Source of the DNA: a virus
DNA length: 49,207 nucleotides
Strand: one strand, 5' to 3'
Virus record (IMG/VR): IMGVR_UViG_3300010233_000031
Coordinates: 1 to 49,207 of that record
The translations under genes were made by a program, and so were the position numbers. The notes beneath the pieces were generated by a model. The model saw only the letters and a program-made list of their open reading frames with translations, did no database searches and was not told the DNA's origin. Position 1 is the stretch's first letter. Each line of letters opens with the position of its first letter. Positions 1 to 49,207 of this stretch are shown piece by piece.

Positions 1-1075
1 AAGATAAGACAGTCCCTGATGACATAAATGTTGCTCTCAATAAATGCACTGGTTATACCCATAGAGCACACGTTTCAACTCCCGGACTTCCAATGGGGCA
101 CTTTTTTGATTACTGTGCATCTAGCATAATGCGTCCTGAAGTTAGTGATGTTGTGAAGATTAATCCTACAGACTGGATACAATATCATGTTACTGCATAT
201 GATTGTTCTCATATTAGTAAGGCTTACATAGAACAAATGAAAAGGGACTTGCCGGGTGGTGAATTTGGTGCTGCCTTTAAGTCTCAAGTATTAGCTGAGT
301 TTGGAACTACTGATGAGATGGTTGTTGTTCCTTATATTTATGTCAGTAGAGCTATTGAGTCTAAAATTTCATGGATTCAAGAACCTTACAATACGGCTGG
401 TCTTGACCTTTCAGATGGTGGTGCTGAGACTGTGTTAGCTGCAATAAATGAAGTCACCATACTGAAGATACTCTTGACTTTCTTGAAGACCAGTTTACTA
501 AAGAGGGTCTTAAGAATAGAGAGGCTCTTATATTTGCTGATTGTTGTGGTATTGGTAAGCCAATGATTAATGCTCTCAAAAGAAGGGGATGGAGCAATAT
601 GAGGTATGTTGATAGTAGACATAAAGCAAGAGAAGGAAGAGTTTACAGTAACTTAGGGACTGAATTATTCTTTAATGTCCGTAAATTACTTGAAAACAAA
701 GAACTAATAATTCAGAAAGACGATTTGCTCATTAGACAACTCTCTACTCGCTATTACAAAATTAATGTCAATAACATTCATGCTCTTCTGACTAAATTAG
801 AACAACGGTCTCGTGGATTCCCTTCTCCTGACAGAGCTGATGCTTTCAATTTAGCTTTCTGGAACTATAAGTCAACATTTTCCTGCAATGAAAAAACACC
901 AGAAGAAGTATTTGGCGAAGAACCAAAAGACCCAAGAAAAGAAAAGATTGTTAGTGATTTTGACTTAAACTCTTGGGCTTATAGTAATAGAGATAAATAC
1001 CAACCAGAACATATAGATAGTGAAGATTTATATGATATTAAACAACAGCTTGCAGCGTTCAACAAACAAAAATAG
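1..1075 (+). pseudogene. Terminase large subunit, 5'-truncated by the window edge and frameshifted
   Basis: This is the nuclease half of the DNA-packaging motor. Frame 3 is open from the window start and runs to about 455, ending in an RNase H-like motif (GLDLSDGGAETV). The homologous reading then continues one frame over, from about 452 to the stop at 1075, with a second acidic motif (IFADCCGIGKPM) and a third near FPSPDRADAFNLAFW. Restoring one base near 457 (CACCAT read as CACCCAT) joins the two parts without a gap, so the break looks like a one-base loss at a C run. No typical -1 slippery heptamer is present. The Walker ATPase half lies outside the window. The portal gene follows at the usual place. 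Identification as TerL is firm. Whether the frameshift is real or a sequencing error cannot be told from one sequence. Confidence 0.85.
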
Positions 1076-1091
1076 TTAATACAAAACTAAT

Positions 1092-1394
1092 ATGATAAAT
1101 GACCCGACAAATATAAAAACTACAACCTATAACCCACAAGAGAACTCTTTCATCAAGAGGCCAGAACTTAAGATTTGTGCTGCTTGTGGTCAGCCACTTC
1201 CTAGTGATGTTAAGCCCTTTAATAATCACATGAACAACTACATTGCAGTAACAGATGGTGCTAAAGCTATGACTATTAATAGTCATCTTGATGAACTTAC
1301 TATTGGTGGTGTTAAAGTTTATAAGGTTGATAGTGAAGCACATAAAAAGGCTACAATTAAACCTGCTGCTCCTGTAACTCCTCCCATTAAATAA
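1092..1394 (+). CDS. Small protein with a single CxxC motif
   Basis: A 100-residue protein between the terminase and the portal. It has one CAACGQPLP knuckle near residues 33-41, which is half of a zinc ribbon; no second CxxC is visible, so metal binding would need a dimer. The C-terminus is rich in Pro and Ala. The start follows an A/T-rich leader without Shine-Dalgarno site. I do not recognise the family. Its position suggests a packaging or head-assembly accessory, which is inference. Confidence 0.65.
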   Translation: MINDPTNIKTTTYNPQENSFIKRPELKICAACGQPLPSDVKPFNNHMNNYIAVTDGAKAMTINSHLDELTIGGVKVYKVDSEAHKKATIKPAAPVTPPIK

Positions 1395-1396
1395 TT

Positions 1397-1639
1397 ATGA
1401 ACACCGAAGAGATACAAGAAACTCCTGAAGAGGAATCAAAAGAGCAAGAAGGAAATGTAAAGATTCCAGAAGAGTTTCAATCTAAAGTTACTGCTTGTAT
1501 TGAGTCAGCAACACTTCCTGAACTTGATTTTATGCTTTCAGAAGCACAAGCTATGAAGCATAAACTAATGTCATCACAAAAGAAAAACAAATTGGCAACT
1601 GATGATTTCTCAACTACTGGGATGCCTTCTGATTATTAA
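1397..1639 (+). CDS. Small acidic protein of unknown function
   Basis: 80 residues. The first 25 are dominated by Glu (EEIQETPEEESKEQE) and are probably disordered, followed by a helix-forming middle part. It starts two bases after the stop of the preceding gene, so the two are likely co-translated. No family is recognised. Acidic small proteins between terminase and portal occur in many podovirus-like genomes, but the role here is unknown. Confidence 0.6.
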   Translation: MNTEEIQETPEEESKEQEGNVKIPEEFQSKVTACIESATLPELDFMLSEAQAMKHKLMSSQKKNKLATDDFSTTGMPSDY

Positions 1640-1645
1640 ATAGTT

Positions 1646-3541
1646 ATGCCTGATACATATACTGAATATATTAATAGCACTAAATACTCTGTGCTAGTTG
1701 GGAAGATTAATAATCTTAATGATATTAGTTTTGATTTGACTTCTAAATCTCTTGCTTCTCGTAGGTTGCGTTATGCAGAAATTGATATTGAAGTTGAAAG
1801 AAAAGCTGGAAGAATTGCTCCTGATGAACTATATGTTCCTCAGCATGTTATTGATACTAACATTCGTAGAGAGCAATCTTCTTATATTCAGTATATTACT
1901 CAGTCACCAAGAGCTGTCATTCTTAAAGATAAGAATGAAGCTTCTTTTGACCTCTCATTGTTAGAAGTTGACCTTACTGAGAAACTAAGATGGGATGGAT
2001 GGCAACTTCCAGCGTATGCTAACATTGATGGATTTCAGGCTAATGGTTATGGTGTTTGTGAGACTATTTATGATGACACTAAATCAGGAAATATAGCTAG
2101 AGAGTATGTGCAGTATGGTGACTTCTGTTTTATTGCTGACACTAGGGATTTACAGAAAGTAGAGATGCTCGGTAGGGCTTATTACTTTACTAGAACTCGT
2201 CTTAAGGAACTTTCAGAGAAAGATTCTCCCAATGAGAAGTGGAATACTGAGCAAGTAAAGAAAATCTTAGATGCAGAACCAAATGATGAACAAAGTAACA
2301 TTTATACTGGCACTACTACAATCAACAGGTCTCTTTATAAGATATTTAAGATAATGTTTCGAGTAAAAGGTATTGTTCAAGTGGCTTGGGTGTGTCCTAA
2401 GATTTGTGATGATTGGTTGAGAGCGCCTCGTCCTTTGTATTTGGGTCGTAGAAAAATTAATCAAGATGCTGCTAAAGCTGCTAGATTTGTTGGTAAAGTT
2501 CCGGCAAAGATGATTCAAGCAGTTAATCCTGCACTAACAGATAAACATATTGAGCAAGTGAAATCAGGCTTTCCACCTAGTGATGAAGTATATGAGACGA
2601 TGTATCCATACTTTCTTTATCCTTATCTTATTAGCGAAAATGATACTATTGCTAACTTGAAAGGCAGAGTATTCTTAGACCAAGATACCCAAAATGCTGC
2701 CAGTAGTCTTATTAGCTCACTACTTACTAAAACTCGCAGGAGTTCAGGACTATACTTCTCTAAGGATACACCTGACCCTAATGATGACTTTCTTTTACAG
2801 AAAAATATAGCGTTTAGGATTGGTTCTCTAATTAATGGTAAGATTAAAGAGTTTCAATTAGCTGCTCCTGATGCTGCTCTCTTTCAGGCTCTTAATACTC
2901 TTATTGCTAGTAATCAGCAAGAAACTTCTCAAGTTAATTTTGCTGAGAATAATAGACAAGGTGATAGCAGAAAGACAGCAACTGCAATTAAAGCATCAAT
3001 GTCTCAACAACAGCAACTTAGTGGAACACAAGTTACTCTTTTTTCTATTGCTACTAAGGCTCAATATACTTATGAGTGTGAACTAATTAAGTCTAGGGTG
3101 CTGTCTGGCTTTATTAAAGTTAATCCAACTGTGTTTCCTCTTTACCAGAGAGAATGGACAGTTAAACCTTCTGGTGATGTTGATGTTATTGAAAAACAAC
3201 AGAAGATTCAACTAATGCAGCAAACATGGCCAGTATATCAAAATACTCCTGCATCACAAGCATTTCTCACTGACCTTACTGAATTAATGTTTCCTGACAA
3301 TGCTCCTAAATATCTAAAGGCATTTCAAGATGCACAGCAACAGCAGCAATCACAGCAGGGACAAATGATGCAACAAGGCTTACAACTTGCTAAACAACTT
3401 GGTGATGAGATTGTAACTCTTTCTAAGAAGCCAGAAATGTTTTCAGAAACAGGAAGAGTTCATGCACTTCCTATTGTTGAGAAGTATGCAACTCAGTATC
3501 AACAAATAACACAACAATTAACAGGTGGTCAACAAAAATAA
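1646..3541 (+). CDS. Portal (head-tail connector) protein
   Basis: 631 residues, the size expected for a podoviral portal, and directly downstream of the terminase. The middle part has the pattern usual in portals of this type: a stretch around DSRKTATAIKASMSQQQQL where a helix-rich stem ends, followed by a long helical crown. The C-terminal 70 residues are rich in Gln (QQQQSQQGQMMQQ). It would form the dodecameric ring at one capsid vertex through which DNA enters and leaves. The assignment rests on gene order, size and this pattern, not on a diagnostic catalytic motif. Confidence 0.8.
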   Translation: MPDTYTEYINSTKYSVLVGKINNLNDISFDLTSKSLASRRLRYAEIDIEVERKAGRIAPDELYVPQHVIDTNIRREQSSYIQYITQSPRAVILKDKNEASFDLSLLEVDLTEKLRWDGWQLPAYANIDGFQANGYGVCETIYDDTKSGNIAREYVQYGDFCFIADTRDLQKVEMLGRAYYFTRTRLKELSEKDSPNEKWNTEQVKKILDAEPNDEQSNIYTGTTTINRSLYKIFKIMFRVKGIVQVAWVCPKICDDWLRAPRPLYLGRRKINQDAAKAARFVGKVPAKMIQAVNPALTDKHIEQVKSGFPPSDEVYETMYPYFLYPYLISENDTIANLKGRVFLDQDTQNAASSLISSLLTKTRRSSGLYFSKDTPDPNDDFLLQKNIAFRIGSLINGKIKEFQLAAPDAALFQALNTLIASNQQETSQVNFAENNRQGDSRKTATAIKASMSQQQQLSGTQVTLFSIATKAQYTYECELIKSRVLSGFIKVNPTVFPLYQREWTVKPSGDVDVIEKQQKIQLMQQTWPVYQNTPASQAFLTDLTELMFPDNAPKYLKAFQDAQQQQQSQQGQMMQQGLQLAKQLGDEIVTLSKKPEMFSETGRVHALPIVEKYATQYQQITQQLTGGQQK

Positions 3542-3545
3542 AACT

Positions 3546-3800
3546 ATGAGCAACATAAATCCAGAAAATGTATTAAGCGCAGAACACGCAAGTTGGTTAG
3601 GTCATCCAGTAACTCAGCAACTTCTTAAAAATCTAGATAAGCATAAGATGCAATTCGTTAAACAACTAAGTGCAGCTGCTGGTAATTCTCTTGAACCAGA
3701 GAATATGTTTAGAGTTCACTCTTATGGAATAAGAACAACAGATGCAATAATTTTAATGGTCAAAGAAACAACTAAGTTCGTAGAACAATCAGCTAAATAA
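3546..3800 (+). CDS. Small protein between portal and scaffold
   Basis: 84 residues starting MSNINPENVL. The start at 3546 was chosen over an in-frame ATG at 3525 because 3546 lies after the portal stop and carries the ACTATG context seen throughout this genome. It is mixed helical and has no cysteine pairs or membrane segment. Function unknown; position suggests a head protein. Confidence 0.65.
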   Translation: MSNINPENVLSAEHASWLGHPVTQQLLKNLDKHKMQFVKQLSAAAGNSLEPENMFRVHSYGIRTTDAIILMVKETTKFVEQSAK

Positions 3801-3807
3801 TAAAACT

Positions 3808-5010
3808 ATGGATATGCCAATACAAGAAGCAGTTACAGGGACAGGAATTAAACCACAGATGCCAACTGAGCCTACTCCTGAGGCTAAGGCTCTTAAATTT
3901 GAAATGCCTGACCCTTCATTAATGGGTGATGTTGATAGTAGGATTACTATTGACAATAAGCCTGTTGAAATAGAGAAGGCTAAAGTTAAAGAGAGTGAAA
4001 TTCAGCCAAAGGTAACTGAAGAGAAACCAGTGGCTAAGACTGAGGAGAAAAAGACTGAATCTAAATCCTCAGTTCTTAAAGCACCAGTTGAAGAGAAAAA
4101 AGTTGAAGTAAATACTACTGAGAGTAAGGTCGGGGAAACTAAACCTATAATCAAACCTATTACTCCTGTTAGAGAGACTAAAGGAGGAGAAGATACTTTT
4201 GAGTATGCTAAGTATACTCCCGAGCAACAGAGTGTTCTTAAGCAAATGAGCAATGTTGCTAAGAAAGAGTATGCTAAAGTAATTGATGAAAATAAGCAGT
4301 TAGCTTCTCTCAAAGATTCTAACTACCTACAGCACCCAGATGCTTATACTCTTAGTCCTGATTTTCAATCTCTACAGACTAAAACTTACAGAGCACAAGT
4401 AGAAGGACAAGCTTGGGAACAAGCACTTCTTGATATTAAAGCAGGGAAAGACTATCAAGAAATTACTGGGTTTAATCAACAAGGTCAGGCTACATTTCAA
4501 ACACGCAAAGCTACAGATAGGGATGAGATTCGTGTTAATAATAATTTAGCTGCTTGTATTAGTGCTAGTCGTGATTTCAATAATCAATTACAGCAATTTC
4601 CTAATCAGTTTAAGCAGCGCATTAGCACTGATTTACAAGCTATTCAGCAAGCTCAGAAAGAACGATTTGCTTGGCATCAAGACCCTAAACTGCTTGACTA
4701 TTCAGTTAGTGTTGAAGGTAAAGGTGATACTAAATTAAAAGACATTAAATCTGAATTTAAGTCTATGTGGCCTCAATACTTACAGAATAATCCAGCAGTT
4801 GATATTGCTGGTGATATGTTTGTGGCAATGATGATTCAGGGTGCTGAACTTAGAGAGGCACTTAATGGAAAACAATTAGCACAGATGCAGAAAGAGGAAT
4901 CTTCAAGAGTTGAACCTAGTTCAGATAATAGAGAAGTAGAGACTAAGATTGGAGAGAAAGGTATCCCCAAAACATTCTCTCTTGCTGGGCTAGAGAATAT
5001 AGGTGTTTGA
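3808..5010 (+). CDS. Scaffold-like protein
   Basis: 400 residues. The first 130 are low-complexity and charged (many Lys/Glu/Pro/Thr), the middle is helical with coiled-coil character, and the C-terminus is short and polar. This layout, and the place just before the major capsid gene, fit an internal scaffolding protein that directs capsid assembly and leaves before packaging. It starts at an ACTATG context 7 bases after the preceding stop. The C-terminal codons run into a 188-base gap that carries the capsid promoter. Confidence 0.7.
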   Translation: MDMPIQEAVTGTGIKPQMPTEPTPEAKALKFEMPDPSLMGDVDSRITIDNKPVEIEKAKVKESEIQPKVTEEKPVAKTEEKKTESKSSVLKAPVEEKKVEVNTTESKVGETKPIIKPITPVRETKGGEDTFEYAKYTPEQQSVLKQMSNVAKKEYAKVIDENKQLASLKDSNYLQHPDAYTLSPDFQSLQTKTYRAQVEGQAWEQALLDIKAGKDYQEITGFNQQGQATFQTRKATDRDEIRVNNNLAACISASRDFNNQLQQFPNQFKQRISTDLQAIQQAQKERFAWHQDPKLLDYSVSVEGKGDTKLKDIKSEFKSMWPQYLQNNPAVDIAGDMFVAMMIQGAELREALNGKQLAQMQKEESSRVEPSSDNREVETKIGEKGIPKTFSLAGLENIGV

Positions 5011-5014
5011 TAGG

Positions 5015-5028
5015 CTAGTGATAACTAG
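5015..5028 (+). promoter_or_regulatory. Inverted repeat upstream of the capsid sigma-54 promoter
   Basis: The sequence reads CTAGT-GATA-ACTAG, a perfect 5+5 inverted repeat ending 12 bases before the -24 GG. Short inverted repeats lie at a similar distance (centres 15-20 bp from the GG) at all four other sigma-54 promoters in the window. It may be a binding site for an activator partner or a repressor. This is inference from position. Confidence 0.4.
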
Positions 5029-5038
5029 GCATAATACT

Positions 5039-5055
5039 TTGGCACGATTCTTGCT
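5039..5055 (+). promoter_or_regulatory. Sigma-54 (-24/-12) promoter of the major capsid gene
   Basis: The sequence TTGGCACGATTCTTGCT matches the known RpoN consensus TGGCACG-N4-TTGC[A/T] at every fixed position, with the required 10 bases between GG (5041-5042) and GC (5053-5054). The predicted start site is near 5066, giving a leader of about 130 bases before the capsid ATG. The phage also encodes a sigma-54 activator (35311-36192), so this promoter is probably its late target. Confidence 0.85.
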
Positions 5056-5062
5056 ATAAAGA

Positions 5063-5137
5063 AGTTGCTTACTAGAAGTCTGTAAGGGCATACAGAGATA
5101 GTTGCTTACTAAAGTTTGTTGAAGGGCATCAACTCGG
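5063..5137 (+). repeat. Imperfect tandem repeat in the capsid leader
   Basis: Two copies of a unit of about 37 bases. Both start with AGTTGCTTACTA (5063-5074 and 5100-5111) and carry AAGGGCAT about ten bases later (5084-5091 and 5122-5129). They lie at or just downstream of the predicted transcription start. They may influence message stability or translation of the capsid gene, or be a binding site. Confidence 0.7.
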
Positions 5138-5198
5138 TTGTGAGTTACGTTTAACTCATAGTTAGAGTAAACAAACAATTAACCAATTATTAAAGACT

Positions 5199-6521
5199 AT
5201 GCCTAGTTATTGCAATTTGCCGGGTTCGTTTAGTCCAGCAGTAATTCAAGCAAATAATCTATTTGCACAACTTCCCTTCTATCTCGTTCATAATGAGATT
5301 AATCAGTATGCCAACTGGAATGAGTTTGACCAAATGTATGGTTCTATTCCTTGGCAGGAAAACATGGGTAACACGATGGAAGCTGTTACTCCTCAGCGTT
5401 CACCAGTTGGCCGTTCGTTCTTCTTTCCTAATCCTATAACTTCCGCAAGTAATAAAGACTTGTATCAAGTTACTGAAAGCAATGAACAGGCTATTCTGTA
5501 TAAACACAAGTATGGTTCGTTTGTGTTTAACTTCATTCCTTCGTTTGCTGCCTTCTGGAATACCTACATTAAGTTCAATAGTGATGATATTGTTAAACAG
5601 ATTGCTGTTTCCAATAATCAATTTATTGAAACTCAGATGTGGTTCAATGCTACTTATGTTTATCTTTGTGGCACTGGATTGATTGGTGGTGCTCCTACTG
5701 CTGCCGGTAATGTTACTCTTAATGCTGCCAATAGCAAAACAGCTAACTGGCTTGTAGCACTTACTACTGGAACTGGTGGTAATAATGGTGCTATTCAAAA
5801 CTTGCATTTGAGGGATGTTTATCGTGCCATTATGAATCTTCAAGATGATTTGGGCGCACCTTCTTTCAATGGTAGTAAGAATATGCCCAAAGACAATGAA
5901 GGATTGAAAGGTAAGTATGCTCTCTTCTGTGGTTCAGAAGATTGGTTTAACTTTACCTTTGACCCTGATGTTCTCAATAAGCTAAATGGTCTTGCTCCCT
6001 GTGACCTCAATCTTGTTACTAATGACTTCAAGGGTAATCTCTTTGGAACTATTACTTGCAAAATTAAGAAGTATCCTATTCGCTACAATACTCAAAACAT
6101 TGTTGATGCTGGTGGTAATGTTCTGTGGGCTGCTGGATTTCCGATTGACCCTGAAATCTTTGATGCTACTGATAATAAGTGGAAACCGAATCCTTATTAC
6201 ACTTCACTCATTAGTGCACCATTCAGTATTGCTTGGCTCTTGGGTGATTCTTTCTGTAAGACTATTAAAGTTGGCCCTCCACCGAAAGAGTTTGCTACAA
6301 AGAATATGTCAGGAGAGAAGTTCTATTCTCTTCGTTGGAATGGTGAAGTTCGCTTAACTGACCAACTTCTCATTATTAACAATGGTGTTCCCGAACTCAA
6401 TGATTTTGGTGAAAACTTGCAGCTTAAAGCACAACTTACACATGGACTAATTATGACTGAACGTCGTTTTGCATTTCCAATGATTATCGCAAGAAGTCGT
6501 CCTGCTGTGGCTACTGTGTAA
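5199..6521 (+). CDS. Major capsid protein
   Basis: 440 residues, following the scaffold-like gene. It is a soluble, Asn-, Phe- and Trp-rich protein without signal peptide or membrane segment. Size and position are those of the HK97-fold shell protein of podovirus-like phages. It has its own strong sigma-54 promoter and long leader, fitting high late expression. The codon usage shifts towards codons such as TTC and CGT compared with neighbours, as is common in very highly expressed phage genes. Confidence 0.8.
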   Translation: MPSYCNLPGSFSPAVIQANNLFAQLPFYLVHNEINQYANWNEFDQMYGSIPWQENMGNTMEAVTPQRSPVGRSFFFPNPITSASNKDLYQVTESNEQAILYKHKYGSFVFNFIPSFAAFWNTYIKFNSDDIVKQIAVSNNQFIETQMWFNATYVYLCGTGLIGGAPTAAGNVTLNAANSKTANWLVALTTGTGGNNGAIQNLHLRDVYRAIMNLQDDLGAPSFNGSKNMPKDNEGLKGKYALFCGSEDWFNFTFDPDVLNKLNGLAPCDLNLVTNDFKGNLFGTITCKIKKYPIRYNTQNIVDAGGNVLWAAGFPIDPEIFDATDNKWKPNPYYTSLISAPFSIAWLLGDSFCKTIKVGPPPKEFATKNMSGEKFYSLRWNGEVRLTDQLLIINNGVPELNDFGENLQLKAQLTHGLIMTERRFAFPMIIARSRPAVATV

Positions 6522-6561
6522 TATAATTAACTTAACAATTAAACATTAAACATTAATTAAA

Positions 6562-7056
6562 ATGAATATTCGTAAATACATTGTTCTTGCCCTTTTGGGC
6601 AGTTCTATTGCAATCAGCAATGCTACAACTGTTGCGTTGACTGTTAATCCTAACTCATATACTAACTTAATAACTGGTTCTGCCATTGTTAAACAAGTTA
6701 TTCTTACCTCACAATCAACTAATAGTGCTTTTGCTCTATTGATTGATTCTGCAAATAAGACTAATCTTAGTTATGTGACTCTTCCATATACTAATATCCT
6801 TAGTTATGCAACAAATCTTCCTGTCACTTGGGTTGATTTTTATGGCGCAACTAATTGGGTTACTAACATTGCTCTAGTGGATATTAGTAATTCAGTGGCA
6901 CAAACTACGAATCCTTATCCGATTCGTCTTAGTGTTGCTGCACCTGCTAATAGTAGTGCTACATTTGGACCAATTAACTATTACTTTGGAAGTGGTGTAA
7001 TGGTTACAAATACAAGCACCAACACAATATCAATTAGTTTAACTTACCAGCAATAA
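6562..7056 (+). CDS. Secreted-type protein downstream of capsid
   Basis: 164 residues. The first 21 form a Sec signal peptide: a short basic start (MNIRK), a hydrophobic core (IVLALLGSSIAI) and a likely cleavage site after SNA. The rest is rich in Thr, Asn and Ser with alternating hydrophobics, so probably all-beta. Position suggests a virion decoration protein, but a signal peptide would send it to the periplasm or outer membrane. Function unknown. Confidence 0.65.
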   Translation: MNIRKYIVLALLGSSIAISNATTVALTVNPNSYTNLITGSAIVKQVILTSQSTNSAFALLIDSANKTNLSYVTLPYTNILSYATNLPVTWVDFYGATNWVTNIALVDISNSVAQTTNPYPIRLSVAAPANSSATFGPINYYFGSGVMVTNTSTNTISISLTYQQ

Positions 7057-7062
7057 ACAATT

Positions 7063-7114
7063 AAAGAAAGGAGGTGGAGTAGTTGACTTAATATCTTCTA
7101 CTTCACCTCTCTTT
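7063..7114 (+). terminator. Stem-loop after the capsid transcription unit
   Basis: The arms at 7063-7082 and 7098-7114 pair over about 12 bp (GGTGGAGTAG against CTACTTCACC, one G-U) and are extended by AAAGA against TCTTT. The stem lies just after the stop at 7056. The downstream bases (AATAAAATAAT) lack a clean U tract, so it could be a processing or stability element rather than a full terminator. The AAGGAGG inside the stem is paired and is not a ribosome site. Confidence 0.5.
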
Positions 7115-7125
7115 AATAAAATAAT

Positions 7126-7524
7126 ATGAATAGAGTATCTACTACAGTTGAGAAAAACATTAGATGTATTCCAGCTACTACTGCACCTTCTCCCATTACA
7201 GTTAAAGACTCAGTTGCATTAGATGTTCTACCTACAATAGTTGGTGTCAATAAAGAATATTCTGGAAGATATATTCAGAATGTAGGAGCTAAAGACTGCT
7301 ATTATGCTTTTAGTGCTGATGCTTCTCCTACTTACTATAATGGCATTTTGGGAGCTAATCCTAACTATCCAACCAATGCTGGTGGTCAGCAATTAGATGT
7401 TAGTAATTTTTCAGGGAGAGTTTCAGTGTATGCGATTGGTGGAACTCTTATTGCAGTTACACTTCTTGTTAGGGATGACCTTAATCAAGGTGGCGGAGGA
7501 ATAATTAATCCTGTTCAACCATAG
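7126..7524 (+). CDS. Decoration/fibre-like small virion protein
   Basis: 132 residues, mostly beta. The pattern YSGRYIQNVGAKDCYYAF followed by a Gly-rich loop and FSGRVSVYAIGGTLIAVTLLVRDDL resembles small phage head-decoration or fibre proteins in which a residue-poor barrel presents an 'N-G' turn. The C-terminus is Gly-rich. No signal peptide. Role as a minor head or tail surface protein is inferred from this pattern and from position. Confidence 0.5.
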   Translation: MNRVSTTVEKNIRCIPATTAPSPITVKDSVALDVLPTIVGVNKEYSGRYIQNVGAKDCYYAFSADASPTYYNGILGANPNYPTNAGGQQLDVSNFSGRVSVYAIGGTLIAVTLLVRDDLNQGGGGIINPVQP

Positions 7525-7530
7525 AGAGAT

Positions 7531-8979
7531 ATGAAGAAACTAATCTTTTTACTACTCACTACTTCATCTGTTTACGCTGGTGGAATAGGAAGTGGAGTTA
7601 CTCTTTCTCCACCTATTTATCAAACTGGTGGGAATGGAGGTTCTACTAATGCAGCGTTTGCTACTAATTCTACTTATGCGGCGACGGCGACGAATGGCGT
7701 ATCCGGCGTGTTTGTTGTCAGCAATGGCGTCTCATTAAAGATGCCAAGTCTTGATTTCGCTGTGGTATTTGCATCAAATAATTACCCAATTCTTGTTGGT
7801 GCGGGTTCTTACAACTTCACCAACAGCATCACAAACTCAATCGTCATAAAAGGACAAGCACCCTTTATCAGCACTCTTATTTGGTGGGGAACAAATGCTT
7901 CTGCCGCTGGTTATCCACCAATTCATCTTTGTGACAACGATGTTTTGCAGAGTTTTGATATTGAGTTAGCACCGACCAATACACCAACTGGCCAGTATTT
8001 CCTGACCAACAACACAGCAATCATCGGCACAGCAGGATTCGGGACGACACCCACCTTTAACAACATTGACATTGAGAATGTCAGCAGCACGAATGACGCA
8101 AGCGATGGGTTTTATTTCACTGTTGAAAACAGCACCAATGGCCTACTTCGTAACATAAATTTTTCGGGAATGTGGGATAATTTTATCAACTTCTCCGGCA
8201 CGATGAAGAACTGGATTGTGGATGGCTTTAGTTTCAATGCTCTTAATGGAAATCAAAACCTCGGTCACAATCTTTATATTTTTGGTTCTGGTTCAAGCAT
8301 CATTTTCCGAAATGGTTATATGTATGTTTCAGCTACGAATGGTTACAACCTGCAAACTGCCAATGGATGCGGTGCGATTACATTTCAGAATTGTATATTC
8401 ACAAACTCGCCGTTGAGTGGAACAACCCCTACCAACATATTTTTCAACACGGCAAGCACTTCCGGCGGTGCGCTTACATTGTTTAATTGCCTAATACCTC
8501 CATCTGGAATCGTGTTAAGAACTGCGGCAAATCCTCCTATATTCTCTATGTCAACATTTCCTGTGACAAACTTACTATCCGCTGGATTTTTAAGGACAGA
8601 TGGGACGAATACGTTTTCTAGTTTAGATGGCACAACTCTGACAAACCTGAACACAAATAACTTCACCATCACGGCTAATCCAACCAACTCAATCGTCGTG
8701 GCCACGACTTACACAAATGCAAATGTGAGAAGCTGGCTTGTCGGGTCTGCGTATCTTGCTTCGGGTGTTTCGGGCAATGCGAACATTACTTGCAATTATA
8801 CAAATAATGGAATCGGTTACACCTCGCAAATGCAGATTGGCCTTGGCGTTTCAATGGCTGATTACATCCCATTCTGCATCCCTATCGATCCTCTTGGGAC
8901 ATACCGCTTTGTAGCCACGGCTGGAACTGGTGCGACCGCATATATCACCAACACAGTTCAAGTCCAATATCCGCCATGA
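7531..8979 (+). CDS. Tail spike, right-handed beta-helix type, with Sec signal peptide
   Basis: 482 residues. Residues 1-16 form a signal peptide cleaved after VYA. The central part (about residues 130-300) has repeating short strands and Asn-rich turns (for example GLLRNINFSG, DGFSFNALN, ITFQNCIFTN), the mark of a pectate-lyase-like beta-helix. A TTLTNL turn typical of tail fibres lies near residue 370. It probably binds or cuts a surface glycan of the host. From about 7680 the composition changes abruptly to GC-richer codons (gcgacggcgacg), while the signal peptide part keeps the phage's AT-rich style. This suggests that the receptor-binding part was acquired by recombination. Confidence 0.65.
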   Translation: MKKLIFLLLTTSSVYAGGIGSGVTLSPPIYQTGGNGGSTNAAFATNSTYAATATNGVSGVFVVSNGVSLKMPSLDFAVVFASNNYPILVGAGSYNFTNSITNSIVIKGQAPFISTLIWWGTNASAAGYPPIHLCDNDVLQSFDIELAPTNTPTGQYFLTNNTAIIGTAGFGTTPTFNNIDIENVSSTNDASDGFYFTVENSTNGLLRNINFSGMWDNFINFSGTMKNWIVDGFSFNALNGNQNLGHNLYIFGSGSSIIFRNGYMYVSATNGYNLQTANGCGAITFQNCIFTNSPLSGTTPTNIFFNTASTSGGALTLFNCLIPPSGIVLRTAANPPIFSMSTFPVTNLLSAGFLRTDGTNTFSSLDGTTLTNLNTNNFTITANPTNSIVVATTYTNANVRSWLVGSAYLASGVSGNANITCNYTNNGIGYTSQMQIGLGVSMADYIPFCIPIDPLGTYRFVATAGTGATAYITNTVQVQYPP

Positions 8980-9986
8980 GAATTTTACTAATAATCCTTT
9001 TATCAGCCATGGTAGTTAAAGCACAGCCAACCAATTTTCAGGACTATGCAAACAATTTTGCGTGGCTTTTTACGAATACTGCTGCATCCAACGGGCAGAT
9101 TGAGACTTGGAATGCCGCGCTTGGCTGGTGGATGCCGTCTAATGCACCGGCTGGTGGTGCTGGTTCTGGGAACGCCTCAACGAACATCTCTCAATTCTGG
9201 CCATCACCGCAGTATTTGACCAATGCTGGCAACACCATTTCCGGCAATGGCGCGAGGTTGACGAATTTGAATGGTTCCGGACTATCGGTGCTTCTCGCAA
9301 CAAATGTTCCGGCAGGCATAGGCATCACTAACCCAATTATTTTTGGTGCTAATACAAATTCCCTTGTCACGAGCGGCGCGGGCGCAACCAACGTCACCTT
9401 CGGGGCGGCGGGGCAGAACGGTTACACGAACGGAATTTTGACTGCGGCAGGACAGGAGTTCAACGTGACTCACAGCGGGACAAACAGCTTTGATGTTCTT
9501 GTTAATGCGACGAACAGCGGGACATTGAACGTGGCGGGCGCAACAACGGTAGGTGGGTCGTTCACAGCCACAAGCGGAACGTTGACGACTCCTGGCTCTG
9601 ACACCTTCATTGCTGGAACATTTAACATGAATGGACACGCCATTCAAAACATTGCGTCTCTTTCAGGCAACAGCGCGAACATCCCATTTCTAAACGCGGC
9701 TGATTTGAGGTCGGGAGCAAATATAAGTTCTCTGGTTGTCACCAATGGAACCTCAACTTATTCGATATCAACTACACTCGTTTCAAGCTCAACGAAAATT
9801 TCTAATTCGTCTGGCGTTGACATGAAGGTTTATCTGACTGCGGCAACGGGATTGAGTTACACGAACAGCGCGGGAACTTTGGTGTTCAGTGGTCAAACGG
9901 TAGCCGCGCTCACGCCGTTTGTTTTACAACCGAAGGAACAGCTTGTTGGAACGGCCATAACTTGTGTGGGAACGAATGGCTTCTGA
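8976..9986 (+). CDS. Second tail fibre-like protein with Sec signal peptide
   Basis: 336 residues, starting with an ATGA overlap on the preceding gene. The first 16 residues are a signal peptide ending in VKA before Gln. The rest is rich in Asn, Thr, Gly and Ser with fibre-like repeats (ARLTNLNGSGLSVLL, TNPIIFGANTNSLVT, TLNVAGATTVGG), as in trimeric tail fibres. It shares the GC-rich composition of the preceding spike, and both appear to belong to one exchanged receptor-binding module. Confidence 0.6.
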   Translation: MRILLIILLSAMVVKAQPTNFQDYANNFAWLFTNTAASNGQIETWNAALGWWMPSNAPAGGAGSGNASTNISQFWPSPQYLTNAGNTISGNGARLTNLNGSGLSVLLATNVPAGIGITNPIIFGANTNSLVTSGAGATNVTFGAAGQNGYTNGILTAAGQEFNVTHSGTNSFDVLVNATNSGTLNVAGATTVGGSFTATSGTLTTPGSDTFIAGTFNMNGHAIQNIASLSGNSANIPFLNAADLRSGANISSLVVTNGTSTYSISTTLVSSSTKISNSSGVDMKVYLTAATGLSYTNSAGTLVFSGQTVAALTPFVLQPKEQLVGTAITCVGTNGF

Positions 9987-10323
9987 CCACGCGAACCGGA
10001 TGAAATTTATGAGCACACAAGACCAAAGCGAAGTGATGTATCGCCTTGACCGCAATGAAAGGGATATAGGCGCATTAACGGAACTTGTAACCAAAACATC
10101 TGAAACGGTTCATATCTTTGCAGAAGGTATGAAGCACTTTAAGGAAACTTTTCAGTTGCATGAGGAAAAATGTAAAGATGAAACTGTGAAATTAAATACT
10201 CTTTGGGATAATCGGAATGAAGTAAAAGGTGGTTGGACAGTTGTTTCGACAGTGTGCGCAACAGTGTTTGGAAGTGGTGGAATTTATGCTATTGTTGAGT
10301 TGGTGAACCATTTAATGAAATGA
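9976..10323 (+). CDS. Coiled-coil protein with C-terminal membrane segment (lysis-associated, XhlA-like)
   Basis: 115 residues from the ATG at 9976 (a GTG at 9964 is also open; an ATG at 10009 is another choice). The middle is an amphipathic coiled coil (MYRLDRNERDIGALTELVTK...), and the C-terminus has one hydrophobic span (WTVVSTVCATVFGSGGIYAIVELV). This layout resembles XhlA-type haemolysin or holin-helper proteins. It opens a run of four small overlapping membrane-protein genes. The start overlaps the fibre gene by 11 bases, and GC-rich composition fades within its first 30 codons. Confidence 0.55.
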   Translation: MASDHANRMKFMSTQDQSEVMYRLDRNERDIGALTELVTKTSETVHIFAEGMKHFKETFQLHEEKCKDETVKLNTLWDNRNEVKGGWTVVSTVCATVFGSGGIYAIVELVNHLMK

Positions 10324-10577
10324 GTGAAGAAGCAACAGAGTTTTTGAAGCAAAAATCACCAATATTATATGCTGTGTTGCAGATAGTGTTGAAGCGTCTT
10401 GAGCTTATCGCCACAGTCTCTATAATGGGTCTAGCGACTACTGTTTATGAACACAAACAAAACCACACTCAAATTTGGCAAGAAACAGGTCCACACTTCC
10501 AAGACCTTGTAAAGCAAGTTCAGGCTTTACAAATAGAAGTTAATCAACTTGAACAAAAGAAAGAATCAATTAAATGA
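10320..10577 (+). CDS. Small membrane/coiled-coil protein of the lysis cassette
   Basis: 85 residues. A hydrophobic span (VLKRLELIATVSIMGLATTVY) precedes a coiled-coil tail (LVKQVQALQIEVNQLEQKK). The start overlaps the preceding stop by ATGA and the stop overlaps the next start, so the genes are translationally coupled. One membrane span plus a periplasmic coiled coil would fit an inner-membrane spanin subunit. Alternatively it is a holin modulator. Confidence 0.5.
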   Translation: MSEEATEFLKQKSPILYAVLQIVLKRLELIATVSIMGLATTVYEHKQNHTQIWQETGPHFQDLVKQVQALQIEVNQLEQKKESIK

Positions 10578-10840
10578 ATCAAGACCAAATAGACTCGCTT
10601 GTGCGGTCAGTAGTAAAAATTGCAGGAGGAATACTAACGGCACACGGGCTAACAGCAAGTGCAACAATAGTAAATTCACAAAATGTAATTGAACTAATTA
10701 CAGGTATAGTTATGGCTGTGATAGGTTTCTATGCTTCTCATACAACTCATAGTACTGATAGTGTGCCTGTGACTGCTCCTGTCACCACAGTCAAGCCAGT
10801 CACCAGCACTTCAATCATTCCTTCAATGCCCGCTATATGA
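10574..10840 (+). CDS. Holin-like protein
   Basis: 88 residues with two hydrophobic spans (about residues 11-31, VVKIAGGILTAHGLTASATIV, and 37-55, VIELITGIVMAVIGFYAS) and a Thr/Pro-rich tail. The pattern matches the known Pam3-gp28-like family of small two-span phage holins. It would open the inner membrane at the end of infection. It is coupled to both neighbours by 4-base overlaps. No endolysin gene is recognisable beside it. Confidence 0.65.
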   Translation: MNQDQIDSLVRSVVKIAGGILTAHGLTASATIVNSQNVIELITGIVMAVIGFYASHTTHSTDSVPVTAPVTTVKPVTSTSIIPSMPAI

Positions 10841-11196
10841 AATTAACATTTCTCACCATTCCCGCCCTTGCAATTTCACTATTTATTGAGGGGTGTGCTA
10901 CTACTTCAACTACCATCAAAACAGAAGGTGTCACAGTTACTACTGTTGATACTGGAATGAAAACTTGGGCATCATATGTTCAAGCACACCTTACTGATGG
11001 TAAAGTCACACAAAAGGAGATTAATAATGTTGAAACTGCATACACAGCTTATTACAATGCTCAACTCGTTACCGAAGCATATCTTGAATCATCTGTTTCT
11101 ACTGGTTCTACTAATGATATTACTACTGTGGAAGCTAGTGTAACAAATGCTGAAACTTCTCTCTTAGCACTTATCAATCAATATCTCAACCAATAA
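10837..11196 (+). CDS. Outer-membrane lipoprotein, possible outer spanin
   Basis: 119 residues. The N-terminus has a lipoprotein signal with the cysteine at residue 20 (LFIEGCAT), after which a Ser/Thr-rich linker and a helical domain follow. It directly follows the holin-like gene with a 4-base overlap. A lipoprotein in a lysis cassette next to coiled-coil membrane proteins suggests the outer-membrane half of a spanin pair, which fuses the two membranes. The helical body is longer than in typical o-spanins, so a structural lipoprotein is also possible. Confidence 0.5.
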   Translation: MKLTFLTIPALAISLFIEGCATTSTTIKTEGVTVTTVDTGMKTWASYVQAHLTDGKVTQKEINNVETAYTAYYNAQLVTEAYLESSVSTGSTNDITTVEASVTNAETSLLALINQYLNQ

Positions 11197-11202
11197 CCAA
11201 TT

Positions 11203-11421
11203 ATGTCACCAACACTTATTACACTATTAGTTACCGCTGGATTGCAGTATGGGCCAGAGTTTGTAATGTCTATTATTGCCATTATTGAAAATCCAAATGC
11301 TACTGTAGCTGATGTAAAAGCTGCATTTGTTAATCTTAAGCCTTATAGTGCTTATAATATTCCTAATATTCCAACAGCACCTATAGCTACTACTTCAGTA
11401 GTGTTACCAACAATTTCCTAA
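11203..11421 (+). CDS. Small hydrophobic protein, unknown
   Basis: 72 residues with a mildly hydrophobic N-terminal half (SPTLITLLVTAGLQYGPEFVMSIIAIIE) and a Pro/Thr-rich tail. It closes the group of small genes after the holin. It may be a membrane-associated accessory of lysis; nothing else can be said. Confidence 0.5.
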   Translation: MSPTLITLLVTAGLQYGPEFVMSIIAIIENPNATVADVKAAFVNLKPYSAYNIPNIPTAPIATTSVVLPTIS

Positions 11422-11425
11422 TATC

Positions 11426-12664
11426 ATGCCAGCACCACAAGTTCCACCACCTGCTTCTGACTCTGGAGCATTGACGTATCCTCGTCAGTTGCAGAGGTGG
11501 CTTGATGTTTGGCCTGTGACTAAGTTAGACAGAACTGAAAGTTATATTACTATTCCTTCTTTCTCTATTGCTAACACTTGGAATGGATATTCTACTATTA
11601 TTGCTACTTACAATTTTGAGGGGAAGAATAATTTCTCGCTTAAATATATTGTTGGAGAAGTTAGTAATCCTAATTACATCTTATGTGTAATGTGGATTGA
11701 TACTAATAGTGTTACTCATCGTTATATGTTTTGGAAGGGTATCGGAGAAGTGATGCCTCAAGAATTGCCACTTTATACTGGTCAATTAGTCAAAAAGAAC
11801 TTTCGGTTAGAAGTTTGGAATATTAATAGCACCACTGCTGTTCAAACTACTGCTATCAATGTCTACACAAGTGTTTTAGGTGGACTTGATTATCGTTATG
11901 GGAATGACTTTACACTTGTTAATAATGATGGACAACAGACTAGTTTTGCTGATGGTATTCAACCTTCACAAGGAATGCCACCTATGACGGGATTAGTTCA
12001 ATGGCTAAGGGCTGACCAAGGAGTTGTGACTGGTGTTAGTGGCACATGGCAAGGAGCTTTTGGTGTTGGATTTTGTGTATTAAATTGCACTGGAACAGTT
12101 ACACAATCTTCAACTGCTGGTGTTCTGAATGGTCAACAATATATTGACCTTTCCACTGGTTCATTTACTGGTAGTATGTTAGTTAGTGTGATGAATTTTA
12201 GTAATGGTGGATTTGTAGTTATTGTGTTAGCTAGAAGTGCTGCTGGGTCTGGAACTAATGCTATTTTCCAAGTGCTCAATACTGCTACTCCTCAATCTAC
12301 ATTAAACTATAATAGTACTTCTAGTAAGTTAAATAGTAATAGTATTGATATGTCAGTAACACTTCCAGTTGGACAGTGGGTTGCTGTTAATATAGATAAA
12401 ACATTTGTATATCAATCTAGTGTAGTTCCTTACTTATTTGAAGGCAACATAACTCCTTCTGGAACAGGAAGTCTTAATTGCACAGTTCTTACTCTTCCAT
12501 CAACAGCAACTTATATTGCTGAAATGCTATTTTATAATAATACTGCTGCTCCAAACACAAGTCAATTACTTAACCTCTATTTATCACAACGCTATAGTAG
12601 TGCTTCAATGTGGGCATTACCATTAATCTTTCCAGCAGGAAGCACACCACAACCCAACACTTAA
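11426..12664 (+). CDS. Tail surface protein with C-terminal LamG/concanavalin-like domain
   Basis: 412 residues. The N-terminal half is a beta-rich domain with aromatic strands. The C-terminal half (from about residue 190, GLVQWLRADQGV) shows the layout of a concanavalin-like jelly roll, ending in AEMLFYNNTAAPNTSQLLNLYLSQRY, a typical end of LamG-type domains in phage and bacterial surface proteins. It probably binds host glycans. It lacks a signal peptide, unlike the spikes upstream, and has the AT-rich composition of the phage core. Confidence 0.55.
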   Translation: MPAPQVPPPASDSGALTYPRQLQRWLDVWPVTKLDRTESYITIPSFSIANTWNGYSTIIATYNFEGKNNFSLKYIVGEVSNPNYILCVMWIDTNSVTHRYMFWKGIGEVMPQELPLYTGQLVKKNFRLEVWNINSTTAVQTTAINVYTSVLGGLDYRYGNDFTLVNNDGQQTSFADGIQPSQGMPPMTGLVQWLRADQGVVTGVSGTWQGAFGVGFCVLNCTGTVTQSSTAGVLNGQQYIDLSTGSFTGSMLVSVMNFSNGGFVVIVLARSAAGSGTNAIFQVLNTATPQSTLNYNSTSSKLNSNSIDMSVTLPVGQWVAVNIDKTFVYQSSVVPYLFEGNITPSGTGSLNCTVLTLPSTATYIAEMLFYNNTAAPNTSQLLNLYLSQRYSSASMWALPLIFPAGSTPQPNT

Positions 12665-12670
12665 TTTATT

Positions 12671-13723
12671 ATGAGTCAACCTAGCAACATAGACATTATT
12701 AGCGGACTAGACCCAACAGCCTTTCCATCCATCACTGGCGCACAACTCGAAACAATGGTAGGTGGAGCAACACCTTATAGTGATAAAGGTATAGTAATGG
12801 TTACTACTGACATTGGTGGAGTAGCACAAGTGCCAACTGCTAATGTAACAACAAAGTGGCAAACCTATTTGTGGTTACAAATCAGCCCATCAACTACAAG
12901 TGTAACTCTGTTTGCTTGGAATCCTAATCAAACTAATGCTAATCCCAATTTTCTAAATTGGCAACCAGTTATTCAGGCATCTATCCCTGCTGGTTCTATT
13001 CAGGGTTATCAATTAGCACCCTCTACTATTACTTATGATAAAATACTTAACATCCAACTTTCGCAAGTTGTTGGATATACTTCATTACTTACTACCGTTC
13101 TAAACCCCACCGCTGGTGATATTAGTGGTTCTTACGCACTAGGATTCACTATTGGCAACGGCAAATGCACACTTGCTAAACTTGATACTACTGGAACTTC
13201 TGGCTTCATCTTAAAAGCTAATGGTGCTGGCGTAGCTCCTAGTTGGCTAAATAGTCAGATAGTTAGTGGTCTTACTAATCCTGATGCTGGTGGAGCTAAT
13301 GATGGACAACTTGTTGCTGTTAATAGTGGTGCAGTAGGGACGTATAAATATATTAATCCAACTTCTACTGTTGGTATTGCTTTCACATCAACTAACATTG
13401 CCCTTTCTGCTGGAACAATCAGCACACAGGCTCATGGATTGAGCGCAAAACCCGGATTTGTGAGAGGTGTATTAGTATGTGTAACTGCTGAATTGGGGTA
13501 TAATATTGGTGATGAAATTAATCTTGATGGAGTGCAGCAAAACACTACTAATGGTTTTATTGGTTCACTCTCAGCTAATGCAACTAATGTTGTATATCAA
13601 TTCATAAATGCGTTTGGTGGAACTGGTTCAGGAGTTAATATATGTCGTATTAGTGCAACTGCTGGAACTTCTACACCCATCACACTTGCTAACTGGAAAG
13701 TTAAGATTTACGCTCGACTGTAA
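12671..13723 (+). CDS. Tail fibre-like protein
   Basis: 350 residues, rich in Thr, Ser, Gly and Asn. The first 100 residues look like a virion-binding domain, and the middle has repeating fibre motifs (FTIGNGKCTLAKLDTTGTSGFILKANGAG). The C-terminal 100 residues (from GTISTQAHGLSAKPGF) form a beta-rich head seen in many phage fibre tips. It overlaps the next start by one base. A role in receptor contact is inferred. Confidence 0.55.
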   Translation: MSQPSNIDIISGLDPTAFPSITGAQLETMVGGATPYSDKGIVMVTTDIGGVAQVPTANVTTKWQTYLWLQISPSTTSVTLFAWNPNQTNANPNFLNWQPVIQASIPAGSIQGYQLAPSTITYDKILNIQLSQVVGYTSLLTTVLNPTAGDISGSYALGFTIGNGKCTLAKLDTTGTSGFILKANGAGVAPSWLNSQIVSGLTNPDAGGANDGQLVAVNSGAVGTYKYINPTSTVGIAFTSTNIALSAGTISTQAHGLSAKPGFVRGVLVCVTAELGYNIGDEINLDGVQQNTTNGFIGSLSANATNVVYQFINAFGGTGSGVNICRISATAGTSTPITLANWKVKIYARL

Positions 13724-15537
13724 TGGAAATTAATCAAAAATCTTTTCGTGGTGGGATGAATTTGCTAGTGGATGACACACGTCCGACAGCAGATGTAGAA
13801 GGAGACACTTCACAAAGCAGATATGAGATTAACATTAATCAATATCGAATAGGTTTCAATGCTCGTTGCAGATATGATGTTCTTGACCCTGTTCTCTCTT
13901 CTTTAGAGGATACTAGCTTACCAGAAGGAATAAAGCAAGGAATACTGACATTTGGTGACTATGTTATTTGTTTTGTTGGTGGGTATGCTTTCTTCCGACC
14001 AATTACCTCTACTGGATGGACACAGATAGTTGGATTTGCAATGGACTTAAATGTTCCTCGTTATTGGTTTATTCCTATTCCAGTTGCTGAGACTAATTAT
14101 GGCCGTTTAGGAGTTGCTGCTACTGAAGTTGGAAGCACTACAGTTACAGGGGTTTCTAATTCAAGAGCAGGAATTAATGCTGTTAATGTTTCATCTGCAT
14201 TTCAAGGTAACTTACCTGGACTTTTAGTGCAAGATGGTATTAATCAACCACAGTTTATTTTCTTAGACAGTAATAACAACAACTTCCCTTCTTGCAGAGT
14301 TACACAAATGTTCAGTGAGTGGACACTTACTATTGACCCTATTACACTCATAGTTAGTGTTGACAACAGAGAATATGTTCCAATAGGAACACAGATGGAC
14401 ATTTATAATGGTATTCTATTTATCTTAGCACCAGATGGCACTAATATCTATCGTAGTGTAAGTGGGCGGCCTTTGGATTTTGTAGTGAATGTTAAGCCAG
14501 ACGGAACTGCTGGTGGGGATGCTACAACTACTTCTTATAGCATTGGTACTGGGAATATATCGTGCTTAAAGACACTATCCAGTGGCTTATTTGTTAGTGC
14601 TGGTAATGCTTGCTTTTCAGTAACACTTAACACTAATCCTACTGCACCAACACTATTTGGTGAGTATACATTCATTCGAACCTTTCTTTTTACTGCTGCT
14701 TGCTTAAGTGACAGAGCAATTATTGATATTAATGGTGATACAGCATTTGTAGATGTTAATGGTTTGCGTTCCTTCAATTCAATCCTTCAAACACAGAATG
14801 AAGGTCGTAATAGTGTTTTTAGTAAGACAGTAGCTTCTCTTTTTGTCAATGTTGGAAGCAATGGAAATAACATTAATGTTGTCCAAAATCCACTGAATAT
14901 TGCAGCAGTTACATTTGACAATTATGCTTTGTTTGCTGTTAATACTTCTTATGGACAAATCATAGTTGTTTATGACACTATTAGTGAAGTTTATGTTTCT
15001 CTTGACAGGAGTCAATTCCCAACCAATACTGGAATCAAACAGTTTGCTTTAGTTGCCACTGAAGTTACTGCTCTTTTTGCAATTACATTTGATGACCGTC
15101 TTATTCAACTTTATTGTGGTGGATTAAGTGGCACACTTACAGATACTGCTATAGTTAGATTTATGAGTGTATGCTCTCAAAATCCTAAGGCACAAATCAA
15201 ACAAAAAGATTTTCGCTGTGTATTGTCACAATTTAATAAGGATTCAACTGCAACACTTTCAACATTTGTTGACAATAGATTAGTTGCTACAGATAATCCA
15301 CAATCTAAATCTATCAAGTATGTAACACCAAGTCCAGTTTATAATCAGCAACCCTATTTCCAAGATGCAAACTCACAAGTTCAAAATCTCTATTTCTCAA
15401 CTCCTAATTGTGGAGAAGGATGGAAGGTATGGAATGTATTAACATGGACAGGCGGGGGACATATAACTAATATTCTAACTACAACAGTAGATATAACTCC
15501 AACTAATCCACTTAGTTCACAAGCTAACGTAACTTAA
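13723..15537 (+). CDS. Tail nozzle/stabilisation-like protein
   Basis: 604 residues, nearly all beta, with repeated blades suggestive of a beta-propeller (for example GILTFGDYVICFVGGYAFFRP, LSSGLFVSAGNACFSVTLN). It begins with NQKSFRGGMNLLVDDTR, a start seen in podoviral tail-tube proteins. Followed directly by an adaptor-like gene, it matches the pairing of tail nozzle (T7 gp12 or P22 gp10 type) and adaptor. It would line the distal part of the short tail. Confidence 0.6.
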   Translation: MEINQKSFRGGMNLLVDDTRPTADVEGDTSQSRYEININQYRIGFNARCRYDVLDPVLSSLEDTSLPEGIKQGILTFGDYVICFVGGYAFFRPITSTGWTQIVGFAMDLNVPRYWFIPIPVAETNYGRLGVAATEVGSTTVTGVSNSRAGINAVNVSSAFQGNLPGLLVQDGINQPQFIFLDSNNNNFPSCRVTQMFSEWTLTIDPITLIVSVDNREYVPIGTQMDIYNGILFILAPDGTNIYRSVSGRPLDFVVNVKPDGTAGGDATTTSYSIGTGNISCLKTLSSGLFVSAGNACFSVTLNTNPTAPTLFGEYTFIRTFLFTAACLSDRAIIDINGDTAFVDVNGLRSFNSILQTQNEGRNSVFSKTVASLFVNVGSNGNNINVVQNPLNIAAVTFDNYALFAVNTSYGQIIVVYDTISEVYVSLDRSQFPTNTGIKQFALVATEVTALFAITFDDRLIQLYCGGLSGTLTDTAIVRFMSVCSQNPKAQIKQKDFRCVLSQFNKDSTATLSTFVDNRLVATDNPQSKSIKYVTPSPVYNQQPYFQDANSQVQNLYFSTPNCGEGWKVWNVLTWTGGGHITNILTTTVDITPTNPLSSQANVT

Positions 15538-15546
15538 AATAATTTT

Positions 15547-16521
15547 ATGGCACTCGATTACATATTAACTCAGCTTGGATACAAGATGGGCAAAAATCCA
15601 TCACTTGATGGTGAACGTAAAGTTCTACTAAGGCTTATTCAAGAAGCAGCTAGAGAACTTTATGCAACTTCTGATATGGCTGGTTGTTATGAAGAACAGT
15701 ATTTTAAGGTTTTTAGTAATCAAACTATTGCTTTTCCTGACTACATGGGTCAAATAAGAGCAATGCGTGAAGCTGATACTCAGATTGCTATTAAATTATC
15801 ACAAATGCGCCCTAGATTTAATCAGTTTAACTGGGCTGATGAGTGGAGAAATTGGAGACAGCTTGGACTTCAGTCATTACAAGTTACTCTAAAAAATCAA
15901 TCTGTGCTTACACTGAGTGTAAAGGCTGTAGAGAATCCTCCTGTTACTGTTAACATTAGTGGTTCTTCAGATGGGTCTGCCAATCAGACTGAGAAAATAG
16001 TGATGGATGCTATTAGCAAGAATACTGTTAATCAGTATAATGATGTTACTTCATTCGCAAAAACAGCAGTTAGTTACTATAATGTAATTCTTTCTGATAT
16101 TGATAACAATCAAATTTCTTATATTGCCAACAATAAACTGAAGGCATCCTTCCAGATTCTTGATATTTCAACCGCCCCTTGGGTTTCAACACTTGCGAGT
16201 CCCCTACTTGGATGGGTTGAGGTTCTTTATAAGAAAGCACTTCCTTGGTTTGCTAATGATAGTGATGAATTTCCAGCAGTTGGGTATGATGATGTTATTG
16301 TTAATGGTGCAATGCAACTTTGGAATGAAGAGCAAAATAATGCACAAGGAGCAATAGCTTACTACCAGAAAAAAATTCAATCACTTGCTGCTATACATGA
16401 GGATGCTAATAGAGGAACAGATGATGCTATTTCATTGATGGCTAATCCCCATGATGATATCAACCCTAGAGTTGGCTTTGGAAGAGACTATCGTTGGGCA
16501 TATAGAATACAAGGACGCTAA
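15547..16521 (+). CDS. Head-to-tail adaptor-like protein
   Basis: 324 residues. The N-terminal 60 residues are helical (LDGERKVLLRLIQEAARELYATSDMAGCYEEQYFKV), as in podoviral adaptors that dock on the portal, and the rest alternates strands and helices. It lies next to the nozzle-like gene, as T7 gp11 lies beside gp12. Its stop overlaps the start of the next gene by one base. Confidence 0.55.
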   Translation: MALDYILTQLGYKMGKNPSLDGERKVLLRLIQEAARELYATSDMAGCYEEQYFKVFSNQTIAFPDYMGQIRAMREADTQIAIKLSQMRPRFNQFNWADEWRNWRQLGLQSLQVTLKNQSVLTLSVKAVENPPVTVNISGSSDGSANQTEKIVMDAISKNTVNQYNDVTSFAKTAVSYYNVILSDIDNNQISYIANNKLKASFQILDISTAPWVSTLASPLLGWVEVLYKKALPWFANDSDEFPAVGYDDVIVNGAMQLWNEEQNNAQGAIAYYQKKIQSLAAIHEDANRGTDDAISLMANPHDDINPRVGFGRDYRWAYRIQGR

Positions 16522-16871
16522 TGAACACTCCCACTGTTGGACAACTTATTGATTTTGTCATGCTTAATCGCAAAGACAAGTGCTTCCATGATTACTCAAA
16601 AGAAGAAGTGGCCGGAATGATTATTCAAGCACTCTCTAATAATCTACTCTATTATGCCACTGATTCACTTGGAAATATCTCTGGCATGATTCTTGCTAAA
16701 CAAGAAGATGAAAAGACATTGTGGATAGAAGAGAACTTAGCAATTACATTAAGCAACCTAAAAGCATTTGCAATAAAGGCAAAAGAACAGTTTCCTAATT
16801 ATTCATTTGAAGGATTCAAGTGTCGTAAATCTCGTAAGTATAACAAACTCTTTAACAAACTAACTACTTAA
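16521..16871 (+). CDS. Small GNAT-like virion-associated protein
   Basis: 116 residues. The order of a helical start, a two-stranded turn (YYATDSLGNISGMILAKQED), a further strand and a Lys-rich helix resembles a reduced GNAT acetyltransferase fold. Such proteins lie in the internal-core operons of T7-like phages. No clear acetyl-CoA motif (Q/RxxGxG/A) is visible, so catalysis is doubtful. It follows the adaptor gene by a 1-base overlap. Confidence 0.45.
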   Translation: MNTPTVGQLIDFVMLNRKDKCFHDYSKEEVAGMIIQALSNNLLYYATDSLGNISGMILAKQEDEKTLWIEENLAITLSNLKAFAIKAKEQFPNYSFEGFKCRKSRKYNKLFNKLTT

Positions 16872-16876
16872 ATATT

Positions 16877-17956
16877 ATGTCTGGCTCATCTGGTGGTGGT
16901 CAACAAGCATCTGCTCCACAGGCAACTCCTCAGCAGTTAGCAGATGCTTATATTAGTAATCTTCCAAGCATACTAAACGTAACTAATGCTCAAGCTAATC
17001 CAACAGCACAAGCACTTGCTAGTGCAGCTACTGGTGTTAATCCACTTTATACTCAAAGTGGGCTTAATCAGCTTAATCAGTTTGCTGGTGGGTATCAAGG
17101 TGCTGGCAATAACTTAGCAACTAATCAATCTAATTTTACAGCAGACCTTCTTGGAGGTGCTGGTGCTAGAGCTGCTATTGGTGCTAATAATCTTTCTAAC
17201 ACTCTTAACCCAGCCCAGCGAGCTAGCAATACTCAAGCTGCTAATCTTGTTAATTCTATTAATTTGAATGGCTTAAGTGGTGGAGAACAAGCTGCTGCTG
17301 AGCGTTCTCTTAATCAGTCTAATTATGCAACTGGCAACTTGGGATTAGACAATGCTACTAATGCTGTAAGCAATGCAATGAACTTCGGCAATGCTCTTCA
17401 GGCTAAAAGAGCAGCACTTGGTTCTGCTTTAGGTGCAGCACAAGGAGTTGCCTCAAACCAAAATCAATTTGTCAATCCAGTTGGAACTGCACTTGGGAGT
17501 GGAAATGTTTCTAGTAACTTTGGCTTAGGAACATTCAACCCAACTCAAGGTGCTAATGCTGGAAATGCTGCACTTAACTTTGGGTCTGGTGTATTTGGTG
17601 GTCAGGCTAGTAATGCAAGTGCACAGCGTAGTTTCGGTGGCAGTAGTAATACAAGTGGTGCTCTTTGTTGCTTTATATTCTTAGAATCCTATAATGGAAC
17701 TCTCCCTGAATCAGTTCGTCGTTGTAGAGATTACTACTACTTGACACAACCAGAAGTTGCAAGAGGTTATAAGAGTATGGCTAAATGGTTAGTTCCATTA
17801 ATGAAGAAGTATAGCATAGTCCGCTCACTTGTAAATTTAGTGATGGTTAAGCCTATTACAGCTTATGGCGAGTGGCTTGTGGGGAACTCTGAAATCAAAG
17901 GTGGTGAAATGAGTAAGAAATTTTGGTTCTTTATCTGGAAACAACTTGGGAGATAA
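16877..17956 (+). CDS. Internal virion (DNA-ejection) protein
   Basis: 359 residues. Residues 1-260 are low complexity and rich in Ala, Asn, Gly and Gln with many small helices, as in ejected core proteins. From about residue 263 a distinct conserved-looking domain begins (CCFIFLESYNGTLPESVRRCRDYYY...LVPLMKKYSIVRSLVNLVMVKPIT). I have seen this layout in ejection proteins of many environmental podovirus-like phages. It would be injected with DNA and help cross the envelope. Confidence 0.65.
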   Translation: MSGSSGGGQQASAPQATPQQLADAYISNLPSILNVTNAQANPTAQALASAATGVNPLYTQSGLNQLNQFAGGYQGAGNNLATNQSNFTADLLGGAGARAAIGANNLSNTLNPAQRASNTQAANLVNSINLNGLSGGEQAAAERSLNQSNYATGNLGLDNATNAVSNAMNFGNALQAKRAALGSALGAAQGVASNQNQFVNPVGTALGSGNVSSNFGLGTFNPTQGANAGNAALNFGSGVFGGQASNASAQRSFGGSSNTSGALCCFIFLESYNGTLPESVRRCRDYYYLTQPEVARGYKSMAKWLVPLMKKYSIVRSLVNLVMVKPITAYGEWLVGNSEIKGGEMSKKFWFFIWKQLGR

Positions 17957-17958
17957 TT

Positions 17959-18321
17959 ATGATTGATAATTCACAATTTCCTTATGGTTTTACTGATGAG
18001 CATTTTCACCCTCCTGATGAAAATGGAAATCGATTTTTCAATGATGCTGGTAAACTACATGCCCAAAATAACTTACCAACACAGCCAACTATAGGTCAAC
18101 AAATAGCGTCAACAAATTTTGCACCAATGCAGTCAATCCAAGGTTCACCAATGCTTTCACCAATCTTGCAACAAGGAATGACTACACAACAGAATGGACA
18201 ACCTATATCAGCACAACAAGCTGGAACTATTGCTGATGCAGTTGGGATGACTGGTGTTGGTGGATTACTTGGTGGAACTGCAACAACTGGACTCGGTGGG
18301 TTAATTGGTGCTCTAATTTAA
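17959..18321 (+). CDS. Small Gln/Gly-rich virion protein
   Basis: 120 residues from the ATG at 17959; a longer open frame from 17923 overlaps the preceding gene and lacks the usual start context. The N-terminus is rich in Phe, Pro and His. The C-terminus is a Gly-rich hydrophobic stretch (VGGLLGGTATTGLGGLIGALI) that could insert in a membrane. It sits between two ejection-protein genes and is probably part of the same set. Confidence 0.6.
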   Translation: MIDNSQFPYGFTDEHFHPPDENGNRFFNDAGKLHAQNNLPTQPTIGQQIASTNFAPMQSIQGSPMLSPILQQGMTTQQNGQPISAQQAGTIADAVGMTGVGGLLGGTATTGLGGLIGALI

Positions 18322-18336
18322 CAACTAAATACTATT

Positions 18337-19920
18337 ATGGCAGATGATATTTTTTCGGCAATAGCTAATGCAGTAACTCCTTATAAAGTTACTGCGGCTG
18401 GTGTTAATTCACAAGGTCAGTTTATTGATGCCAATGGACAGCCAATTAGTGAATATCAACAACCAAATTGGTTTGAACGTGCCCTTAGTCCACAAGCACA
18501 ACAGATAGCTTCTCTCAATGCTCAAGGTCAAGCCTATCCTATGGCTAGGCAACAAGAACAAAATGTTAATCGTAACTTGATGATGCAGAATATAGCATCA
18601 TTACCAACAAATGATAATCCTTATCTTGGTGCATTTGGCAGACCTCAATCTCCTACTGCAACTAATGACCCTCTTGCTTCTGATGAACAGTCAATGTATA
18701 GTGGGCTTATATCTTCACCAACCCCTAACTATCCTGATTTTAATAGTGGTGCTCCAACTAAAGTAGGAGTTTCTAACAATGCTCTTCGTGAAAAAGAAAA
18801 TCAAGCATGGGTTACAGAAGCACTTAATCCACAATTATCACCATCTAACTTGCAAGTTCAACAGGGTTCTCAAGGTGCTCTTAATACTGGCCTAGTTGGA
18901 CAAACTGGTGCTAATAATGCTGTTGCTGAAAATGCAACTTCTGGTTATAATAGACAAGTTGCTTCTGCTCTTCAATCAACAGGAGCGAGTGCTGGTGCTG
19001 CTACTATTGCTGAGGCTAATAATCGTCTTGCCAAAGACTTAAGAGTTGACCCTCTTGAACTGCAGCATCAAAGACAGGTTCTTTCTGCACAAGTTGGCCA
19101 AGATGCTGCTGAAGCTCAAATTAATGCTAATTTCAACAAGGTTAAGTTAGCACAATCTCAAGCTAGTGTTAATACTATACCACAAACTACTCAAGCCCAA
19201 ATTGACCAAGACCACATCAATGCTGGACTTATTGCTCAACAAAGACATGACCTTGGTTTGACCACTGGAACAATGGGCAACAATAGTTTGTGGGAAAATA
19301 TTGCCTCACAAACTCATCCTGATTCATTAGTTAGTGAACCATACTTAATGACTCGTAATCCAGATGGTTCTGTTAATGCTTCTGGTGGAGTTCTTAATCC
19401 AAGATTTAGACCTGCTGCTGCTGCAACGATGGCTGCTATTAAAAATGGTGTTTATAGTGGTGTAGGAAATGGTGCTGTTCAAACACCCAAAGGAGTATTT
19501 ACGCCTGCCATTGACCCTAATGCTAATATACTGCATCCTACTATTGGTGCTGGAGGACAGCCTCAACAGTCAACTAATAGTATATCACCCACTAATCAAA
19601 GCGATGGTAATATTCTTGGAGTATCAACTAATAGTCCCATCTTTAATCCACAACCACCTCCTCATGTTCAACTCCAACAAAATAATCAAACAGCATCCCA
19701 TCTTACCGATGCTGAAAATGTTATGAAAACTCTTGGGCTATTAAGTGATGATGAATTAGTCAAAGGAAAAGGCCGTGCTGCGCGTAGAATCACTGACCAG
19801 CAAGAAGAATCTCTTATTAAGTCTCGTATTCCTCTCTTGCTTAAACAGTATAATAATCCTAATATGCGGCCTGCTGAACGTCAATTAATAGGACAAATTG
19901 CTGGTCAATTTGGACAATAA
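18337..19920 (+). CDS. Internal virion protein
   Basis: 527 residues, soluble, rich in Gln, Asn and Ala, with long helical stretches (residues about 150-310) and disordered linkers. No catalytic motif was found. Position, size and composition match the middle member of the three-protein ejection set of podoviruses. Its stop lies four bases before the next start. Confidence 0.6.
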   Translation: MADDIFSAIANAVTPYKVTAAGVNSQGQFIDANGQPISEYQQPNWFERALSPQAQQIASLNAQGQAYPMARQQEQNVNRNLMMQNIASLPTNDNPYLGAFGRPQSPTATNDPLASDEQSMYSGLISSPTPNYPDFNSGAPTKVGVSNNALREKENQAWVTEALNPQLSPSNLQVQQGSQGALNTGLVGQTGANNAVAENATSGYNRQVASALQSTGASAGAATIAEANNRLAKDLRVDPLELQHQRQVLSAQVGQDAAEAQINANFNKVKLAQSQASVNTIPQTTQAQIDQDHINAGLIAQQRHDLGLTTGTMGNNSLWENIASQTHPDSLVSEPYLMTRNPDGSVNASGGVLNPRFRPAAAATMAAIKNGVYSGVGNGAVQTPKGVFTPAIDPNANILHPTIGAGGQPQQSTNSISPTNQSDGNILGVSTNSPIFNPQPPPHVQLQQNNQTASHLTDAENVMKTLGLLSDDELVKGKGRAARRITDQQEESLIKSRIPLLLKQYNNPNMRPAERQLIGQIAGQFGQ

Positions 19921-19924
19921 TTAT

Positions 19925-22900
19925 ATGGCTGATATATCTACCATTCCACCAGAAGATTTACAATATCTTCGTTCACAAGGTCTTACAGATGCTCAAATAG
20001 CAGCAGGGTCTTATACTCCTAACCCTGCCGCTGAGCACTCCCTTCTAGGAACAGCTGCACTAACAGCCTTAGCTCACGCTGGTGGTTATGCTGGTGGTGG
20101 GACTGGTATGCTTGGTGGTATTTATGCTGGTGGTTTGCTAGGATTACCAGAAGGTGGAATAGGTGCAATCCCCGGGGCTATTATTGGTGGTCTTATTGGT
20201 GGGTATGGTGGTCAGGCTGTGCAGAATAAACTAACACCCCAACTAGAACAAGAAGCAGCAGAAGCAGCACAAGAGAATCCAAAGACTGCACTTGCTACTG
20301 ATATTGCTGGCTCAGCACTTACTTCTGGCTTTAAGCCTTCTTTAGATGCTCTTACTGCTGGTAAAGGTCTTATTGATAAGTTAGCTGGTAATGACATGAC
20401 ACCAGAAGCAATTCAAGCTCTTAAAGGAACTTTATTAAACAGCACTCTTAATCCTGCCATTAACTCTGGCATTAGTTATGCTACGACTGGACAACTTCCG
20501 ACTTCCACTGACCTAGCTTCTCAAGCCATTGGGGGTGCTGTTTTCTCTCGTCAGATGGGGTGGGCACATAATTTGATTGGTGCTAAAGCTCCTATTGTGC
20601 CTGATGAACCACTTGGTGAACCTAATAATCAGACAAAACAAATAGACAATCCAGATGCTCCTTTACAACTTCCTGACAAGAGAAGATTCTTTGGTGATGA
20701 GTCTGGCATTATTGATATTGATGGTCAGGTTGTTGATAACTCTGAGCCTAGTCCAGAGGTAACTAGCTCGCCCAAATTATTGCCATTTAAGGCATCACCC
20801 TCAGAGAGTGGCGGTAACTTACAGGTATCTTCACAAATACTACAACAAGTTATTGACAAAGGTGCAACTCGCCCTGTTTCTGTGCAAAGAATATTCCCCA
20901 AGTTAAATCTCTCTCTTAATGATTCTGCTGAGATACTAAGACAAGCCAATGAAATGCAATCACAGCAAAGTGGGCAGAGTGTTATCCCTGCTGCTAAGAC
21001 TTCTGATATATTGCCTCCAAATACTATAACAGATGAATTGGCAGCTACTCCCCTCCCTTCGGTCGGGAATGAAGTGCCACCAGTTGTTAAGCCTAATCCA
21101 CCCATGACTGACCCCTTGAGCGGTGAGCAGAAAGTGGTTAATAGTCCCCTCTCCGACTACAATCGCTATCAGGAACTGACACAACAGCTAAAAGGTTCTA
21201 ATCTTGATGATGCTAATGCTATCTCCAAAGAGATTGAAAGTATAAAAGCTAGACACAATGGTATGCCACCAGAACGTCCTGACTTAGAAGGTGCTGTTGA
21301 CTTGGCTCAAAAGATACATGAAGGAACCCAAGACCCGTCTAAAAGAGTAACTCTTGGCCAAGCCCTTGAATTTACAGGCAATCAAGATAGTGAACTAGCA
21401 GAAGTGGCTAAAGATATGGTTCAAGCTGGGAAGAATAATCCCGGACTTGCTGCACCAATAGTTCATGACCCTTCACTCAATACTAGAGAAGTTGGCGGAA
21501 CTTATGACCCTAATGATACTACTATCAAATTGCCCACTTCTGGATTAACTGATACTCACGCTATCATACATGAAGGTATTCATGCTCTTGAGCATTCAGT
21601 ATTACCATCTCCGACAAAGGCAATGAGAGGTAAAGAATACTTAGACTTTCTTAACAAATTTATTGCTGACCCTAAATCTAATCCTCATGCTGTTGAAATG
21701 ACTAAGGCTTATCTTGAATCAGCAAAGCAAAGAGGAATCTTTGATTTACTGTTCAGTGAGCATGGAGGTAGTGCTGGTGAAGGAATGGAGAATGGCAAAA
21801 AGACTCAAGAGATAGCTGAATATGGCTACTCAAATGTTCATGAGTTTAGTGCTGATAAATTTAGACCAGAGTTTAAGAAGATATTACAAGGACAGAAGTG
21901 GGGGGAAGGTCAAACAGTATGGTCAAGAATAATGGACTCATTGAAGAGGTTCTTAGGCATTAAGTCACAATCAATGTTTGATAGAATCATTGAGACTTCT
22001 AAGAAATTGCAAGGAAGTAATGTTAAAAGTAAATCTAACTTTGACCCTGAAAGAGAGTTCTATACAAAGAAGCAAACTGGCAAGAGTGACGAAGTCCCCA
22101 CTGAAACCAAAGTCCCTTTTGGCCGTCTAGGAAGAACCTTCCAAAATGCTCTTGACAGAGCTAGAGTTATAGCACCCAAAGTAGCAGATGCTTTTCATCG
22201 CCAACTTAACGAAAGACAGCAAATTGATGGTGATGTTTATGGCAAAGTGAAGAATGTGATGGAACGCACTGGGTTCACTACTGCTGATGGTAATAGGTTA
22301 ATGGATGCAATGAGACAGGAAGAATTGACACACAAAGAAGTCCCAATGTCATTCTTCAAAAATCAAGCCCAAAAACAGGTGTGGAATGAGTATAAGAAAG
22401 CGTATAAAGAACAAGGTGAAGCTCGTATCAAGGATGCCCAACCTGTAATTGATGCTCACACAGGCTTGCCTCGTATGTTACGTCTCAACCCTACTGCACA
22501 TCCATTAATGCTTAATCCGAAGGTTGGTGAAATATTAAAGCAGAATACTAATATAGAAGCCATTAAGAAGTTACATGATGATTTCATTCAAGACCAGATG
22601 ACTAGAAAACCAGATGGTAAGAACTTTATCACAAAGGAAGAAGCTGAGCAAAACTACTTAACACACGTCAGAGCTATTCAAGGTCGCATGTCACAAGGAG
22701 ATACTGGCAACTTGAATCACTTCAAAGCCAACAGACAAGCTGAGGGAATACCTTTGCCAAAAAGTTGGACTCGTTCTGACTTTGAGGATAACCTAAAAGC
22801 CTTCTCTGCTCGTAATGCTGCTGACCGTTCTTTCTATAGAAACATAGAAAAAAATCCAGAAGTAATGGCTCAGCTAGGAGAAACAAAGGATGCTTGGAAT

Positions 22901-24523
22901 CAAAAAATCCCTCGCACCAATGACCCTCTAGTTGCCAAAACAGACCCAGTTCATGCCTTACTAGAAGGTAGTCACGGACAAGTGGGCGGAACTGATTTCC
23001 ATAATGAGAAAGCTTTGTCAGCACTTACTACTGCTACTACTATTGCTAGCCCTGCACTTTCTGGTGTTCACATTCCTATTGCCAACTTGGTTGCAGGAGT
23101 TGGACTTAGCCCTAATCCTATTACTACTGCTAGGGCTATTGGTAATGCTATTACTGGGGTTGCTTCTGGATTAAAGATAGCAAGAGAAAATGGTATTAGA
23201 ATTGGTGCTGGTAATGCTGCTAGAACTTGGGACAGTAATGCTTCAACTGCTGAGAGGATGCAGGGGCTAGCTGCTATTGTCCGTAAAGTATCAACATTCA
23301 ATGACCTAGTAACAAAAGGAACTGTTGGTTTTACACAGACCTTCATGCGCACTATCTTGGATGCTAAACTTGAAAGAGCTAATTATCAAGGTGATAGAAC
23401 AGCACAAAGTTGGCTAAAGAAGTTAGACCCTGACTACAAGATTGGCAAAGATTATACTGATAAGGAGTTAGGACAACTAGCCACTAGAGCAGTTGGGTAT
23501 ATTCATGGCACTTCTGACGCCCGCACTATGCCACCTTGGATGCTGCATGATAGTGAAGTTAGTGGATTCTTCTCTTTAGCACACTGGTCAGTTGGTCAAA
23601 CTGATAGATTCATGAAAGACATTTACACTCCTGCTCTTCGTGGTGATATTACTCCATTACTCACATCACTATTTGGTGCTGCTGTTGGTGGTTACTTGAT
23701 TAAAGAGTTAAGGGAAGACATTAGTGGCAAGAAGTCAGCCATTCCCTCATTGAGTGAAATAGCAGCTAGTGATAGAGGCTTGAAAGGTAATGCCGGCCCA
23801 CTTGCTTATAATATGATTGCAGCTATGCAATATAGTGGATTTGGTGGGATGTTCTCACAGATAGCTAAGTATCCATTTGATGCCATCTATAAGAACTTAC
23901 CACAAGGAGCAACCTTTCCTCTTGATGAAACAGTTACAGACTTAGGCTCTACTCTATTCAAAGTCCAGAGTGCTATTGCTAATGACCCAAATATTAACTG
24001 GGTTGACCTTACTAAGCAAGTTAGTATGCACTTAGTAACACAAAACTTTCGCTTAGGGAGAGAGGCTTATAATCAGGCTATCAATAATGGAATGATTACT
24101 GGCACTTTAGCTGAGAAGAAACAGTTAGCTGATAAGTTGGGGCAACTTAGAAGATTTGAACAAGTTGAAGGATTACCTTACAATGACCAAGCTGAATCAG
24201 CAAGTAACCCTTACATGAATATAGAACAGAAGAACTTCAAAATGGAACAAGACTTACCTACTGCGATGAAGGAACTTCCTTCTCTTGTTTCTAACATTAT
24301 TGAAACCTATAAAAGTAATCCAGATGTGATGATGAGCAAGTTGAAAGCACTTAAAGAAAATCAATATTCTACATTCCCCTCACTTGATACTGCTCCTCTT
24401 TCTTTCTACAAGTATCTAGGCTACTTGCAAAGAGAGGAAGGTTCAGAGGCTGCACAGAAGGAGTTAATGTCTTATATGCAGCACAAGGTTGTTAATGAGG
24501 TTAAGTCTTCGGTAGTTCCATAA
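19925..24523 (+). CDS. Very large internal virion protein with zinc metallopeptidase motif
   Basis: 1532 residues from the ATG at 19925 (a start at 19898 is open but overlaps the preceding gene). Residues about 45-105 form Gly-zipper hydrophobic stretches able to enter membranes. A zinc-peptidase motif HEGIH sits at residues 549-553, with an HEFSAD segment near 640 that could supply the third ligand. The C-terminal half is helical with a block around residue 1200 (TMPPWMLHDSEVSGFFSLAHWS). It is the likely channel-forming ejection protein, with a peptidase that may cut envelope proteins or peptidoglycan cross-links. Proteins of this size with an enzymatic domain are known as T7 gp16-type ejectosome components; the enzyme class here differs. 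Confidence 0.65.
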   Translation: MADISTIPPEDLQYLRSQGLTDAQIAAGSYTPNPAAEHSLLGTAALTALAHAGGYAGGGTGMLGGIYAGGLLGLPEGGIGAIPGAIIGGLIGGYGGQAVQNKLTPQLEQEAAEAAQENPKTALATDIAGSALTSGFKPSLDALTAGKGLIDKLAGNDMTPEAIQALKGTLLNSTLNPAINSGISYATTGQLPTSTDLASQAIGGAVFSRQMGWAHNLIGAKAPIVPDEPLGEPNNQTKQIDNPDAPLQLPDKRRFFGDESGIIDIDGQVVDNSEPSPEVTSSPKLLPFKASPSESGGNLQVSSQILQQVIDKGATRPVSVQRIFPKLNLSLNDSAEILRQANEMQSQQSGQSVIPAAKTSDILPPNTITDELAATPLPSVGNEVPPVVKPNPPMTDPLSGEQKVVNSPLSDYNRYQELTQQLKGSNLDDANAISKEIESIKARHNGMPPERPDLEGAVDLAQKIHEGTQDPSKRVTLGQALEFTGNQDSELAEVAKDMVQAGKNNPGLAAPIVHDPSLNTREVGGTYDPNDTTIKLPTSGLTDTHAIIHEGIHALEHSVLPSPTKAMRGKEYLDFLNKFIADPKSNPHAVEMTKAYLESAKQRGIFDLLFSEHGGSAGEGMENGKKTQEIAEYGYSNVHEFSADKFRPEFKKILQGQKWGEGQTVWSRIMDSLKRFLGIKSQSMFDRIIETSKKLQGSNVKSKSNFDPEREFYTKKQTGKSDEVPTETKVPFGRLGRTFQNALDRARVIAPKVADAFHRQLNERQQIDGDVYGKVKNVMERTGFTTADGNRLMDAMRQEELTHKEVPMSFFKNQAQKQVWNEYKKAYKEQGEARIKDAQPVIDAHTGLPRMLRLNPTAHPLMLNPKVGEILKQNTNIEAIKKLHDDFIQDQMTRKPDGKNFITKEEAEQNYLTHVRAIQGRMSQGDTGNLNHFKANRQAEGIPLPKSWTRSDFEDNLKAFSARNAADRSFYRNIEKNPEVMAQLGETKDAWNQKIPRTNDPLVAKTDPVHALLEGSHGQVGGTDFHNEKALSALTTATTIASPALSGVHIPIANLVAGVGLSPNPITTARAIGNAITGVASGLKIARENGIRIGAGNAARTWDSNASTAERMQGLAAIVRKVSTFNDLVTKGTVGFTQTFMRTILDAKLERANYQGDRTAQSWLKKLDPDYKIGKDYTDKELGQLATRAVGYIHGTSDARTMPPWMLHDSEVSGFFSLAHWSVGQTDRFMKDIYTPALRGDITPLLTSLFGAAVGGYLIKELREDISGKKSAIPSLSEIAASDRGLKGNAGPLAYNMIAAMQYSGFGGMFSQIAKYPFDAIYKNLPQGATFPLDETVTDLGSTLFKVQSAIANDPNINWVDLTKQVSMHLVTQNFRLGREAYNQAINNGMITGTLAEKKQLADKLGQLRRFEQVEGLPYNDQAESASNPYMNIEQKNFKMEQDLPTAMKELPSLVSNIIETYKSNPDVMMSKLKALKENQYSTFPSLDTAPLSFYKYLGYLQREEGSEAAQKELMSYMQHKVVNEVKSSVVP
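24485..24501 (+). repeat. Direct repeat copy 1 at the end of the ejection gene
   Basis: AAGGTTGTTAATGAGGT occurs here and again, identically, at 24678-24694. Both copies continue with codons for a similar tail (KVVNEVKxSVVP and stop), so the last dozen codons of the gene are duplicated. A gene remnant lies between the copies. Confidence 0.8.
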
Positions 24524-24716
24524 TTTTCATCAGCAATGAAACCATACTCTCTGCTTGCTCTTTGAGAGGCATTTTATCTATCGTTAGATTGACAGTTGTT
24601 CCGTGAACATTGTCGCCAAATTTATCTTTATATAGTTGTCTAAACTCTTCAAATGTAAATGTAAAAGTAGTTTTTATAAGGTTGTTAATGAGGTGAAAGG
24701 TTCTGTTGTCCCTTAA
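24501..24716 (-). pseudogene. Remnant of a small gene between two direct repeats
   Basis: An open frame on the - strand encodes a coding-looking stretch (TTFTFTFEEFRQLYKDKFGD... followed by VHGTTVNLTIDKMPLKEQAE and SMVSLLMKIMELPKT). It has no start codon before an internal Met. Its upstream part is the duplicated end of the convergent + gene. The layout suggests that the 5' end of a - strand gene was lost when sequence from the neighbour was copied in. It sits at the meeting point of the two gene blocks. The function of the parent gene is unknown. Confidence 0.45.
24678..24694 (+). repeat. Direct repeat copy 2
   Basis: Second copy of AAGGTTGTTAATGAGGT, 193 bases after the first, followed by codons for GSVVP and a stop. 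It is no longer attached to an open + gene. Confidence 0.8.
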
Positions 24717-24751
24717 CTATTATGAATAATTGGTGTTAAAGCAATTGCTGC

Positions 24752-26140
24752 TTAAATAAGCATCCAATATATAGTTGTTGTTTCAGTCTCTTCATTTGTT
24801 TCACTCTTTGTGCGAATCTGTTCCATAGTTACAAGCAAATCTAGAGTATCATCCACTTCCTTACGAGTCTTATAACTTCCATGACAATCACATAGGAGAG
24901 CAACGTAGTCTTTCTTACCACTCTTTAATGTTTCTAAGACTTTAGCCATCAGCTTGGTTGTCTCATTGGTGTGAATCACTATAGCCTTATCCATAGAGAG
25001 TTCCTCTTTATCGAGAATAGCCAAGGCTCTAACAACAGCCCTCAATGGCAAAGTCATCTCTATTGATTCTCCAAAATGTATAGCCATTGCTACTTTAAGA
25101 AGATGTATATTCTTGCGAGCATAATAAGGAATTAGCTTTAGAGATTTATTAGGTCTAAGAGACTTATCTGTTTCAACTCTATCCCACCATTCATTAATGA
25201 ACTCTCTAACACCTTCACCAAGAGTTATTGAACCATAGAGTCCGCTTAATTTCTTTATATGTTTAAGCAGGTCTGTCTTGTATGCTAATTGCTCTTGTGT
25301 AAGAATTGGGATAAACGCCTGATTCTTTCTATTTTTGGCAGCATAGATAAAGAATGTGCGAGAAGTAAAGCCCTCATCCAAAAGAGAATCATCGAAGGTT
25401 GATTGAATGAATCCCGGTGTTGTTCCAGCCAAGAGGTTAATACATCCTCTTCTGACACGGTCACGACCGGAATTTTTAGTTCTATACTCAAAGTCGAGGG
25501 GACAATCATACAGTCCGAGAAGATAATTAACTGTGTCATTTGTTCTCTTCCTAAGTAGGCTTGATAATTCTGGTAACAGAAAACATAACGAACAGTGTCC
25601 GTAGTGTCCCAAGGCTTTAGTTCCGTCATCTTTATGTTTAACATAGTTTATGTGTGTAATTGATTCACTAACAGCTTCTACAAGTGCTTCAAAAGTAGTG
25701 GCATCAGCAGCTACTGGAAACAGAAGTGGTTGTCTAATCTCTCCACCATGCTTGCCAACCTTACCTTGATATTCATCTTGTGTTGCTTTTTCATTTGCTG
25801 ACTCCTGCACAATTTGTGCTTGTTGAGAGAGTTCAGTTAAGGCAGCCAAGTCAGGCATGAAGTCATCTTTGTTCTTGTCTTTACGTTGCCAATGTTTAAC
25901 AAGAGAGCTAACTGATTTTATTACTAATCCCTTGCCAACACCCGGCTCACCAACAAGGATAACTTGCATATTAGGAAATAGGCAATTATCTTCTGCTGGT
26001 AGTCCTTTAACATCAGCATTGCCTATCCATACACGACGTTGGAGACAGGCACTAATTGTATAAATCCACCCAAACTCTATGAAATTATTTGGCGATGAAA
26101 GACCGTCAGTGTAGGCTAACCATTTTTCGTAGTTAGTCAT
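24752..26140 (-). CDS. Replicative helicase-like ATPase (DUF3987 type)
   Basis: 462 residues. A Walker A motif GEPGVGKG lies at residues 64-71, after an N-terminal region with the WIYTISACLQRRVWIGN segment usual in this group. Later parts include a conserved LLAGTTPGFIQSTFDDSLLDEGFTSRTFF stretch and a C-terminal winged-helix-like end. DUF3987 proteins replace DnaB-type helicases or helicase-primases in many phages. It starts with an ATGA overlap on a tiny membrane-protein gene and is the last gene of the - strand block. Confidence 0.65.
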   Translation of the reverse strand: MTNYEKWLAYTDGLSSPNNFIEFGWIYTISACLQRRVWIGNADVKGLPAEDNCLFPNMQVILVGEPGVGKGLVIKSVSSLVKHWQRKDKNKDDFMPDLAALTELSQQAQIVQESANEKATQDEYQGKVGKHGGEIRQPLLFPVAADATTFEALVEAVSESITHINYVKHKDDGTKALGHYGHCSLCFLLPELSSLLRKRTNDTVNYLLGLYDCPLDFEYRTKNSGRDRVRRGCINLLAGTTPGFIQSTFDDSLLDEGFTSRTFFIYAAKNRKNQAFIPILTQEQLAYKTDLLKHIKKLSGLYGSITLGEGVREFINEWWDRVETDKSLRPNKSLKLIPYYARKNIHLLKVAMAIHFGESIEMTLPLRAVVRALAILDKEELSMDKAIVIHTNETTKLMAKVLETLKSGKKDYVALLCDCHGSYKTRKEVDDTLDLLVTMEQIRTKSETNEETETTTIYWMLI

Positions 26141-26271
26141 GGTCTAAATATTAAATGTTTTAGGATAACTCCTAGAAGGATTATTAATAATATAGGTGAA
26201 AATATCACCATTCCAAATATAGTAAATTGACTATACCAATGGTTAAAGTAACTTTTTATTTCAGTTATCAT
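26137..26271 (-). CDS. Tiny single-span membrane protein
   Basis: 44 residues (MITEIKSYFNHWYSQFTIFG, then a hydrophobic span with ILLIILLGVIL). Both ends overlap the neighbours by ATGA: its start overlaps the polymerase stop, and its stop overlaps the helicase start. This strict coupling argues that it is a real gene. Function unknown; it could tie replication proteins to the membrane, which is speculation. Confidence 0.6.
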   Translation of the reverse strand: MITEIKSYFNHWYSQFTIFGMVIFSPILLIILLGVILKHLIFRP

Positions 26272-27335
26272 ACTTCTTTAAGCCCTTCTGGATTAGTTCC
26301 ATCCTTCTTTGCAGGACTCCAGTTGTAGCCTGCAACTGACTCTGACTTCATACTAAACTCTGCACCATCAACTGGTGATGTAAATTTCTGGTTCATAAAT
26401 TGTTTCATTATTTGTGAGCACTCTAACTCTTCCCCAACAGGACACTGAACTAGATAAGAGTCATGTGTGTTTGCTAGTAAATCCCAAGGGCGGGAATTGG
26501 TTTCAATGTATTCTTGCAGACGACTATATGCTCTATTTGTTATCTGACCAACTGTTGATTGAGGACACCAAGCGTAAAGCTCTTTCCAACTGCTTTCAAG
26601 AATGTTATAAGTTGTTATTGTATAAGGTTCACCGTGTAAATTAAAGAGCATATTGTGTTGCTCTACTTGCCTTCTCACTTGGTCATGCCATTCACGAATC
26701 TCTGGAAACAGAGAATTGTAAGTATTAACAAACTTCTCTGCATCTTCTTTACTTATTACAACCTTACCACCAGATTTCTCCAAGACATTAAGACGAAAGG
26801 TTGGTGCTGTGATACCATAATTGCCAGAATGACAGGCTTGCTTGGCAAGATAGTAATAGCGTTCAGTCAATGCCCAATTATCACTATCTTTAATGCAATG
26901 GTCTAAGTTGTGCCAATCTGGATTACTCTTTAACTTTTCTATTGGGCTGTTAATTAACTCATCTATAGAAAATCCTTCACTTAGGGCGTAACCTTTCTCT
27001 AATAATTTCTTCTTCCAAACATCATGAAAGATATGCAATGCTACAAAAACGTGCGGCTTAATGCCATTTGTAAAGAGCTTACGGAAATTACCATTCTTAC
27101 ACAGATAAGCAACTATTAAAGCTTCAGCTCCGCTCTGGTCGACTTGAACAAAGATTTTACCCTCATCAGGAATATACATTACTCTCATTCCCTTTTCTTT
27201 GTTCTGTAGGTTCTCACCCCAGCCTTTCTTCTTACGTTTACCATTCTTCATTACTACCCATTCAGATAGTATTGAACAAGAAGAAAGACGGAAAGTCTTA
27301 GTTCCCGAGATTTTATATGTGCAGCTACTTCTCAT
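26268..27335 (-). CDS. DNA polymerase I, polymerase half (split gene)
   Basis: 355 residues covering the palm and fingers of a family A polymerase. It begins just before the GT-T-RLSS segment (GTKTFRLSS, residues 11-19) and has motif A VQVDQSGAEAL (Asp66), motif B R159-K165-YG174 (RYYYLAKQACHSGNYG) and motif C THDSY (His291-Asp292). All catalytic residues are present. The exonuclease half is a separate upstream gene (27532-29109), with a 64-residue gene in between. The two halves must assemble to make a full enzyme. Its start overlaps the preceding stop by ATGA. Confidence 0.85.
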   Translation of the reverse strand: MRSSCTYKISGTKTFRLSSCSILSEWVVMKNGKRKKKGWGENLQNKEKGMRVMYIPDEGKIFVQVDQSGAEALIVAYLCKNGNFRKLFTNGIKPHVFVALHIFHDVWKKKLLEKGYALSEGFSIDELINSPIEKLKSNPDWHNLDHCIKDSDNWALTERYYYLAKQACHSGNYGITAPTFRLNVLEKSGGKVVISKEDAEKFVNTYNSLFPEIREWHDQVRRQVEQHNMLFNLHGEPYTITTYNILESSWKELYAWCPQSTVGQITNRAYSRLQEYIETNSRPWDLLANTHDSYLVQCPVGEELECSQIMKQFMNQKFTSPVDGAEFSMKSESVAGYNWSPAKKDGTNPEGLKEV

Positions 27336-27526
27336 TGTGCTGTATCTGATTCATCTTCGTGTAAGATTATATGACCACTCCACACACCTTTTGACACTCC
27401 AATAATTGGAATAGTGGCTTCCCAATCAACTGACCCATTGTGACCTTGTTCTCCAACATATATTTTAGTAGTATTTGGAAATTCCTTTAATCGTTCTATT
27501 AAATCTTCTTTAGTTAAAGCATACAT
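27332..27526 (-). CDS. Small protein lodged between the two polymerase halves
   Basis: 64 residues (MYALTKEDLIERLKEFPNTT...). The N-terminal helix followed by strand pattern (KIYVGEQGH, IIGVSK, HIILHEDE) resembles small phage proteins of the type 'LIexLkxfPxdtxV' found in many unrelated phages. It has no endonuclease motif, so it is not an evident homing gene. Its stop overlaps the start of the polymerase half by ATGA. Confidence 0.65.
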   Translation of the reverse strand: MYALTKEDLIERLKEFPNTTKIYVGEQGHNGSVDWEATIPIIGVSKGVWSGHIILHEDESDTAQ

Positions 27527-27531
27527 AATTA

Positions 27532-29109
27532 TTATAGTGTTAAGGCATACTCATGTTTATTGGTTATTTTATTGTTATCATCTTTCCATGGAATAAAGTA
27601 TAGCATAGATGATTCTTTGGCTATACATCTAAAGACTGAAACAAGAGTGAGCACAGGGTTGTTCTCCTTGAGTTGTAACTTAAAGATTGCTTTCTTATCA
27701 AGTGACGGTTCTTTTGTTTCTTCACTCCTTGCTACAACAGGATAGCCCAGTTCATCATGAAAGTATTTAACACATTGCTTGTTAGAATTAGGAAATGCTG
27801 ACAAAGATTTCTTGCCACTCTTTCCCTTCTGTATTCGTTCTAGTGCTTCATCGCCAATAAGATAGTTAATAAGAGTGAGATACTTATTAAGAATAATATC
27901 ATTGTCTGATAAAACTTTATGTCGCACAACATCAGAATACCTAATGCCCTGTAAAGTAGTAATAAGATAAGGTCTAATGCAGTCCATAGCAGCAGAAATA
28001 CTAGCACCCAATCCCGGAATAGTTTTAGAATAATCATCGATTGCCTTTTTAATTAGAAACATTGTATACACATCCGTCGCACAGTATTGTAACTTCTGCA
28101 TCATGTGTTCTTTAGTTGCATAAGCTCTACTGTCTGTGTCTTTGTGAAATTTTTCATTAGTCCACAATGAAGTGCAATGTCCAAGAGAGCGTTCAATATC
28201 TGGAAAGCATCTGTGCATTGCAAGCATTGTGTCATAGGTTTTGTTTATTGGTATTCTGTATTTGTATGCTAATACAAAGAAGTCAAAGGCTGCTCCGTTA
28301 TGGGCTACCGTGACATTGTCTCGTAAACATATAGCCAAAGCACGAAGAATAAAATGATTAGTGCTATATGCCCAATGATAGTTGTAGTCGAGAATGGGAA
28401 CTGAGTAAATACTATTACCATCAAAAGAAAAACTGAAGCAAAGTAAATTTTGTTCTTCATAATCTGTTTCTATATCGAAGTATAGATATTGTCCTTTTGT
28501 ACTTGTTAGAATGTTAATCACTTCATCTGCATTAGGATTGATTTTATAAATTGGCTGTATCCTATTCCTGTTGAACTGCCCCACGTTATGTAATATGTTT
28601 TTCGCCTTCCTAGTATCTGCTTTAATCCAAAAAGCATAGTTTGCTCTTTTGGTTTTACCATGTCTCTTCCCATCACCTTCTTCCTCATCCCCTGAATCTG
28701 ATACCGAATCGTCGCCAGAATAGGATTTACTGAGTGTATTAATTTCATCTTCATAATTTTTAATGTCAGCTGCCTCTTGTGCAGAGAAGGTTGGGATACA
28801 TGGGACTCCTCGCCACTCATATATCCCACCCCTTACTTCTCCAAGAGTATTGTTTCTAGTTTCTGGAAGGAGAGCATGACAAGCTGCTTCACCCATCACA
28901 ATGATGCATTTAGTTCCTACAAGTAACTCACTCTTATCTTCCATCAATCTAACATCTATCTGCATAGAATTAAGTTCTGGTTGCAAACAAAACTTGTTAA
29001 ACATTAACCCACCATTGCCTGTCAATAAATTAACAGTATCATGCCTGCTAGGATTACTTAGAACTACCGTCAGTCCAGAGTAATTAAGTCTTGGCTTCGT
29101 TCGTAACAT
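27532..29109 (-). CDS. DNA polymerase I, UDG-like plus 3'-5' exonuclease half (split gene)
   Basis: 525 residues. Residues about 5-115 resemble the uracil-DNA glycosylase superfamily (TKCIIVMGEAACHALLP, then EVRGGIYEWRGVPCIPTFSAQEA). An acidic linker follows (about 130-150). The proofreading domain has all three motifs: DIETD at 212-216, NGAAFD at 271-276 and YCATD at 342-346. The C-terminus holds the start of the polymerase domain (about 370-515) and ends close to where a full PolA would reach the GT-T-RLSS segment. The fusion of a UDG-like domain to PolA is known in some phages; the split is less usual. Confidence 0.8.
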   Translation of the reverse strand: MLRTKPRLNYSGLTVVLSNPSRHDTVNLLTGNGGLMFNKFCLQPELNSMQIDVRLMEDKSELLVGTKCIIVMGEAACHALLPETRNNTLGEVRGGIYEWRGVPCIPTFSAQEAADIKNYEDEINTLSKSYSGDDSVSDSGDEEEGDGKRHGKTKRANYAFWIKADTRKAKNILHNVGQFNRNRIQPIYKINPNADEVINILTSTKGQYLYFDIETDYEEQNLLCFSFSFDGNSIYSVPILDYNYHWAYSTNHFILRALAICLRDNVTVAHNGAAFDFFVLAYKYRIPINKTYDTMLAMHRCFPDIERSLGHCTSLWTNEKFHKDTDSRAYATKEHMMQKLQYCATDVYTMFLIKKAIDDYSKTIPGLGASISAAMDCIRPYLITTLQGIRYSDVVRHKVLSDNDIILNKYLTLINYLIGDEALERIQKGKSGKKSLSAFPNSNKQCVKYFHDELGYPVVARSEETKEPSLDKKAIFKLQLKENNPVLTLVSVFRCIAKESSMLYFIPWKDDNNKITNKHEYALTL

Positions 29110-29275
29110 TTGTTATAAGTTTAATCTTTAACTCAACGTTGTATGAATTTTGAATTAAATCTAATTCTGGAAACACACCCTCTATTACAAATTCATTTAT
29201 TACATTACCTAATGCTTTCTTTATAAGCGGAGCTAAATCGTATTTGTCTAGTATAATTATATGCTTAGTTGTCAT
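29084..29275 (-). CDS. Small protein upstream of the polymerase
   Basis: 63 residues with an N-terminal strand-helix (TKHIIILDKYDLAPLIKKALG) and a C-terminal strand-rich part. It starts at the ACTATG context and overlaps the polymerase gene by 26 bases, so it is likely co-translated. No family recognised. Confidence 0.6.
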   Translation of the reverse strand: MTTKHIIILDKYDLAPLIKKALGNVINEFVIEGVFPELDLIQNSYNVELKIKLITNVTNEAKT

Positions 29276-29332
29276 AGTTTTATATCGGCATACTTTCTAC
29301 ATTGCTCGGTATGCCAGCGAGTTTGTTTAACT

Positions 29333-29485
29333 TTAATCTATATCCAATTGTGTATGAGTAATGGTTGGTTCTGCTATTCTAGTATCAAACCAAACAAAGA
29401 GACCATTCAAAACTTTTTCAAAAGCCTTGACTTCCTCTTCATCTGCAAACTCACCAGTTACATCTATTTTTATATTGGCTATCAT
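29333..29485 (-). CDS. Small acidic protein
   Basis: 50 residues from MIANIKIDVTGEF. A longer frame starting at 29539 runs into the SSB-like gene, so the ATG at 29485, four bases after that gene's stop, was chosen. A strand followed by an acidic helix (ADEEEVKAFEKVLNGLF). Unknown function. Confidence 0.6.
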   Translation of the reverse strand: MIANIKIDVTGEFADEEEVKAFEKVLNGLFVWFDTRIAEPTITHTQLDID

Positions 29486-29489
29486 AACC

Positions 29490-30041
29490 TTACAACGCCC
29501 CACTAACCCCACCATCCGCCAAACCATACAGCTTAACAATCTTCGGATAGAATGTAATCTCAGGTTTGCCAGTCTTAGGATTCTTAATTACATCCCCAAC
29601 TTTTTGTCCCTTCTTCAGTTGTTCAGCAGTAGGCGATTTGGTTTTCTCTTTCACTTCAGAAGTGAGAAGAGCATGAACCAACTTACCTTTGAACACTGTC
29701 ACATCAGGGTTGTTCTTATCAACACCAGTCGTATCAATCTCAAACACTTCATAGAGAGAAGGACGCTCTGGACTTGCCGACTTGAACACACGCTGTTCGT
29801 TAGTAGTTGTTTTCTCAGCATCATCAAGAGTTGCTGTGGTATAGTAGCCCGGAGTAATTTTAAGTCCAGCCACACTATAATCCACACCCGCCACATTGAT
29901 TGATTCAGGAGCTACGATTTCATAGCCAAGAGTAATCATAGGATTACCACTTGATTTAGAAGGGCCGAAGCCTGCTTCAATCACACGGAGGATTGCATTG
30001 TCTTGAGGAAACATTACTGCACTATTCCATTTTTCTGCCAT
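29490..30041 (-). CDS. SSB-like DNA-binding protein
   Basis: 183 residues. The N-terminal SSB-like pattern (MFPQDNAILRVIEAGFGPSKSSGNPMITLGYEIVAPESINVAG) is one I associate with single-strand binding proteins of podovirus-like phages (DUF669-like OB folds). The middle has further strands. It would coat ssDNA for the phage polymerase and recombinase. Its leader carries a 14-base sequence repeated before the endonuclease gene. Confidence 0.6.
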   Translation of the reverse strand: MAEKWNSAVMFPQDNAILRVIEAGFGPSKSSGNPMITLGYEIVAPESINVAGVDYSVAGLKITPGYYTTATLDDAEKTTTNEQRVFKSASPERPSLYEVFEIDTTGVDKNNPDVTVFKGKLVHALLTSEVKEKTKSPTAEQLKKGQKVGDVIKNPKTGKPEITFYPKIVKLYGLADGGVSGAL

Positions 30042-30046
30042 ATGTT

Positions 30047-30071
30047 TTAATTGGTAGTAAGTTACCAGCTT
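30047..30071 (-). repeat. Leader repeat copy A, before the SSB-like gene
   Basis: TTAATTGGTAGTAA (+ strand) followed by a dyad that closes with TACCAGCTT. The same 14 bases and closing segment recur at 30577-30602, immediately before the endonuclease start. GGTA and TACC form a short stem just upstream of each start codon. Confidence 0.7.
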
Positions 30072-30100
30072 TGTTGTTTTTGTTTGTTTGTTATCCCTGT

Positions 30101-30574
30101 TTACTCAACAGGAAATTGATTTAAGCAAGCGAACTCTTTGAAGAATTCTATTGCTGCATTATTATAGGCTTTAGCTGCCTCTATCTCTGTGTCAAATAAT
30201 CCTAAATAAATTTGTTTCTTATAGACAGTTATTCTAGCTCTCCATTGTCCACTTGAATGTGAGGTAACTCCCTTATACTTTGAAGCAGTGTGCTTGTTCC
30301 ACTTTGCTCTGTTCATCATATTTTGAGTTCTACTTGCCTCACGCAAATTATACTTTTGATTATTGCAGCAGTCTCTGTCAGCATGGTCAAACTCACAATC
30401 AAATCTATTCATTATTTGATTAGCCAATGAATAACTTACCCTTCTATTATTCACTGTTCCAAATCTTTGAATACATTCTTTTCTTAAAGACCAGTTAAAT
30501 TTAGATATGCGTTCAAAGTCCTCCTCGTCTACAAGAATAACTCTGTCAGTATTTGTAAGTTTGATTTGTTTCAT
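30101..30574 (-). CDS. HNH-AP2 homing endonuclease
   Basis: 157 residues from [20 protein letters not shown] longer start at 30640 would translate the duplicated leader and was rejected. The HNH core lies near residues 60-90 ([28 protein letters not shown]), and an AP2 DNA-binding domain follows ([18 protein letters not shown], then [23 protein letters not shown]). Such enzymes copy themselves into related phages. It sits between the SSB-like gene and its upstream neighbour, with a copy of the SSB leader at its own start. Confidence 0.85.
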
Positions 30575-30576
30575 TG

Positions 30577-30602
30577 TTAATTGGTAGTAAAGATACCAGC
30601 TT
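30577..30602 (-). repeat. Leader repeat copy B, before the endonuclease
   Basis: Second copy of TTAATTGGTAGTAA plus TACCAGCTT. Only the spacer differs (AAGA here, GT before SSB). The duplication probably arose with the endonuclease insertion and gives it the translation signals of the SSB-like gene. Confidence 0.7.
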
Positions 30603-30629
30603 AAACCAATAGTTATTTCTACTGGTAAA

Positions 30630-30929
30630 TTATACTTCAAGTAATCTTAACAATTCCTGAAGTTGGTTATTAATTCTTGTAGAATCATTTGCTAATTTTC
30701 TGATTGATTCTTGAACAGTATAACTAATAGGTTCAGGAGGACACTCAGATTTATCACAAGAAGGCTCAACTCTTGAGACTACTTTAAGTCTTTGTGTTAA
30801 GTCTGTAACCAATAAAAAAGTAGTTTTAAGAACTTCTTCTGCATAACTAATTGCACTTGGAATAGCTAATTCTTTAGTTGTTGATTGTTCAACTTGTCCA
30901 AGTCCTTTGGAGCTGTGTAAATTATTCAT
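30630..30929 (-). CDS. Small helical protein, unknown
   Basis: 99 residues, mainly helical, with three Cys near the middle ([12 protein letters not shown] has two) and a C-terminal coiled-coil-like end ([17 protein letters not shown]). It lies in the replication operon between the endonuclease insert and another small gene. No family recognised. Confidence 0.55.
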
Positions 30930-30930
30930 A

Positions 30931-31125
30931 TTAGTTACGAGGCAAAGGAGTTACATTACTTGCTTCTCCTGTCTCTGGTGGTGCTTGCTGTATGCCCTTA
31001 AAGATTTCTTGCACCATTGCAAGAGTTGCTTCTTTGTTTGGGACGAATACTATCTGTTGTCCTTGTTGTGGAGTTTGAAGTGCCACAACAAAGCCGTTAC
31101 TAATTAGTTGTATGTTTAGGTTCAT
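30931..31125 (-). CDS. Small protein, unknown
   Basis: 64 residues. A beta N-terminus (NIQLISNGFVVALQTPQQGQQIVFVP) followed by a helix. Such a strand-turn-strand plus helix layout is common in small phage proteins of replication operons. It is followed 1 base later by the gene at 30929. Unknown function. Confidence 0.6.
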   Translation of the reverse strand: MNLNIQLISNGFVVALQTPQQGQQIVFVPNKEATLAMVQEIFKGIQQAPPETGEASNVTPLPRN

Positions 31126-31129
31126 TATA

Positions 31130-31954
31130 TTATTTACGTTGATGTTTAAGAAACGACTGATAATCAGCCTTAATGAAACGAGGAAAGTTCACCAGTGAAC
31201 TGCACTTCGCATCAAAAATTGAATCACCTTCTAGTTGCCAGTAGTATATGGAGTTACGAGGAAAACTACTACACATTTCGGTGAACTCTTTACTTGTCAT
31301 GCCAAAGGCCGCAAGTGTTTCAGGCTTAGGTTCACCTGTTGGTTTGTCTGCCACTAACTGACGATACCAATCTGTAAAATGATTAAGCAACTCGTCCCCA
31401 AAAGAGCCAGAAAGAAGTGGACGAATCTTACCTGTATAACTTCCATCCTTGTCCTTCTTATCAGCCTCGTGTGCAATGAAGATAACGTTGCATTGAAAAG
31501 TCTTAAAGAGTTCCATTATCTCAGCATAGTATTTTCTCTTAACAGCCCACTCTGCAAAATCATCTACCTTACCACCTTTAGTAAGGAAGGACATTTGATT
31601 ATCAGCAAACCATTTGTGATAGGCATTTTGAAGAGAAGTACAACCATCAAATACAAGAGTCTGATTTGGTTGTAATTTGCGTGCTTCTTTCTCTAGCCAC
31701 AAAAGAAGTTTATCTTTTAGTTGATTAGCAGTTCCACAAAACTCTGGCTTGTAAAATGGTATCTCAATAACATCACTTCTCCCAACATGAGCACCAAGTC
31801 CTCTATCTAAATTTAGAACAATAGGATTAGGGAAAGTTAGTGCAGCCCATGTCTTTCCACTACCACCATACCCTTGTATTCCAAGACGTATTTGAGGCTT
31901 ATCTTTAAGTTGGTCTAAGCTCATTGAGCCGGGAGGTTTATATAGTTCGCTCAT
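31130..31954 (-). CDS. Sak4-like RecA-fold recombinase ATPase
   Basis: 274 residues. Walker A GYGGSGKT (28-35), a segment LNLDRGLGAHVG after the second strand, and a Walker B TLVFDGCTSLQ (Asp103). This size and motif set match Sak4-type phage single-strand annealing/recombination ATPases, which are RecA-core proteins. It probably works with the SSB-like protein and the Cas4/RecB-like nuclease of the same operon in recombination-dependent replication. Confidence 0.75.
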   Translation of the reverse strand: MSELYKPPGSMSLDQLKDKPQIRLGIQGYGGSGKTWAALTFPNPIVLNLDRGLGAHVGRSDVIEIPFYKPEFCGTANQLKDKLLLWLEKEARKLQPNQTLVFDGCTSLQNAYHKWFADNQMSFLTKGGKVDDFAEWAVKRKYYAEIMELFKTFQCNVIFIAHEADKKDKDGSYTGKIRPLLSGSFGDELLNHFTDWYRQLVADKPTGEPKPETLAAFGMTSKEFTEMCSSFPRNSIYYWQLEGDSIFDAKCSSLVNFPRFIKADYQSFLKHQRK

Positions 31955-31957
31955 AGT

Positions 31958-32230
31958 TTATTTTATTTTCTTTTGTTCCTGTTTAGCAAATTTACTATAA
32001 GCAGCTAAGTCAGTATAGTTATCTTCATGATATACTCTTGCTGCTCTTTGTATCTTAAAGTGACTCATCATCAGAGAAACAAGCCATGATGGTATTGGCT
32101 TATCAAACCGCTTCCCGTAGTGTTGCTGCAATAGACCAGTCCAACACAAACCAATGTTCTCATGTGAGAGTGCAGGATTACCATACACTTTACCACGCTC
32201 TTTAATTGTCTGATTAACCTTGCTGCTCAT
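31958..32230 (-). CDS. DUF6378-type small protein
   Basis: 90 residues from MSSKVNQTIKERG, overlapping the stop of the preceding gene by 17 bases. The layout YGNPALSHENIGLCWTGLL, then SLMMSHFKIQRAARV and DNYTDLAAYSKFA, fits the known DUF6378 family of phage proteins ('YGxxxxNxxxxxxlW', 'mMxxxKxxR', 'DxyxDlAaY'). Its biochemical function is not established. Confidence 0.6.
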   Translation of the reverse strand: MSSKVNQTIKERGKVYGNPALSHENIGLCWTGLLQQHYGKRFDKPIPSWLVSLMMSHFKIQRAARVYHEDNYTDLAAYSKFAKQEQKKIK

Positions 32231-32396
32231 ACATCCATTTTTCAATTATTTTGAATAGTATTTCTTTCTCTATAATAGAGAATGTTGTAGCATCTTGTGG
32301 TTGTTTATTCTTAAATATTGTTGCTTCAACAAATGGTTCATTATTTATTAGTTTATACTCTAATAAAATAGAGTGGTCTTTTCTTAGTATTGTCAT
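32214..32396 (-). CDS. Small protein, unknown
   Basis: 60 residues, strand-rich N-terminus (HSILLEYKLINNEPFVEATIF) and a C-terminal helix. Preceded by the usual ACTATG context. Its end overlaps the DUF6378-type gene. No family recognised. Confidence 0.6.
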   Translation of the reverse strand: MTILRKDHSILLEYKLINNEPFVEATIFKNKQPQDATTFSIIEKEILFKIIEKWMYEQQG

Positions 32397-32402
32397 AGTT
32401 AT

Positions 32403-33509
32403 TTAGCCTATTTCATTATAAGCAAGTGGATTGAATTTCTTCTGTTCAAAATCTCTCTTTAGTAGTATTTGTGAAACACTATCATCAGCAGCACAAACAT
32501 TCCAAAAACTGCATTTCCCATGTCTCATTTCACAGTTGCCATTAGCTATACCTTCTTTTGGGAAATGAAGTTCTTTAACTGCTGTTGATAACCTCTTACA
32601 TATTTGTTCAAGAGTCCATTCAAATAATTGCAAGTCTAATTCTTTATACTGAAATACAACACTACTTCGTATAGCATTATCATTAGCCTTAGGCTTTAGA
32701 AAGATAGCATCAATAGCCGCACCCATATTAGTTGCACCTATTTTACCTAGAATACTATCAGGATGAAGCCTACTCATTATCTTACAAGCAAGGGTGTAAA
32801 TACGAAGTTGGCGGGATAGTTCATATGATTTGAAGTAATTATTGTTATCCCAACTGCTAGTTGTCTTCCAGTCTCTAATGCAATAACACCCACCCCTTAT
32901 TTTACCTATTCGGTCTATTGTTCCACATAGATTAATCTTCACATAATCATCTTTAAAGTATGGCAGAGAAAATGTAATTTCAGTAGCAGGTTGCATTAAT
33001 TGTTTAGCACCATTGCAGTGGGAGCATTGTTCTAATCTATAATGCTTTGTTATATTATCAATAGTTTCGTGTAAATTTCCTTCTTGAGGAGTCTTCACTT
33101 CTATCTTTAATGCACCCTGTCCTTTACATTTATAACAATTACCATTTATCATCATCACTTCAAATTCAGAATCATTCTCTATGTGACTCCATACTCCATA
33201 ACAAGTTGTCAGTAAGTGTTTAGTATCTGAAAGATGGGTTGACTTCTTATCGTGAACAAGAGCAAGACCATTAAACATATCAAGAGCAGCCTTGCTTGCA
33301 ATAGGATAATGCCCGCCTGATTTATACATTTCATCTATGAACTTATGAACACAAATTCCATAGCCCATTTTAATTGGCACTCCATGTTCTTTGAACCCAC
33401 CAGTAGGTTGTCCATTCTCTATTGTGCCTACTGTTTTTAGGATTAGCTGTTTTATACAACCTGCTGAGCCTAGAACAGTAGAATCGATATTTATCTCAAT
33501 CTTACTCAT
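32403..33509 (-). CDS. RecB/Cas4-like PD-(D/E)XK nuclease
   Basis: 368 residues. The N-terminal helix has GYGICVHKFIDEMY, the usual first motif. The active site is in CGTIDRIGKIRGGCYCIRDWKTTSSW (Asp and Lys of the D...D/ExK pattern), followed by the QxxxY-like helix ELSRQLRIYTLACKIM. A C-terminal Cys set (GNCEMRHGKCSFWNVC), together with an earlier Cys, could hold an iron-sulfur cluster as in Cas4/AddB. A CxxC...CxxC insertion (CYKCKGQG, QCSHCNG) near residues 125-165 is unusual for the family. It likely trims DNA ends for recombination. Confidence 0.7.
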   Translation of the reverse strand: MSKIEINIDSTVLGSAGCIKQLILKTVGTIENGQPTGGFKEHGVPIKMGYGICVHKFIDEMYKSGGHYPIASKAALDMFNGLALVHDKKSTHLSDTKHLLTTCYGVWSHIENDSEFEVMMINGNCYKCKGQGALKIEVKTPQEGNLHETIDNITKHYRLEQCSHCNGAKQLMQPATEITFSLPYFKDDYVKINLCGTIDRIGKIRGGCYCIRDWKTTSSWDNNNYFKSYELSRQLRIYTLACKIMSRLHPDSILGKIGATNMGAAIDAIFLKPKANDNAIRSSVVFQYKELDLQLFEWTLEQICKRLSTAVKELHFPKEGIANGNCEMRHGKCSFWNVCAADDSVSQILLKRDFEQKKFNPLAYNEIG

Positions 33510-33512
33510 AGT

Positions 33513-33758
33513 TTATTTCTTCTTTTTATACTTCTCTTTCTGATAATCAAGCCCTGCTTCTTTCATCATATTAAAGAGAGCCTGTTTTTGTGGACTAATG
33601 TATTCTAATATCTTTGGGCCAGTGTTATTACTAGTTCTTTTTGGTGCTCGGTCTGGTCTTGTCACATTAAGCATTGGTTCAAACCAAGCCTTCAACTCAT
33701 CATCACTCATCTTTGCCAGAGTGTCTGCATCCATCTCTAGTAATTGCTCTAATGTCAT
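33513..33758 (-). CDS. Small helical protein
   Basis: 81 residues from MTLEQLLEMDADTLAKM. A longer frame starting at 33806 lies inside the upstream gene. Acidic helical start, basic C-terminus (YQKEKYKKKK). It starts one base after the preceding stop. Unknown; could bind DNA by its Lys-rich tail. Confidence 0.6.
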   Translation of the reverse strand: MTLEQLLEMDADTLAKMSDDELKAWFEPMLNVTRPDRAPKRTSNNTGPKILEYISPQKQALFNMMKEAGLDYQKEKYKKKK

Positions 33759-33759
33759 A

Positions 33760-34389
33760 TTAAAGTGTCTTAACAATAGTAATTGAGCTAGTTGTAATTG
33801 ATACAAAAATTCCTAACACACCTTCTAACTCTTTTTGAAGAGAAGCAACTGCATCCTTCCCAAGTAATAGATTATCTTTCTTAAATGGCTCATCCATATC
33901 ACTTTCAAGATATTCATCCAACTCCCTACGCCACCGTGGAAGTTCAACTTTAGGTTCACTAAGACGAGGCCGCAAATTAGTCCCAGCACTAAACTCTGAA
34001 CGCCAAATAATAGCAACACCACCTAACTTCATGTTCTTACTAATTTCTATTTGCTCATACCACTTATGATATGTTCCTTCTTGGTCATCCATCTGTTCAA
34101 CTAGAAACCTTGCAGCCTGTGTTATTCTGGCATAGAGAGTTATCTCACTAATGTTGGTTTCTGTTGTGCAGAAAGTTTTGTAATCATATACAAGTGGTAA
34201 GTTGTCAGCTTTAGCTGCAATCATCTTATCAATGTCAGCCTTAATCCAGAGGGCATACGATGACTTATAGTAGGGATACTGTGACCGACGACCTGCACCT
34301 AATGGTTTATTATTTGCAACAAGGTTGACAATTTTGGAAGCTATTCTACCTGAGGGAAAAACAACAGTTACTGGTTTATCTTCATTCAT
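33760..34389 (-). CDS. Hypothetical protein at the head of the nuclease operon
   Basis: 209 residues, mixed alpha/beta, with a C-terminal hydrophobic strand (LGIFVSITTSSITIV). No motif recognised. It is the first gene downstream of the structured leader and tRNA-like element served by the sigma-54 promoter at 35087. Confidence 0.6.
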   Translation of the reverse strand: MNEDKPVTVVFPSGRIASKIVNLVANNKPLGAGRRSQYPYYKSSYALWIKADIDKMIAAKADNLPLVYDYKTFCTTETNISEITLYARITQAARFLVEQMDDQEGTYHKWYEQIEISKNMKLGGVAIIWRSEFSAGTNLRPRLSEPKVELPRWRRELDEYLESDMDEPFKKDNLLLGKDAVASLQKELEGVLGIFVSITTSSITIVKTL

Positions 34390-34411
34390 AGTTTATTTGT
34401 AATACTTAAAT

Positions 34412-34540
34412 TGGCGACAGTAGAAGGATTCGAACCTTCGGTAACCCTGCTAGATACATTTCACAAGGGACTCTAACCTATCCTCTGTAACGAAGGACGC
34501 AATAGTTAGATTGGCTTAAACCAGACTCGCCCATACTGTC
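34412..34540 (-). tRNA. tRNA-like element with enlarged anticodon loop and variable arm
   Basis: On the - strand the ends form a perfect 7-bp acceptor (GACAGTA/TACTGTC) followed by G and an encoded CCA. The T arm GAAGG-TTCGAAT-CCTTC is canonical, and the D arm GGC...GCC has a GG-containing loop. An anticodon stem TCTAA/TTAGA is present, but the loop between is about 28 bases instead of 7, and the variable region is about 33 bases with a CCCT/AGGG stem. Total length is 129, about 40 more than a long-arm tRNA. U33 would be followed by ATT if unspliced. It may carry a small insertion or be a tRNA mimic. No anticodon is assigned. Confidence 0.6.
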
Positions 34541-35075
34541 ATACATCGTGGAGATTGCCATGTTCTTTTATCGTGGTCATGTCATACCTTCACGGTAGAA
34601 TCCATACCCACTATCTCAAGTTACTATTCAACTCTCGACGAAGTCAAGTTAGTTATAGTTACTAACTAAAACTATACTAATGTTACTTCTAATATTCCAT
34701 GCTCCAAAGAGCAAGAAACTAGAGAGTCATTAGCTCTGCTATACCAGTGTTTGATAGAACAGAATTACCAGTTACATTTTGAACTGATTTAAGTCAAGTA
34801 GCTCACCTACTAGCCTGCCAGATTTGTAGTTCTGGTCAACACTAAAGATGAAGCGTGCGGGGATTGAGTGACCGATTTTAAGTGACACTCTCACCCGACC
34901 TTGCCACAATCTTTCAAGAGAATTACTTCCCCCGTTTGAAGCCGTGCGTCAACACTAATCACTTCATCTAAATTAAATTGGCAACTATATGATATTGAAT
35001 AATCACAAAGCTCTCACTCATTTGGAGAACAGTTTCTTTCCAGAAATAGTGCCAATAAATTACTACTAACAGAAC
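34541..35075 (-). other. Structured non-coding leader behind a sigma-54 promoter
   Basis: No gene is supported in these 535 bases. The region is rich in inverted repeats, including a closing stem at 34978-34988 with 35046-35055 (TTGGCAACTAT against ATAGTGCCAA, one bulge). It would be the first transcribed part from the promoter at 35087 and ends in the tRNA-like element. A GTGCGTCAA word at 34945 recurs near 47660. Confidence 0.5.
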
Positions 35076-35086
35076 ATTACCTATAA

Positions 35087-35101
35087 GCATTTTTCATGCC
35101 A
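35087..35101 (-). promoter_or_regulatory. Sigma-54 promoter
   Basis: On the - strand the core reads TGGCATGAAAAATGC, with GG and GC separated by 10 bases. It agrees with the RpoN consensus except for T in place of C in GGCAC and A for the first T of TTGC. Predicted start near 35076. It drives the structured leader, the tRNA-like element and the nuclease/recombinase operon. Confidence 0.75.
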
Positions 35102-35124
35102 ACTTATTGGAAGTAGTATTCACA

Positions 35125-35148
35125 TGATACAACTTACATATTGTATCA
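35125..35148. promoter_or_regulatory. 8+8 inverted repeat upstream of the 35087 promoter
   Basis: TGATACAA-N8-TTGTATCA, perfect, 25-48 bases upstream of the -24 element on the - strand. This is a possible activator or repressor site. It also overlaps the stop region of the small membrane-protein gene, which ends at 35150. A terminator role is unlikely because no U tract follows. Confidence 0.5.
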
Positions 35149-35149
35149 G

Positions 35150-35314
35150 TTACTCTAACCACTTCTTCATCACTTGAATATATTCTTCATCTGAAGAATA
35201 ACAATCTCGTGGTGGAGGCGATGGCTTACATCCAGCATTAGGATTGAAATAATACATTAATACAAAACCATAGCCAATGATACCAATTAATCCAATTAGC
35301 AATATATAAATCAT
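35150..35314 (-). CDS. Small membrane protein coupled to the sigma-54 activator
   Basis: 54 residues. A hydrophobic N-terminal span (MIYILLIGLIGIIGYGFVLMYY) precedes a short soluble tail with two Cys and a Pro run (CKPSPPPRDC). The start overlaps the stop of the activator gene by ATGA, so the two are translated together. It could anchor or inhibit the activator, as PspA-like partners do for PspF; this is only suggested by the pairing. Confidence 0.6.
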   Translation of the reverse strand: MIYILLIGLIGIIGYGFVLMYYFNPNAGCKPSPPPRDCYSSDEEYIQVMKKWLE

Positions 35315-36192
35315 AATTTTCCTAATGTATCATACCTAATGATATGTCTCTGAATACTTCTAACATTCAAACTCAAATCCAAATTACCAGAACTTAATTC
35401 CTTACTATACTTCTCTAAGAACTTCTTACCTTTAGGAATTGATTCAGCTATTGGAATACAATCACACAGTCTCTCTCGCAATGGTCTAATGTCAAGTTCA
35501 AGTGTGCTTATGCGGGCATATAAGTCCTCACGAAAGATACCATCAGTAACCATCTTCTTTAAATCTCTATGAGTAGCACACACAAACTTACACTTAATCT
35601 CTTCATCAACTGTGCCACCTACTTTCCTTACAGTGTTCTCTTGCAATACTCTCAGCAACTTAGCCTGAGTATGAAGTGGAAGTTCTCCAACTTCATCAAG
35701 AAACATTATCCCTGCTTTGGCACTGACAAATAGTCCCGGTTTATCTTGAGTGCTTCCTGTATAACTACCCTTCACACTACCAAATAGTTCTGACTCAACA
35801 AGTTCAGAAGGAAGTGCCGCAACATTGACAGCTTTAATTGGCTCACCTTTTCTATCACCTATCATTGACTTTGCTATCAATTCTTTACCAGTTCCTGTTG
35901 CACCATATATTAGAACTGGATAGTTAGTCTTAGCTATTAATCTCGCATCCTCTTTCATTTGGAGAGTGAGAGGGTCTTGAGTGATAAACTGACGAAGATA
36001 CATTTCACCTTGAGTAAGGGCATCTTTCAACTTACCATCTTCAATAAAGTATGGAAGTTTCCATTGCTCTATTTTAGATTGAACTGCATCTATCATTATA
36101 CCTTCAACATCAGTAGCTAACATTGCTTCTAATGTCTCACGACGAGGTGCTGTTGGGAGGTCGGGGCGGATTTGAGGTTGTGGGATGTTCAT
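35311..36192 (-). CDS. Sigma-54 activator (AAA+ enhancer-binding protein) without DNA-binding domain
   Basis: 293 residues. The AAA+ domain covers about 70-285: Walker A GATGTGKE (97-104), ELFG (135-138), the sigma-54 contact loop as GSYTGS (142-147; consensus GAFTGA), Walker B GIMFLDE (161-167), the sensor-like CATHRD, and FREDLYAR with the expected arginine fingers. It ends soon after an NVRSIQRHI helix that matches the usual NVREL segment, so the Fis-type HTH found in most family members is absent. The 70-residue N-terminal region is helical and resembles no known sensor. It should use ATP to open RpoN-promoter complexes. The phage has five such promoters. The Phe-to-Tyr and Ala-to-Ser changes in the loop are mild. 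Confidence 0.85.
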   Translation of the reverse strand: MNIPQPQIRPDLPTAPRRETLEAMLATDVEGIMIDAVQSKIEQWKLPYFIEDGKLKDALTQGEMYLRQFITQDPLTLQMKEDARLIAKTNYPVLIYGATGTGKELIAKSMIGDRKGEPIKAVNVAALPSELVESELFGSVKGSYTGSTQDKPGLFVSAKAGIMFLDEVGELPLHTQAKLLRVLQENTVRKVGGTVDEEIKCKFVCATHRDLKKMVTDGIFREDLYARISTLELDIRPLRERLCDCIPIAESIPKGKKFLEKYSKELSSGNLDLSLNVRSIQRHIIRYDTLGKL

Positions 36193-36195
36193 AGT

Positions 36196-36405
36196 TTAAT
36201 CTTCAGTTACTTTACTGTCAACTTTGCAAACAATAACCCAATCTTGTGTTGGCTTAAATTTCTTTGCAATCATCAGTGTTTCAAGTGCTTCTTCCATTGA
36301 TACACATACTTGTCCAAACTCTTCTACTGTCATGCCACCTTCATTGTCAATAAACTCTTTGATATAAAAGGTTACTAAATGACTTGATTTAATTTCCATT
36401 TTCAT
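36196..36405 (-). CDS. Small protein upstream of the activator
   Basis: 69 residues from MKMEIKSSHLVTFYIKEF. A longer frame starting at 36531 overlaps the upstream gene and lacks the start context. Strand-helix-strand layout with a central acidic part (VEEFGQVCVSMEEALETLMIAKKF). Its stop lies 3 bases before the activator start. Unknown function. Confidence 0.6.
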   Translation of the reverse strand: MKMEIKSSHLVTFYIKEFIDNEGGMTVEEFGQVCVSMEEALETLMIAKKFKPTQDWVIVCKVDSKVTED

Positions 36406-36409
36406 AGTT

Positions 36410-36724
36410 TTAATTTTTACTAAATATCTTACTCTGCCATGTTTTCCAAAGTGATAATGCTTTCTCTCCACAATAACTAAGCCTATGATTAGCACTAAAT
36501 TGTAGTCGAAGAACAGGAGTCCATACATCAATAATGTTCTTCTCTCTTGCTACCTCAAGCAATGGTCTGCCACTTGGCCATGGTATCTCAGCTTCTGTTA
36601 CTGGACTATTATGCACAGTAATTGCTTTCGGTTTCTTCTGCCTTATATCACCCCATTGGTTTCTATAATGAATTGATGCCCATTGACACTTGTTGAGGTC
36701 ACAGACAAATTGGTTATTATTCAT
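36410..36724 (-). CDS. Hypothetical protein
   Basis: 104 residues, basic, rich in Trp and His, with a C-terminal helix. Two Cys near the start (CDLNKC) suggest possible metal binding. It overlaps the zinc-protein gene upstream by 4 bases. No family recognised. Confidence 0.6.
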   Translation of the reverse strand: MNNNQFVCDLNKCQWASIHYRNQWGDIRQKKPKAITVHNSPVTEAEIPWPSGRPLLEVAREKNIIDVWTPVLRLQFSANHRLSYCGEKALSLWKTWQSKIFSKN

Positions 36725-37077
36725 CGTTCACCACCATGTTTGTCTATGAACTTGTCTATATCACTCCCACATTTTTCAATAGATTCATCTCTTGCTTCAT
36801 CGGCTTTTCTTTCTTGCCATTCTTCATAAGCCTCAGCTCGTTCAGCAGACATATCTATTACTCCTGTGCCATCACAATTCTCACACTTAGTCTTGTCACA
36901 GTGTTCTTTGCACTTTAAGCATATCTCTGTATCAACATCCATTTCAGCACCACAACAATTTGATTCTGGAAATGTTCCTTCTCCATCACATTTAGGACAA
37001 TCATCTGCTTCATTATCTGGTGGAAGTTGTGCATCATATTGTGCTTGTGCTCTTGCCATTCCATTGTCATTATTCAT
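36721..37077 (-). CDS. DnaJ-like zinc-finger protein, copy 1
   Basis: 118 residues. A series of Cys motifs: CPKCDGEG (27-34), an NCC...A pair, ICLKCKEHC and CENCDGTG, i.e. two CxxCxGxG elements that bracket a CxxCxxHC. These resemble the zinc-binding centre of DnaJ. The C-terminus is a charged helix. A smaller paralog with the same Cys spacing lies at 42511-42690. Function unknown; zinc binding is strongly suggested. Confidence 0.65.
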   Translation of the reverse strand: MNNDNGMARAQAQYDAQLPPDNEADDCPKCDGEGTFPESNCCGAEMDVDTEICLKCKEHCDKTKCENCDGTGVIDMSAERAEAYEEWQERKADEARDESIEKCGSDIDKFIDKHGGER

Positions 37078-37336
37078 AGTTTTCAGTTGCTATTGTTTCA
37101 TTGTTATACGATTCACTACATACAAATACATTACGATGTTTTCTTGGATTAGGTTTGATATACAATCCAGTAAAGATATATTTTCTTTTCTTACTTATTC
37201 GTCGCTTTCTTCTGTTGCCACAATAAGCAGCATAGATAGCATCTTCCTCTTTTCTGAAACCTATACGCTTATTTTTCTTATAATCCCATGTCCATCTTGA
37301 TTTAAGATAACAAGTGAACACTGTAAAGTATTCCAT
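37070..37336 (-). CDS. Small basic protein
   Basis: 88 residues from MEYFTVFTCYLKSRWTW. A longer frame starting at 37366 overlaps the ligase gene. Very rich in Arg and Lys in the middle (GNRRKRRISKKRKY), suggesting nucleic acid binding. It begins 2 bases after the ligase stop. Unknown family. Confidence 0.6.
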   Translation of the reverse strand: MEYFTVFTCYLKSRWTWDYKKNKRIGFRKEEDAIYAAYCGNRRKRRISKKRKYIFTGLYIKPNPRKHRNVFVCSESYNNETIATENYE

Positions 37337-37337
37337 G

Positions 37338-38252
37338 CTAAAACCCCTCCTGTCTAAAACCCACAAAGATTGGTGAGCGTAGTTTGTTCTTCATGCCATG
37401 TGGTTTATGTTTAACTACTATCTGTTTCTCAAAGTAACAATCCCTGTTATCCCAAATTTCTTTTCTTAGTTTATCAGTAAGCCCAACACCTGTTCCAACA
37501 TCAATCCTATCACCATTAGGAAGTTCACAGAGAAAGCTACCAAGAGTATTCTTTCCCACACTACCAGCAATAGTTCTACGACGAGCCATCATGCCTACTG
37601 GTGAACGTTTCTCTGGATTGCTATTGAGCATCTGTTCTGTGAAGCCTATAATCTTTACTTCTGTCCGCAAGTATCTTGAGAGTTTAACTAAGTATTGTTC
37701 TCTGAGTGTAGAACGGCCTTGTTTGTAAGGTGAGTTAGGAAGTCTGAAACATAGCCCTTCTCCATCCTGTGTTTCAAAGCGCAAGAAATGCTCAAAAAGC
37801 TCTTGGGCATTATTAATTATAGATGTTGCTTCACAAAATATTCCTTTCATTTCAGTATGAACACACCAGTCATATGCTTGATTATAACGCAACCTATAAC
37901 CAACTCTATCATCCACCCAATCCAACACATGAAACTGAATGAGGTCACTATCCTTATGCTCTCTGCTCATCACTATACTTTCAATCTCATCATACTGCAA
38001 CTCAGGATTCCACAACTCCATATCAAAGTATGCAGGTATCTTCTCTCCACGCTTTTGGATTGAGAGATTAGGAATACGTTTAAGAGTTCGTGATGCTAGT
38101 TCACCTAACTTAATACACCTTATACCATCCTTCTTTAGAGTTGCCAAGACAGGATAACGAAGATGCTTCATAGCATCAAGAATGTTGCAATCTGTATGCT
38201 CTACATTACTTGGAAGTAGAGAGGCAGCGAGCATGGGTTTTGTGAAGGTCAT
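37338..38252 (-). CDS. ATP-dependent DNA ligase
   Basis: 304 residues. The nucleotidyl-transfer motif KKDG (residues 40-43, catalytic Lys40), followed by IRCIKLGELASRTLKRIPN (motif Ia), FDMELW (motif III), EGLCFRLPNSPYKQGRS (motif IV) and the YLVKLSRY Lys motif (V). The C-terminal OB domain follows. Length fits small T7-like ligases. It seals nicks during replication and recombination. It starts with an ATGA overlap on a tiny membrane-protein gene. Confidence 0.85.
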   Translation of the reverse strand: MTFTKPMLAASLLPSNVEHTDCNILDAMKHLRYPVLATLKKDGIRCIKLGELASRTLKRIPNLSIQKRGEKIPAYFDMELWNPELQYDEIESIVMSREHKDSDLIQFHVLDWVDDRVGYRLRYNQAYDWCVHTEMKGIFCEATSIINNAQELFEHFLRFETQDGEGLCFRLPNSPYKQGRSTLREQYLVKLSRYLRTEVKIIGFTEQMLNSNPEKRSPVGMMARRRTIAGSVGKNTLGSFLCELPNGDRIDVGTGVGLTDKLRKEIWDNRDCYFEKQIVVKHKPHGMKNKLRSPIFVGFRQEGF

Positions 38253-38386
38253 TTCTTACTCCTCCATGAGCTAGCAAGCATAACTCCCAGAATTAAATAC
38301 CAACCTGATAAATGTCTCCATTCATAAAGATAAACAGAACCACCAATACAGAATATATACCATATAAGTTCACATAAATATTTCAT
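38249..38386 (-). CDS. Tiny membrane protein coupled to the ligase
   Basis: 45 residues with two hydrophobic stretches (LIWYIFCIGGSVYLYEW and GWYLILGVMLASS). It has the ACTATG start context and ends by ATGA overlap with the ligase. It is one of several membrane mini-proteins of this phage. Function unknown. Confidence 0.6.
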   Translation of the reverse strand: MKYLCELIWYIFCIGGSVYLYEWRHLSGWYLILGVMLASSWRSKK

Positions 38387-38392
38387 AGTTTA

Positions 38393-40642
38393 TTATTCTT
38401 CCTCTCCAGACTCATCTATTATTCCACTCTCATCATCTTTTTTACCCTCAGTGGATGCTAATAGCTCAGTCATTGTTTTTGCTTTCTTGTTTGGGTTATT
38501 ACCATACATGATAATATCCTGCCATGATTCATGTTGCTTTACTACACTACTTATACATGAAAGTTTCTTTGAGACAATATATCCTATATCAACTTCTATT
38601 GTGCCAGCATAGCAAATGATATATTGTTCTGTCTCGCTAAGAGAAGTAAGTCTTGGACACCTGCCAACACCCTGCACCAGCTCAATAGCATTGTAAGTGA
38701 GTGCTACAAAATTTCTTCTAGGGCGAACTGGTACTTTAGGAATGTCCTCTTCTACAACATAACCACTTGGTTTTCTTCTGCATTTGAACTCAGTAAACTC
38801 ATCAGAATGATGAAGAGATAATCCAACACCACCAGCACGGAAAGTATAGATACAAAATAGTGATTTCCCACTTTGAAATCTATCTATCTCTCGTTGCCTA
38901 TCATCCATTGATTGAAGTCCAAGTCTAAGATGCTCAGGCAAATCTAGTATTTCTCTATCTTCAACCTCTTCTAAATCCATATCCCTAATCATCTCTTCTG
39001 CTGAAGAGCCAAGTGCCTTCATCTTATCATCAAGAGCCTTAATCTTCTTCTTAGTCTTTTGTTTCTCTGTAAGTTGTGTTTGACCACCTCCCCAAACAAG
39101 AGATATATCATTCCTAGTCCATCCATGCACATCAATTAGTTCTTGAACAATCTTAATTATTGTTCCCTTAAACTTAACAGCAGCACAGGCAGCTTTACCA
39201 TCTTTTCTTACAGCATCATTCATCATTTTGGCAAAGCCCGGAGCATGGCATATTTCAGCAGCCATTTGTTGTTTTAACAGAATAGTGAAAATGAAATTAC
39301 CACTAGCAACTCCACCTTCAATCTCTGCTTCCATCTTTGCTTTCTCTTTGAGAAAACGTTCCCATGCTGTTTCATAGAAAATTCTTTTCTCCTCATCTTC
39401 AAATGGAATTACTTTAACTTCATTCTTAGCTTGAAATTGTGGTTTAACTCCTCTTACTCTTACAATCCAAGGTTCTAAGTCTTTCATCAAGCGTTCAATG
39501 GCAGCTTGATTATAGTCTTTAGGGTCTGCTGGTGCTGCTATTTGAGCTGCATAAGTAGGCCAGTTATCGTTAGTGAGAACAGTGCCAACAGGAAAACCAA
39601 GATGGTGTAAGGGTCTATGAGTGCTGACAGCAAAGGCTTGTGCTTCAGATACTCTAGTGAAAGGGGTAGCACTAATGCTAACAAGACAAGCGTTATTAGG
39701 GATATTATTATAAGCATAAATTATTTTAGTTTGAGTTGAACCAGAATTTTTAGCACCTTGAGATTCATCAAAAAGAACAACACATGGTTGTATATTACGC
39801 TTCCACTTCCAATCATCTACTTCTTCACCACCCTGCATCTTCACTTCATTCTTTACCCAAAACTCACCAGCACCTGAACGTAGTTGTTCAATGTTAATTA
39901 CTTCAACATCAACATTGGCTTGAATGTCATAGCCTGTTTTGAACACTCTGGAAATTTGTGGTAAGATGGTAGTCTTACCAATATAGAGATATGGTATATG
40001 AGAAAAGGTTTTCATGTGTTCATAGTTATCATCAAGCAACCTTCTCACCAATCCTGCTAACATATAACTCTTACCAGTCCCTGTGCCAGAAAGAAGAAGA
40101 ACACCTGTCTTACGTTCCTTAACTATTTTGTCATAGAGCTCTTTGATTGCTTTCTTTTGAAACCAGAAGTGGTTGGCTTTTTCTTTTGGTGAAGGGTGGA
40201 GTCCGTAGTCATTGGAGGAGTTGAAGCCTTCTTGTTCTTTAACTTCTGATACTGTATCACTGACTTCTGCAATGCCTTGCTGGCTTGTGGATACAGGTTG
40301 TACCACAATGTTACCATCTGTCTTGCTCTCCGTTTTGTTATCTTTGGCTGATTCTCTAGAAATAGGTATTTCCTTTTTAGATAATTGTGCAGGCTCATTT
40401 AATTTCCTTTCAAGGTCATCTTCTAAGCCCTTAAGATAAGCATTAAGTTCTTGAAAGCTGACAGGTTTATCTTTCTTTTCTCCCATTTCTCCACTGTTAA
40501 TAGAGAAGTCATCAAAGCCTAGTTTCTTATAAATCAATCCCCAAGTTCGGGCATTGTTAAAAGACCAAGCACTTCTAGCAGCAGCACAGAGATTACTTAA
40601 TCCTTTCTTTTGCTTCTGCTTTAGTTTTTCTTCGGGTGTCAT
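38393..40642 (-). CDS. SF2-type helicase/ATPase
   Basis: 749 residues. After a 150-residue charged N-terminus the helicase core starts: Walker A SGTGTGKS (185-192), DESQ box (VVLFDESQGAKN), SISATPF (motif III), a C-terminal RecA domain with FRAGGVGLSLHH (motif V) and QGVGRCPR (motif VI). This is the layout of SNF2- or strawberry-notch-like phage helicases. It probably remodels protein-DNA or replication forks. It ends 7 bases before the start of the next gene. Confidence 0.75.
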   Translation of the reverse strand: MTPEEKLKQKQKKGLSNLCAAARSAWSFNNARTWGLIYKKLGFDDFSINSGEMGEKKDKPVSFQELNAYLKGLEDDLERKLNEPAQLSKKEIPISRESAKDNKTESKTDGNIVVQPVSTSQQGIAEVSDTVSEVKEQEGFNSSNDYGLHPSPKEKANHFWFQKKAIKELYDKIVKERKTGVLLLSGTGTGKSYMLAGLVRRLLDDNYEHMKTFSHIPYLYIGKTTILPQISRVFKTGYDIQANVDVEVINIEQLRSGAGEFWVKNEVKMQGGEEVDDWKWKRNIQPCVVLFDESQGAKNSGSTQTKIIYAYNNIPNNACLVSISATPFTRVSEAQAFAVSTHRPLHHLGFPVGTVLTNDNWPTYAAQIAAPADPKDYNQAAIERLMKDLEPWIVRVRGVKPQFQAKNEVKVIPFEDEEKRIFYETAWERFLKEKAKMEAEIEGGVASGNFIFTILLKQQMAAEICHAPGFAKMMNDAVRKDGKAACAAVKFKGTIIKIVQELIDVHGWTRNDISLVWGGGQTQLTEKQKTKKKIKALDDKMKALGSSAEEMIRDMDLEEVEDREILDLPEHLRLGLQSMDDRQREIDRFQSGKSLFCIYTFRAGGVGLSLHHSDEFTEFKCRRKPSGYVVEEDIPKVPVRPRRNFVALTYNAIELVQGVGRCPRLTSLSETEQYIICYAGTIEVDIGYIVSKKLSCISSVVKQHESWQDIIMYGNNPNKKAKTMTELLASTEGKKDDESGIIDESGEEE

Positions 40643-40649
40643 AACTTAT

Positions 40650-40862
40650 TCATAGTTGTAATCTTGGGTCGTGTCTATTAGCTACTATACCACCTAAATC
40701 AATACTCTTTGGAAGTTCCCAAGGCTCGATAGAGTCATTACTGTGGTAATTCATAATTGAAAAATGCTCTCTTACAAGACGAGCTAAGCGAAATTCTTCT
40801 AATGATTGGGAAGAATTTGCTTTTTCATATTTATATAACTTTACTCTCCCATTTGTTGCCAT
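40650..40862 (-). CDS. Small protein, unknown
   Basis: 70 residues, basic, mixed. It ends 8 bases before the helicase start. The upstream leader has no ACTATG context but is A/T-rich. Unknown function. Confidence 0.5.
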   Translation of the reverse strand: MATNGRVKLYKYEKANSSQSLEEFRLARLVREHFSIMNYHSNDSIEPWELPKSIDLGGIVANRHDPRLQL

Positions 40863-41006
40863 AGCATTATTCTTCCATTACTCCACAAGGAAGCCATGTT
40901 TTGCCGTGGTCGAGGGAGTGTTCTAGTCTTTGAAGCATCTATCATAGCTTTCACTACTTCAATATGTTTAAGACAATTTTTGCTTTTTCTTTTGCTTGAT
41001 TTATGT

Positions 41007-41495
41007 TCATAGTTGTTCTTTCTTTATTATTAATTTAGTTATATCAACCCCTAGCATCTTCATACTAGCGAGTTTATTACCTTTCACAAGTGCATAACTC
41101 TTAGCTTCTGCAACTTCATCATTATCAACACCTGTAAATTCTTTGTAGTATTTCTTCACCAACCTAATGTTCTTAGCAAGTGCCTCTCTTTCAAATCTAT
41201 CATTCTCACTAGTAATTTTGCGCTTGTGATAATTCTGTTCACTATCATACCAATCACTGTAAATCCAAAGTCGGGGGTGTGATAGAGTTGTTTCTTTATA
41301 GTCTATGAAGCGGTCTATTTCAGCATAGAGAGTTCTTTGGATTTTGTATTGGGTTTCTAACTTGAACTCTTTAATGCACCACTCAACTACGTCAGCAATT
41401 ACAGGCTCAAGGGGGACGTAGTATCGTCTATCTTCACCAAAGAGTTGGTTGATTAGAGAGTCGAATGGAATGGTTACTAGAATTTCTTTTTTCAT
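41007..41495 (-). CDS. Hypothetical protein
   Basis: 162 residues, acidic-basic helical, with Tyr- and Trp-rich parts (LWIYSDWYDSEQNYHKR). No motif known. It overlaps the preceding gene by 4 bases. A 150-base gap follows, with only mini-frames. Confidence 0.6.
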   Translation of the reverse strand: MKKEILVTIPFDSLINQLFGEDRRYYVPLEPVIADVVEWCIKEFKLETQYKIQRTLYAEIDRFIDYKETTLSHPRLWIYSDWYDSEQNYHKRKITSENDRFEREALAKNIRLVKKYYKEFTGVDNDEVAEAKSYALVKGNKLASMKMLGVDITKLIIKKEQL

Positions 41496-41707
41496 ACAAG
41501 ATATTCTATTGCAACATCAGTAATAATGTTATCAGGCATATTACTGTATTTGTGAAAGATGTGTTCAGCATAACCAATGCGCTTATATGCTGTTGCTTTG
41601 TAATTACCATTACGCCATGTAATTCTAACGATAGCTTTAGCCCAGTATTGTTTCATCAATATTTCAAGAGGTAGTCTTAATTGTTTGGCAGTTGGTTCTT
41701 TAATCAT
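41492..41707 (-). CDS. Small basic protein
   Basis: 71 residues with a basic strand-rich middle (KAIVRITWRNGNYKATAYKRIGY). Preceded by an ACTATG context just after the hairpin at 41745. Unknown family; nucleic-acid binding would fit its charge. Confidence 0.6.
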   Translation of the reverse strand: MIKEPTAKQLRLPLEILMKQYWAKAIVRITWRNGNYKATAYKRIGYAEHIFHKYSNMPDNIITDVAIEYLV

Positions 41708-41744
41708 AGTTTAGTAGTTTTATTGTTTATCACCTAAATGCAAT

Positions 41745-41777
41745 GTGCCTCTAACCTATTGCTAGAATTAGAGGCAC
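41745..41777 (-). terminator. Hairpin after the 184-residue gene
   Basis: GTGCCTCTAA (41745-41754) pairs with TTAGAGGCAC (41768-41777), 10 bp perfect with a 13-base loop, 26 bases beyond the stop at 41804. No long U tract follows, so termination may be partial, leaving some read-through to the replication genes. Confidence 0.6.
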
Positions 41778-41803
41778 ACTGACTTTAACTGACTAACACT
41801 AAC

Positions 41804-42358
41804 TTACGCCACAACTTCTTTCGCCTTACGAGCAGCAACAATCTTATCATACTTCTCAGTAATTGCAGCTTTCTTAGCACGCAACGGCTTGAGATGAGTG
41901 ACAGTGTTGGCAGTCATTTCAGCATACAACTGTTGAACACGTGGGTCATCAAGAGGCGCACCATCATCCACAAGGGAAGTGAGTTGGTCACCCAACTTAA
42001 CATTAACATCAGTCCATGATGCAATTTCATCATCAATACCACCAAGTGTCTCACGACCAGCGGTGAAGTCGGCTGCATCTTCATTCCATGCAGTCCAATT
42101 CATTTCACCAGTCTCACTATTGAAATGCTTAATAGCAAGTTCAATAAAGATGAGACGAGTATACTTATTAACTGATTCAAGAATATCTCCGAACCATGTC
42201 CGAACAGAGGGGTCTTTATCAATCTGTTCAAACGTAACATATGGATAGAAGAAATCCATATTTGGAAACGTCTTGTGATTCTTACTAGTTGTTCCTTTCG
42301 TAAATGCAAAGTCCACATTATTACGAGTCACTACTGGGGCTTTAACTTCATTACTCAT
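41804..42358 (-). CDS. Sigma-54-driven protein of unknown function
   Basis: 184 residues, acidic N-terminus and a basic helical C-terminus (LRAKKAAITEKYDKIVAARKAKEVVA). The composition is GC-richer, with less biased codons than its neighbours, similar to the other isolated sigma-54 gene at 48146. It has its own sigma-54 promoter (42463) and a hairpin at its end, so it is probably made in large amounts. No family recognised. Confidence 0.65.
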   Translation of the reverse strand: MSNEVKAPVVTRNNVDFAFTKGTTSKNHKTFPNMDFFYPYVTFEQIDKDPSVRTWFGDILESVNKYTRLIFIELAIKHFNSETGEMNWTAWNEDAADFTAGRETLGGIDDEIASWTDVNVKLGDQLTSLVDDGAPLDDPRVQQLYAEMTANTVTHLKPLRAKKAAITEKYDKIVAARKAKEVVA

Positions 42359-42462
42359 TTGTTTTCTTTCTTTTTGTTTGTTTATGTTTCTATGTTCAGA
42401 GATAGTTCATCAATTGATTGAACCATCACTAAAGTTTCTTTGACCTTAACACATATACTCTA

Positions 42463-42477
42463 GCATTTATCATGCCA
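42463..42477 (-). promoter_or_regulatory. Sigma-54 promoter of the 184-residue gene
   Basis: Core TGGCATGATAAATGC on the - strand with 10 bases between GG and GC. Predicted start near 42452, leader about 94 bases. The 18-base block CTAGCATTTATCATGCCA (+ strand 42460-42477) is identical at 48959-48976. An ATTA-GTAG-TAAT repeat (42486-42497) lies just upstream. Confidence 0.8.
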
Positions 42478-42510
42478 AAGTTATTATTAGTAGTAATTGT
42501 TGTTCAAAGG

Positions 42511-42690
42511 TTATTTAATTATATCATCTTCAACTTTACCAGTTCCATTGCACTGGTCACATTCTATTTCTTCACAGTGTTCTTTGCAATCTGTGCAAAT
42601 GCCCATATCTTCATAGATAGGTGCATCACAACAATTAGAGTGGCCTGATTCATCCAATCCAGTTCCATTACAGTGAGGGCAGTCTTTCAT
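42511..42690 (-). CDS. DnaJ-like zinc-finger protein, copy 2
   Basis: 59 residues with the same Cys layout as the 36721 protein: CPHCNGTG, an NCCDAP pair, ICTDCKEHC, then CDQCNGTG. Nearly all residues are in metal-binding motifs. It lacks the long acidic extensions of copy 1. The two are likely a gene duplication. Function unknown. Confidence 0.7.
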   Translation of the reverse strand: MKDCPHCNGTGLDESGHSNCCDAPIYEDMGICTDCKEHCEEIECDQCNGTGKVEDDIIK

Positions 42691-42696
42691 AGTAGT

Positions 42697-43047
42697 TTAT
42701 TCAACCCATTTTCCAGTTGCACGAAGGAGAGCTTCGGAGAGTTGGGTGGCGGTAGCAGTAAGTAACCAAACTTCAAATTCTGAATAAGGTGTGACATCTG
42801 AACACTGTTCGTGATACCAGATACTCCACAGATACTTGCGAATCTTGTCTTTAACTCCTGCTGGCTGCTTCTCAATCACCGGCACAATGGCGTCGCGGGA
42901 GGTGAGGTAACTAAGACATCTAAAGTCATTTGTTTCTAATTTTCCATTAGAGTCTTTGCGATGTATCCACTGATAACCAGAAGCTTCAGTTTCAATAGTC
43001 CACCCATCCAACTCCGCGATTGCTTTGATTTGTAGTGAGGGGTTCAT
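42697..43047 (-). CDS. Phage ABA-sandwich-type protein
   Basis: 116 residues ending LSEALLRATGKWVE, with NDFRCLSYLTSRDAIVPVIE in the middle. This is the pattern of the phage ABA sandwich domain, which occurs in many small early genes. A helical segment (LWSIWYHEQCSDV) lies between. The biochemical role is not known. Confidence 0.6.
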   Translation of the reverse strand: MNPSLQIKAIAELDGWTIETEASGYQWIHRKDSNGKLETNDFRCLSYLTSRDAIVPVIEKQPAGVKDKIRKYLWSIWYHEQCSDVTPYSEFEVWLLTATATQLSEALLRATGKWVE

Positions 43048-43232
43048 GGTTCAAATATGTAGGGTTTGTAATTATCGTTAAAAGCTCTGAAATAATCAGG
43101 GCTACTATTACCACTAAAACGCTTGTTCAAATCTTCTGCAATTATACCAGCGTAATAATCAGAAACATTTTCAGCTATAAGTTGTTCGCTGATATACTCC
43201 CTATTAAAATTATCCACTTTTATTATTTTCAC
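43044..43232 (-). CDS. Small protein, unknown
   Basis: 62 residues, beginning MKIIKVDNFNREYISEQLIAEN; its stop overlaps the start of the next gene by 4 bases and its start overlaps the stop of the coiled-coil gene. The coupling supports it being real. Unknown function. Confidence 0.6.
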   Translation of the reverse strand: MKIIKVDNFNREYISEQLIAENVSDYYAGIIAEDLNKRFSGNSSPDYFRAFNDNYKPYIFEP

Positions 43233-43684
43233 TTCATTTCCTCCGTTAGTTTGTTAAATTTGGTGACGGCTTCAGTATTTCTTTCAAAAACCTTGCTATA
43301 GGGCGATTCGTGGTTCTGTAATGCCGAATCTGTAATTGACAATTGTTTTGCCAACTCCTCGCCAGCGGATTTGAGGGTGGTGAGTTGGTCTTGTGCCTTT
43401 AGCTTCATTCTTACCACATCGTGCTTTACTTGTTTTTCATGTTCTAACTGTTCCCTCAACTCCTGATTCTCTAGTTTAAGCTGATTAAATTGCTCTCGCA
43501 GTTTTATATCATCGTTTGTCTGATTATCATATAAATCTTTAGCAAATTCTATTTGCTTTTCTAACTCCTGCACCTCTAGTTCGAGGGTGCGGGTGAAGTC
43601 AGAGGGAACAACATAATTATATGGTATTGGACAATACTCCTTTGCATCCGTCTTCGGTGTTTGGGATTGGGGTTGTGTGTTCAT
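43229..43684 (-). CDS. Coiled-coil protein
   Basis: 151 residues. After a short Pro/Thr-rich start containing TPKTDAKEY, residues about 30-145 are a long coiled coil (LELEVQELEKQIEFA, LKLENQELREQLEHEKQ). Proteins with a TPxTDA start and a coiled coil are frequent small early proteins of phages. Role unknown. Confidence 0.6.
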   Translation of the reverse strand: MNTQPQSQTPKTDAKEYCPIPYNYVVPSDFTRTLELEVQELEKQIEFAKDLYDNQTNDDIKLREQFNQLKLENQELREQLEHEKQVKHDVVRMKLKAQDQLTTLKSAGEELAKQLSITDSALQNHESPYSKVFERNTEAVTKFNKLTEEMK

Positions 43685-43857
43685 AGTATCTCAATGTGCC
43701 AATCATGAGCAGCCGCGACATAACGCGCTTTGTCAAGTCCATGTGCATTTAATGCACTTAAATCTTCATTCATAACGTGCTGCATTAAAAACTTGTCTGC
43801 TTCTGTAAGCGGAAAGTAAAGTTTGTTTTCTTCTTGGTATTTAAGTTGTATGTTCAT
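43681..43857 (-). CDS. Small protein, unknown
   Basis: 58 residues (MNIQLKYQEENKLYFPLTEA...) ending with AAAHDWHIEIL. It overlaps its neighbours by 4 bases on both sides, so its reading frame is well supported by the coupling. Helical and acidic. Unknown. Confidence 0.6.
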   Translation of the reverse strand: MNIQLKYQEENKLYFPLTEADKFLMQHVMNEDLSALNAHGLDKARYVAAAHDWHIEIL

Positions 43858-44105
43858 ACTTCAGGCAATGTTGTTCTATTTTCGGCGTCGTTAAGAATGG
43901 CTCTATACATTATTTGTCCTTCGTGTTGTCTTCCACCTTCGTATAAGACTTTCTTTCCTTTCTCCGCCGCAAACCTCTCGCCAGCTTTGAAGGAGTCGAG
44001 TTCGTGTTGCTTAATGATTGGCGTGACTCTCTCAAGAAATTCTTTAGCGTCAACAATGCCGACATCTAAATAAAGAATGGCTACTATTTCTTCCGCTGTT
44101 TTCAT
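43854..44105 (-). CDS. Small protein, unknown
   Basis: 83 residues, helical (TAEEIVAILYLDVGIVDAKEFLERVTPIIKQHELDSFKAGERFA). Coupled by overlap on both sides. The HELDSFKAGERFA segment recalls small phage proteins of nucleotide metabolism, but no catalytic motif is clear. Confidence 0.6.
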   Translation of the reverse strand: MKTAEEIVAILYLDVGIVDAKEFLERVTPIIKQHELDSFKAGERFAAEKGKKVLYEGGRQHEGQIMYRAILNDAENRTTLPEV

Positions 44106-44371
44106 AACTTCAAAACCCTTTCTGCTTGGGTGATTGCTTGTCTAAACGCTTCCATGACATTTCTATCTGATGGATGAGTTGCTAACACTTCTACTTGCTT
44201 CCCTGTTCTAGCAATGCTCTCCAACGCCTCTTTCCATTGGTTTGCGATGTCGGTGCGGGTGTAGGAGGTGTCGTGAACATCACCTGGACTGGTTTGAAAC
44301 TTACCGTTGAAATCACTTACTATATATAAGAAAGCAAATATCTCCCTCGGCATTTGTGTTTCGTTTGGCAT
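44102..44371 (-). CDS. Small protein, unknown
   Basis: 89 residues, mixed, beginning MPNETQMPREIFAFLYIVS with a C-terminal helix (RNVMEAFRQAITQAERVLKL). Coupled to the gene that follows by 4 bases; GC-richer composition than the region. Unknown family. Confidence 0.6.
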   Translation of the reverse strand: MPNETQMPREIFAFLYIVSDFNGKFQTSPGDVHDTSYTRTDIANQWKEALESIARTGKQVEVLATHPSDRNVMEAFRQAITQAERVLKL

Positions 44372-44383
44372 AGTGGTTGGTGG

Positions 44384-44560
44384 TTAATCTTCGTTACCTC
44401 TTGTTAATCCCCAAGTAACTCCTATCAGTCCAATTGCTATTACAAGGACTATAATTATCCCGACTACAAGTCCCAAATCATGTTGTGGGATATAACAAAC
44501 CCATGCAACTAAGTTGGCAACTATTAACCATAACAATATAAATCTTTTAAAGTGTTTCAT
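44384..44560 (-). CDS. Small two-span membrane protein
   Basis: 58 residues with two hydrophobic spans (FILLWLIVANLVAWVCYI and LGLVVGIIIVLVIAIGLIGVTW). The start overlaps the stop of the preceding tiny gene (AAAATGAAA). Possible roles include membrane takeover or superinfection exclusion; none is supported directly. Confidence 0.6.
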   Translation of the reverse strand: MKHFKRFILLWLIVANLVAWVCYIPQHDLGLVVGIIIVLVIAIGLIGVTWGLTRGNED

Positions 44561-44676
44561 TTTCTTTTTCTCTTTGTGGGTTGTGGGCGTTTAATTTTTG
44601 CTGTTTTATTTTCAATTATTGAGTGATAACAGTTACAAAAATCACACCATTGTTTTCTAGGATAATTTGATTTCAC
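44557..44676 (-). CDS. Tiny zinc-knuckle protein (39 residues)
   Basis: Starts at GTG in a GTGA overlap with the preceding stop and ends in an ATGA overlap with the next start. It has WCDFCNCYH near residues 10-18, a compact CxxCxCxH that could bind zinc, and a strongly basic tail (KIKRPQPTKRKRK). Probably a nucleic-acid-binding mini-protein. The couplings make a chance frame unlikely. Confidence 0.55.
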   Translation of the reverse strand: MKSNYPRKQWCDFCNCYHSIIENKTAKIKRPQPTKRKRK

Positions 44677-44837
44677 TTCTTAATCCTTTTCTTTTTAGTC
44701 GGGCGTTTAGTGCCACAGATTGGGCAGAACTTAAAGTTATTTGGAACAAATGCTGTTCCTAACTTAAAAGATTCACCTTTGAACATCCATTTTTTCCAAA
44801 TAGATGAAAAATAAATATGTTTGCACCAAGTTTTCAT
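44673..44837 (-). CDS. Small zinc-ribbon-like protein
   Basis: 54 residues. An N-terminal WCKHIYFSS and a C-terminal FCPICGTKRP with a Lys-rich tail. Phages and hosts often encode short proteins of this 'WCxH...CPxCGxxRP' kind. It overlaps both neighbours by 4 bases. Function unknown; single-knuckle zinc binding likely. Confidence 0.65.
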   Translation of the reverse strand: MKTWCKHIYFSSIWKKWMFKGESFKLGTAFVPNNFKFCPICGTKRPTKKKRIKK

Positions 44838-45043
44838 ACCTTAATCCTTGCTTCCTTTGTTGCCGGACTCGCGCCACAGCCCGCGTGCTGGCGAATGAAT
44901 CCCATCCAGTCGCCGGTCACTTCTATTTTTGCACCACAGCAGCATTGCAGTATCAACGGAGTTGTTTTTAACTCATGGATGTGCGGGAACTCGTGGTCAG
45001 GAATACCGTCCGAATAACAAGGTGGCATTGATAAATTAGTCAC
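44834..45043 (-). CDS. Small cysteine-rich protein
   Basis: 69 residues with several Cys (CYSDG, LQCCCGAKIEVTGDWMGFIRQHAGC). GC-rich codons (gccggactcgcgcc) contrast with the AT-rich neighbours, pointing to recent import. Coupled to both neighbours by overlaps. Unknown, possibly metal-binding. Confidence 0.6.
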   Translation of the reverse strand: MTNLSMPPCYSDGIPDHEFPHIHELKTTPLILQCCCGAKIEVTGDWMGFIRQHAGCGASPATKEARIKV

Positions 45044-45363
45044 AACCCACTCTCCTTCATCGCGGTTGCGCGGGTGATGTAGGGTGCTAAAATTATCAAT
45101 CTCACGACTCCAAAGTAACCTGCCAGCTTGCGATAATAAGAATCGAACTGCTCATCCGTCATCTTCTCCTCAATCCAAAGAGCGATTTGTTGCCATTCGG
45201 TTTCGAGGATTTCATTTTGAAGTGTATTGTCTTTCCAGTAAAAATAAGGTTCTTGTTCAATATCACCTTCCATATTAAATGGAACATAAACAATTTTATC
45301 CGGCAACTGTTCCGCGAAATAGAGTTGAGCTTCGTGTTGGGTTAGCATAAATTGAGGTTCCAT
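45040..45363 (-). CDS. Hypothetical protein
   Basis: 107 residues, acidic, starting MEPQFMLTQHEAQLYF, with Tyr/Trp-rich segments and a helical C-terminus (DEQFDSYYRKLAGYFGVVRL). It overlaps the upstream gene by 22 bases. No family recognised. Confidence 0.6.
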   Translation of the reverse strand: MEPQFMLTQHEAQLYFAEQLPDKIVYVPFNMEGDIEQEPYFYWKDNTLQNEILETEWQQIALWIEEKMTDEQFDSYYRKLAGYFGVVRLIILAPYITRATAMKESGL

Positions 45364-45482
45364 TGCTTATTTAATTCAATTCTAATTTCTTCAAGATTGC
45401 TAAACTTAAATTTACAGCAAATCATCCACACATTGATTGCTTCTTTTGAAGCGATTCTACCAATAATTTCAGTATATGTCAT
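45342..45482 (-). CDS. Small protein, unknown
   Basis: 46 residues from MTYTEIIGRIASKEAINVW. A longer frame from 45524 overlaps the upstream gene and was rejected. Helical, two adjacent Cys (ICCKF). Unknown. Confidence 0.5.
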   Translation of the reverse strand: MTYTEIIGRIASKEAINVWMICCKFKFSNLEEIRIELNKQWNLNLC

Positions 45483-45486
45483 AATG

Positions 45487-45642
45487 TTATGTAGGTTTGA
45501 AAGAACCAACTCTAGTGCCACCACTATACAATACTTTATCTCTCTTAATAGCAGCTTCTTTCCTTGCTCTGTTGCTGTTAGATGGATATTGTTGGTCTTT
45601 CTTTGTAAGTTTTGATTTGAATGTGAGTGTTTGTTTAGTCAT
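45487..45642 (-). CDS. Small basic protein
   Basis: 51 residues (MTKQTLTFKSKLTKKDQQYPS, later RARKEAAIKRDKV). It has the TAAACTATG start context and lies 4 bases before the next gene. Strongly basic; nucleic-acid binding is plausible. Unknown family. Confidence 0.6.
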   Translation of the reverse strand: MTKQTLTFKSKLTKKDQQYPSNSNRARKEAAIKRDKVLYSGGTRVGSFKPT

Positions 45643-45662
45643 AGTTTATTGCTATTTATGGA

Positions 45663-45872
45663 TTATATTACAAAATCATTTGGTCGTTCAATAAGCAATA
45701 CATACTCAGTAATTGGAGAGTGTATAACTTCATATTGAGGCTCATAAAATTCATGAAATTCTCTAACTATTTTATTGTGTAATTTTGCCTTATTTTGCCA
45801 CACATTTGCCGGTGCAAATGGTTGAAAAGGTTCATCATCCGTCATTTGGTCACTAAAGTCAATTTTTATCAT
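45663..45872 (-). CDS. Small protein, unknown
   Basis: 69 residues, acidic N-terminus (IDFSDQMTDDEPFQPF) and strand-rich C-terminus (YEVIHSPITEYVLLIERP). It overlaps the 3D-domain gene by 14 bases. Unknown function. Confidence 0.6.
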   Translation of the reverse strand: MIKIDFSDQMTDDEPFQPFAPANVWQNKAKLHNKIVREFHEFYEPQYEVIHSPITEYVLLIERPNDFVI

Positions 45873-46158
45873 AGATTATTACTGTTTGATTTGTTTTGAT
45901 TCCAAATTGTTTTGCTTCTTTTAGTGACGACATAAATATATCAAATCTATGAGTGCCATCATATCTACGATTCATTTTATCTTCTGCATAGTAAATAGTG
46001 CCATTAAACACAATCTTACTTCCTAATGGAATACTACTTCTATCACCAATAGCAACAGTATGATTAGCTGTTGGATAGTGTTTATTATCAGCACACTTGT
46101 TCGTGCTACTTGAGGCTATGCAATAAGCTGTGATAATACAGTTAGTGAGTGTAATCAT
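45859..46158 (-). CDS. 3D-domain cell-wall protein
   Basis: 99 residues matching the 3D (three Asp) double-psi barrel: ITAYCIASSSTNKC at the start, AIGDRSSIPLGSKIVFNGTIYYAEDKMNRRYDG, then RFDIFMSSLKEAKQFGIKTNQTVIIY. Asp in AED, YDG and FDIF are the expected catalytic-type positions. Such domains act on peptidoglycan in MltA/RlpA-like enzymes. No signal peptide is evident. With no endolysin beside the holin, this may be the lysis enzyme, or an early protein that alters the wall. Confidence 0.7.
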   Translation of the reverse strand: MITLTNCIITAYCIASSSTNKCADNKHYPTANHTVAIGDRSSIPLGSKIVFNGTIYYAEDKMNRRYDGTHRFDIFMSSLKEAKQFGIKTNQTVIIYDKN

Positions 46159-46349
46159 ACAGCATGAGTAAAGTGAGCAGGATGCTTAATCCCTTGTGAA
46201 GCTATACACTGTGAAATTGTTGGTCTTGCTTGACTTGTTAATCGTAAGTGAACAGGATTAAGTGCTTCTAATTGGTGTGGTGAGTAGAAGGATATTTTCT
46301 TCCCTTTTATTTCTATTACTGTTGGAGTAAGGTCTCGAGGTTTATTCAT
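46155..46349 (-). CDS. Small protein, unknown
   Basis: 64 residues (MNKPRDLTPTVIEIKGKKIS...) with a C-terminal ISQCIASQGIKHPAHF. It overlaps the 3D-domain gene by 4 bases, so it is likely coupled with it. It may be a small modulator; no family recognised. Confidence 0.6.
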   Translation of the reverse strand: MNKPRDLTPTVIEIKGKKISFYSPHQLEALNPVHLRLTSQARPTISQCIASQGIKHPAHFTHAV

Positions 46350-46466
46350 AGTTTCTTTTCTTGTTAAATTTAATTGACAGGTTAGCTAGTGAGGCTATTC
46401 GACAACGTGAGAGAACTACTCTCGGCAATCACGCCATGAGTTGCTTATTATTAATACCTATCAAAT
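46350..46466. other. Spacer before the tRNA-like element
   Basis: The 117 bases between the gene start at 46349 and the tRNA-like 3' end hold a short dyad (GAGAGAACTACTCTC near 46410). No open frame is supported on the - strand. The + frame here encodes an AAGFEPAT-like stretch, a known artefact of reading a tRNA backwards. Confidence 0.5.
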
Positions 46467-46609
46467 TGGTGAGCGCGGCAGGATTTGAACCTGCAACCAC
46501 GAGATTTGGATTTTTCATTTCTGAAAGTTGTCCAGCACTATCTGCTCTCATTTAAGAGTTCGCCTCTGGTCTATTGTGCGTCAGCGTCTTTACATTCCGC
46601 CACGCGCTC
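46467..46609 (-). tRNA. Second tRNA-like element, with about 55 extra bases
   Basis: On the - strand: 7-bp acceptor GAGCGCG/CGCGCTC, discriminator A, encoded CCA; T arm GCAGG-TTCAAAT-CCTGC; D arm GCG...CGC after U8-G9, with the 'TGGCGGAAT' look of a leucine-type tRNA. The 3' half contains a hairpin TGGA...TTTCA-GAAA-TGAAA...TCCA. No normal anticodon stem with a 7-base loop is found; the total is 143 bases against about 88. Similar excess in the element at 34412 suggests a common insertion type or a tRNA mimic. Confidence 0.55.
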
Positions 46610-46619
46610 ATAAATTGAA

Positions 46620-46866
46620 TAGTGACAAGTGCAACTACTTATATTTCATTGGCATACAGTCAATTTAATTTGAACGGTAGAGTTGCCACTTCAAATCAAA
46701 TCCTACAGATAAGTAATCTACACACTCTGTAGTTATCCTGTTAAACCTTGTCACTAACTAGCACAATCATTCGGTTGGATAATCAGCCACGCCAAGTTGG
46801 TGATGGCTAAAGATTATTGTTTGATTGTGCTAGTTAATGCACAGTAAGTGTTGAACTGCTACTGTG
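46620..46866. other. Array of stem-loop units downstream of a small gene
   Basis: Three units in a row: TAGTGACAAG (46620-46629) pairs with CTTGTCACTA (46747-46756); AACTAGCACAATCA (46756-46769) pairs perfectly with TGATTGTGCTAGTT (46822-46835), enclosing two inner hairpins; and CACAGTA (46840-46846) pairs with TACTGTG (46860-46866). No gene is seen. In the - strand transcript they would separate the gene at 46884 from the tRNA-like element. They could be processing sites or small RNAs. Confidence 0.55.
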
Positions 46867-46883
46867 ATTCAGTTTGATATATC

Positions 46884-47063
46884 TTATAGTTTGTAATCAT
46901 CATTCATTGCATCACAGACTTTTTGTGCGTTGGTTCGCAATGAAAAATGATATTTTTGTTTCATCCATTTCAGTTTATCTGTGATAATATAATAATCTTT
47001 AGCATATAAATCCACTGTCTCTTTTTGGTGGAATTTTCTAACCTTGAATCGTCTTGTTTTCAT
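46884..47063 (-). CDS. Small basic protein behind a sigma-54 promoter
   Basis: 59 residues (MKTRRFKVRKFHQKETVDLY..., ending QKVCDAMNDDYKL) with ten Lys and four Arg. It starts at AAATAAACTATG, the commonest start context here, about 20 bases after the predicted sigma-54 start site. Basic and helical; nucleic-acid binding is plausible. Unknown family. Confidence 0.65.
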   Translation of the reverse strand: MKTRRFKVRKFHQKETVDLYAKDYYIITDKLKWMKQKYHFSLRTNAQKVCDAMNDDYKL

Positions 47064-47094
47064 AGTTTATTTGTTCGATACAACTTGCATACAA

Positions 47095-47109
47095 GCAAGT
47101 TTCATGCCA
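47095..47109 (-). promoter_or_regulatory. Sigma-54 promoter
   Basis: Core TGGCATGAAACTTGC on the - strand, with 10 bases between GG and GC and a full TTGC -12 element. Predicted start near 47084. Just upstream lies a perfect CTAATTA-GTGG-TAATTAG repeat (47114-47131). It would serve the gene at 46884, the stem-loop array, the second tRNA-like element and possibly the run of small genes beyond. Confidence 0.8.
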
Positions 47110-47171
47110 CTTTCTAATTAGTGGTAATTAGTATACCTGCCCTTTATGTTTCTTCTTCACTGAAATTAGAG

Positions 47172-47336
47172 TTAGGAGTGCCTTGTGAGAAAGAGTTGTT
47201 CTAGTGGCACAAGAGCACGACCTTGTGGTCTTTGCCTTTTGACACTAAATCTGCTAGTGATTTTCTTTGTTGGTCTAAAGGCATATCGTTTAGCGCGAGT
47301 ATAGCCTAGTAAGCGTTGGAATTCGTTGTTTGTCAT
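47172..47336 (-). CDS. Small Arg-rich protein
   Basis: 54 residues (MTNNEFQRLLGYTRAKRYAF, then KRQRPQGRALVPLEQLF). Highly basic. It lies between the CTAG-rich stretch and the 47095 promoter. The start context is A/T-rich (AAATTTATG). Unknown; moderately supported by length and neighbour spacing only. Confidence 0.45.
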   Translation of the reverse strand: MTNNEFQRLLGYTRAKRYAFRPTKKITSRFSVKRQRPQGRALVPLEQLFLTRHS

Positions 47337-47344
47337 AAATTTAA

Positions 47345-47494
47345 TTATATTGCATAATCAACAACTATTCTTACACAAGATGGATAGCGGCGTTGATACT
47401 CTTTCAATATTTGAATATCTATTTTGTAGATATATTGAAATTCTATTGTGCAAATTTGAAATCCTTTAGCTGTGTATAATGATAGTTTTGTCAT
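47345..47494 (-). CDS. Small protein behind a leader hairpin
   Basis: 49 residues (MTKLSLYTAKGFQICTIEFQ..., ending VVDYAI), 8 bases before the next small gene. Its start codon lies at the base of a stem (47494-47501 with 47551-47558, TAACACTA/TAGTGTTA) that could hide the start. Unknown function. Confidence 0.5.
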   Translation of the reverse strand: MTKLSLYTAKGFQICTIEFQYIYKIDIQILKEYQRRYPSCVRIVVDYAI

Positions 47495-47558
47495 AACACT
47501 AACTAGCTAATGAGGACTGGAATGGATAGTCATGGTGAGAATCAACTAGCTAGTGTTA
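47494..47558 (-). promoter_or_regulatory. Leader stem-loop at the start of the 49-residue gene
   Basis: TAACACTA at 47494-47501 pairs with TAGTGTTA at 47551-47558; inside it are ACTAGCT and ACTAGC pieces. The first base of the start codon belongs to the stem, so translation could depend on opening it. Confidence 0.45.
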
Positions 47559-48079
47559 GGACACTACAATCATATATCTACAAACAGAGATAAATCTAGT
47601 AACTATTACTGCTTTGCCGATTACTAGAATACATTCACTAGAAATCCTATATCTCTAGTGTGCGTCAATCCTTACGTTATATCATTTTCGCACTCTGTTT
47701 CTTTAGGAAGTTTCATTACTCATTAGACTGTTATCTTGTGAAGGATACTTTTCGTATTTCTACAATATGTATCAATCTATCTGGACACAAGTTTGCTCTA
47801 GCTGAAACTTAATCCGCACTAGATGATGTTCTAGTGACTAACTAACCAGTGGCGAAGTCTTGAAGTCATTCTATTCTAGTTTAGTATCATTTGAAGGATT
47901 AAATGAATAAATCAATTCAATCTTTGAAGTGTTCACAATCTAGTGAACTGGATTTAACTAGCTTCAAGTGTGTGCATCCTCTGTCTTATACAATTATACA
48001 TTGAAACATTGTAGTCTCAATCTATTTTAGCATTAGACTATCCTAGTGCAATCCATCGCTTGTTATTTGTCATGGAAAA
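47559..48079. other. CTAG-rich non-coding stretch with many small dyads
   Basis: No open frame with a plausible start was found. CTAG occurs 14 times from 47505 to 48043, often as CTAGTG or CACTAG. Small perfect hairpins include 47817-47836 (CACTAGA...TCTAGTG) and 47931-47948 (GTTCAC...GTGAAC). At about 35% G+C roughly two CTAG would be expected. It could be a multi-site binding region, or a set of structured RNAs. Confidence 0.5.
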
Positions 48080-48128
48080 TAAAAATGGACGTTAGGTTCA
48101 ACATATTTCAGTTGTCACCTAACGTCCA
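48080..48128 (-). terminator. Rho-independent terminator of the 136-residue gene
   Basis: On the - strand TGGACGTTAGGT pairs perfectly with ACCTAACGTCCA (12 bp, extended by CAAC/GTTG after a short bulge) and is followed by TTTTTATTTT. It lies 18 bases beyond the gene's stop. Confidence 0.85.
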
Positions 48129-48145
48129 GCGGAACGCGCAAACTA

Positions 48146-48556
48146 TTACACTTTCAAGTCGTCAATCCACTTTTCCAGCTCATCCGTCAAGCGGAACTTG
48201 CTGAAACCGTAACTAACGTGATTAACTCCGGCATCACTAATCCATTGCAAAGCGCGAACGATTGCCAAGGGGTTTGTCAAAGTAATCCCCTTTGCTTTGC
48301 TGGCGTCGGCAATGGTAACTTTACCATCCTTGTTACCCTTGCCAATTTTGATACTGGCGGTTGCATTGCGGAAAGCTGCCCCTGCATCACTTCCAGCTTG
48401 CTTGGCAATCTTCTCTGCTTTTGCAGATTCAATCCCAAACCGTTCAATGCAACCCTTGTAGATACGCTCCATTTCGGAACTATATCGGCCATTGCCAAAG
48501 TCGACCTTTGTGCTTGATTGTGTTTCGTTTGCGGGTTTTTCGAGTATAGTTGTCAT
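48146..48556 (-). CDS. First sigma-54-driven protein, unknown
   Basis: 136 residues. Lys/Ala-rich helical middle (ESAKAEKIAKQAGSDAGAAFRNATASIKIGKGNKDGKVTIADASKAKG) and a C-terminal helix pair (WISDAGVNHVSYGFSKFRLTDELEKWIDDLKV) that might be a DNA-binding fold. GC-richer than most neighbours. It is a stand-alone unit with its own promoter (48962), a 390-base leader and a perfect terminator, as expected of an abundant or key early product. Confidence 0.65.
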   Translation of the reverse strand: MTTILEKPANETQSSTKVDFGNGRYSSEMERIYKGCIERFGIESAKAEKIAKQAGSDAGAAFRNATASIKIGKGNKDGKVTIADASKAKGITLTNPLAIVRALQWISDAGVNHVSYGFSKFRLTDELEKWIDDLKV

Positions 48557-48629
48557 ATGTTTCGAGTCACTAGCAACCGTTTTCAGAACGGCAACCGTTC
48601 ACAGGCACAACTGTTGCGCCCATAAATCT

Positions 48630-48749
48630 ATGTATGATTTGACAACTAACTGTGCTATCGCGCTGCATGATTTGTATTGGATTACATACCATATGCAGTT
48701 CGACCCGCGCTATAAAGAACTTGCTCGCCATGTATGCGAGCGAGAGTAG
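48630..48749 (+). CDS. Possible small protein on the opposite strand
   Basis: 39 residues (MYDLTTNCAIALHDLYWITY...DPRYKELARHVCERE) with protein-like composition and GC-richer codons. It lies in the leader of the - strand gene and would be antisense to it. No start context or coupling supports it, so it may be chance. Confidence 0.25.
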   Translation: MYDLTTNCAIALHDLYWITYHMQFDPRYKELARHVCERE

Positions 48750-48837
48750 TATAGCACACCCTATGCCAAGCAGTTAAATCACACTTAACTTGTTGAATGA
48801 TAACAACTTAACCCTATTTGCAACTTAATGCCAATCG

Positions 48838-48919
48838 CGCAAACTTTGCACACTTTAAACACTAGTAAATGACATAACTAACTGATTATTAGCAACTTAT
48901 AACTGTGCAAACTTTGCAC
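48838..48919. promoter_or_regulatory. Two operator-like palindromes in the 48962 leader
   Basis: TGTGCAAA-C-TTTGCACA (48903-48919) is a perfect 17-base palindrome. A near-copy, GCGCAAACTTTGCACA, lies at 48838-48853. Both are downstream of the predicted start (about 48951) of the sigma-54 promoter, where a repressor could block transcription. Confidence 0.5.
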
Positions 48920-48961
48920 ACCCTATGCAATTTTTGCGCGCCTTATTTATGGACATTACTA

Positions 48962-48976
48962 GCATTTATCATGCCA
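48962..48976 (-). promoter_or_regulatory. Rightmost sigma-54 promoter
   Basis: Core TGGCATGATAAATGC on the - strand, identical to the promoter at 42463 over 18 bases. Predicted start near 48951. Upstream are ACGACTA-CTT-TAGTCGT (48986-49002) and a wider TATCATAGC (49004-49012) / GCTATGATA (49071-49079) pair, in the usual place for activator sites. Confidence 0.8.
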
Positions 48977-48985
48977 CTTCAAATC

Positions 48986-49079
48986 ACGACTACTTTAGTC
49001 GTATATCATAGCTTGTGTCACCTTGTCTCAAGAGCACTTCTCGTTCCACTGTTCTACAGTGTGTCAAATTGCTATGATA
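48986..49079. promoter_or_regulatory. Inverted repeats upstream of the rightmost promoter
   Basis: A tight repeat ACGACTA-CTT-TAGTCGT (48986-49002) is followed by a 9+9 pair, TATCATAGC and GCTATGATA, spaced 58 bases apart. They lie about 11 to 104 bases upstream of the -24 element, the range where sigma-54 activator or IHF-like sites are found. Confidence 0.45.
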
Positions 49080-49207
49080 ACACGCCATGATAAAATAAGT
49101 CCAATATGTTTTAATACAACTTGATAACGATAAACAACGCAGTTTTGAAAAAAGTTCAACTCGTTTCGGTCAGCTTTATCCTTGTTTTATCAGTTAATAT
49201 ATCTATA
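49080..49207. other. Non-coding right edge
   Basis: The last 128 bases are AT-rich and hold no supported gene. They do not match the left end, so no terminal repeat is visible. Confidence 0.5.

Follow-up and report, generated by a model that had tools for sequence, protein, structure and literature searches.

The viral contig IMGVR_UViG_3300010233_000031, analysed here over its full 49,207 nucleotides (the window), holds a single sigma-54 activator gene, whose product is very likely a bare AAA+ enhancer-binding protein (bEBP) that acts as the middle-to-late transcription switch of the phage through sigma-54 promoters. For its late genes, the whole phage group, in turn, is likely to rely on a virus-borne sigma-54 system, which comprises an enhancer-independent, single-domain activator in all the members, a complete sigma-54 in at least two lineages, and a dedicated promoter for the capsid operon. 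Sigma-54 is the only type of bacterial sigma factor that requires an ATPase for promoter opening, and it is regarded as a regulatory system of the host. The features of the window are listed in Table 1.

Table 1. Features of the 49,207-nt window; residue numbers are those of the activator.
Feature	Position	Strand	Basis
Single-domain AAA+ sigma-54 activator (bEBP), 293 aa	35311..36192	-	Profile, fold, alignment
Sigma54_activat domain (PF00158)	35494..35985	-	E 3.9e-57
Walker A GATGTGKE, residues 97-104	35881..35904	-	K103 invariant in 21 members
L1 loop GSYTGS (GAFTGA position), residues 142-147	35752..35769	-	Sequence
Walker B FLDE, residues 164-167	35692..35703	-	D166, E167 invariant
Arginine fingers R221, R227 (REDLYAR)	35512..35532	-	Invariant in 21 members
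Sensor 2 NVR (R278), shortened lid near C terminus	35359..35367	-	Invariant, 21 members
Sigma-54 promoter TTGGCACGATTCTTGCT, 143 nt upstream of capsid gene	5039..5055	+	Orthologous site, 20/21 genomes
RNA hairpin 1, CTGTA-AGGGCA-TACAG, capsid leader	5080..5095	+	Loop search, covariation
RNA hairpin 2, GTTGA-AGGGCA-TCAAC, capsid leader	5118..5133	+	Loop search, covariation
Major capsid protein candidate, 440 aa, first gene after promoter	5199..6521	+	AlphaFold2/Foldseek
Sigma-54 site CTGGCATGATTCTTGCT, 180 nt upstream of 16877-17956, inside preceding gene	16681..16697	+	Matrix
Sigma-54 site TTGGCATGAAAAATGCT, just downstream of activator, facing noncoding stretch	35086..35102	-	Matrix
Sigma-54 site TTGGCATGATAAATGCT, ~103 nt upstream of 41804-42358	42462..42478	-	Matrix
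Sigma-54 site GTGGCATGAAACTTGCT, within long noncoding stretch	47094..47110	-	Matrix
Weaker sigma-54 site GTGGCATGATAAATGCT, 14.2 bits	48961..48977	-	Matrix

In a Pfam profile search, the activator matched PF00158 (Sigma54_activat) with an E value of 5.8e-55 and 186 bits, against a curated cut-off of 20.2, and its best NCBIfam matches are all activators of the NtrC/NorR/PspF type. The nearest PDB sequences are those of NtrC1 and FleQ, and the AlphaFold2 model (pLDDT 91.6) has FleQ, NtrC1, and FlrC as its nearest solved structures. The original prediction had recognized the AAA+ core of a sigma-54 activator, and had named a profile search and a structure prediction as the checks, with placement in another AAA+ clade as the result that would refute it; the four motifs are indeed present (FREDLY at residues 220-225, the remaining three as in Table 1), and both profiles and fold favour the activators. 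Other identities were considered and ruled out, namely that of a magnesium chelatase, the profile of which (Mg_chelatase) reached only E 5.4e-6 over 44 residues versus 5.8e-55 for Sigma54_activat, and those of AAA_5, RuvB, or other AAA+ proteins, with AAA_5 also giving a far weaker match (E 2.9e-7). Membership of the family and possession of its catalytic residues can be regarded as established on sequence grounds: across 21 aligned phage members, K103, N123 of the switch, T145 of the loop, D166 and E167, R221, R227, and R278 are invariant. The sensor 1 of the window protein is a His, in contrast to the Asn of many activators, and this His is common to 9 of the 21 family members.

The architecture of the protein is reduced to about 65 variable N-terminal residues followed by the bare AAA+ module, and the chain terminates 15 residues past R278 of sensor 2, whereas bacterial activators continue into an HTH domain. 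No HTH was detected by Pfam or in the AlphaFold2 model, the other family members examined likewise end without one, and the activator has neither a receiver nor a GAF domain, the regulatory domain being absent. This observed loss of the DNA-binding domain had passed unnoticed in the original prediction, as had the reading of GSYTGS as a GAFTGA variant and the occurrence of the gene throughout the phage group. Given that group 5 bEBPs and FleT lack the HTH, this domain is usual in a bEBP, but not defining.

According to a 2020 review, FleT is the only known bEBP devoid of both regulatory and DNA-binding domains (PMC7175178). This protein, from Rhodobacter (Cereibacter) sphaeroides, resembles the phage activator in having neither a receiver nor a DNA-binding domain; however, it is a bacterial flagellar regulator, while the phage proteins (235-304 aa) form a family of their own, which extends through the lineage and is linked to phage promoters. 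The group 5 bEBPs FlgR and CtcC have no DNA-binding domain, and for this reason are thought to be enhancer-free (PMC7175178, PMC7482065), but they retain an N-terminal receiver under kinase control, of which the phage proteins have none. The AAA+ domains of NtrC1, FleQ, and PspF share fold and catalytic residues with the phage activator, although the full proteins carry regulatory and/or HTH domains and the lid of the phage protein is shorter.

The sigma-54 sites were identified with a matrix that represents the published consensus. Exactly five sites of 15 bits or more were found in the window, compared with 0.9 expected in shuffles, and they are the five promoters (5039, 16681, 35086, 42462, and 47094) of which the original prediction had spoken. 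When the 16 genomes of the window clade were pooled, the correct N4 spacer yielded 75 strong sites, 50 of them intergenic although noncoding DNA makes up only 13%, while with the wrong spacers (1-3 and 5-7) there were 2-18 sites, of which 0-1 were intergenic. Of the 50 intergenic sites, 46 are oriented towards a gene that lies downstream on their own strand. The elements that define a sigma-54 promoter (GG at -24 and GC at -12) are present, and both the enrichment and the intergenic placement are seen with the correct spacer only; judged from the DNA alone, the sigma-54 sites of the window clade are real. The 16681 site has orthologues in some relatives (for example, G003, G004, G005, and G012). 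A site lies no more than 300 nt past the stop codon of the activator gene in all 16 window-clade genomes, with scores from 12.1 (G004, the weakest) to 19.5 bits, and the stretch that it faces is apparently noncoding in most of them.

The most constant position is found at the capsid gene, where a site within 300 nt upstream was observed in 20 of 21 genomes (per-genome p 0.001-0.022); in 19 of these 20, its distance to the called start is 81-194 nt. The only genome without it, G003, has a site within an ORF that is apparently over-extended. When 14 divergent capsid leaders were aligned, no stretch of invariant columns exceeded the GGCA and TGCT blocks of this site in length, and no upstream sigma-54 signal was detected for two other late-gene starts. 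The product of the gene is a candidate for the major capsid protein, predicted from a model with a confidence of only 58, whose best PDB fold matches by Foldseek are the capsids of Moo19, N4, DEV, B2, and GP4, those of N4, DEV, and GP4 being of the HK97 fold; it has no match in annotated phages, and comparison of portal and capsid profiles with PDB sequences gave nothing useful.

Between the promoter and the start codon of the capsid gene, the leader shows tandem hairpins with an invariant AGGGCA loop. The pair occurs in most genomes of the window clade (11, with a single hairpin in 2 more), with almost none elsewhere in those genomes. Among the loop permutations compared, AGGGCA is by far the most frequent, with 18 occurrences, while the runner-up has 7 and the mean is 2.3. 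The stems covary, with 94.7% of cells paired versus 52% in shuffles, and four of the five pairs change on both sides. A natural guess is that these hairpins are the site for a protein that controls the capsid message.

A second component of the system was found in sister phages. The contig of one relative (G021) ends in an rpoN fragment, and a search with this fragment retrieved 20 further phage contigs with a sigma-54 gene, all 20 of which also hold the activator. Another sigma-54-bearing member of the sister clade is G098, and altogether at least 23 related contigs encode sigma-54, each of them with an activator. The TIGR02395 model is covered from position 1 to 434 in 19 of the 20, and the twentieth, on a cut contig, starts at position 82; 16 of the 21 records searched are above the TIGR02395 cut-off. 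The proteins contain PF00309 (AID, 7e-11), PF04963 (core-binding, 4e-21), and PF04552 (DNA-binding, 3e-49), as well as the RpoN box, and the presence of these genes is shown by sequence. One of the proteins is 429 aa long (L100, 11113-12402). Their identity with bacterial sigma-54 is at most 39%, in a comparison that included only 11 bacterial rows. In the literature searched, the only claim of a phage sigma-54 is that of gp2 from Pectobacterium phage Q19, a putative sigma-54 that relies on a single HHpred match with an E value of 0.67 (PMC7693777). In contrast to this weak claim, the sister-phage proteins match rpoN over 434 positions with an E value of ~1e-88. In the annotated phage collection, the rpoN matches look like host DNA.

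A complete and more divergent genome (G088, 52 kb, repeat-ended) represents a second sigma-54-bearing lineage, with its own 488-aa sigma-54 and activator (L278, 2730-4196, and L280, 11127-11975, respectively). This sigma-54 is 33% identical to the other phage copies. In this genome, the helicase gene is directly followed by the activator gene, and, provided that the repeat ends close the map, rpoN lies ~2.6 kb further on.

Neither the window nor the genomes of its clade gave a match to TIGR02395, and no sigma-70 region 2 was detected in them. Since no sigma-54 gene was found in the window phage, it would need the RpoN of the host. The self-contained circuit envisaged in the original prediction does not apply to the window phage for the same reason, while the sister phages do encode a sigma-54 of their own. 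The sigma-54-bearing clade shows no general enrichment of sites, yet each genome has one CTGGCATATCGTTAGCA at the capsid position, with GG and GC elements at the correct spacing.

The distribution of these sites bears on an alternative role for the activator, namely that it acts chiefly on sigma-54 genes of the host (for instance, those for nitrogen, envelope, or stress), reprogramming the cell, with the phage promoters being secondary. Any sigma-54 promoter is a possible target for a bEBP that lacks a DNA-binding domain, and FleT, FlgR, and CtcC provide precedents for such proteins (PMC7175178). This role is nevertheless improbable, as the sites are strongly enriched in the intergenic DNA of the phage and keep a fixed place ahead of the capsid gene, and the sister phages that have their own sigma-54 retain the site at the same capsid position.

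The conserved residues speak to a different proposal, in which the protein would be a decoy that poisons the activators of the host through mixed hexamers without activating phage promoters. The lack of the domains that direct normal activators to DNA would fit such a decoy, but a decoy would have no use for the invariant catalytic residues, the two arginine fingers, and the threonine that contacts sigma-54, and the phage promoters would remain unexplained; the proposal has very little in its favour.

The L1 loop reads GAFTGA in 14 of the 21 members, GSFTGA in 5, GAYTGS in 1, and GSYTGS in the window protein alone. The latter sequence keeps G1, T4, and G5 and differs by the changes A2S, F3Y, and A6S, so that the protein meets the requirement for a GAFTGA loop, albeit with a variant. 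Each change is known singly from a validated activator, as compiled in a survey (PMC3162934): A2S from LevR, F3Y from TouR, and A6S from PrpR. At the Phe position of the PspF loop, Tyr is the only replacement that permits activation, as noted in a study on NorR (PMC2941729). No tested precedent was found in any validated activator for the three changes together. The altered loop could suggest a relative of the bEBPs that, similarly to TyrR, has lost the contact with sigma-54 and works with sigma-70. This is as hard to sustain as the decoy, because Thr4 and both Gly residues are kept, each change taken singly has a precedent among validated sigma-54 activators, two thirds of the relatives have a perfect GAFTGA, and sigma-54 promoters are present.

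The single-domain activator was found in about 80 distinct IMG/VR contigs of one phage group, a number that is our own count across successive scans (4 relatives at first, then 21, and then more) and that leaves out 7 multi-domain activators on contigs without the marker genes of the family. All the family proteins examined are single-domain and within the size range given above, except for one that reads longer and is cut by the end of its contig. Lineage-wide conservation is observed not only for the gene, but also for its context, as it is accompanied across contigs by the same helicase, polymerase, ligase, Sak4, or primase genes, and structural and replication genes are common to the whole group. 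The complete members measure 48-55 kb, and several of them are closed by terminal repeats of ~100-127 bp. When the 21 phage activators were placed in a tree together with 80 bacterial ones, they all fell on one side of a branch with a support of 95; as the bacterial sample was picked by similarity, the tree supports a single origin of the phage proteins, but does not prove it. Although strong activator matches in public annotated phage records mostly look like host contamination, the idea that the gene stems from host DNA, through misassembly or contamination of a viral contig, has practically no standing, being already refuted by synteny (many contigs, several of them repeat-closed, have this gene flanked by the same replication genes), by the separate grouping of the phage proteins in the tree, and by the fact that the multi-domain activators in viral contigs are exactly those without family marker genes.

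Outside the main group, the human gut phage MT121960.1 encodes a 304-aa single-domain activator with a GAFTGA loop (L006, 19770-20684). The structural proteins of the group (window positions 1-24523) gave no convincing match to Pfam or PHROGs families, and the group looks unclassified.

According to these data, a mechanism can be postulated in which the bare activator times the expression of the phage genes. The activator gene is located among the replication genes of the minus strand, with which it is probably cotranscribed, while the plus strand carries the capsid operon; the protein would thus be made before or together with the replication proteins. It would then form a hexamer and contact, by means of the L1 loop GSYTGS, the closed sigma-54-RNA polymerase at the phage promoters, and its use of ATP would open them and switch on the late genes. 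Lacking any domain for binding DNA, it should work from solution and need no enhancer site. Its principal target would be the promoter at 5039-5055, at the start of the capsid/late operon, and the remaining sites would serve other genes and noncoding stretches. For sigma-54, the window phage would rely on its host, in which the presence of rpoN has not been established, and two sister lineages would supply their own. The hexamer, the sigma-54 contact, the ATPase activity, the action from solution, the timing, and the use of host RpoN are all inferred, with no biochemistry behind them. The profile, the fold, the catalytic residues, and a capsid promoter whose position is conserved support what the original prediction had proposed, a phage sigma-54 activator that times phage genes. 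What counts against the mechanism is the lack of transcription, binding, and ATPase data, the use of a matrix written from the published consensus, the triple change in the loop, the His in sensor 1, and the low confidence of the capsid model.

Few clues to the host were obtained. A scan of genome contigs was swamped by bacterial activators, none of the contigs carrying family marker genes, and a search for the capsid in ~1570 genomes from four phyla gave one weak match, on a contig without other family genes. Only 2 of 23 conserved window genes are preceded by a Shine-Dalgarno-like sequence, and the leaders are A-rich, often with AAATAAACTATG, hinting that the host does not rely on Shine-Dalgarno.

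The noncoding DNA of the window holds some additional elements. A tRNA-like sequence at 34412-34540 (minus strand) combines a 7-bp acceptor-like stem (GACAGTA/TACTGTC), a T-arm (GAAGG-TTCGAAT-CCTTC), and a 3' GCCA with an enlarged anticodon arm, and is not called by ARAGORN or Rfam. Downstream of the sigma-54 site that follows the activator, at 34847-34968 (minus strand), lies an element of the form GATTAGTGTTGACGCAC ... AAGGTCGGGTGAGA ... CCCCGCACG, which is present in three genomes only (the window, G004 near 39884, and G016 near 2171) and is closed by the covarying stems GATGAAG/CTTCATC, GTGAAAC/GTTTCAC, and CATGAAA/TTTCATG. A known RNA in the noncoding stretch after the activator is not supported by Rfam. 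Over ~1.6 kb (46556-48146), no ORF reaches 60 aa, and the 47094 site faces into this stretch.

In phage T4, late transcription involves the gp45 clamp together with gp33 and gp55. The mechanism proposed here is similar in that a phage-coded activator switches on the late genes via a polymerase that carries a special sigma factor; however, the T4 proteins are unrelated to the phage activator, and no sigma-54 takes part in the T4 system. The family of phage sigma-54 activators was not found described in the open-licence literature searched, an absence that is not proof. The type of machine is known, and its possession by phages, its minimal architecture, and its pairing with a phage sigma-54 are new, as far as could be found. 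If these phages own the activator, and some of them the sigma factor as well, they would have a tight, ATP-gated on/off switch of late genes that hinges on one small protein. The family would also offer a natural minimal activator of ~235-300 aa, without regulatory or DNA-binding domains, for mechanistic work, and an orthogonal set of sigma-54, activator, and promoter for synthetic biology. A prediction that follows is that the phages of the window clade would require hosts that bear rpoN, while the sister phages with their own sigma-54 may not.
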